In this document: positions 1 through 38,885 of the stretch, one piece after another
Layout: each line of letters begins with the position of its first letter
Position numbering within the stretch: position 1 is the first letter of the stretch
Assembly: GCA_024693545.1 (NCBI GenBank)
Contig: JAILKT010000024.1
Location: 1 to 38,885, forward strand
Source of the DNA: Lachnospiraceae bacterium
GTDB taxonomy: Bacteria; Bacillota; Clostridia; Lachnospirales; Lachnospiraceae
Direction of reading: 5' to 3'
DNA: 38,885 nt
Notes under the pieces: generated by a model
Told to the model about the DNA's origin: nothing
The model's database searches: none
Seen by the model: the letters and a program-made list of their open reading frames with translations, nothing else
Program-made: the position numbers and the translations under genes

Positions 1-84
1 ATGATAAAATGGTCACCTGTGATATATTATTCCTTGTTATCCGCAGGACGGATAGCCAGAGACCAAAAGGAGGTGCAAGCAACT

Positions 85-375
85 ATGAACAAGTACGAGT
101 TAGCCTTAGTTGTCAATGCAAAAATCGAGGATGAGGCCAGAAATGCCGTAGTCGACGAGGTTAAGGACATGATCACCAAGTTCGGTGGTAATGATCTCAA
201 AGTCGAAGACTGGGGTAAGAAGAAATTGGCTTATGAAATCCAAAAGATGAATGAAGGCAATTATTACTTCATCCAATTCGAAGCTGAAGCAACGACTCCC
301 GCTGAACTTGAGCAGAGACTCAGGATCAAGGAAAACGTGCTCAGATACTTATGCATTAGACAGGACGAAAAGTAA
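85..375 (+). CDS. rpsF: 30S ribosomal protein S6
   Basis: MNKYELALVVNAKIEDE...YLCIRQDEK; typical bS6; SD aaggaggt upstream of ATG 85; the ORF-track start at 1 is an upstream extension; followed by ssb and rpsR. Confidence 0.95.
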   Translation: MNKYELALVVNAKIEDEARNAVVDEVKDMITKFGGNDLKVEDWGKKKLAYEIQKMNEGNYYFIQFEAEATTPAELEQRLRIKENVLRYLCIRQDEK

Positions 376-387
376 GGAGGTCCACTA

Positions 388-825
388 ATGAACAAAGTTA
401 TTTTAATGGGAAGATTGACCAGAGATCCCGAAGTTAGATACGGAGATAATCAGAGAGCGGTCGGCAGATTCAGTATTGCCGTTGACCGCAGATTCGCGAG
501 AGAAGGAGATACCACAACAGATTTTTTCAATTGTACAGCGTTTGGAAAGCAAGCTGAATTTGTTGAGAAGTACCTTAAAAAAGGAACAAAGATGCTTGTT
601 ACGGGCCGTGTTCAGAATGATAATTATACGAACAAAGAAGGCCAGACGGTGTACAGTGTACAGATAATTGTTGAAGAACTCGAATTCGCAGAGAGCAAAG
701 GAAGCCAGAGCGGGTCACAGGCCGCAGGAACTTCTACAGCTGCTTCCTCGGGAGAAGCTCCGGCAGAAGGATTTATGAATGTTCCCGGAAGTCTCGGAGA
801 AGCTGATGAATTACCGTTTGCGTAA
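388..825 (+). CDS. ssb: single-stranded DNA-binding protein
   Basis: MNKVILMGRLTRDPEVRY...FFNCTAFGKQAEFVEKYLKKGTKMLVTGR OB fold; acidic C-terminus. Confidence 0.96.
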   Translation: MNKVILMGRLTRDPEVRYGDNQRAVGRFSIAVDRRFAREGDTTTDFFNCTAFGKQAEFVEKYLKKGTKMLVTGRVQNDNYTNKEGQTVYSVQIIVEELEFAESKGSQSGSQAAGTSTAASSGEAPAEGFMNVPGSLGEADELPFA

Positions 826-863
826 TCAGTAGCAACCTATGAATTGGACAGGAGGAAATTAAC

Positions 864-1136
864 ATGCCGTTTACAAAGAATAAGGAGCAGTCGGATAAGG
901 AAGCTCCCGTTAGGAAAAGAATCATAAGAAGAAAGAAGAAGGTTTGCAGCTTCTGCGCAGAAGCAGATGCAGTAATCGATTATAAGGATGTTAACAAGAT
1001 CAAGAAGTACATCTCTGAACGCGGAAAGATTCTTCCCAGAAGAATCAGCGGAACTTGCGCTAAGCATCAGAGAGCACTGACTGTAGCTATTAAGCGTGCT
1101 CGTCATCTTGCTCTTTTACCTTATACTGTTGAGTGA
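864..1136 (+). CDS. rpsR: 30S ribosomal protein S18 (Cys-containing form)
   Basis: [65 protein letters not shown] ggaggaaatt. Confidence 0.96.
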
Positions 1137-1160
1137 TTTTTTGCCGATAAAGAACAAATG

Positions 1161-1197
1161 GGAGGGACATCCCGGTCAAGGGTTGTCCCTCTTTTAA
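1161..1197 (+). terminator. intrinsic terminator after rpsR
   Basis: GAGGGACA/TGTCCCTC stem (1162-1169 / 1184-1191) followed by tttt. Confidence 0.75.
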
Positions 1198-1332
1198 TTT
1201 TGCATAAAATGTGATAGAATAAACTTGATTTTGGGCAAAATCGGGAAGGCAAGATAAGATATTGTTTAAGCCCGGTACATAGGGATGCGTTTGACGGCGG
1301 AAACGTGGTAACGATTCTTTAGAGGAGGGAAT

Positions 1333-3390
1333 ATGCGATTAAAGGGGAATATGCGACATATAATAGCAATGCTCCTACAGGTTCCTTTATACATGTGTGT
1401 ACTGCTGGTTATAATGGACATATATCTGTTCACGATCAGTACGGATGCGGGCCTGACCGGCCTCGTCTTCACGGCGGTGTATGCGCTTATCTGTGCAGTA
1501 TTATTTGTGATAAGATGGAAAAGGCTGGACAGAGAGCTCGTTAAGTTTGGGATCAGTTTTGATCAGACTCAGCGAAAACTTCTCAGTGAAATGACTGTTC
1601 CTTATGTCATTGTTGATGAGGAAGGATGTATTCTCTGGGCAGACAGTGAGTTCCTGCGCCTTTCGGGAGAAAGGATCAAGAACCGGCAGCATATTGATGA
1701 AATAATTCCCGAACTGAATATTTCGGTATTTCCGCCTGCTGACGGTAAAGCCGAGATAACGTTTGAATTTAAGGAAATGAGTTTCAAGGCCGACCTCAGA
1801 TCGTTTGAGATGGACGGTTTCTGTGACGGCTCGTTTTGGAATTCGGAGAAACGCAGGCCGGGTGGCGGAAAGTCCGGCAGGGCTATAGGGATTTATCTTT
1901 ACGATGAGACTCTTATCAGAAAGTTACAGAAGGATATCCTTGATCAGGAACTTGTTATAGGACTTCTTTATATTGATAATTACGATGAGGCTCTTGAAAG
2001 TATTGATGAGGTGCGTCGGTCCCTTCTGACTGCACTTGTTAACAGAAAGATAAATAAATTCTTCCAGAATTACGACACGGTGATCAAGAATATTGAAAAA
2101 GACAAATATATTCTTGTTTTCCAGAGACATTATCTTGAAAAATTGAAGGCCACCAAATTCCCGATACTTGACGAAGTCAGAAGTGTCAATATCGGTAATG
2201 ATATGTCGGTTACCATAAGCCTCGGAATCGGAGCCAAGAACGGAACGTACATCCGTACATATGATGCTGCGAGAGCAGCGATAGATCTTGCACTTGGACG
2301 CGGCGGCGACCAGGTTGTAATAAAAAGCGGAGAAAATATCGAATGCTACGGCGGAAAGAGCGGCTCTGTCGAAAAGAATACGAAGGTTAAGGCACGCGTT
2401 AAAGCACATGCACTTCGTGAGCTTATTGAGAGCAAGGATAAGATTTTTATCATGGGACATTCGATGCCTGATATAGATGCTTTCGGTTCGGCTGTCGGAG
2501 TATACAGGATAGCGAAAGGGCTTAATAAGGAGGCACATATAGTACTTGACCAGATCACCAGTTCACTTGAGATCATGGTTGACAGGTTCAGAAACAACAG
2601 TGACTATGACGGTATGATCATATCTTCACAGCAGGCACTTGATGCGATCGATCCGCTTTCAATCGTTATTGTTGTTGATGTGAACAGGCCGAGTCATACC
2701 GAATGCCCTGAACTTCTTGATAAAGCAAAGCAGGTAGTGGTGCTTGACCACCACAGACAAAGCTCGGAAGTTATTGTCAATCCGTCTCTTTCGTATATTG
2801 AGACTGCCGCTTCGTCCGCATGTGAAGTTATTGCCGAGATCATACAGTATATCGGTGATGATATAAAGCTTAAGACTCTCGAAGCAGACGCAATGTTTGC
2901 AGGAATTATGATCGATTCAAACGGATTTGTTACGAAGACCGGCATAAGAACGTTTGAGGCAGCGGCATACCTCAGAAGATGCGGAGCCGACGTTACGCGT
3001 ATCAGAAAGGCATTCAGAACAGATATGCCCGAATATATCGCTAAAGCGCGTTCCATAGCATCGGCGCAGATGTTTATGGGGTGTTATGCGCTCGCCGTAT
3101 GTGATGCCGAAGGTGCGGCAAGTCCGACGGTACTCGGAGCACAGGTTGCCAACGAGCTTATGGATGTGAGCAATATTAAGGCAAGTTTTGTATTTACAGA
3201 CTATAATAATATGATTTATGTCAGTGCAAGATCGATAGACGAAGTTAATGTTCAGGTAGTAATGGAGAAACTCGGTGGCGGAGGGCATATGAGCGTTGCC
3301 GGAGCACAGTTTACGGACTGCGATTTACAGGGAGCTATGGACAGAGTCAGAAATGTTCTTGCCGAGATGACTGAGGGAGGAGAAATCTGA
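1333..3390 (+). CDS. gdpP: GdpP-type c-di-AMP phosphodiesterase (TM + degenerate GGDEF + DHH/DHHA1)
   Basis: GHSMPDIDAFGSAVG, VVLDHHRQ, GGGGHMSVAGAQ motifs; gene order with rplI and dnaB. Confidence 0.92.
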   Translation: MRLKGNMRHIIAMLLQVPLYMCVLLVIMDIYLFTISTDAGLTGLVFTAVYALICAVLFVIRWKRLDRELVKFGISFDQTQRKLLSEMTVPYVIVDEEGCILWADSEFLRLSGERIKNRQHIDEIIPELNISVFPPADGKAEITFEFKEMSFKADLRSFEMDGFCDGSFWNSEKRRPGGGKSGRAIGIYLYDETLIRKLQKDILDQELVIGLLYIDNYDEALESIDEVRRSLLTALVNRKINKFFQNYDTVIKNIEKDKYILVFQRHYLEKLKATKFPILDEVRSVNIGNDMSVTISLGIGAKNGTYIRTYDAARAAIDLALGRGGDQVVIKSGENIECYGGKSGSVEKNTKVKARVKAHALRELIESKDKIFIMGHSMPDIDAFGSAVGVYRIAKGLNKEAHIVLDQITSSLEIMVDRFRNNSDYDGMIISSQQALDAIDPLSIVIVVDVNRPSHTECPELLDKAKQVVVLDHHRQSSEVIVNPSLSYIETAASSACEVIAEIIQYIGDDIKLKTLEADAMFAGIMIDSNGFVTKTGIRTFEAAAYLRRCGADVTRIRKAFRTDMPEYIAKARSIASAQMFMGCYALAVCDAEGAASPTVLGAQVANELMDVSNIKASFVFTDYNNMIYVSARSIDEVNVQVVMEKLGGGGHMSVAGAQFTDCDLQGAMDRVRNVLAEMTEGGEI

Positions 3391-3836
3391 TGCAGATTAT
3401 TTTACTTACAGATGTTAAGAGTCTTGGAAAAGAAGGAGATGTAGTTAAGGTCAGTGACGGCTACGCAAGAAATTTTATCCTTCCCAAGAAGCTTGGTGTG
3501 GAAGCTACACCGAAGAATATGGAAGAACTTAATGTGCGTAAGGCTGAAGAGGCGCAGCGACAGAAAGAAATCTATGAAGAGGCTAAAGCCTTCGGAGATA
3601 AACTTTCGGCAGCGTCGGTAAAGCTTTCGATCAAAGGCGGACAGGGCGGCAGGACTTTCGGAGCCGTTACGGCCAAGGAAATAAGCGCAGGCATTGAGGA
3701 ACAACTCGGATATGAGGTAGACAAGAAGAAGATAGTACTTTCGGACAATATCAAGAATGCCGGAGTATATAATGTAACGATCAAGCTTCATCCAAAGGTT
3801 AGTATAGAGATGAAGGTTGAGGTTGACGTGATCTGA
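3390..3836 (+). CDS. rplI: 50S ribosomal protein L9
   Basis: MQIILLTDVKSLGKEGDVVKVSDGYARNFILPKKLGVEAT; overlaps gdpP stop. Confidence 0.96.
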   Translation: MQIILLTDVKSLGKEGDVVKVSDGYARNFILPKKLGVEATPKNMEELNVRKAEEAQRQKEIYEEAKAFGDKLSAASVKLSIKGGQGGRTFGAVTAKEISAGIEEQLGYEVDKKKIVLSDNIKNAGVYNVTIKLHPKVSIEMKVEVDVI

Positions 3837-3957
3837 TATATGATGCCTGAACCGGCCGATATCTGACCAACGATACAGATTAAGGCCGCAAAGGATGGAT
3901 ATTAAACGGTAAAGAGATATCGGGGAGCCCGGTATTTTTGGCAGTAAAAGGAATATA

Positions 3958-5295
3958 ATGGACGAGACGATCATAAAACGAACGGTGCCTCACAGCAGCG
4001 AAGCAGAGAAGGCCGTGATCGGAGCAATGCTGATTGACTCCAATTGTGTCAGAGAGGTGGGAGACATCCTTCACGCGGAAGATTTTTACGATTCTGTGCT
4101 GGGGATGTATTTCGGATGCATAATTGACCTGGATTATGCGGGGATTCCGATCGATCCGGTAACGTTATCGGATAAGATAACAGAAAAGATCGGGTCGGAA
4201 AAGGCAGGAGATATCCAGAAGATATTGACGGAACTTGTGCTTAATACCCCCACTTCGGCCAATGTCAAGCATCATGCGACCATCGTTGCCGAAAAAGCTC
4301 TTTTGAGACGCCTTATCTCAGCGTCCAAAGAAATATCGGATAAGTGTTACAGAGAAGGTGAACCGATCTCGGAAATATTATCATCTGCCGAAAAAACCAT
4401 ATTTGATATAGCACAGAATCAGAGAACGGGAGATATAAAATCCACGAGAGAGATTTTTTCGAATGCTTTGTGCACTATAGAAGCAGCGTCCGAAAAGCAT
4501 GGTGCCGTTACGGGAATACCCAGCGGATTTACCGATCTTGATTTCATGACTGCGGGATTCCAGCCTTCCGATCTGATCCTTATCGCGGCAAGGCCTTCAA
4601 TGGGGAAGACCGCCCTTGCTCTTAATATAGTTGAGTACGCTGTTCTGAAAAAGGACATCTCGGTGGCATTCTTCAGTTTGGAAATGTCGAGTGAGTCGCT
4701 TGCAAACAGGCTTTTGTCTATGCATTCGAAGGTTGAGTCCCAGTCAATGAGAACGGGCAATATTGACGGCAACGACTGGACGGAACTCGTTAAGAGCGGA
4801 ACGATGCTGGGAAGTTCAAAACTGATCATTGATGAAACACCGAGCATAACCATAGCCCAGCTGCGCTCAAAGTGTAGAAGATGGAAAGTGGAAAAGGACC
4901 TGAAACTTGTTATTATCGACTACCTGCAGCTGATGTCGGCAGGGCATAAGACTGAATCCAGACAAAATGAGATCTCGGAGATATCGAGAGAACTTAAGAA
5001 CATTGCCCGTGAGATAAAATGCCCGGTAATAGCGCTTTCGCAGCTCTCGCGTGCGCTTGAATCGAGACCCGACAAAAGACCTATTCTTTCGGATCTGCGT
5101 GAGTCGGGAGCGATAGAGCAGGATGCCGATCTCGTAATGTGCATTTACAGGGATGAAGTATATAACTCTGAAAGTGAGGATAAGGGAACAGCTGAGATAA
5201 TCATTCGTAAGCAGCGTAACGGACCGATTGGGACCGTTAAACTCGGCTGCCAGCTTGAATATACAAGATTTGCTAATTTGCTTAAACATGAGTGA
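3958..5295 (+). CDS. dnaB: replicative DNA helicase DnaB family
   Basis: [31 protein letters not shown] Walker [13 protein letters not shown] Walker B. Confidence 0.95.
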
Positions 5296-5315
5296 GCGGA
5301 AAGGAGGAAAACCTA

Positions 5316-5519
5316 ATGATCGACAAAAATACACAAATCGGAGCTCTTTTAAGAGAGAATCCGCAAGTTGCACCTGTTCTTATGTCTGCAGGAATGCATT
5401 GCCTCGGATGCCCCGCAGCACAGGCAGAGAGCCTTGAGGAAGCTGCCATGGTTCATGGTATTGATGCAGATGCACTCGTTGAGCAGATCAACCGTTTCCT
5501 TGAAGTGACAGCAAAATAA
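5316..5519 (+). CDS. DUF1858 domain-containing small protein
   Basis: [50 protein letters not shown]; CxxC motif; SD aaaggagg before ATG 5316. Confidence 0.85.
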
Positions 5520-5524
5520 TTTAA

Positions 5525-5600
5525 AAGACCGCAAATTTCGGATAGCTGTGTCTTATGACAGAGACCTTTAAATGATCTGATGAAAGCGGTCTTGTTTTTT
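5525..5600 (+). terminator. terminator with a 53-nt interior (outer stem AAGACCGC/GCGGTCTT then gTTTTTT)
   Basis: perfect 8-bp outer stem 5525-5532 / 5586-5593, internal CTGT...ACAG hairpin, T-tract 5595-5600. Confidence 0.6.
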
Positions 5601-5620
5601 GCGGTAAGATGGTATATGAT
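5592..5620 (+). promoter_or_regulatory. predicted sigma-A promoter for the ferredoxin gene
   Basis: TTGTTT-N17-TATGAT. Confidence 0.45.
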
Positions 5621-5692
5621 AACCTCGTGCGATGAGTAAGGTGTTAAGCCGAACTCAAAATAATCACTGTTATTATTATCAGGAGGTAGAAT

Positions 5693-5863
5693 ATGGCTTA
5701 TAAGATTACTGACGATTGTGTTAGTTGCGGTTCTTGTGCAGAAGCTTGTCCTGTAAGTGCTATTTCAGAAGGCGCTGAGCATTACGAGATCGATGCAGAT
5801 ACTTGCCTTGAGTGTGGTTCATGCCAGGCAACATGCCCTAACGGAGCAATCGTAGAAGGCTGA
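5693..5863 (+). CDS. 2[4Fe-4S] ferredoxin, 56 aa (absent from ORF track)
   Basis: MAYKITDDCVSCGSCAEACPVSAISEGAEHYEIDADTCLECGSCQATCPNGAIVEG; two CxxCxxCxxxCP motifs; SD caggaggtag. Confidence 0.95.
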   Translation: MAYKITDDCVSCGSCAEACPVSAISEGAEHYEIDADTCLECGSCQATCPNGAIVEG

Positions 5864-5886
5864 TCGTTTTAAAATCGAAAAAGAAT

Positions 5887-5924
5887 CCCCCCGGAACGCT
5901 GCGCGAACCGGGGGTTGTTTCTTT
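5887..5924 (+). terminator. intrinsic terminator after ferredoxin
   Basis: CCCCCGG / CCGGGGG stem followed by ttgtttcttt. Confidence 0.8.
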
Positions 5925-5957
5925 ATATGGGTAGATGTCGAACGAGTATGTAAACCA

Positions 5958-6740
5958 TCAAATACGGGAAAGTGCCTGAAGCGCATTGCCCTGAACAATG
6001 ATTTTATAATGCTCGTCGAAATATGCAGTGCCCGCATTGGAAATTTTTTCAGTCGGAGCGTAGTCGGAGATGATGTTTATTACATTGTTAAACTCACCGA
6101 CTGTGTGCTCGGACATACCAACTATGAGATGGTATTTCCCGTCGGGATCCTTGTAAAGTGTGTTCTCGCCGTGATAAATCTTCTTAAGTTTTTTAGCGAG
6201 AGAAATAACCTCGTCAAGAGAATTGAATTTGAAAATCTTGCAAAGGTTCGGTACGGGTCTTGCACTTGATTCTCTTTCTTTAAGAACATTGCGAAGACTT
6301 TGGTCTTTGGCCTGTGATGCGCCGAGTAGTTTTTCGGAAAGCTGATCGCCGATGAGGTCGGAAAGGTGATTGAAGCAACTGATTATTTCGTCCGCAAAGG
6401 AACGTCCGGTTATTTCAAAATCGTCATCATCATCATCTTCATCATCCTCCGGAGATTTTGTAAAACTAGAGAATCTGGTATCAAGTTCTTCGGGATCGCT
6501 GACCTTTGTGATGAGAAGAACAAGGCAGTCTGTCGAGAGCGGGATCGCCTCGATCATGAGCGGAATGTTCTCTGCGTCAAAATCACATTCGGTTGAGGCC
6601 TGCATAAGCATATCACGGAATAATGCGTTGGCCTTGTCTGACCCGTAGGCGAGCTCGCTGATTTTAAGTTGTCTGTCGACAAGATCTTTCTTGTAAAGGG
6701 TACAACGAATTTGATTTTCACTGATCTTTTCGAATTTCAT
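5958..6740 (-). CDS. mecA: MecA-like adaptor protein
   Basis: MKFEKISENQIRCTLYKKDLVDRQLKISELAYGSDKANALFRDMLMQA; acidic linker; C-terminal domain; SD aaaggggg before ATG at 6740; the ORF-track start at 6875 is upstream extension. Confidence 0.8.
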   Translation of the reverse strand: MKFEKISENQIRCTLYKKDLVDRQLKISELAYGSDKANALFRDMLMQASTECDFDAENIPLMIEAIPLSTDCLVLLITKVSDPEELDTRFSSFTKSPEDDEDDDDDDFEITGRSFADEIISCFNHLSDLIGDQLSEKLLGASQAKDQSLRNVLKERESSARPVPNLCKIFKFNSLDEVISLAKKLKKIYHGENTLYKDPDGKYHLIVGMSEHTVGEFNNVINIISDYAPTEKISNAGTAYFDEHYKIIVQGNALQALSRI

Positions 6741-6842
6741 AAACAAGCCCCCTTTCGATTCGGTCTTTCTGCCTAATACTTCGTTGAAGTATTCGGAGAG
6801 GATTCGGAAATGATAACTCACTTCCTTTGAAGAGTGTAATTC

Positions 6843-6871
6843 AGTATAAGCATTTTGACTTAACAAGTCAA
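6843..6871 (-). promoter_or_regulatory. predicted sigma-A promoter for mecA
   Basis: TTGACT-N17-TATACT on the minus strand. Confidence 0.7.
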
Positions 6872-6955
6872 TCACATTTGTATTATACGTTGTCCCAAAA
6901 AATGTTGCACAAAACGGGTGGCTGATTTTTGTGGATTATTACAATAATGATCTCC

Positions 6956-6985
6956 TTGTTATATATATATCGGCTGATTTATAAT
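6956..6985 (+). promoter_or_regulatory. predicted sigma-A promoter for the kinase gene
   Basis: TTGTTA-N18-TATAAT. Confidence 0.5.
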
Positions 6986-7028
6986 ATTTCTACAGTCGTT
7001 CAAGAAAAAAAGAAAGGAGGAATTTAAT

Positions 7029-8369
7029 ATTCTTGACAGATACAGGATCATAAACCGGATCTGTGCTCATAAACACGGCACCGTGTGGCTCGCAGAGCAT
7101 CGCTCGTTGCATGTGAAAAGGATTATTAAAGGGATCAGAAGATCGGGAGCGGCCCATGATAAACTGGCATCTGAAGCGGTTACTCTCATGAGGCTTTCGC
7201 ATCCGGGGATTCCGTCGATTTTTGATGTGGATGAGGATGAAGAGTATATTTATATAATCGAGGAATTCATTGAAGGAGATACCCTAAAAGATTTTTATCT
7301 GAAAAATACTGTCTGTGAAGGACAACTTCTGGATCATTTGGAGCAGATCTGCTCCGTTCTTGAATATCTGCAGGATCGTTCGATCCGGCTCACCAATCTT
7401 GATCTGAAACCCGAAAACATAATGATTTCTGACCGAGTCCGTATAATTGACCTGGGGACGGCAGAGTGTGAAGGTGAAAAGTCTGATTTCCGTTTTTATA
7501 CGGCAGGATATACAGCACCCGAAATTTTAAAGGGGGAAGAGCCGGGGAAGGAGAGTGATATTTACAGCCTCGGAAAACTCATTTACTTCATGCTTGATCA
7601 TTCGTTGGCAGGGAAAAGAACCAAAAAAAAGTTGGAAAAGATAGCACAGAGATGTACCGAAGAAAAAAAGCGCAGTAGGATTGGATCGAGTATCATAGTC
7701 ACAAAAATGATAAAGGGAGCGACAAAAAGGAAGAAGGCTGTTCGAGCCGGAGTTGAGGCGCATAACAGACGCATCGCAGTTCTGGGATTGTCGAGGGGGT
7801 GTGGTGCGACACATGTAGCCGTCAGCCTTGCAAGTGTACTGGCGGAGTACGGGCCGGTTGCATTTGTTCAGAGAAAAAGTAATAAAAGGCTTGAAGAGTT
7901 TCTTGCCGAGGCAGGCAGGGGACGATTGAAAAGAGGTATTCGCTACATAACGGCAGGGAATGAGGGCGGTTGGGACCAAAGTGAGTCCGGACCCGTATGC
8001 GAGGGAAAAGCCAAAAGTATTTTCGAAATCATTAGGATGGGCAATGATACGGAAGGGATGCGGTTTGTGGCCGATCTCGGAAGTGACCCGGTCAGATGCT
8101 TTCGTGAAGCGACTGTGGGCTTTGATATGGTAATCCTTGTAGGAGGCGGAGCTCTTTGGAGAGATGAAGACTATAGCTTCCTTGAAAGAATGACGCGGGA
8201 AAAGCCGGATAGTTCGGAATGCCGCGTACTGATCAATATGGCCGGAAAAGAATCGGCGGAACTGTTGCCGTGCGGTATAAAAGCATTTAAATTTCCATAT
8301 GAAGAAAATCCTTTCTCACCGGGGTATGAAACAAAAAAACTCTTCGGAAAATTAGTCGGAAGATCCTGA
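7029..8369 (+). CDS. Hanks-type Ser/Thr kinase fused to degenerate MinD/ParA-like P-loop domain; probable AUU start
   Basis: in-frame extension upstream of GTG 7083 reads (I)LDRYRIINRICAHKHGTVWLAEH = kinase N-lobe; HVKRI, LDLKPENIM, IIDLG, GYTAPE motifs; C-term RIAVLGLSRGCGATHVAVSLASVLAEYGPVAFV; SD aaaggagg 7013-7020 positioned for ATT 7029. Confidence 0.75.
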   Translation: MLDRYRIINRICAHKHGTVWLAEHRSLHVKRIIKGIRRSGAAHDKLASEAVTLMRLSHPGIPSIFDVDEDEEYIYIIEEFIEGDTLKDFYLKNTVCEGQLLDHLEQICSVLEYLQDRSIRLTNLDLKPENIMISDRVRIIDLGTAECEGEKSDFRFYTAGYTAPEILKGEEPGKESDIYSLGKLIYFMLDHSLAGKRTKKKLEKIAQRCTEEKKRSRIGSSIIVTKMIKGATKRKKAVRAGVEAHNRRIAVLGLSRGCGATHVAVSLASVLAEYGPVAFVQRKSNKRLEEFLAEAGRGRLKRGIRYITAGNEGGWDQSESGPVCEGKAKSIFEIIRMGNDTEGMRFVADLGSDPVRCFREATVGFDMVILVGGGALWRDEDYSFLERMTREKPDSSECRVLINMAGKESAELLPCGIKAFKFPYEENPFSPGYETKKLFGKLVGRS

Positions 8370-8548
8370 AAGATCCCGTGAGACGGTAATATTGTCCGGG
8401 CTGATATAATATATCACAGAAAAGAATCGGCGGATCCTCCTGTCCGCAAAATATCAAAGCATCTATCAGCCGTTCGGACAGAAAAAGGATATGTAAACGT
8501 TTAACGACCTGAAGGCCTTAAAACCCTATAAAATCCGCTATCCTCGGC

Positions 8549-8577
8549 TTGCCATACTGCGGATTAGATGGTACAAT
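8549..8577 (+). promoter_or_regulatory. predicted sigma-A promoter for the GH18 lipoprotein gene
   Basis: TTGCCA-N17-TACAAT. Confidence 0.6.
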
Positions 8578-8708
8578 AAACGCAGCTTTTGGGCTGCGTT
8601 TATTGTGTTGTAAATTGTGGTCGGCAGGGGTGTGTCGAGTCTTTGCGATCGGAGGATGAATCAGCGGTCGAGGGCGAGGAAAATATCGAGATTCGGAAGG
8701 TAAGTAAG

Positions 8709-10460
8709 ATGAGGAAACTTTTTAGGCATGCAGGCTTTATGTGCCTGGTGCTGGCATGTGTGGGGGTACTGGCGGGATGTTCACTGTTTGCCAAAGATGA
8801 GGGGAGTACAGTGGTCATGAAACTCTCGGATTATTATGAGGTTCCCGAGGGAAAAGCGATGATCATCATAGATGAAACGGTATATGACAAGTATGCGCTG
8901 TTTGAGGACGGTATGACATATATTGATCTGGAGACTGTTTCAAAGATGTATTCGCATCGATTCTTTGTTGTGGAATCGGAAAATGCGGTAATTTATACGA
9001 CACCTACGGAGGTTTATGATTTCACGCCTGACAGCAATCGTTTCTCCTGTAATGACGATCCTTCGGAGGCAAACGTACCGATCATAAAAAAATCTGACGG
9101 AGTATATTATGTTGCCACGGCATTCCTTGAGCAATTGGGGATCACGTACAGATTTGAGGAAGATCCCGCAAGGCTTATTATAACTTATAATACGGAACAG
9201 TATCTTTGTATGGATGTTAAAGAGGATACTCCCGTCCGTGCGGGAAAAGAACTTCAGGCGGACAGACTTAAGGAACTTAAGGCCGGAGACAAACTTCGGG
9301 TGATAGACGGCGGTGGTATTCGCGAGAACGGATACATAAAGGTTCAAACCGAAGACGGAGTCCGGGGATATGTTCTCCAGGATGATCTTGGAGAATCGTA
9401 TTATGAGGATCCGAAGTTTGCAAAATATAATGCGCTTGAATATACACATATCGATGTGCCCGGGAATATTTATCTGGGATGGGAGCTTATGTATTCGGAC
9501 GATAATGTCGGAATACTAAAAGAGCATCTTGCGGCCGCGCCGGAAATAAATGTTGTTTCTCCCACATGGTTTTTCCTTGACGGAACGGACGGCAACTTTA
9601 TCTCATATGCGTCGCATGCATACATGGACTATGCCCATGAAAAAGGCGTCAGCGTTTGGGCTACATATAAAAATGACACCATAGACGGTCATTTCAGTTG
9701 TACCGAAGATTCACACGCTATTTTCTCCTCAACTGCAAAGCGAAGGGCTCTTATAAACTCTATCATGGAAAGTGTCAGGGAATATGGATTGGACGGCATA
9801 AACATTGATTTTGAGATGCTTAAGCTTGACAGCGGTGTTTACTTCGTTCAGTTCCTTAGGGAACTGTCGGTAAAGTGTCGGTTGAATAATATCATCCTTT
9901 CCGTAGATAACTATGTACCTGAGGCATATAATGCATATTATGACATAAAGGAACAGGGAAAGATCGTGGATTATGTTGTGATCATGGGATATGATCAGCA
10001 TTATTCGGGATCGGGTGAATCGGGATCGGTATCATCGCTTGATTGGTTTTCCAATGCATTAAAATCTACCGCTGATATGGCTCCTTCAGAGAGGATCATT
10101 ATGGGCGTCCCTTTTTACACGAGATTGTGGCGTGAGGAAAGCGACGGAAAAGCCTATGTAGAGGCTACACTCAGCATGCGTGAGACGCCGGATAAGGTAT
10201 CGGGGAAAGAACTTACGTGGAAAGAAACGAACGGGCAGTATTATTCCGAATGGGTGAAGAAAGGCTCGTTTTACAGGATCTGGATCGAAGATGAAGAGTC
10301 GCTCAAACGAAAAGCGGATGCGGCGAGAGCCGCCTCGGTCAAGGGAATTGCGGCGTGGAAGCTTGGAGACGAGACATCGGGAACATGGTCACTTCTTAAA
10401 GATTATCTTGAGAATGACCACTCGGCAGAGTGCAAGCTGCCGCCCGAAAAGGAAGAATGA
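8709..10460 (+). CDS. lipoprotein with SH3-like domain and glycosyl hydrolase family 18 domain
   Basis: lipobox VLAGC; SH3-like GDKLRVIDGGGIRENGYIKVQTEDGVRGYV; GH18 motif YGLDGINIDFE; ATG 8709 preferred over ORF-track start 8589. Confidence 0.85.
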   Translation: MRKLFRHAGFMCLVLACVGVLAGCSLFAKDEGSTVVMKLSDYYEVPEGKAMIIIDETVYDKYALFEDGMTYIDLETVSKMYSHRFFVVESENAVIYTTPTEVYDFTPDSNRFSCNDDPSEANVPIIKKSDGVYYVATAFLEQLGITYRFEEDPARLIITYNTEQYLCMDVKEDTPVRAGKELQADRLKELKAGDKLRVIDGGGIRENGYIKVQTEDGVRGYVLQDDLGESYYEDPKFAKYNALEYTHIDVPGNIYLGWELMYSDDNVGILKEHLAAAPEINVVSPTWFFLDGTDGNFISYASHAYMDYAHEKGVSVWATYKNDTIDGHFSCTEDSHAIFSSTAKRRALINSIMESVREYGLDGINIDFEMLKLDSGVYFVQFLRELSVKCRLNNIILSVDNYVPEAYNAYYDIKEQGKIVDYVVIMGYDQHYSGSGESGSVSSLDWFSNALKSTADMAPSERIIMGVPFYTRLWREESDGKAYVEATLSMRETPDKVSGKELTWKETNGQYYSEWVKKGSFYRIWIEDEESLKRKADAARAASVKGIAAWKLGDETSGTWSLLKDYLENDHSAECKLPPEKEE

Positions 10461-10470
10461 ACAAGTGGAT

Positions 10471-10499
10471 TTGAAAACTCTCGTATAAAGTACTATAAT
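10471..10499 (+). promoter_or_regulatory. predicted sigma-A promoter for leuS
   Basis: TTGAAA-N17-TATAAT. Confidence 0.75.
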
Positions 10500-10615
10500 G
10501 TGAAAATGTTCGTATGAATGCCGCACCTTTTATGTGCGGCATAGTTATGAGCAGTTCGGGTAAGCAAAGGACTAAGTAAAAAATTGCCTGCCGCAGCAGG
10601 GAAAGGAAGATAGAG

Positions 10616-13057
10616 ATGAAAGATTACATGCCTCGTGACATTGAGGCCAAATGGCAAAAGTACTGGGAGAAGAATGAGACCTTTAAGACCGATATCAGGG
10701 ATTTTTCGAAGCCGAAGTATTATGTGCTCGATATGTTCCCATATCCGTCGGGTGTCGGCCTTCATGCGGGGCATCCCGAAGGTTATACGGCGACCGATAT
10801 CGTTTCGCGTATGAAGAGAATGCAGGGGTACAACGTCCTTCATCCCATGGGATACGATTCGTTCGGACTTCCTGCTGAGCAGTATGCTATCAACACCGGG
10901 AACCATCCCGACGGTTTTACACAGAAGAATATCGAGACATTTTCGAAGCAGCTGAAGGAACTTGGATTTGATTATGACTGGTCGAAGATGGTGGCAACCT
11001 CCGATCCCAAGTTCTATCACTGGACACAGTGGATCTTTAAGAAATTGTATGAGGACGGTTATGCAAAATGTGTCGATATGCCCGTCAACTGGTGCGAGGA
11101 ACTCGGAACGGTTCTCTCTAACGACGAAGTTATTGACGGAAAGTCGGAACGCGGCGGATATCCCGTAGTCCGTAAAAACATGAAACAGTGGGTCATCGAT
11201 CAGCCGGCATTTGCAGAGAAGCTGCTCGAAGGCCTTGACGAAATAGACTGGCCCGAATCCACGAAGGACATGCAGCGCCACTGGATCGGACGTTCCGAAG
11301 GTGTAGAGGTAAGCTTTGACATCGTCGGCGGAGGAAAGTTCTCGATCTTCACGACATGTATCGAAACCATTTACGGTATAACGTTTATGGTCCTTGCACC
11401 CGACGGTGACCTTGTACAGCAGCTTCTTCCCCGCGTTAAGAACAGGGCCGAGGTGGAAGCTTACATCGAAGAAACCCGCAAGAAGAATGATATGGACCGT
11501 ACAGAGCTTAACAAGGGCAAGACCGGCTGCAGGCTTGAAGGCGTTAAATGCATCAATCCCGTAAACGGCAAAGAAGCGGAGCTCTTTATCGGCGATTTCG
11601 TGCTTGCAAGCTACGGAACCGGCGCCGTTATGGCTGTTCCTTCGCACGATCAGAGAGATTTCGAATATGCCGTCGCTCATAACATCGAGATGATCCAGGT
11701 TATCGACGGAAGCGAAAAGGCAGGTCATATAGACGTCAGCGAACATGCGCTTGAAAAATATGATTATCTCGGAAAAGGATACAGGCTTGTCAACTCGGAG
11801 GAGTTTACGGGTATGACTGTTGAGGAGGCAAAGGAAGCCATCACGGTTAAACTTGAGAAGATGGGCGTTGCGAAGCGTACCGTCAACTATCATTTCCGCG
11901 AGTGGATATTTGCACGTCAGCGTTACTGGGGCGAACCCGTACCGGTTGTTCATACCGAAGACGGCGGGATACATGTTCTCGATGATGACGAGCTGCCGCT
12001 TGTTCTTCCCGAACTTGAGGATTATAAAGGAAGGGGAGGAAAGGCGCCTCTCGAGAATGCGGAAGAATGGAAAAAATACGATCACAACGGGATCAAAGGA
12101 ACAAGAGAGACCTCGACGATGCCCGGTTCGGCAGGATCGAGCTGGTATTTCCTCAGATATATCGATCCCGATAACGATAAGGAACTTGCAGACTATGAGC
12201 TCTTAAAACACTGGATGCCCGTTGATCTCTATATCGGCGGACCCGAGCATGCGGTAGGGCATCTTATGTATTCGAGGATCTGGAACAGATATCTCTATGA
12301 TAAGGGAATATCTCCGGTAAAGGAGCCTTTCAAGAAACTCGTTCACCAGGGAATGATCCTTGGCGAGAATGGAATCAAGATGGGTAAGCGTTTCCCTGAG
12401 TTCGTTGTAAATCCTTCGGATGTTGTCCGCGATTACGGCGCTGACACGCTTCGCCTCTACGAAATGTTTATGGGACCGCTTGAGGTTTCAAAACCTTGGA
12501 GCAACCAGGGTGTTGAAGGCGCAAGAAGATTCCTCAACCGTGTATGGAACTTCTTTACGGAGCCCGCAAACCTCACTGACGGCGATGACGGAGAACTTAC
12601 ACAGCTCTATCATCAGACTGTGAAGAAGGTAACGGGAGATTATGAGAAGCTTGCGTTCAACACGGCCATTTCTCAGATGATGATCTTCGTGAACGCACTT
12701 TACAAGAAGGGTTCGTGCCCGCGTGAGTACGCAAAGGGGATCATAAAGATGCTTTCGTGCATTTGTCCTCATATCGGGGAGGAAATCTGGGAGATCATCG
12801 CAGCAACGGGAAAGACCATCGCTTATGAGCCCTGGCCCAAGTATGACGAGAACCTTGCACGTGAGGATGAGATCGAGATCGCAATCCAGATCAACGGCAA
12901 AGTTAAGTCGACCATAAAGGTCGGCCTTACCGAAGAGCAGGATTCCGTTAAGGCACGTGTTTGGGAGGATGCAAACATCAAGAGGATCACGGAGGGTAAG
13001 ACCGTGGTCAAGGAAATCTACGTCAAAGGAAAGATCTACACGATCGTTATCAAATGA
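10616..13057 (+). CDS. leuS: leucyl-tRNA synthetase
   Basis: MFPYPSGVGLHAGHPEGYTATDIVSRMKRMQGYNVLHPMGYDSFGLPAEQYA; KMGKRFPE (KMSKS-like). Confidence 0.97.
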   Translation: MKDYMPRDIEAKWQKYWEKNETFKTDIRDFSKPKYYVLDMFPYPSGVGLHAGHPEGYTATDIVSRMKRMQGYNVLHPMGYDSFGLPAEQYAINTGNHPDGFTQKNIETFSKQLKELGFDYDWSKMVATSDPKFYHWTQWIFKKLYEDGYAKCVDMPVNWCEELGTVLSNDEVIDGKSERGGYPVVRKNMKQWVIDQPAFAEKLLEGLDEIDWPESTKDMQRHWIGRSEGVEVSFDIVGGGKFSIFTTCIETIYGITFMVLAPDGDLVQQLLPRVKNRAEVEAYIEETRKKNDMDRTELNKGKTGCRLEGVKCINPVNGKEAELFIGDFVLASYGTGAVMAVPSHDQRDFEYAVAHNIEMIQVIDGSEKAGHIDVSEHALEKYDYLGKGYRLVNSEEFTGMTVEEAKEAITVKLEKMGVAKRTVNYHFREWIFARQRYWGEPVPVVHTEDGGIHVLDDDELPLVLPELEDYKGRGGKAPLENAEEWKKYDHNGIKGTRETSTMPGSAGSSWYFLRYIDPDNDKELADYELLKHWMPVDLYIGGPEHAVGHLMYSRIWNRYLYDKGISPVKEPFKKLVHQGMILGENGIKMGKRFPEFVVNPSDVVRDYGADTLRLYEMFMGPLEVSKPWSNQGVEGARRFLNRVWNFFTEPANLTDGDDGELTQLYHQTVKKVTGDYEKLAFNTAISQMMIFVNALYKKGSCPREYAKGIIKMLSCICPHIGEEIWEIIAATGKTIAYEPWPKYDENLAREDEIEIAIQINGKVKSTIKVGLTEEQDSVKARVWEDANIKRITEGKTVVKEIYVKGKIYTIVIK

Positions 13058-13095
13058 TGATCCGGGAATATAAAACCGGGGAATATTAAATCGAA

Positions 13096-13138
13096 TAAAA
13101 AACACCTTCCCAATATAAGACAGGGAGGGTGTTTTTTA
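13096..13138 (+). terminator. intrinsic terminator after leuS
   Basis: AACACCTTCCC ... GGGAGGGTGTTTTTTATT. Confidence 0.85.
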
Positions 13139-13152
13139 TTTGACCGGAGTGG

Positions 13153-13181
13153 GCCTCCCGGCAACCATGTTACCGGGAGGC
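13153..13181 (+). terminator. second strong hairpin in tandem after leuS terminator
   Basis: GCCTCCCGG caaccatgtta CCGGGAGGC, weak T-tract. Confidence 0.4.
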
Positions 13182-13367
13182 TGTTCTTATAATCCTGATT
13201 TTTGTGGAATTTAAGACTTTTAAAACGTATAATATAACCATACGGATGGTATTGTTTTTTTGTAGCGGAAAGGAACAGGATACATTCGATAGGACACTTA
13301 ATTGGCGATCGGAAGAAATGAATTCTTCGGTTGAAGAATAGAAACATAAGAAGGAGAAGACAGGTCA

Positions 13368-15779
13368 TTGGCGCGCAGGAAATTTAAGGACAGAACTGTA
13401 GCAGGCAAGGTCAGATGCGTGATCTTTCGCATATTACTGGCCTTGTTCGGGCTTGCCGTTATCGCTCTTCTGGTGGTGGGAATTTGGTTCTATAATGCAT
13501 ATGGAGAACACTTTCTTGAACTCAGGGATATGGCAAAGGTTACTGTTTCCGGAGTCACTGCGGAAAAGTTTAGGAGCACCGAGAGTTCTATTTGTTATTT
13601 TGCGGACGGAACGGTCATGCAGGAGCTGAAGAACGAGAAAAATTCATATTATATCGAATATGACAGAATTCCCCAAGATGTTGTAAATTCCATGCTTGCA
13701 ACTGAGGACAGAAAGTTCTTTTCGCATAGCGGATATGATATTTATGCGATCGTAAGAGCGGCTGTCGCATATCTGGAAAACGACGGAGAGATCAGGCAGG
13801 GCGGCAGTACTATAACGCAGCAGCTGGCCAGAGGCGTATTTCTTACCAACGAGAAGACCGTAGAGAGAAAAGTGAGTGAGATTTTCCTTGCGGCGGAACT
13901 TGAAAAGCGTTTCTCAAAGGAGCAGATCCTTGAGTTTTATTTAAATACTATTTATTTTGCTAACGGATATTATGGAATTCAGACCGCCTCGGTAGGATAT
14001 TTCGGAACGGGCGTAGGAAATCTGTCCCTTTCGCAGATAGCATATCTTTGCGGAATCCCCAACAGTCCTTCTCTTTATGACCCCAGAAAACATCCCGACA
14101 AAACGATCGAAAGACGTGACAGCGTTCTTTTGCAGATGTTTGAAAACGGATTTATAGACAGCGAGGCCTATGATAAGGCGCGTAACGAAAAGATCGTACT
14201 TAAGGACACACCGAGATTCTCATATGATTATGAGGAAACTTTTGCATATAACTGTGCGGTGAAAGCGCTTATGAGCGCGGAAGGATTTGTGTTTAGAAAT
14301 TCCTTTGTGAATGAGGAAGATAAGGCATTTTACGAAGAAGCATACGATGAATCATATTACAGGGTGAGACGTGATCTTTATCTTAAGGGATACAGGATCT
14401 ACACGTCTCTTAACCCTGCAAAACAGGAAATGCTTCAGATGGCCATAGATGAGGAAACGGCTTCATTTACGGAGATGACCGATGACGGAGTATATAAGCT
14501 TCAGGCTGCCGGCACTTGCATTGATAATGAAACGGGCTTTGTGGTGGCGATCGTCGGAGGAAGAAGTGATGATACCGTGGGATATACGTTAAACAGAGCT
14601 TATCAGAGTCCGAGGCAGCCCGGAAGTTCTATCAAGCCGCTTATTGTATATACACCGCTGTTCGAACTCGGTTATTATCCCGATGATCCTGTTGTTGACG
14701 AAAGATTTCAGGGCGGTCCGCGTAACTCGGGAGGGGTATATTCCGGTGAAATAGACATAAGATATGCCGTCTCGGCATCAAAAAACACCGTTGCATGGAA
14801 ACTTTTTTGTGAAAATGGGATCGACAAAGGTCTTTCATACCTTAAAAAGATGGGGTTTGAGCATATAGTCGAGTCAGACTATGTGCCTGCTGCTTCTCTT
14901 GGCGGACTTACATACGGTACTACAACTGTAGAAATGGCATCGGGATATGCCGCTATCGAAAATCAGGGAGTATTCAGGACGCCGACGTGTATATTAAAGA
15001 TCACGGATGCAAAGGGAAATGCGGTGATCGATAATACCGGCAGCGCTGTCATTTCGGGCGGAAAGGTGGCGCAAAAGACATCGAGGGTATATGATAAGAA
15101 TGCGGCACTTATAATGACGGATTGTTTAAAAACTGTTATGAAGACCGGAACGGGGCGAAAACTACGTCTTTCAAATATCACATGTGCGGGAAAGACCGGA
15201 ACGACAAACGATCAGAAGGACGGATGGTTTGTCGGTTTTACGTCATACTATACAACGGCTGTCTGGGTTGGATGCGACAGGCCGAAAAAGATAGAAGATC
15301 TGATGGGAAATACATATCCCGAACGCATATGGCATTCCTATATGGAAATGATTCATTCGGGTCTTGAGGATGTGGAATTTGAAGAATTCTATGACCCGCG
15401 TGAGCCCGAAGAAGTTGAAGATGAACAGGATGAAGAAGGTGAAACAGAGTACGGGGAGAAGATGATCACCGATGCGGAAGGCTTTTTTGTTGCAGACGGA
15501 GATCTTGTGATCGAGGGCGGATTTGAGACGGAGCTTTACGAAGAAACCGTAGCAAACGAAGACGGTGCTGCAGCGGGCGAAGAAGGAACTGCAGAGAGCG
15601 AAGAGGGAAATGCAGAGAGTGAAGGCGGAACTGCAGAGAGCGAAGACGGTGCTGCAGCGAGCGAAGACGAAACAGAGAGTTTTGAACAGGATTTCTTTAC
15701 TGCTGAAGATACCGGCATGTGGTATGATCCGGGAGAAATCTCAAATGGACAGGCATGGAACGATCCACGGGCCGAATAA
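13368..15779 (+). CDS. class A penicillin-binding protein (GT51 + transpeptidase), TTG start
   Basis: ATEDRKFFSHSGYDIYAIVRA, GGSTITQQLARG, PGSSIKP, SASKN, GKTGTT; SD aagaaggag; acidic repeat tail. Confidence 0.93.
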   Translation: MARRKFKDRTVAGKVRCVIFRILLALFGLAVIALLVVGIWFYNAYGEHFLELRDMAKVTVSGVTAEKFRSTESSICYFADGTVMQELKNEKNSYYIEYDRIPQDVVNSMLATEDRKFFSHSGYDIYAIVRAAVAYLENDGEIRQGGSTITQQLARGVFLTNEKTVERKVSEIFLAAELEKRFSKEQILEFYLNTIYFANGYYGIQTASVGYFGTGVGNLSLSQIAYLCGIPNSPSLYDPRKHPDKTIERRDSVLLQMFENGFIDSEAYDKARNEKIVLKDTPRFSYDYEETFAYNCAVKALMSAEGFVFRNSFVNEEDKAFYEEAYDESYYRVRRDLYLKGYRIYTSLNPAKQEMLQMAIDEETASFTEMTDDGVYKLQAAGTCIDNETGFVVAIVGGRSDDTVGYTLNRAYQSPRQPGSSIKPLIVYTPLFELGYYPDDPVVDERFQGGPRNSGGVYSGEIDIRYAVSASKNTVAWKLFCENGIDKGLSYLKKMGFEHIVESDYVPAASLGGLTYGTTTVEMASGYAAIENQGVFRTPTCILKITDAKGNAVIDNTGSAVISGGKVAQKTSRVYDKNAALIMTDCLKTVMKTGTGRKLRLSNITCAGKTGTTNDQKDGWFVGFTSYYTTAVWVGCDRPKKIEDLMGNTYPERIWHSYMEMIHSGLEDVEFEEFYDPREPEEVEDEQDEEGETEYGEKMITDAEGFFVADGDLVIEGGFETELYEETVANEDGAAAGEEGTAESEEGNAESEGGTAESEDGAAASEDETESFEQDFFTAEDTGMWYDPGEISNGQAWNDPRAE
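15558..15662 (+). repeat. five 21-nt tandem repeats in the PBP C-terminal tail
   Basis: gaagacggtgctgcagcgggc / gaagaaggaactgcagagagc / gaagagggaaatgcagagagt / gaaggcggaactgcagagagc / gaagacggtgctgcagcgagc. Confidence 0.85.
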
Positions 15780-15832
15780 ACAGAACTGTTGTTGATCGGA
15801 AGCGTCAAACAGAGACGAAAGGAATACGGTAA

Positions 15833-18025
15833 ATGAGCGAATCACGAGGAAAAAAGAAACTGATAATTATTATATGCTCAATAGTTGGGGTGCTTGGCAT
15901 TTTGGCATCGGTATATTTGATCAACAGGGACAGTATCGACAACTGGCTGCGGATCCGTTTTATGAACGATGAGGAATATGCCGAGGCGGTTTCGGAAAAC
16001 TTTGTTTCCGTCCTCAGGGACGGGGCATTTGCTCCGACGAAATACGTACCGGACATTTCAAAAGGGACGGAATATGATCTTTCATGCATATTGGATCAAT
16101 CCGTAGCGACGCTTATCGGGATTCCGAGAACTTTGAAAATAAATGTGTACGGAAATGCATATGTTGAAAACGGGGTGCTTGATGCTTCGGTAAGTCCGTA
16201 TCCGTACACTGCCGACAATAAACCGATTGAACTGACAAGGCTTGATATGACCCTTGATTTTCCTCAAAAAAGGATGTATGTCAGGGCTCCGAGATTCGAC
16301 GAGAGTACACTGGAACTGACGTCTCTGTATAAGGACAGGCTTGACTCGACGCTTTCGAGCATCGAGTCGATAATAAATGTGGAAAAGGTAATAAAAGTGT
16401 TTACCGATGTGTTCGGAAACATATTGTCGAATGACAGCTTATATGAGCAATTGGGGAATTTGAGGAAAAGCAGAGAGTTAAGCAGAGAAGAAACATTTTG
16501 GGGTATAGGTCTCAAAGAGGGAAAGAATTGCTCGGTAGTTACTTCATACTATGATATAAACGGATTTGAACTGAGAGTGAAAATCTTTGCGGACGAAAAC
16601 GCCGATGTGATCGGATTTAATTCACGGTTCAATACCGGAAAAAACCGTCTGGAGGTTGTCTATGATCTTCAAAGCGACCAAAAACAGGCTGATGAAACAA
16701 TTAAATTCGATTCGGTGTATGAGGCATCGCTTGATGGGATAAAACTCTTTAACGGAACATTCAGAGGCAAAGATGAAAACGGAACGGGAGTTTCAGAAAT
16801 AGAGGTTGAGCCCGGGAAACTACTCAAATCATTTTTGGGTGAAACAGATATTTCCCAGAAAATAAAGGTTTCCGCCAAAAGCGGATCGGATCTGAAAATA
16901 GAGACGGATGTATCCACAGGAAAAGGGGCGACATCTCACGCGGAGATCGTTATGCGTGAACTGACGGAAAGCAAGCCTGATACGCTCGGAACAGGCGAAG
17001 TGATCGATATTTCAAAGCTTAGCATCAAAGACTATGGAGATGCCGGACAGCTTGCAGAATTTATTGTCGAAAAGACAGAGGCTCTTGATATACAGCAGCT
17101 CAGAGATTATATAGACGCCTATATCAAAAAATATGTCAATGCAGCGGCAAGCTATGATCTTATTAAGGAATTCTGGAAAAGCGGAATGCTTTCGACAGTG
17201 ATTTCTGTTCTCAGCGGAGAAAAAACCGCAAATGAAATAGGACCCACGGAAATGCGTGAGGAAGGTGTTTCGGGCGAGAAAGAGGCCGAAGAGAAAACAC
17301 AGCAGAGTCCATCTGAGGGAACCGGGCAGAGCGAAGAAAACAGCGAAGCAAAGGATGCGCCCGAAGGAACCGGGCAGAGCGAAGAAAACAGCGAAGCGAA
17401 GGATGCGCCCGAAGGAGCCGGGCAGAGCGAAGGAAACGGCGAAGCGAAGGATGTGCCCGAAGGAGCCGGGCAGAGCGAAGGAAACGGCGAAGCAAAGGAT
17501 GCGCCCGAAGGAGCCGGGCAGAGCGAAGGAAATGAAGGCGCGCCGAAAGCTGCGTACGAAAAACAGGACGAAGGGAAATCACAAAGAGAACCCGGAGAAG
17601 AAGAAAAAGAAAAGTTAAGGGCAGAGTTTTTAAAACAATATAAATATACATATCCCATAGAAACCGATGATCCAAAGGCGGACTGGGGGGACGAGATCGT
17701 TATGGATATAGTTCCGATATTGATGGGTGTCCCGTACGAAGAAGCCGGATATAAAGATGCATATGCATATCTCGGAGAACAGTGGTATGGAGAGGGGCTT
17801 GATGAGAAAGTTATCGGCGCGTCGATAGGAGATGTGTTCGAAATCGAAGCAACTCTCGGAGATGATTTTGGCGCGTTCAGCGGGTACCGGGGTAAGTTCC
17901 GGGTTACCGTCACGGACATACACAAATATGTCCGCCCCGAATGGACAGAAAGCTTCATAGTAGATCGTCTGGGGTATGAATCCCTAGATGCGTGCGAGAA
18001 AAAACTGATCGACAAACTTGACTAA
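15833..18025 (+). CDS. membrane-anchored protein with repeat linker and trigger-factor-like (FKBP-type) C-terminal segment
   Basis: N-term KKKLIIIICSIVGVLGILASVYLI TM helix; linker of 16-aa repeats; C-term LDEKVIGASIGDVFEIEATLGDDFGAFSGYRGKFRVTVTDIHKYVRPEWTESFIVDRLGYESLDACEKKL resembles trigger factor. Confidence 0.65.
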   Translation: MSESRGKKKLIIIICSIVGVLGILASVYLINRDSIDNWLRIRFMNDEEYAEAVSENFVSVLRDGAFAPTKYVPDISKGTEYDLSCILDQSVATLIGIPRTLKINVYGNAYVENGVLDASVSPYPYTADNKPIELTRLDMTLDFPQKRMYVRAPRFDESTLELTSLYKDRLDSTLSSIESIINVEKVIKVFTDVFGNILSNDSLYEQLGNLRKSRELSREETFWGIGLKEGKNCSVVTSYYDINGFELRVKIFADENADVIGFNSRFNTGKNRLEVVYDLQSDQKQADETIKFDSVYEASLDGIKLFNGTFRGKDENGTGVSEIEVEPGKLLKSFLGETDISQKIKVSAKSGSDLKIETDVSTGKGATSHAEIVMRELTESKPDTLGTGEVIDISKLSIKDYGDAGQLAEFIVEKTEALDIQQLRDYIDAYIKKYVNAAASYDLIKEFWKSGMLSTVISVLSGEKTANEIGPTEMREEGVSGEKEAEEKTQQSPSEGTGQSEENSEAKDAPEGTGQSEENSEAKDAPEGAGQSEGNGEAKDVPEGAGQSEGNGEAKDAPEGAGQSEGNEGAPKAAYEKQDEGKSQREPGEEEKEKLRAEFLKQYKYTYPIETDDPKADWGDEIVMDIVPILMGVPYEEAGYKDAYAYLGEQWYGEGLDEKVIGASIGDVFEIEATLGDDFGAFSGYRGKFRVTVTDIHKYVRPEWTESFIVDRLGYESLDACEKKLIDKLD
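17315..17533 (+). repeat. 48-nt tandem repeat, four full copies plus a partial copy
   Basis: copies start at 17315, 17363, 17411, 17459 and 17507; consensus gaaggaaccgggcagagcgaagaaaacagcgaagcgaaggatgcgccc. Confidence 0.95.
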
Positions 18026-18027
18026 AT

Positions 18028-18052
18028 AGTATAAACACTATATACTTTTTTT
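18028..18052 (+). terminator. intrinsic terminator
   Basis: AGTATA aacacta TATACT followed by T-tract. Confidence 0.55.
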
Positions 18053-18079
18053 GAACTCACTCCCGGGTTCAATTACAAA
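18051..18079 (+). promoter_or_regulatory. predicted sigma-A promoter for the 18133 gene
   Basis: TTGAAC-N17-TACAAA. Confidence 0.5.
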
Positions 18080-18132
18080 CCCTGCGTGTTTTAGGGTTGT
18101 AAAATTATTAACTGTGATAAGGGGAATGAATA

Positions 18133-18510
18133 TTGGATCAGAAGTTTTATTTGGACACATTGTCTAAACTTGATAACGGAATAGATGTTGTCCTTTGTTC
18201 TGTTGAGGTTGCGACAGGAGATTCTGCTGTTTGCAGAAATCAAAAGTTGTCTTATGCCGAAGACGGAACGGTATTTGGGACAACTGCTGACAGTAAGCTT
18301 GATTTCCTTTGTATCAGCTATGCCAGACAGATACTCAGCGGACGTGATTATGTCGAGGGACTTCGTAAGAAAGCCAGTAAGCTGGGAGGTACGGCATTTT
18401 TAAGAGATTTTGGAATAGATTGTGTTACTGTTGTATCGTTTGATGTTATCAGATATGATGATGACAGAAAAAAAGCAGTTTTTAGATCGCTATTCTGTAA
18501 GGAAGACTAA
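18133..18510 (+). CDS. small protein, possible XdhC/CoxI-like domain (TTG start)
   Basis: 125 aa; LSKLDNGIDVVLCSVEVATGDSAVCRNQKLSYAEDGTVFGTTADSKLDFLCISYARQIL resembles the XdhC N-terminal pattern; aaggggaat SD. Confidence 0.55.
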   Translation: MDQKFYLDTLSKLDNGIDVVLCSVEVATGDSAVCRNQKLSYAEDGTVFGTTADSKLDFLCISYARQILSGRDYVEGLRKKASKLGGTAFLRDFGIDCVTVVSFDVIRYDDDRKKAVFRSLFCKED

Positions 18511-18523
18511 AGAACACCATAAA

Positions 18524-18556
18524 ACGCCCGAACGGTTCCATCATCCGTACGGGCGT
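18524..18556. terminator. bidirectional terminator between convergent genes
   Basis: ACGCCCG ... CGGGCGT stem between + gene ending 18510 and - gene ending 18599. Confidence 0.65.
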
Positions 18557-18598
18557 ATTCTATAAAAATGTATATATCAAAAGTCGATATCGGCTGTT

Positions 18599-19084
18599 TT
18601 ACCAAAGCCTGAGTTTAAGTTTCTTTATCGCGAAATAAAGCAGGTAACCGACGACGCAGACGCTGATCAGTTCTCCGATACAAACCGTCAGCATTATAAA
18701 CCAAAGTGAATCATCCGATTCGCCGAAAAACGGGATGTAGATTGAAAAAATTGATACAAGTACAGTGTTGCTGACAACAGGCGGGATCCAGATCAGGGCT
18801 TTATGTGATCTGATCAGGTACGTTCCGACCGCGCCTATAAGCGTTGCGAGCGTTCCAAAGATAATATCGAGCAAGGGACAGCCGCCGAGGATGTTGGCTA
18901 TCAGGCAACCTATTGTCAGGCCCGGAATCGCTGCAGGTGTAAGTGCGGGCAGGATAGTGAGTGCTTCCGCTACACGAACCTGAATCGCAGAAAAGCTGAT
19001 CGGTGCAAGAAGCAGGCACAGAACCGCATAGAGGGCAGCAGTCATGGACGCTGTCGTCAGATAAAGTAAAGATTTGTTTTTCAT
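18599..19084 (-). CDS. queT: QueT family queuosine-precursor transporter
   Basis: TASMTAALYAVLCLLLAPISFSAIQVRVAEALTILPALTPAAIPGLTIGCLIANILGG. Confidence 0.88.
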   Translation of the reverse strand: MKNKSLLYLTTASMTAALYAVLCLLLAPISFSAIQVRVAEALTILPALTPAAIPGLTIGCLIANILGGCPLLDIIFGTLATLIGAVGTYLIRSHKALIWIPPVVSNTVLVSIFSIYIPFFGESDDSLWFIMLTVCIGELISVCVVGYLLYFAIKKLKLRLW

Positions 19085-19089
19085 GTTTT

Positions 19090-19158
19090 ATTCTCCTGGT
19101 TTTGATTTATCTCCCCAAAGGGAGAAAGTGAGGATGGACTTCGAACTCACCGGGGATA
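19090..19158 (-). promoter_or_regulatory. candidate structured leader / riboswitch upstream of queT
   Basis: minus strand: GTGAG/CTCAC hairpin, TCTCCC/GGGAGA hairpin and TTCTCC complementary to SD GGAGAA. Confidence 0.4.
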
Positions 19159-19187
19159 GTTTTAACACAGAACAGGGAAGAATGCAA
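19159..19187 (-). promoter_or_regulatory. predicted promoter for queT
   Basis: TTGCAT-N17-TAAAAC on minus strand. Confidence 0.4.
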
Positions 19188-19217
19188 GTTTAATAAAATG
19201 TTGATCAGGAGGGAAAA

Positions 19218-19751
19218 ATGGATTGGGGTCTTTGGATCATGTTCGCAATACTTGTTGTTATGGTTGTGAGCGTTGTGATCGTATCAAACAGGAGAGAGAG
19301 CAAAGCCGCTCAGAATGGGATCTTTGATGAGCGTCAGGTCAAGATAAGGGGAGACGCTTTTAAATGGTCGTTTATAGTAATGGTTGTGTATTATCTGGCT
19401 TATGCGATCCTCGTTTCGTTCACAAATGACGGCCTCGGAGCGCCGGAACTTATGATATTTATCGGACTTGAGCTCGGTCTGGTATTTTGTTCGGTTTACT
19501 GTATCTTGAGAGATGCATTTATTGCGGTTAACAGAAGCTTCGGATTTATAGTGATTATGGACATATGTTGTATTGTGGCCCAGCTTATCGGTTATTACAG
19601 AGAGCGGATTCAGGGGGCTTTACTTATTAAGGATGGGAAGCTGACATCGACGTGCCTCCCTCTTTCAATAGCATTGTCGTTTGGGATAATACTTGTGGCA
19701 CTGTTTGTAAGAAGACATTATCAAAAGAGAGAGGAACAAAACGAAGCATGA
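19218..19751 (+). CDS. multi-pass membrane protein of unknown function
   Basis: several hydrophobic segments; SD caggaggg; overlaps downstream HTH gene. Confidence 0.75.
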   Translation: MDWGLWIMFAILVVMVVSVVIVSNRRESKAAQNGIFDERQVKIRGDAFKWSFIVMVVYYLAYAILVSFTNDGLGAPELMIFIGLELGLVFCSVYCILRDAFIAVNRSFGFIVIMDICCIVAQLIGYYRERIQGALLIKDGKLTSTCLPLSIALSFGIILVALFVRRHYQKREEQNEA

Positions 19752-19960
19752 AAAATCTTAAGCTTAAGGCTGCGAGGGCTTCTCTTGATATGTCACAGGA
19801 AGAACTTGCTAACAGAATAGGGGTGTCACGTCAAACAATAAGCGCGATCGAGAAGGGAGACTATAATCCTACAATAAAGCTCTGTATTGCAATCTGTCGT
19901 GAGCTGGGAAGAACACTCGATGACCTGTTCTGGGAAGAAGAGGCTCAACATCCGATTTGA
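19748..19960 (+). CDS. small XRE/Cro-family HTH regulator
   Basis: MKNLKLKAARASLDMSQEELANRIGVSRQTISAIEKGDYNPTIKLCIAICRELGRTLDDLFWEEE. Confidence 0.92.
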   Translation: MKNLKLKAARASLDMSQEELANRIGVSRQTISAIEKGDYNPTIKLCIAICRELGRTLDDLFWEEEAQHPI

Positions 19961-19982
19961 TAAATGATAAAAAGTCAAAAAG

Positions 19983-20018
19983 AAAAGGATCTTAAGTATT
20001 GTGCTTAAGATCCTTTTT
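19983..20018. terminator. strong bidirectional terminator
   Basis: AAAAGGATCTTAAG tattgtg CTTAAGATCCTTTT, 14-bp perfect stem, T-runs on both strands. Confidence 0.85.
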
Positions 20019-20104
20019 GGTTTGACAATGTCAGTGTTATCATATCATAGGAGAAAGAAATATAAATATTTCTTGCCGTGAAGCAAGGGGTAGTTGCTTC
20101 ATCT
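19983..20104 (-). ncRNA. candidate small RNA
   Basis: promoter TTGACA-N17-TATTAT (20139..20111, minus), two internal stems (20079-20101, 20055-20074), terminator 19983-20018; no sizeable ORF. Confidence 0.4.
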
Positions 20105-20110
20105 GAGAAC

Positions 20111-20139
20111 ATAATAACATCCGATATGAAAAATGTCAA
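20111..20139 (-). promoter_or_regulatory. near-consensus sigma-A promoter, no protein gene downstream
   Basis: TTGACA-N17-TATTAT on minus strand. Confidence 0.55.
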
Positions 20140-20166
20140 GAATATTTTACATTTTTCATATCGGAT
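20119..20166. repeat. 18-bp perfect inverted repeat
   Basis: ATCCGATATGAAAAATGT caagaatatttt ACATTTTTCATATCGGAT. Confidence 0.9.
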
Positions 20167-20215
20167 TTATTTATCCGGCTCTGTTACCCGGGGATTGTTT
20201 GTATACTGTATCGGG

Positions 20216-21391
20216 TCACTTTGTCTGACCGTACTTCTCAAGGATCTTGTGAATGCGGTCCGTGGGATCGAGGAATTCGCTGATCGAGAAGTCGTGATTG
20301 AGAGTATCAATGAGGAGAGCGATATATTTGCTCATGTCCGCGCTGATGTAATACTCTTTTTCAAGAAGCTCGGGAGTCTGATAGATAAGATTTGTGGTCA
20401 CAACCTTATCGAATACATGCTCTTCGTATGCCTTATCAAATCTTTCGAGACCGTCGGTGAAGAGGCCGAAGGTAGCACAACAGAATATCCGCTCTGCACC
20501 GCGTTTCCTGAGTTCTCTCGCAACCTCAAGAATACTGTCGCCGGAGGAGATCATGTCATCGAGAATGACAACGTCTTTTCCTTTGAGATCGGATCCAAGA
20601 TATTCGTGAGCGACTATCGGGTTACGACCGTTCTCGACTCTGGTATAATCTCTTCTCTTATAGAACATTCCGATATCAAGTCCGAGAACGTTTCCAAAGT
20701 AGATTGAACGTCCCATAGCACCTTCGTCGGGGCTGACAACAAGCATTTTGTCGGATTTGAAGCGAATATCGGGTACATTGCGTAAGAGAGCTTTTATAAA
20801 CTGGTAAGTGGGCTTGATCGTTTCAAAGGTTTTAAGAGGTATAGCATTCTGAACCTTGGGTTCATGTGCGTCGAAAGTGATAACGCTGTCAACGCCCATG
20901 CTGTAAAGTTCTTCGAGAGCCATCGCACAGTCAAGAGATTCTCTGGTTGTACGCTTGTCCTGACGGCTTTCGTAAAGGTAGGGCATTATCACGGTAATAC
21001 GGCGTGCTTTTCCGCCGACAGCACCGATAATGCGTTTGAGATCCTGAAAATGGTCGTCGGGAGACATATGATTTTTGTGACCTCTTACTGTATATTCAAT
21101 ACTGTAATTGGTTACATCAACGAGAATGTAAAGATCATAACCTCTGACCGATTCGTTGATGACGCCTTTGCCTTCACCTGTTCCGAATCTCGGACACTGA
21201 GATTTTACAAGGAAAGTGTCGCGCTGATAGCCTGAAAAAGCGATAGATGAAGTATGTTCATTATCGCGGCTGTTACGCCAGTCAACAAGGTAATTGTTTA
21301 CCCGCTGACCGAGCTCACTGCTACTGTTTAGAGCTATAACTCCCAATTTACCTACCGGAATTGTTTCAAGAAAGACATCTTGTTGTGACAC
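20216..21391 (-). CDS. prs: ribose-phosphate pyrophosphokinase (long form), GTG start
   Basis: RRITVIMPYLYESRQDKRTTRESLDCAMALEEL; DVVILDDMISSGDSILEVARELRKRGA PRPP motif; SD aggaggtc. Confidence 0.9.
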   Translation of the reverse strand: MSQQDVFLETIPVGKLGVIALNSSSELGQRVNNYLVDWRNSRDNEHTSSIAFSGYQRDTFLVKSQCPRFGTGEGKGVINESVRGYDLYILVDVTNYSIEYTVRGHKNHMSPDDHFQDLKRIIGAVGGKARRITVIMPYLYESRQDKRTTRESLDCAMALEELYSMGVDSVITFDAHEPKVQNAIPLKTFETIKPTYQFIKALLRNVPDIRFKSDKMLVVSPDEGAMGRSIYFGNVLGLDIGMFYKRRDYTRVENGRNPIVAHEYLGSDLKGKDVVILDDMISSGDSILEVARELRKRGAERIFCCATFGLFTDGLERFDKAYEEHVFDKVVTTNLIYQTPELLEKEYYISADMSKYIALLIDTLNHDFSISEFLDPTDRIHKILEKYGQTK

Positions 21392-21427
21392 TGTATTGAC
21401 CTCCTATGATATAGCGTATTGAAAACA

Positions 21428-22414
21428 TCAGGTCTGTCTTCTCAGATCTGTTCCGATGATCTTAAACAGATCGTAATGCTTGCAGATACGCGAATATGTT
21501 CTTTCGGAATAATTAAATACAATCCTGTCAAAAGACAGATTTGTTGATATGATCGTGGACTGTCCGGCAAGCATGCGCGCATTTATTACGTCAAAAAGCG
21601 ATGATGCCGTAAACTGTGTATAAAACTCGCTTCCCAAATCGTCTATGATAAGCAGATCACAGTTATAAATGTATTCTTCGTTTCTTCGTGATACGTCACG
21701 GTCTCCGGTGCCGAAACGTTTGGCTTCGAGTGCACTGAACAGACTTTGTGCGGTATGATAGAGCACCGCATGTGATGTATCTATGAGGGCCTTGGCAATG
21801 CAGGAAGATATAAAGGTCTTGCCGACACCCGCAGGTCCGTATATAAGGATGTTACCGTGTTTTTGGTCGAATTCGTTAACGTAACGCATAGCTTTTTCGT
21901 ATAAGTTAACGATGTTTTCATACGGAGTCTTTCCGAGCGATTCGTCTCTGTCGGCCGGATCGTTTGAAAAAATCGAAGCATCAAATGTTTCAAAGTTCTC
22001 GGTTTCCAACAAATGCTCCATATTTGACTCGGCAAGGAGAATCTTACTGAGCGCTTTTTTAAAGCAACCGCATCGTTCGCCGTCTATATAACCCGTATCC
22101 TTGCAACGTTCGCATTCATAACGGAGCTTAAGATAGTCGGAGGGAAATCCGTTCTCAACAAGAAGCTTTTCTATCCGGGTTTCGAGAGCCTGATTGTCTT
22201 CAGCCATACCATCGAGCGCATTGGGCTCGTTGGCGATCAGAGAACGTTGAGCTCTGTCCAAAGAATCACGTGCAATTTTCAGTTCGAGTTCTCTTACCCC
22301 GGGGGCTTTATCATAGACCTGTGCACGCCTTTCGTCAAGGGCGTAACGCGCGTTTCGTCTTTTTTCGTCATATTGCGCAAGAATATGTTCGATAATGTCG
22401 TTTCTTATATGCAT
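21428..22414 (-). CDS. dnaI: DnaI/DnaC-like helicase loader ATPase
   Basis: ILIYGPAGVGKTFISSCIAKALID Walker A; CDLLIIDDLGSEFYT; four-Cys pattern CERCKDTGYIDGERCGC. Confidence 0.85.
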   Translation of the reverse strand: MHIRNDIIEHILAQYDEKRRNARYALDERRAQVYDKAPGVRELELKIARDSLDRAQRSLIANEPNALDGMAEDNQALETRIEKLLVENGFPSDYLKLRYECERCKDTGYIDGERCGCFKKALSKILLAESNMEHLLETENFETFDASIFSNDPADRDESLGKTPYENIVNLYEKAMRYVNEFDQKHGNILIYGPAGVGKTFISSCIAKALIDTSHAVLYHTAQSLFSALEAKRFGTGDRDVSRRNEEYIYNCDLLIIDDLGSEFYTQFTASSLFDVINARMLAGQSTIISTNLSFDRIVFNYSERTYSRICKHYDLFKIIGTDLRRQT

Positions 22415-22484
22415 TTTAATCCCCGTTATTAAGTCTTCCTACCTGTATTGTTCACTGATTGAATATGTACTTCTGTGCCCGAAT

Positions 22485-23615
22485 TTATGAATGCTGATCG
22501 CTCAAGCCGAGTTTTCGTCTCTCGAAGTCGGCGAAGTCCTGATTGCTGTAGTTACGCTGAGGGAAGTTGGTAAAACGTCCTTTGGGAGGATTGTTTGATA
22601 TGTTCTGTTCCTCCGATGCGTTACCGATCGGATGAGTCTGCCTGTACCTGAGGTCGTCTTCTCTAACCGAATCCAGGTCCTTGATCCCCTTCTGACTCCA
22701 GTTCTTAAGGATCGAATCTGCGTATGAGAACTGTTTGCTGCCGGTCCCCTTTGAAACGGATCTGCAGCACGCTTCACGGATCAGTTCTACCGAGAAACCC
22801 GAATCGTGCCAACGGGAGAGATACTCCAGCTCTCCGGAACCGAGGCTCCTTCCGCTGATCCCGAAAGCCTTGATCACCGTTGAGTATTCGGCCGTTCTGG
22901 TGAGAACATGTGAGCGGGCGGAATCAATATCGAAAACGCCGCTTTTCTTCCATTCGATCGCGGTCTTTTCTATATACCGGTCAGACTTCTTATCGTTTTT
23001 TATGCATTGGTCGTAAAGAAACTCAATGAGTTCCGGAGTAAATCCCAGACTTTCAAATAAGAAAGAAGGCAATTGCAGATTCTTTAAAGTCATGATCTTT
23101 CCGAGTTTGCTTTCGAGTGAATCGATGAGATTGCTGAATTCATCAAGCTCCTTGAAACGGGAAATCTGGCTGGGTGTGTAGGTCGGCACCATTATCTCCT
23201 GCTCGTGATCCGAATCGGTGCTTTCGCCGCAAGGCTTGATCCTGGAAATGTTTCTTGCTGCCCTTACAGGAGGTTCGGAAACAGTAAGAACCTTATCTCT
23301 GACGGGGAATCCGTCGGAGTTTTCAATCCTAATGTCTCGAACGTCACCGTCGGCGTCATACGACACGCGTAGAAAGCCCTCTTTCTCCCAGTAACGAAGG
23401 GCTTTGATCACATCGTTTTCAGATTCGCCTACTCTGTTGGACATTTCCTCTACCGTTATGGGCATAGAGGTGTCATGAAGACATCTGATGAGGTAAAGAT
23501 ATACTTTAACAAAAGAACCGTGTGCTGCCGCAAGGCAATTATCTATAAAAAAATCCGAAATGGAGGTAGAGGTCATTGCCTCTTTCCCGCATGATAGATT
23601 TATTCTTCCGTTCAT
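22485..23615 (-). CDS. dnaD: DnaD domain replication initiation protein
   Basis: wHTH-like N-term MSNRVGESENDVIKALRYWEKEGFLRV; DnaD repeats (YLSRWHDSGFSVELIREAC; SYADSILKNWSQKGI); ATG 23615 with upstream SD aggggag. Confidence 0.85.
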   Translation of the reverse strand: MNGRINLSCGKEAMTSTSISDFFIDNCLAAAHGSFVKVYLYLIRCLHDTSMPITVEEMSNRVGESENDVIKALRYWEKEGFLRVSYDADGDVRDIRIENSDGFPVRDKVLTVSEPPVRAARNISRIKPCGESTDSDHEQEIMVPTYTPSQISRFKELDEFSNLIDSLESKLGKIMTLKNLQLPSFLFESLGFTPELIEFLYDQCIKNDKKSDRYIEKTAIEWKKSGVFDIDSARSHVLTRTAEYSTVIKAFGISGRSLGSGELEYLSRWHDSGFSVELIREACCRSVSKGTGSKQFSYADSILKNWSQKGIKDLDSVREDDLRYRQTHPIGNASEEQNISNNPPKGRFTNFPQRNYSNQDFADFERRKLGLSDQHS

Positions 23616-23699
23616 ACCGGTCGCTCCCCTTATCATACGACACTGCCGCAAGGAAAACCATTATTGTCACCAGATGAATTTCCCCTTCGACGTGAGACG

Positions 23700-23727
23700 A
23701 TTATAGCATAACGGTCATGGATATCAA
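23700..23727 (-). promoter_or_regulatory. predicted sigma-A promoter of dnaD-dnaI-prs
   Basis: TTGATA-N16-TATAAT on minus strand. Confidence 0.7.
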
Positions 23728-23763
23728 TCGAAAAAAAAACATAAAACAGATGTCGAAAAGGAT

Positions 23764-23874
23764 TGTGGACAATGTGGAAATTTAAACCCGTCCGGAGCAC
23801 GAAACGCAGATGGATGAAGGGGTTTCGAGAACAGGGCGGGTTGTTTAAAAAAATATTGTGGATAAAGTGGATAA
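23764..23874. promoter_or_regulatory. putative DnaA-box cluster
   Basis: TGTGGACAA+TGTGGAAAT (23764-23781) and TGTGGATAA+AGTGGATAA (23857-23874), same orientation. Confidence 0.6.
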
Positions 23875-23875
23875 G

Positions 23876-25339
23876 TCAATGACCGAGGAGATGGTCCGCA
23901 ATAATGTCAACGTCTCCGGCACCCATAGTTATTAACATATCACCTGTGGAACAATTTTCGAGACAAAAATCTTCGATTTCTCCAAAGGACGGAAAATGGT
24001 AAGCTTCCTTACCGTATTTTTCTTTGAGAATTTTGACCAGATCACCCGGGGTAATTCCGAAGGTGTTGACCTCTCTCGCAGCATAAAAATCGGTTATGAC
24101 GATAAGGTCCGCCCCGCTCAGTGCTTTACACATTTCTTCCTTAAACATGGCTGTTCTTGAATAGGTATGGGACTGGAATATAATGACAAGTCTTTTCGGA
24201 GACAGACTCTTTGCCGTTTTAATGGTGGCTTCCATTTCCGTGGGGTGGTGGGCGTAATCGTCGATGATCGTTACGCCGCCGATCTCACCCTTCTTTTCAA
24301 AACGCCTGTGGGTACCGCGATAACGGAAGAGGCCGCTCTTGATCGCTTCAAAGGGAATACCGCTTTCGAGGGCAAGAGCCGCAACTCCGACCGAATTGGT
24401 AATGTTGTGTGCTCCGGGTACGCCAAGCTCGATCATTCCTATGGGCGAAGTACCCTTGTAAAGAGTGTAAGAGCCGCATCCGGAACTGTTGTAGCTTACA
24501 GCCTCGGCATGATAATCGGGAAGGGAGGTCTCAAAGGTCGCTGCAGAGGCGGGAGAAGCTTTTGATGTATCAGAAGACTGCGCGATGTTGCAGACGGAGT
24601 CTGAAAGTTCACCCGCAAATGTGATCATTCTGCAGGAAATGTTTTTGAAGATCTCTGTGCGTTCCTTTATGCAGGCACCGACCGCAAGTAGCCCGTCGGA
24701 TGGGATAAGTTCGGCAAATCTTGAGAAAGATCGCTTTTCGTTATCGAAGTCGCCGAAATAATCAAGATGTTCGGGCTCTATATTGGTTATGATGGCGCGA
24801 GTGGGATGAAATTTGAGAAAACTGTCGGTGTACTCGCAGGCCTCGATACAAAATGTATCGCTGTTTCCGAGACGTGTATTGCCGCCGATTTCGCTTAGGA
24901 TCCCGCCGAGGTTGACGGTAGGATCGAGTCCGGCCTCCAACAGAACAAGGATCATCATTGAAGTCGAGGAGGTTTTGCCATGCGAACCGGCGACGGCATA
25001 ATTGTTTTTATAAGAAAGCATTATGTCACCCACGAGAGAGGCGCGGTCTATAACGGGGATGCCGAGTTCTTTTGCACGAATCAGCTCCGGGCTGTCGGCT
25101 TTAACTGCTGCAGTGTGGACAAGAACGTCTATATCGTCGGTGATGTTGTCGGCTGTCTGAGTGAGGATCACCTTTATGCCGGCCGCTTCAAGAGAGCGTG
25201 TAACATCCGACTCCGAGCGGTCGGAGCCGCTTACGTCAAAACCTTCTTTGCTCAGAAGAAGTGCAAATCCGCTCATGCTTATTCCGCCGATTCCCGAGAA
25301 AAAGACTTTTTTTGGTTTGTTTAGATCAATATATCTCAT
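23876..25339 (-). CDS. murC: UDP-N-acetylmuramate-L-alanine ligase
   Basis: FSGIGGISMSGFALLLSKEGFDVSGSD; VAGSHGKTSSTSM; IIDDYAHHPTEMEATI. Confidence 0.95.
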   Translation of the reverse strand: MRYIDLNKPKKVFFSGIGGISMSGFALLLSKEGFDVSGSDRSESDVTRSLEAAGIKVILTQTADNITDDIDVLVHTAAVKADSPELIRAKELGIPVIDRASLVGDIMLSYKNNYAVAGSHGKTSSTSMMILVLLEAGLDPTVNLGGILSEIGGNTRLGNSDTFCIEACEYTDSFLKFHPTRAIITNIEPEHLDYFGDFDNEKRSFSRFAELIPSDGLLAVGACIKERTEIFKNISCRMITFAGELSDSVCNIAQSSDTSKASPASAATFETSLPDYHAEAVSYNSSGCGSYTLYKGTSPIGMIELGVPGAHNITNSVGVAALALESGIPFEAIKSGLFRYRGTHRRFEKKGEIGGVTIIDDYAHHPTEMEATIKTAKSLSPKRLVIIFQSHTYSRTAMFKEEMCKALSGADLIVITDFYAAREVNTFGITPGDLVKILKEKYGKEAYHFPSFGEIEDFCLENCSTGDMLITMGAGDVDIIADHLLGH

Positions 25340-25691
25340 ACTGAATCTCCTGCTTTTTATGTTGGTTGTAATTATAGTACATCTCGTATTTCATAACAAT
25401 AGCACTGTGCTTTTGAGAGTGAGATATTAGCTCCCGACATATAAAATGCTATACGACGCACATAGCATTACACAAGATTTTGTGAAGTCCACAGTAACAT
25501 AGATATTATAACCACAAAATGTAGCTTAAAGTACCGCAAATATGCTTAAATACTGAATCTCGGGGCATAAGTAAAAAAATGCGACCGGATGGGGCAAAGC
25601 GGTGACGGTACAGAAAAGAGGTAAGACTTTAGACTTTTTCATTCGTAAAGAAAAAATTTTGCAAAAACAACACATAAAAAAGAAAAATGTA

Positions 25692-25720
25692 TTCACATTT
25701 AGGCTGAAATGTGTTACTAT
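25692..25720 (+). promoter_or_regulatory. predicted upstream promoter of glgC
   Basis: TTCACA-N17-TACTAT. Confidence 0.4.
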
Positions 25721-25809
25721 TTATGTGAAATAAATCGCATTATGTTCTTTTTATACATAAGGTGCAGGAAACAGGTCACTGCTGTTTATTCATGAAAACA
25801 CACATGATT

Positions 25810-25838
25810 TTGACATGTGTTTTCAACAGTCCGACAAT
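25810..25838 (+). promoter_or_regulatory. predicted proximal promoter of glgC
   Basis: TTGACA-N17-GACAAT. Confidence 0.45.
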
Positions 25839-25941
25839 TGGGGGCTATGGGGCTCCGAATTTCGGTTTTTATGTTCCCGGTGGGAACATTTGATATGACA
25901 GTAAATGAAGCGGATATGCTTCTTATGAGGAGGGTGTACAT

Positions 25942-27222
25942 ATGATCCGAAAAGAAATGATCGCCATGCTTCTCGCCGGAGGACAAGGCTCGAGGCTTGG
26001 CATCCTTACTTCAGACATGGCAAAACCTGCAGTCAGCTACGGTGGAAAATACAGGATCATAGATTTTCCGCTCAGCAACTGCATTAATTCAGGTATAGAT
26101 ACCGTGGGTGTATTAACCCAGTATCAGCCGCTCCGACTCAATACACATATCGGTATCGGTATACCGTGGGATCTTGACCGAAATATCGGAGGCGTAAGCA
26201 TCCTTCCTCCGTATGAGAAATCGGACAATGCCGAATGGTATACGGGAACGGCCAATGCAATCTATCAGAATCTCAAATATATGGAATATTATAATCCCGA
26301 ATATGTGCTTATCCTTGGCGGTGATCATATTTATAAGATGGATTATGAAATCCTTCTTGAGTTTCATAAGAGCAATAAGGCAGATATCACGATCGCCACA
26401 TATCCGGTATCATGGGAAGAGGCATCGAGATTTGGTCTTGTTATCACCGATGAGAGTAAGAAGGTCCTTGAATTTGAAGAGAAGCCGGCAAAACCCAGAA
26501 GTAACCTGGCTTCGATGGGGATCTATATATTCTCGTGGAAAGTGCTCAAAGATGCTCTTATCAAGCTCTCCGATCAGCCGGGATGTGATTTCGGTAAGCA
26601 TATTATTCCGTACTGCCATGAAAACGGAGCAAATATATATGCATTTGAGTACAACGGCTACTGGAAGGATGTAGGAACTCTTACTTCCTACTGGGAGTCA
26701 AATATGGAGCTCATCGATCTTGTTCCCGATTTTAATCTTTATGAAGAGTTTTGGAAGATATATACAAAGAGTGATGTTATTCCGCCTCAGTATATTGCGG
26801 GGACCGCAACTGTCAGCCGCAGTATAATCGGAGAAGGGACCGAGGTATACGGCGAAGTGTATAACAGCGTCATAGGATCGGGCGTCGTGATCGAGGAAGG
26901 ATGCGTTGTGGCTGATTCCATAATCATGAAAGGAACACAGATAGGACGGGGATCGAAGCTTTACAAGACGATCATTGCCGAGAACTGTGTGATCGGAAAC
27001 GACTGTGAGCTTGGTGTCGGAGAACAAAAAGAAAACAAACAACATCCGAACATCTACTGCAACGGACTTGTTACTCTCGGAGAGGGAACCGTGATCCCGG
27101 ACGGTGTAAAGATTGGAAAGAACACTGTGATATCGGGCGTTACGACACCTTCCGATTATGAGGGCGGTAACTGGCTCGACAGCGGAGAGAGTCTCATACG
27201 CGTTGATGAAAGATTGGCGTAA
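25942..27222 (+). CDS. glgC: glucose-1-phosphate adenylyltransferase
   Basis: [57 protein letters not shown]. Confidence 0.95.
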
Positions 27223-27255
27223 GCGCGGACTACATTTACGAAGGAGACACAGAGT

Positions 27256-28383
27256 ATGCGTGCGATAGGAATAGTTTTAGCCGGCGGAAACAATAACAGA
27301 ATGAGAGAACTCTCAAGTAAGCGTGCGATTGCGGCAATGCCGATCGCAGGAAGTTACAGAGCTATTGATTTTGCTTTGAGCAGTCTCTCTAATTCTCACA
27401 TCGGAAAGGTGGCAGTGCTCACCCAGTACAACTCGAGGTCTCTTAACGAGCATCTCAGTTCTTCAAAATGGTGGGACTTCGGACGTAAGCAGGGTGGACT
27501 TTTCGTGTTCACACCGACGATCACTCCCGATAATTCGTTCTGGTACAGAGGCACCGCCGATTCCATTTATCAGAACCTTAATTTCCTAAAAACATCACAT
27601 GAGCCTTATGTTGTGATCTGCTCCGGCGATGGTATCTATAAACTTGACTTTAATAAGGTTTTAGAATATCATGTTGCGAAGAAAGCGGATATTACGGTAG
27701 TTTGTTCGAGGGCGCTGCCGGGAACCGATATCAGCCGCTACGGTGTCATCGAAACCGATGAAGACATGAGGATCACTTCTTTCGATGAAAAGCCTTTCTT
27801 CTGCAAAGAGGCTGAACCGCTCATCTCTACGGGTATCTACGTTATAAGAAGGCGCCAGCTTATCGAGATGATAGAGAAGGCACAGGAAGAGGAAAGATAT
27901 GAGTTCGTCAGGGATATCATTATCAGATATAAAGAACTCAAAAAGATCTATGTCTATGAGCATACAGAGTATTGGCGTAATATTGCTTCGGTTGAGGATT
28001 ATTACCAGACGAATATGGATTTCCTCGATCGTAATGTAAGGGATTACTTCTTCAGGCAATATCCTGATGTTTATTCCAAGATAGATGATCTTCCGCCCGC
28101 TAAGTACAATGCAGGCGCTACGGTCAAAAACAGCCTTATATCAAGCGGTAGCATTATAAACGGCAACGTTGAGAATTCGGTGATCTTTAAACAGGTATAT
28201 GTCGGAAACAACTGTACCATTAAGAATTCGATCATACTGAATGACGTGCATATAGGCGACAATACTTATCTTGAAAACTGCATTGTTGAAAGCAGGGATA
28301 CGATCAGGCCGAATGTAAGCTATGTCGGAGAAGAAGGCAAGATAAAGGTGGTTGTCGAAAAGAACGAAAGATATCTGATCTGA
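27256..28383 (+). CDS. glgD: glucose-1-phosphate adenylyltransferase subunit GlgD
   Basis: VLAGGNNNRMRELSSKRAIAAMPIAGSYRAIDFALSSLSNSHIGKVAVLTQY; adjacent to glgC. Confidence 0.93.
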   Translation: MRAIGIVLAGGNNNRMRELSSKRAIAAMPIAGSYRAIDFALSSLSNSHIGKVAVLTQYNSRSLNEHLSSSKWWDFGRKQGGLFVFTPTITPDNSFWYRGTADSIYQNLNFLKTSHEPYVVICSGDGIYKLDFNKVLEYHVAKKADITVVCSRALPGTDISRYGVIETDEDMRITSFDEKPFFCKEAEPLISTGIYVIRRRQLIEMIEKAQEEERYEFVRDIIIRYKELKKIYVYEHTEYWRNIASVEDYYQTNMDFLDRNVRDYFFRQYPDVYSKIDDLPPAKYNAGATVKNSLISSGSIINGNVENSVIFKQVYVGNNCTIKNSIILNDVHIGDNTYLENCIVESRDTIRPNVSYVGEEGKIKVVVEKNERYLI

Positions 28384-28397
28384 TGATAAGATGATAC

Positions 28398-28430
28398 AAG
28401 GCCTCCCTTATCAAAGGGAGGCCTTTTTTA
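28398..28430 (+). terminator. intrinsic terminator after glgD
   Basis: AAGGCCTCCCTT atca AAGGGAGGCCTT tttta, 12-bp stem. Confidence 0.9.
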
Positions 28431-28471
28431 CGGAAGGAAGAATTAAGTGTCCCGGGCAGGGAGCGTAAGGT

Positions 28472-29416
28472 TTGGGACAGGAGGAGAGTAAGACGGACAG
28501 AAAGAAGATGCTGATCGGCATGAGCGTTTTAATCGCGGCATTGGCGTTAGTCATTGCGGGGATGTCTTTGCATGCGCGTGAAAGCCGTTTTGATGAGGTA
28601 CGATCAAGCATAGCGGATACGCTGGACAGGCTGCCCGACGAATATATGGAAGTTGTATCGGCCGACCACGAGGCTCTTGAGTCCGAAGGTGAGGAAGAGA
28701 CTGACAAAACGCCCGGAACGTCTGAAAGCGATTCGAAGGATGATAGGAAAAAGCAGTCGTCCGATCCGGAAAAAAAGGACAGTCCCGATCCCACTCAAAA
28801 GCTTGTCGCGCTTACATTTGATGACGGACCGAGTATGTATACGGAACAGATCCTTGATATCCTGGCCGAATATGACTCGCGTGCAACGTTTTTCATGGTG
28901 GGCTATAATATAGAAAAGCACCCCGAAAGAGTGAAAATGGTGCTCGATGCCGGATGCGAGGTCGGCAATCATACATCAAATCACAAGGACCTTTCTGATA
29001 TATCGCGCAGATCGATCGAGACCGAGGTTTATGACAACGAAAAGCTGCTAAATGATGCGGGAGCTGAGGGAGAACTGCTGCTGAGACCGCCGTACGGGCT
29101 TTACAACGACACGGTGAAGGAAGTTGTAAAGCGTCCGATGATAAACTGGTCTGTTGATTCAAGAGACTGGAAAACAAAGGACGCGGTATCGACCGTGAAG
29201 GAAGTGAAAAACAACGTAAGGGACGGACGTGTGGTGCTTATGCATGATATCTATCCCTCAACGGTGGAGGCTGTTAAAGAACTTGTACCGTGGCTTATCG
29301 AAGAAGGTTACGGACTCGTGACCGTTTCGGAGCTTTACGATGTCAGGGGTGAAGAACTTAAAGACGGACATATATACCGATATACATATTCGGCAGAGGA
29401 GTACGCAGAAAAATGA
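28472..29416 (+). CDS. membrane-anchored polysaccharide deacetylase (NodB homology), TTG start
   Basis: LVALTFDDGPSMYTEQIL; GNHTSNHKDL; LLRPPYG. Confidence 0.9.
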   Translation: MGQEESKTDRKKMLIGMSVLIAALALVIAGMSLHARESRFDEVRSSIADTLDRLPDEYMEVVSADHEALESEGEEETDKTPGTSESDSKDDRKKQSSDPEKKDSPDPTQKLVALTFDDGPSMYTEQILDILAEYDSRATFFMVGYNIEKHPERVKMVLDAGCEVGNHTSNHKDLSDISRRSIETEVYDNEKLLNDAGAEGELLLRPPYGLYNDTVKEVVKRPMINWSVDSRDWKTKDAVSTVKEVKNNVRDGRVVLMHDIYPSTVEAVKELVPWLIEEGYGLVTVSELYDVRGEELKDGHIYRYTYSAEEYAEK

Positions 29417-30051
29417 AACTGATTTTCGGACTTGGAAATTTCGGAGACAAATATAATCATACGCGTCATAATATGGGCTTTGAGGCGGTAGAAATACTTG
29501 CAAAACGGCTTGGGATATCCTTCGACCGTGAGAAGTGCAAGGGGATGTATGCACAAGGGTTCATTGAAGGTGAAAAGGTGATCCTTGTAAAGCCTCTTAC
29601 GTATATGAACAACAGCGGAGAATGCGTTGCGGCATGGCTCAGAAAATGTATGGTCACAGCGGAAAACATGATAGTTGTGTATGATGACATAAGTCTGGAG
29701 CCGGGAGTGATAAGAGTACGCCCGAAGGGAAGTGCCGGCGGACATAACGGAATGAAGAATATCATAGCACTTACCGGGACACAGGAGTTTGATCGTGTCA
29801 GGATCGGGATCGGCGATAAACCGGAGGGAACGGATCTTGTGGATCATGTGCTCGGAAGATTTGCGCCGAAGGATTTTGAAGCGATCGACAAAGGCCTTGA
29901 AACAGCAGCCGATGCCATTGTCAGTATTATCAGAGACGGAATGGACAAGGCTATGAATGTGTATAATAAAAAACCGTTAGCCGTAAAAAAGGAAACCGAA
30001 ACATCTTCGAAAAAAGATACAGAGCAAAAGACAGACGGAGCGTTAGAGTGA
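29413..30051 (+). CDS. pth: peptidyl-tRNA hydrolase
   Basis: LIFGLGNFGDKYNHTRHNMGFEAVE; VKPLTYMNNSGE; GSAGGHNGMKNI. Confidence 0.96.
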   Translation: MKLIFGLGNFGDKYNHTRHNMGFEAVEILAKRLGISFDREKCKGMYAQGFIEGEKVILVKPLTYMNNSGECVAAWLRKCMVTAENMIVVYDDISLEPGVIRVRPKGSAGGHNGMKNIIALTGTQEFDRVRIGIGDKPEGTDLVDHVLGRFAPKDFEAIDKGLETAADAIVSIIRDGMDKAMNVYNKKPLAVKKETETSSKKDTEQKTDGALE

Positions 30052-33000
30052 AAGCATTTACAGAACCATTAACTGAATATGACAGATTTGTCGCCGCTGC
30101 CGATGCTGTAAAATCGGGACGTTTTCCCGTGCGCATTACGGGATGCACGGATTCGTCAAAGGCCAATATAATCAGTGCGCTTTCAAAAGGTCAGCGCGCC
30201 AGACTGGTACTTACGAAGGACGACAATTCGGCGCGCAGGATCGAGGGAGATCTTTCGCTTTACGACAGCAATGTCCTTCTGTATCCTGCCAAAGATATGA
30301 TCTTTTACAGCTCCGATATCCGCGGAAATGCGCTTATGCGCGACAGGCTGAAGTGTATAGAGAAGATCACGTCGGGAGCACCCGTTACGATCGTTATGTG
30401 CATAACCGCCTGTATGGACAAGCTTCTTCCGCTAAAGGCCGTGAAGGCTCGAACGATCCATATAGATATGAATTCGAGAGTCGATGTGAATAAGCTTTCG
30501 GCAGAACTTGTGGAAATGGGATATGAAAAAGAAGCGGAGTGCTCCGAGCCGGGAAGCTTTGCTGTCAGAGGCGGTATCGTGGATATCTATCCTCTTGCAT
30601 GTGAGGCACCATACAGGATCGAGCTGTTTGACGATGAGATCGACTCGATCAGGATATATGACGCCGCAAGTCAGCGCTCGGTTGAAAATATCAACGGTTT
30701 TGATATTTTCCCGGCGTGTGAATATGTCCTTTCCGAAGAAAGGATCGCAAGAGCCTGTAAAAAGATAAGGGATGAAGAGAAGAAGAGGACCGATGCTCTC
30801 AAAAAAGCATTTAAGACTCAGGAGGCAGCGCGTCTTTCGGCATCGGTTGCCGAGTTTATAGAAGATATTTCATATATCAGGGCCAAGGTGGCGATCGACG
30901 GATATGTGAACTATTTCTTTGATGACTGCGTTTCGGTGCTCGATTATTTTATGGGTAAAAGCGATGTTGTTTATATAGATGAGCCGATCCGCTGCGTTGA
31001 AATGCTCAAAGACTCATATAAGGAATTCGAGATGAGCATGAAAAACCGCTACGAGAACGGATATATACTTCCGGGGCAGCGCGATACCGTATTCGATTCG
31101 AAGAAGGTGATCGACATGCTTTCCGAAATGAGGGTTGTTCAGCTTTCGGCCCTTGACAATAAATGCAAAGAAATGCCCGATGTATTCAGAACGGATATAG
31201 CGGGAAGAAGTGTTAATTCCTATAACGGCGATTTTGAAATGCTGGTGAAGGATCTTACCTCAAGAAAAAAGGACGGTTTCAGGGTGCTTCTCCTCTCTTC
31301 GTCGGGATCACGCGCGGAAAGACTTGCCGGAGAGCTTAGGAACAGGGGGCTTACCGCATTTTGCACCAAGGATCCGGACAGGACCATAAATCCCGGAGAG
31401 ATAATGGTCGCATCGGGGAGAGCATCAAGCGGATTTGAATACCCGCTTGCCGGGTTTGCCGTAATAACACAGACCGATATATTCGGTCATGTGCGTCAGA
31501 AGAAAGCCCATAAAAACTATTCCGGTGCAAAGATCCCGGATCTGTCGAGACTTTCGGGAGGCGATTATGTCGTTCATGAAAGTTACGGCGTCGGTATTTA
31601 CAGAGGAATAGAAAAGATCGAAGTCGATCATGTTGAAAAGGATTATATAAAAATAGAGTATGCCGGAGGCGGGACGCTTTATGTGCTCGCGTCTTCCATG
31701 GACAGTGTCCAGAAGTACAGCGGACCCGAAGGCCACACTCCGAAGCTTAACAAGCTTGACAGCTCAGAGTGGAAAAACACTCGAAGCCGTGTACGCACTG
31801 CGGTGCAGGAAATCGCACAGGATCTTATTAAACTCTATGCCGAGAGAACAGCAAAAAAAGGTTTTGAGTTTTCAAAGGATACCGTTTGGCAGAAAGAATT
31901 TGAAGAGCAGTTTCCCTATGAGGAAACACATGATCAGCTTAGGGCGATAGAAGATACTAAGCGCGATATGGAAAGCCGGCATGTTATGGACAGGCTGATA
32001 TGCGGAGATGTCGGATTCGGAAAGACCGAAATCGCCATTCGTGCAGCGTTCAAGGCAGTTCAGGACGGTAAGCAGGTTGCCGTTCTGGTTCCCACGACGA
32101 TTCTCGCGCAGCAGCATTACAACACGTTTTCGGAGCGTATGGCGGAAAGCGGCGTAACGATCGAGATGCTCAGCCGTTTCCGGACCGCGCAGCAGCAGAA
32201 AAAAATAATATCAAAACTTGCCGCAGGTCAGATAGATATAATCATAGGAACACACAGGCTTCTCTCGAAGGATGTTGTGTATAAGGATCTGGGGCTCCTT
32301 GTCGTAGATGAAGAGCAGCGGTTCGGTGTTACGCACAAGGAAAAGATAAAACAGCTCAGGTCAGACGTAGATGTGCTTACCCTCACGGCAACACCCATTC
32401 CGAGAACACTGCATATGTCGCTTGTCGGGATAAGGGATATGAGCATTCTTGAGGAAGCACCTGTTGACAGACTGCCGATCCAGACATTTGTTCTTGAACA
32501 TAATGACGAGGTTATCAGAGAGGCGATCCGGCGCGAGCTTTCGCGAGGCGGACAGGTTTATTATGTCTTTAACCGAGTAAGAGGGATCGATGATGTCACA
32601 AAGAATATCCAAAGGCTGGTTCCGGAGGCCGTTGTTGTCAGCGCACATGGACAGATGGGCGAAAGAGAGCTTGAGAGGATAATGTTTTCTTTTGTCAACG
32701 GAGAGATCGATGTGCTTGTCTCGACGACTATCATTGAGACGGGTCTTGATATCTCCAATGTCAATACAATGATAATCGATGATGCCGACAGGCTCGGACT
32801 TTCACAGCTTTATCAGCTCAGGGGACGTGTGGGAAGAAGCGCGAGGACGGCATATGCGTTTATAATGTACAAACTCAACAAGGAGCTTTCGGAAGTGTCG
32901 GAAAAGAGACTGGCGGCTATCAGAGAGTTTACGGATCTCGGATCGGGCTTCAGGATAGCGATGAAGGATCTTGAGATCCGCGGCGCCGGAAATCTTCTCG

Positions 33001-33731
33001 GAGCCGAACAGAGCGGACATATGGAATCCGTCGGCTATGATCTTTACTGCAAACTCCTTTCCGAAGCGGTGAAGAGCCTGCAATCCGGTGAAGAATCGGA
33101 AACGGATATATTTGATACATCGGTCGATATCGAGATTGATGCGTTTATACCGTCTTCTTACATAAAAAATGAAATACAGAAGCTTGAAGCGTATAAGAAG
33201 ATCGCATCGGTCCTGACCGAAGGCGACCGCTCCGATATGGAGGATGAGCTTACGGACCGATACGGCGACCTGCCGGCTCCGGTTCACAACCTCTTAAATA
33301 TAGCGCTTATAAAGAGCATGGCGCATGAGCTTTATATTACATCTGTTTCGCAGAAAAAGGGTGTTGTGAGGATTGACTTCTACCCTAAAGCAAAACTTAA
33401 AGCGGAGTGTTTCCCTCAGCTTATCGAAAAGTTCAGGAATAAACTCGTGCTTAAAATGGGTAAGGTGCCGTATTTGGAATTTAATCCCGCCGGCGGAAGT
33501 AAAACTGTTTCCGGTGCGGGAGGCGTCCGCAGAACGGGGGCGAAGGCAGTGACCGCGGGAAAGGTGATGAATGCACGGCCCGCCGCCACAACACAGAAAC
33601 GAGTGAAAGGTATTGCGGGAGAACTTCTTGAGTTCCTTCCGGTTATGAAAGAGATAATGCTTGATACCGAAAAAACAAAGACAGACAAAGATGAACTAAA
33701 GAAAAAAACAGACGGAGGGGAGGAAGAGTAA
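30048..33731 (+). CDS. mfd: transcription-repair coupling factor
   Basis: 1227 aa; GDYVVHESYGVGIYRGIEKIEV; LICGDVGFGKTEIAIRAAFKA; VVDEEQRFGV; RGRVGRS. Confidence 0.97.
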   Translation: MKAFTEPLTEYDRFVAAADAVKSGRFPVRITGCTDSSKANIISALSKGQRARLVLTKDDNSARRIEGDLSLYDSNVLLYPAKDMIFYSSDIRGNALMRDRLKCIEKITSGAPVTIVMCITACMDKLLPLKAVKARTIHIDMNSRVDVNKLSAELVEMGYEKEAECSEPGSFAVRGGIVDIYPLACEAPYRIELFDDEIDSIRIYDAASQRSVENINGFDIFPACEYVLSEERIARACKKIRDEEKKRTDALKKAFKTQEAARLSASVAEFIEDISYIRAKVAIDGYVNYFFDDCVSVLDYFMGKSDVVYIDEPIRCVEMLKDSYKEFEMSMKNRYENGYILPGQRDTVFDSKKVIDMLSEMRVVQLSALDNKCKEMPDVFRTDIAGRSVNSYNGDFEMLVKDLTSRKKDGFRVLLLSSSGSRAERLAGELRNRGLTAFCTKDPDRTINPGEIMVASGRASSGFEYPLAGFAVITQTDIFGHVRQKKAHKNYSGAKIPDLSRLSGGDYVVHESYGVGIYRGIEKIEVDHVEKDYIKIEYAGGGTLYVLASSMDSVQKYSGPEGHTPKLNKLDSSEWKNTRSRVRTAVQEIAQDLIKLYAERTAKKGFEFSKDTVWQKEFEEQFPYEETHDQLRAIEDTKRDMESRHVMDRLICGDVGFGKTEIAIRAAFKAVQDGKQVAVLVPTTILAQQHYNTFSERMAESGVTIEMLSRFRTAQQQKKIISKLAAGQIDIIIGTHRLLSKDVVYKDLGLLVVDEEQRFGVTHKEKIKQLRSDVDVLTLTATPIPRTLHMSLVGIRDMSILEEAPVDRLPIQTFVLEHNDEVIREAIRRELSRGGQVYYVFNRVRGIDDVTKNIQRLVPEAVVVSAHGQMGERELERIMFSFVNGEIDVLVSTTIIETGLDISNVNTMIIDDADRLGLSQLYQLRGRVGRSARTAYAFIMYKLNKELSEVSEKRLAAIREFTDLGSGFRIAMKDLEIRGAGNLLGAEQSGHMESVGYDLYCKLLSEAVKSLQSGEESETDIFDTSVDIEIDAFIPSSYIKNEIQKLEAYKKIASVLTEGDRSDMEDELTDRYGDLPAPVHNLLNIALIKSMAHELYITSVSQKKGVVRIDFYPKAKLKAECFPQLIEKFRNKLVLKMGKVPYLEFNPAGGSKTVSGAGGVRRTGAKAVTAGKVMNARPAATTQKRVKGIAGELLEFLPVMKEIMLDTEKTKTDKDELKKKTDGGEEE

Positions 33732-34720
33732 TGTACAAACGAATAGCCGCACTCTTCCTTTTTGTGGTTCTTGTTCTTACGGGATGTTCCGGCGGGGAAG
33801 AGGAAATACCTGACCCGATCCCGTTTGAGGAGGATACCGTTTTTATCGTGGGTGATAAAGTGGTCAACCTTGCAAAGTGGTATCTGTACGCTCTTCCCCA
33901 GTACGAAGAAACCGACAGGCTTTATGGGAGTTCGATCTGGGACTATGTGGTCGATGCAAGAGGGACAACAATGAAAACTGCGGTAAAAGGCGACATAAAA
34001 AGTCAGATCGTTTATACCGAAATAGTGTGTTCCAAAGCTGAGGAACTCGGGCTCGAACTCACCGAGGAAGACAATATGGACATAAACCTTTTGACCGCAG
34101 ATTACATGGATAAGCTTACTCAGAACATGATCGATAAATACGGGATCAAAGAGGAAGATGTCCGCTCCGTATATGCGGACAATAAGCTTGCACTTAAGGT
34201 TTATGAGTACCTGACTCTCAATGTGGATATGTCAACGACGGAGAAACAGGTCAGAAACATGGTTCTCGAATATGTTCCGATTCTTAAGTATTATGAAAAT
34301 GATGACGGGGATATCGTCATGTATGATGAAGATGAAATAGAGGCAAAAGGAAGGCAGGCACAGGAATACCTTGACAGGGTTAAGGCCGATCCGGATATCA
34401 CCGAACTGAATCAGGTGACCGACGAAACGTTCAAGCCGATAACGATCACCGCAAATTATTCTACGCTTGTAGATAAATTGTCCGAAAATATCGCAGATAT
34501 AGCTTTTTCAATGGAAAAGGGTGAAATAAACGGAATTTATGATTCGCCGGATGCTTTCTTTATACTTGACTGTGTCGAACCTGAAAATGAGGCGGCAACG
34601 AATGCCGCCAAAATCGAGATCATAGAGGAACGACAGAGAGAATATTTCGCAGATAAGTACAGCAAATGGAGCGATGAAACGCCGGTAAGGATCAACTCCG
34701 AGGTATGGGACACGCTGTGA
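33731..34720 (+). CDS. lipoprotein, PrsA/SurA N-terminal-like foldase
   Basis: lipobox VLTGC; helical SurA_N-like chaperone region; TAATG coupling with mfd. Confidence 0.65.
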   Translation: MYKRIAALFLFVVLVLTGCSGGEEEIPDPIPFEEDTVFIVGDKVVNLAKWYLYALPQYEETDRLYGSSIWDYVVDARGTTMKTAVKGDIKSQIVYTEIVCSKAEELGLELTEEDNMDINLLTADYMDKLTQNMIDKYGIKEEDVRSVYADNKLALKVYEYLTLNVDMSTTEKQVRNMVLEYVPILKYYENDDGDIVMYDEDEIEAKGRQAQEYLDRVKADPDITELNQVTDETFKPITITANYSTLVDKLSENIADIAFSMEKGEINGIYDSPDAFFILDCVEPENEAATNAAKIEIIEERQREYFADKYSKWSDETPVRINSEVWDTL

Positions 34721-35500
34721 TCAGTCTGCTTCTTTAACGGAAATGAACTCGTAACCGGACTTCATGACTCTCCATACAATATCGGAGCCGCGAAGAAGAG
34801 CCAGGGAACTGCCCTCTCTTTTTATGATCACGTCTTCCGTATCAAAGATATCGTCATCATCTCTGTGGCATGTTTCGGGTTTTGTATCCAAAAGTCTTGC
34901 GGGTGAAATGAGGATTCTTGAACGGATCTCTTCGGGAGCGATCCCCGAAGCGATCTTTTGTTCATAAGAAGACTTTTCTTTTGCGATGATGTTCGCCAAT
35001 ATATCGGGTGATGCATATGTAGAGTCGAGAACCAGGTTGTAGTTGCTCATATCGAAATAATTGATCTTATATAGTTCTTTGTATCTTGAATCTTCAGCTT
35101 CGGCCCTGGCGATAAGATTTGCTTTGGCTTCGTCAACAGACTTGTATTTTTCGACTTCTCCCCGCTTATCGTCATTAAAGACGCGTCTTGCGGCCTCGTT
35201 TATATCTACCGAAAGAAAGATCTTGAAAGAATTTACAGCGAAATGCCAGGCGAGCCTTGAATCAAAGAAAAGGTCTTCTTTGTGTTCTTTGGAGAGTTTT
35301 GTGGTAGTATCGTCTATAATATTGTCAAAGGAATGGTCGGTTTCCATAAGCTTGTTCATTTCAAGGACAGTCAGTCCTCTTTCTGCTGCAAGAGTACGCT
35401 GGATCTTTCCTGTGGAATAGATTTCGTAGCCCTTTTCTGCAAAGATTTTGCTGATCGTTGATTTTCCGCTTCCGAGATTTCCTGTAAGTGTAATATGCAT
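34721..35500 (-). CDS. cytidylate-kinase-like P-loop protein with C-terminal extension
   Basis: MHITLTGNLGSGKSTISKIFAEKGYEIYSTGKIQR; DSRLAWHF; ATG 35500. Confidence 0.75.
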   Translation of the reverse strand: MHITLTGNLGSGKSTISKIFAEKGYEIYSTGKIQRTLAAERGLTVLEMNKLMETDHSFDNIIDDTTTKLSKEHKEDLFFDSRLAWHFAVNSFKIFLSVDINEAARRVFNDDKRGEVEKYKSVDEAKANLIARAEAEDSRYKELYKINYFDMSNYNLVLDSTYASPDILANIIAKEKSSYEQKIASGIAPEEIRSRILISPARLLDTKPETCHRDDDDIFDTEDVIIKREGSSLALLRGSDIVWRVMKSGYEFISVKEAD

Positions 35501-35805
35501 GATATGTCCTTCTTTATGGTTGTTTTGTCTGTGCAACTGTAATTCTATCCTCGGAAACGTGCTGTGTCAACAAGTGTCACCGCAATTTTGGCAGAGGAAA
35601 CACACCCGGAAAGGGGCGCCTGAGGGATGATATTATCGGGGAAAATGACTGACGATCACACTTCTGCCTTAAATATATGGTATAATAGTCAGATCAAAGG
35701 TATCACATAATGATCCGATCATAAGTATTAAATGAGGAAGGAATACGCGGAAACTTCGGAATACGGAGCAGAGCTTTCGGAAAATCGGAGAACGCAAGAG
35801 TATAA

Positions 35806-37788
35806 ATGAGAGTATTTGGTTCTCACAACAGAACAGAGTACATTGGCTGCTGCGCTCATGTTGGTCACAGCAGCTTGATGCCGTGTCTTGAAAAGAGTCT
35901 TAAAGCGGCGGGTGTTTTGCTCGCCATCCTTCTGACTCTTTTTGCTGCGGTGCCGCAGACTGCGTTTGCGAAAGAAAAAGCGGAAACGGACAGTTCATCA
36001 AACGGATCGGTGACGGCGGAGAAAGAGGAAGCATACGTACCGGATCCCGCCTTTGTCGATAAAAAGGTAATTCTCTACACAGGCTACGAAGTCTATTACA
36101 GCTGCCTTAAAGATGTTGACGACGAGGCTGTGATCAAATACAAAAGCAGCAACAAAAAAGTTGCAAAAGTCGATGAGGACGGGATCATAAGTCCCGTAGC
36201 AAAAGGTAAAGCTGTTATCACCGCTACGGTGAAAACGGGGAATGTGAAAAAAAAGTGTAAGATGAATGTCACCGTTAAGGATCCGTATTATGAGCTTGAT
36301 GAATTCCCGGAAGGCGTATTTGTGGGGAGTGACACTGTATATTCGGTCAAAAGATACGGATATGAAGGGCCTGTTTCGTTTAAACTGATCGGATCGCAGT
36401 ACGCAAGCATCGAGGAACGTGATGCAACATCGTGTATCATCCATGCAAAGACAACAGGTAATATATGCGTTGAGGTTGAATCTCTCGGAGTGACAAAAAA
36501 AGTTGATGTCAGGATTTACGAGGGAAAGGGAACGGTTTTTGTTGTTCATCCCGACTCTGAACCGTATCGGGGCAGATATGTCGATCGATACGATTACAAT
36601 GAATATACGTCATGCTATTTTCTTATCAGATCCTACCTGGAGCGGCTTGAAACACTCGGTGGAGGGATGCTTGTTCTGAAAAAAGGGTATTATCCCGTTA
36701 TATCGACTCTTTGCGTGCCCTCAAATACAACGGTGCTTTTTGAGGACGGGGCGGTCATAAGAAAGATCGACAATACATTGACAAATGCGGTGAAGGCAAC
36801 CACATCGCTTTTCCAGTGTGTCGGAGCGACGCATACGACAAAGGCTTTTAAGGGGTACGGGGGTGAACATGATATCGCTTTTATAGGCGAAGGAAGAAGC
36901 GGTATCGACCTGTGCGGAATTAAGTGCACAGCGATAATGATGTGTCACAACAGGAACGTTAAGATACAAAATCTATTCTTTAAGAATGTAAACGGACTGC
37001 ATTTTATTGAACTTGATGCATCGCGCAACGTTGATATTTCGTATAACTGGTTTACCGGATATACGGCAACGTCCACGGCACATAAAGAGGCGATCAACAT
37101 TGATACGCCCGACAGGAATACCGGCGGATTTGTGCAGGGATGGACAAGCTACGATAAGACACCGAACAAAAATGTCTTTATTACGGATAACGTCTTTAAG
37201 GACCTTGAGGTCGGAATCGGGACGCATCGCTACAGTCAGACGGAGCCGGAGAATGAAGAAGAGCTTCCGGAGATGATGTATCATACCGGCATAAACGTTC
37301 TTCGCAATTCGTTCTTTAATATAACGACATACGGAGTCCGCCTGATGAACTGGAAAAATGCGGTGATTCGCGATAACAGCTTTGAGGAAACAAAGGGGTT
37401 CATAAAAAATGCCACAGTTGTTGATGAAGAAGGAAACGTTTCGGTTCCGAAACTGATCGGCGTCTATGTGAACGGGACGGTAACGCCGATCGTTACGGAA
37501 AACTATTTCTCGGGTTTTGATACGGTGATAAGCTGCGCGCCGCAGAAAAACAGCAAGATAAAATCGAATCCGAATATCAACGGAGGGAGCATTTACGATA
37601 TAACGTACAATGAGTTTGGCGACGATACGCTCGGATATATGCGCAAAAATTATGTGAGAGACTGCGCCAATGATATCCTGGTCTATGAGACATACGGTAA
37701 GGCAGGGACTGTTGTTCCGTCGGTATATGAGACAGAAGATGCCTATGACCTTACACCGAAAGATGACGGCCTGATCAAAGACTCATGA
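35806..37788 (+). CDS. secreted/surface protein with BIG2 Ig-like domain and right-handed parallel beta-helix
   Basis: signal peptide; IKYKSSNKKVAKVDEDGIISPVAKGKAVITATVKTGNVKKKCKMNVTV (BIG2); NVKIQNLFFKNVNG...NVDISYNWFTG...NVFITDNVFKDL (beta-helix). Confidence 0.8.
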   Translation: MRVFGSHNRTEYIGCCAHVGHSSLMPCLEKSLKAAGVLLAILLTLFAAVPQTAFAKEKAETDSSSNGSVTAEKEEAYVPDPAFVDKKVILYTGYEVYYSCLKDVDDEAVIKYKSSNKKVAKVDEDGIISPVAKGKAVITATVKTGNVKKKCKMNVTVKDPYYELDEFPEGVFVGSDTVYSVKRYGYEGPVSFKLIGSQYASIEERDATSCIIHAKTTGNICVEVESLGVTKKVDVRIYEGKGTVFVVHPDSEPYRGRYVDRYDYNEYTSCYFLIRSYLERLETLGGGMLVLKKGYYPVISTLCVPSNTTVLFEDGAVIRKIDNTLTNAVKATTSLFQCVGATHTTKAFKGYGGEHDIAFIGEGRSGIDLCGIKCTAIMMCHNRNVKIQNLFFKNVNGLHFIELDASRNVDISYNWFTGYTATSTAHKEAINIDTPDRNTGGFVQGWTSYDKTPNKNVFITDNVFKDLEVGIGTHRYSQTEPENEEELPEMMYHTGINVLRNSFFNITTYGVRLMNWKNAVIRDNSFEETKGFIKNATVVDEEGNVSVPKLIGVYVNGTVTPIVTENYFSGFDTVISCAPQKNSKIKSNPNINGGSIYDITYNEFGDDTLGYMRKNYVRDCANDILVYETYGKAGTVVPSVYETEDAYDLTPKDDGLIKDS

Positions 37789-38885
37789 GCGGGTTTAGAT
37801 ATTTCTCTTCGTATTGTGCATAGAGTCTTGCGTAGTCAAGCGATTCGTTGTGAAGGAAGCTTGCGTAACCGTGCATATCGAATCCGTCGCCGGCCGTGTG
37901 CTTTTCGATAACATGGAGAGCGATGTTGGAACAATATGCGGCGATACGTTCGAGACTCGTCAGGCATTCCGTAAGGGAAATACCGCTCTGTACGGTACAG
38001 TTGCCGGACTGGAGACGTTTGATGTGGCGCTGCTTTATGATCTCGGCGAGCGTTTTGGTAAGCTCTTCAAGGGGCTCAACGTTGTGGGCGAGCTCTGTAT
38101 TGTCGGAAACGAAAGCATTCACGGTGTCGTTTACAATCTCTCTTACGGCATCGAAAATGATCTTAAGTTCGTTCTTAGCATTCTGTGAAAACTCAATTTT
38201 TTCCTGTTTGTTATAGGTAGCAACTTCGCTGACCTTGATACAGTGGTCTCCGATCCTTTCGAAGTCCATTATTGAGTGCATGATTTCCGAGGCAAGCTTT
38301 TGCTCGTCGTCACGGAGACGGCATGCGGTGATCTTTACCATATAGTCGGACAGATAAGTTTCTGATTTGTCGAGGAAGAGCTCGTTTTCTTCGAGAGCTT
38401 CGGGTGGATCGTTTTCGGGATTCTCGTGCAGATCGACTGCGAGAGAATAGTTCTCGACTACGGTGTTGCCCATGCTGTTGATAACTTTGCGTGCCTGTTC
38501 GAGCGCAACGGAAGGAGTTACAAGAAGACGGTCATCAAGAGTTGCGAGTTCTTCGTCGATCTTCGAAGGCGGATCGCCGTGACGAAGCTTCCCGACGACT
38601 TTAGCAACAATACCGCAGAGAGGCAGGAAAACAAGACTCACCGCAACGTTGAAGAGTGTGTTGAAGTCGGCTATGGTACCTCTTGTCATGACTGTATCCC
38701 ATGATATCAGGCCGAGGGGCGACAGTATGAAATAGATGACCATCATGCCGACGACGGCACCGGTTCCGCTGATAAGAACCTGTGAGATCGTAACCTGCTG
38801 AGCTTCTCTTTTTGTTCCTATACTCGAGAGAACTACGGGAAGAAGCTTACCGAAACTGATACCGATGACCATGGGGATGACAACC
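37775..38885 (-). CDS. Na/Pi-cotransporter family protein with PhoU-like C-terminal domain (5' end outside the window)
   Basis: VVIPMVIGISFGKLLPVVLSSIGTKREAQQ membrane part; C-term MHSIMDFERIGDHCIKVSEVA PhoU-like; open reading frame runs to window edge; overlaps convergent neighbour by 14 bp. Confidence 0.88.
   Translation of the reverse strand, partial: VVIPMVIGISFGKLLPVVLSSIGTKREAQQVTISQVLISGTGAVVGMMVIYFILSPLGLISWDTVMTRGTIADFNTLFNVAVSLVFLPLCGIVAKVVGKLRHGDPPSKIDEELATLDDRLLVTPSVALEQARKVINSMGNTVVENYSLAVDLHENPENDPPEALEENELFLDKSETYLSDYMVKITACRLRDDEQKLASEIMHSIMDFERIGDHCIKVSEVATYNKQEKIEFSQNAKNELKIIFDAVREIVNDTVNAFVSDNTELAHNVEPLEELTKTLAEIIKQRHIKRLQSGNCTVQSGISLTECLTSLERIAAYCSNIALHVIEKHTAGDGFDMHGYASFLHNESLDYARLYAQYEEKYLNPLMSL

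Follow-up and report, generated by a model that had tools for sequence, protein, structure and literature searches.

A family-wide array of tandem DnaA boxes upstream of dnaD in Lachnospiraceae: a probable site of DnaA control over the helicase-loader operon

What may DnaA boxes be doing in front of an operon that encodes helicase-loading proteins? The stretch of DNA that raises this question, referred to below as the window, is 38,885 nt long and makes up a single contig of a Lachnospiraceae draft genome of 2.15 Mb, a metagenome-derived assembly; the close relatives of this genome are metagenome assemblies from rumen or gut. The original prediction, which had noticed boxes between murC and dnaD, offered three answers: DnaA control of the helicase-loader operon, a DnaA titration or reactivation site of the datA/DARS kind, and an auxiliary origin element. 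The genes concerned are all co-directed on the minus strand:

23876..25339, minus strand: murC, the co-directed gene upstream of dnaD
22485..23615, minus strand: gene of a dnaD-type primosomal protein (DnaB_2, PF07261), with its ATG at 23615 and AGGGGAG upstream
21428..22414, minus strand: gene of a dnaC/dnaI-type helicase-loader ATPase (IstB-like)
20216..21391, minus strand: prs, encoding a ribose-phosphate pyrophosphokinase-like (PRPP-synthetase-like) protein

The murC stop is separated from the first start of the dnaD ORF by 225 bp, and the gene order murC–dnaD–dnaC–prs is retained in nearly all the genomes of the genus and of the family that were read. In this gap four 9-mers, all oriented like dnaD, form two abutting pairs with a spacing of 93 bp from the distal to the proximal one; the coordinates originally given for them proved to be correct throughout:

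23857..23874, minus strand: distal DnaA-box pair, TTATCCACT abutting TTATCCACA, 1 bp past the murC stop and at about −164 to −181 from the predicted dnaD +1
23874–23866, minus strand: box TTATCCACT, 1 mismatch to the DnaA box
23865–23857, minus strand: box TTATCCACA, an exact DnaA box
23764..23781, minus strand: proximal DnaA-box pair, ATTTCCACA abutting TTGTCCACA, at about −71 to −88, with 55 bp from its end to the TG of the extended −10
23781–23773, minus strand: box ATTTCCACA, 2 mismatches to the DnaA box
23772–23764, minus strand: box TTGTCCACA, 1 mismatch to the DnaA box
23751..23759, minus strand: TTTTCGACA, perhaps a fifth, weak box (2 mismatches), otherwise a motif of another kind; aligned by eye

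The deviations from the consensus had been put at 1–3 bases; the boxes do deviate, but by 1, 0, 2 and 1 bases, so that the range for the deviating ones is 1–2 and does not reach 3. The TTCGACA motif at 23751–23759, between the proximal pair and the −35, is kept in most of the genus and was unseen in other genera; it is possible that it represents a weak box or the site of another factor.

The genomic background of the boxes was taken from pattern searches. The motif scan that the original prediction had called for yielded 26 occurrences of TTATCCACA in 2.15 Mb versus 2 for the reversed control, which places the array above chance. The tandem 18-mer TTATCCACATTATCCACA, searched with up to 3 mismatches, has seven matches in the window genome, the best of which (1 mismatch) is the distal pair, the proximal pair being one of the matches with 3 mismatches. 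The draft, metagenome-derived nature of the assembly and the confinement of the window to a single contig might suggest chance or an assembly artefact, but the same array is found in independent assemblies of relatives, and we consider the probability of such an origin to be negligible.

The distal pair occupies the same place in relatives of the window genome. For the family as a whole we surveyed 52 Lachnospiraceae murC–dnaD gaps, one per genome, counting boxes at no more than 1 mismatch. At least one box was present in 51 of them, so that the boxes are not lost from relatives that keep the operon, the outcome named beforehand as speaking against a function; an abutting pair was present in 43, and a near-stop and a distal array were found together in 41. 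The boxes running in the dnaD direction numbered 208 versus 16 running against it, while dinucleotide shuffles of the same gaps gave 4.7 forward boxes and not a single gap with an abutting pair. By pattern search, abutting pairs were detected in 39 of 60 family genomes, the control hits amounting to two in total, and several Lachnospiraceae genera possess 3–4 perfect abutting boxes. The proximal pair is not needed in every member of the family: the near-stop array stands alone in L015, L020, L022, L025 and L028, five members whose gaps are short, L035 has just one box and none occurs in L023. At 65 dnaD loci of other families in the class (best hits and a hand-picked spread, not a random sample) there was no co-directed box within 300 bp and no abutting pair within 700 bp, and murC was absent upstream at all 65. 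Because both are absent from these sampled loci, the box array and the murC linkage both appear to be traits of Lachnospiraceae.

To which of the two neighbouring genes the boxes belong can be seen in three members of the genus (G064, G072 and G082; loci L045, L044 and L047) where an intact murC is missing before dnaD. A relic of the murC 3′ end with a broken reading frame is recognisable in the three genomes (E values of 1.6e-7, 4e-4 and 0.007), and the window MurC used as a query found no match below 1e-40 anywhere in them, which would fit a genuine loss of murC as well as a MurC that has diverged; one of the three genomes is 99% complete. In all three the proximal box lies at 64 bp (55 + 9, since the second box has degenerated) and the distal boxes are kept. 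Since the boxes persist before dnaD at the same distance after the decay of murC, the array goes with dnaD, and the boxes as a trait of murC were ruled out.

The relation of the boxes to the dnaD promoter is the second line of evidence. The promoter comprises the following elements:

23722..23727, minus strand: −35 hexamer TTGATA of the dnaD promoter, a consensus match
23700..23708, minus strand: extended −10, TGCTATAAT, with a predicted +1 near 23693
23731..23739, minus strand: T-tract just upstream of the −35, putatively UP-element-like

A TTGATA–N16–TATAAT promoter on the minus strand had been described at this place, and it is there as described (TTGATA at 23727–23722, 16 bp, TATAAT at 23705–23700), with the addition of TGC preceding the −10, which makes the latter an extended one by consensus match. 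From the end of the proximal pair to the TG of the extended −10 the distance amounts to 54–56 bp in all 17 of the 17 genus members with a recognisable pair, and it holds although DnaD identity in this set drops below 40%; the inter-array spacing in the same genomes varies between 65 and 93 bp. The box-to-promoter distance in other genera is 46, 53–57, 64–67 (69 once) or 76–78 bp, with a single outlier of 154 bp, and the four classes form a ladder with steps of about one helical turn. The distance class has changed at least nine times on the DnaD + DnaC + MurC tree. With about one value taken per class change, the phasing test gives R = 0.67 and p = 0.003 at 10.5 bp, or p = 0.008 if the period is left free between 10 and 11 bp, on about 12 partly independent values and with the promoters picked by regular expression. 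The inter-array spacing in other genera has no phase at 10–10.5 bp (p 0.22–0.66) and a weak signal at 11 bp; because it lacks a clear phase at 10.5 bp, the phasing appears to be particular to the promoter, and looping between the two pairs via helical phase was dropped as a model on the same data. The boxes thus stand in a constant relation to the promoter across relatives, as expected of a DnaA-regulated promoter.

The space between the two pairs had been thought to hold a cruciform, around which the boxes would be arranged. The corresponding feature is:

23785..23842, minus strand: imperfect inverted repeat, likely a remnant or variant of the murC terminator

The inverted repeat does exist (arms 23785–23805 and 23822–23842, 76% complementary) and folds weakly better than shuffles (z −1.3), and the window and three close relatives have a separate GC-rich stem between the pairs. 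The hairpin, however, is missing in many relatives: none was found between the pairs in the group of the genus with 65–68-bp spacing, where the boxes are kept, and elsewhere it is replaced by a terminator built from a box. Genera other than this one mostly have a canonical terminator, ATCCACA...TGTGGATTTTTT (z −2.7 to −6.9), whose 5′ arm is the inner distal box. The stem is likely the murC terminator or its remnant rather than the core of a cruciform. The cruciform as the conserved part was rejected on account of this lack of conservation, and the geometry is that of an array of boxes plus a hairpin of poor conservation. The frequent use of the inner distal box as a terminator arm outside the genus, together with a proposal of DnaA-dependent attenuation in the his operon of E. 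coli (PMC10989985), could indicate that DnaA, bound at the end of murC or to the RNA, acts as a terminator factor or roadblock that adjusts the balance between termination after murC and transcription onward into dnaD. We find this improbable, since boxes are kept in the group devoid of the hairpin and outlast murC itself, and since the proximal array and its phasing would be left unexplained.

The dnaA gene of the window genome is located on another contig (C169), and the encoded DnaA keeps RDHAT, the DNA-binding motif of domain IV. In long assemblies the distance between dnaD and dnaA is 239 kb (G035), 139 kb (G005) and 287 kb (G046). With several near-consensus boxes in an intergenic gap away from dnaA, the array has the layout of an extra-oriC cluster of the B. 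subtilis type. The boxes of the dnaA region (loci L085–L090 and L217–L231) are mostly TTATCAACA or similar, whereas the dnaD boxes are mostly TTATCCACA; the former are less canonical and, judging from the consensus, may have a lower affinity. Such a difference in quality, the large number of near-consensus abutting boxes, the location 139–287 kb from dnaA in the three long assemblies and the existence of a second conserved extra-oriC array are all compatible with an origin-proximal sink that delays initiation by binding DnaA, as six such clusters do in B. subtilis (PMC13220808, PMC5295017), the position before dnaD being incidental. A sink, however, needs neither a fixed distance or helical phase to the dnaD −10 nor retention before dnaD once murC is lost, and an incidental position seems to us rather unlikely; titration may be an additional role beside promoter control.

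The notion of an auxiliary replication origin, where DnaA would unwind the DNA, DnaD would be made next door and the helicase would be loaded, can draw on a short AT-rich stretch that follows the abutting boxes. Compared with an oriC, the array neither adjoins dnaA nor is accompanied by an extended AT-rich unwinding element in the window gap. Moreover, dnaA has neighbouring boxes of its own elsewhere, the AT-rich stretches are short and unconserved, the box position tracks the promoter, and the extra-oriC clusters of B. subtilis are not used as origins (PMC11019786). We therefore hold this option of the original prediction to be very improbable.

A second extra-oriC DnaA-box element was observed in Lachnospiraceae (L001:1501–1571, equivalent to G000:C17:3760–3829), often between an NlpC/P60 hydrolase gene and hpf–secA, and also in L092, L097, L101, L103, L120–L127, L129–L131, L134, L138 and L140. 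Its geometry is nearly fixed and independent of the neighbouring genes, with a box at −53, a TTATACACC-like box at −12, an abutting pair at 0 and +9 and sometimes an extra pair at −97/−88 (or −76/−67); it is possibly a datA/DARS-like or titration element. A different cluster, L128 (G016:C132:2000–2500), packs about 25 DnaA boxes, distributed over both strands, into 430 bp; it lies apart from the dnaD locus of that genome and is maybe the oriC of G016.

Family-wide conservation, the fixed and phased distance to the promoter and the retention of the boxes after the loss of murC all argue for the first of the proposed answers: the murC–dnaD gap is probably the control region of the dnaD–dnaC(–prs) operon, with DnaA as the regulator. 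DnaA would load cooperatively onto the abutting 9-bp boxes, and the proximal pair, on a fixed helix face relative to the −10, would bring it into contact with RNA polymerase. A location at about −71 to −88 is typical of class I activators and one from which a bound protein would not be expected simply to block RNA polymerase; DnaA would most likely be a class I-like activator working via the alpha C-terminal domains beside the T-tract. Repression by DnaA from the same helix face is a close alternative, activation being our guess from the position. The distal pair at the murC stop would add sites, leading to a higher occupancy and a sharper response to the DnaA level. By such a mechanism the partners of DnaA in helicase loading, DnaD and the DnaC-type ATPase, would be made in amounts that depend on how abundant or active DnaA is. 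In B. subtilis the cooperative binding of DnaA is inhibited by DnaD (reviewed in PMC5295017), so that a feedback loop could result.

If so, helicase loading may be linked directly to the level of DnaA in a family of bacteria dominant in gut and rumen. The array also bears on how initiation is timed in those Clostridia that are without several of the B. subtilis DnaA regulators; in C. difficile, homologues of YabA and DnaB are reported missing and a DnaD-like protein is relied on (PMC7561715). As a tentative and more doubtful extension, DnaA in Lachnospiraceae might directly set the expression of the helicase-loading partners through the phased tandem-box array and, together with the second element of fixed geometry (upstream of hpf in the window genome), form a family-specific replication-control network whose arrays would fill before the weaker boxes near dnaA.

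Our literature search, which left subscription journals mostly outside, found nothing on DnaA control of dnaD or of any Lachnospiraceae promoter, and for none of the family members did it bring up data on DnaA binding, footprints or expression. DnaA as a regulator and box clusters outside oriC are known; dnaD as a target, conservation throughout a family and the phased geometry were not found described. The nearest known counterparts of the array are the DnaA-box clusters (DBCs) located outside oriC in B. subtilis, at sda, ywlC, ywcI, yydA, trmE and gcp/ydiF (PMC4447404, PMC5295017, PMC13220808), which likewise consist of near-consensus boxes clustered between genes, and some of which regulate the next gene while jointly they delay initiation. 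In contrast to these clusters, among whose listed targets dnaD does not appear, the Lachnospiraceae have two co-directed abutting arrays family-wide, in phase with the promoter that precedes the helicase-loader genes. B. subtilis DnaA is a known activator, at sda, and a known repressor (PMC4447404). The sda promoter, too, has several boxes, and DnaA bound to them is activating; sda, however, encodes a sporulation checkpoint inhibitor and not a part of the replication machinery. The datA, DARS1 and DARS2 loci of E. coli, which are absent in B. subtilis (PMC13220808), are similar in being non-coding DnaA-box clusters at conserved chromosomal loci. What sets them apart is that, together with IHF (and Fis), they alter the nucleotide state of DnaA. 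Class I activators occupy sites such as those of CRP at −61.5, −71.5, −82.5 and −92.5. The array resembles these sites in lying upstream of the −35 with a spacing of whole helical turns, and differs from those of CRP in that an abutting pair of 9-mers would be bound by DnaA as activator, with a putative contact to RNA polymerase.
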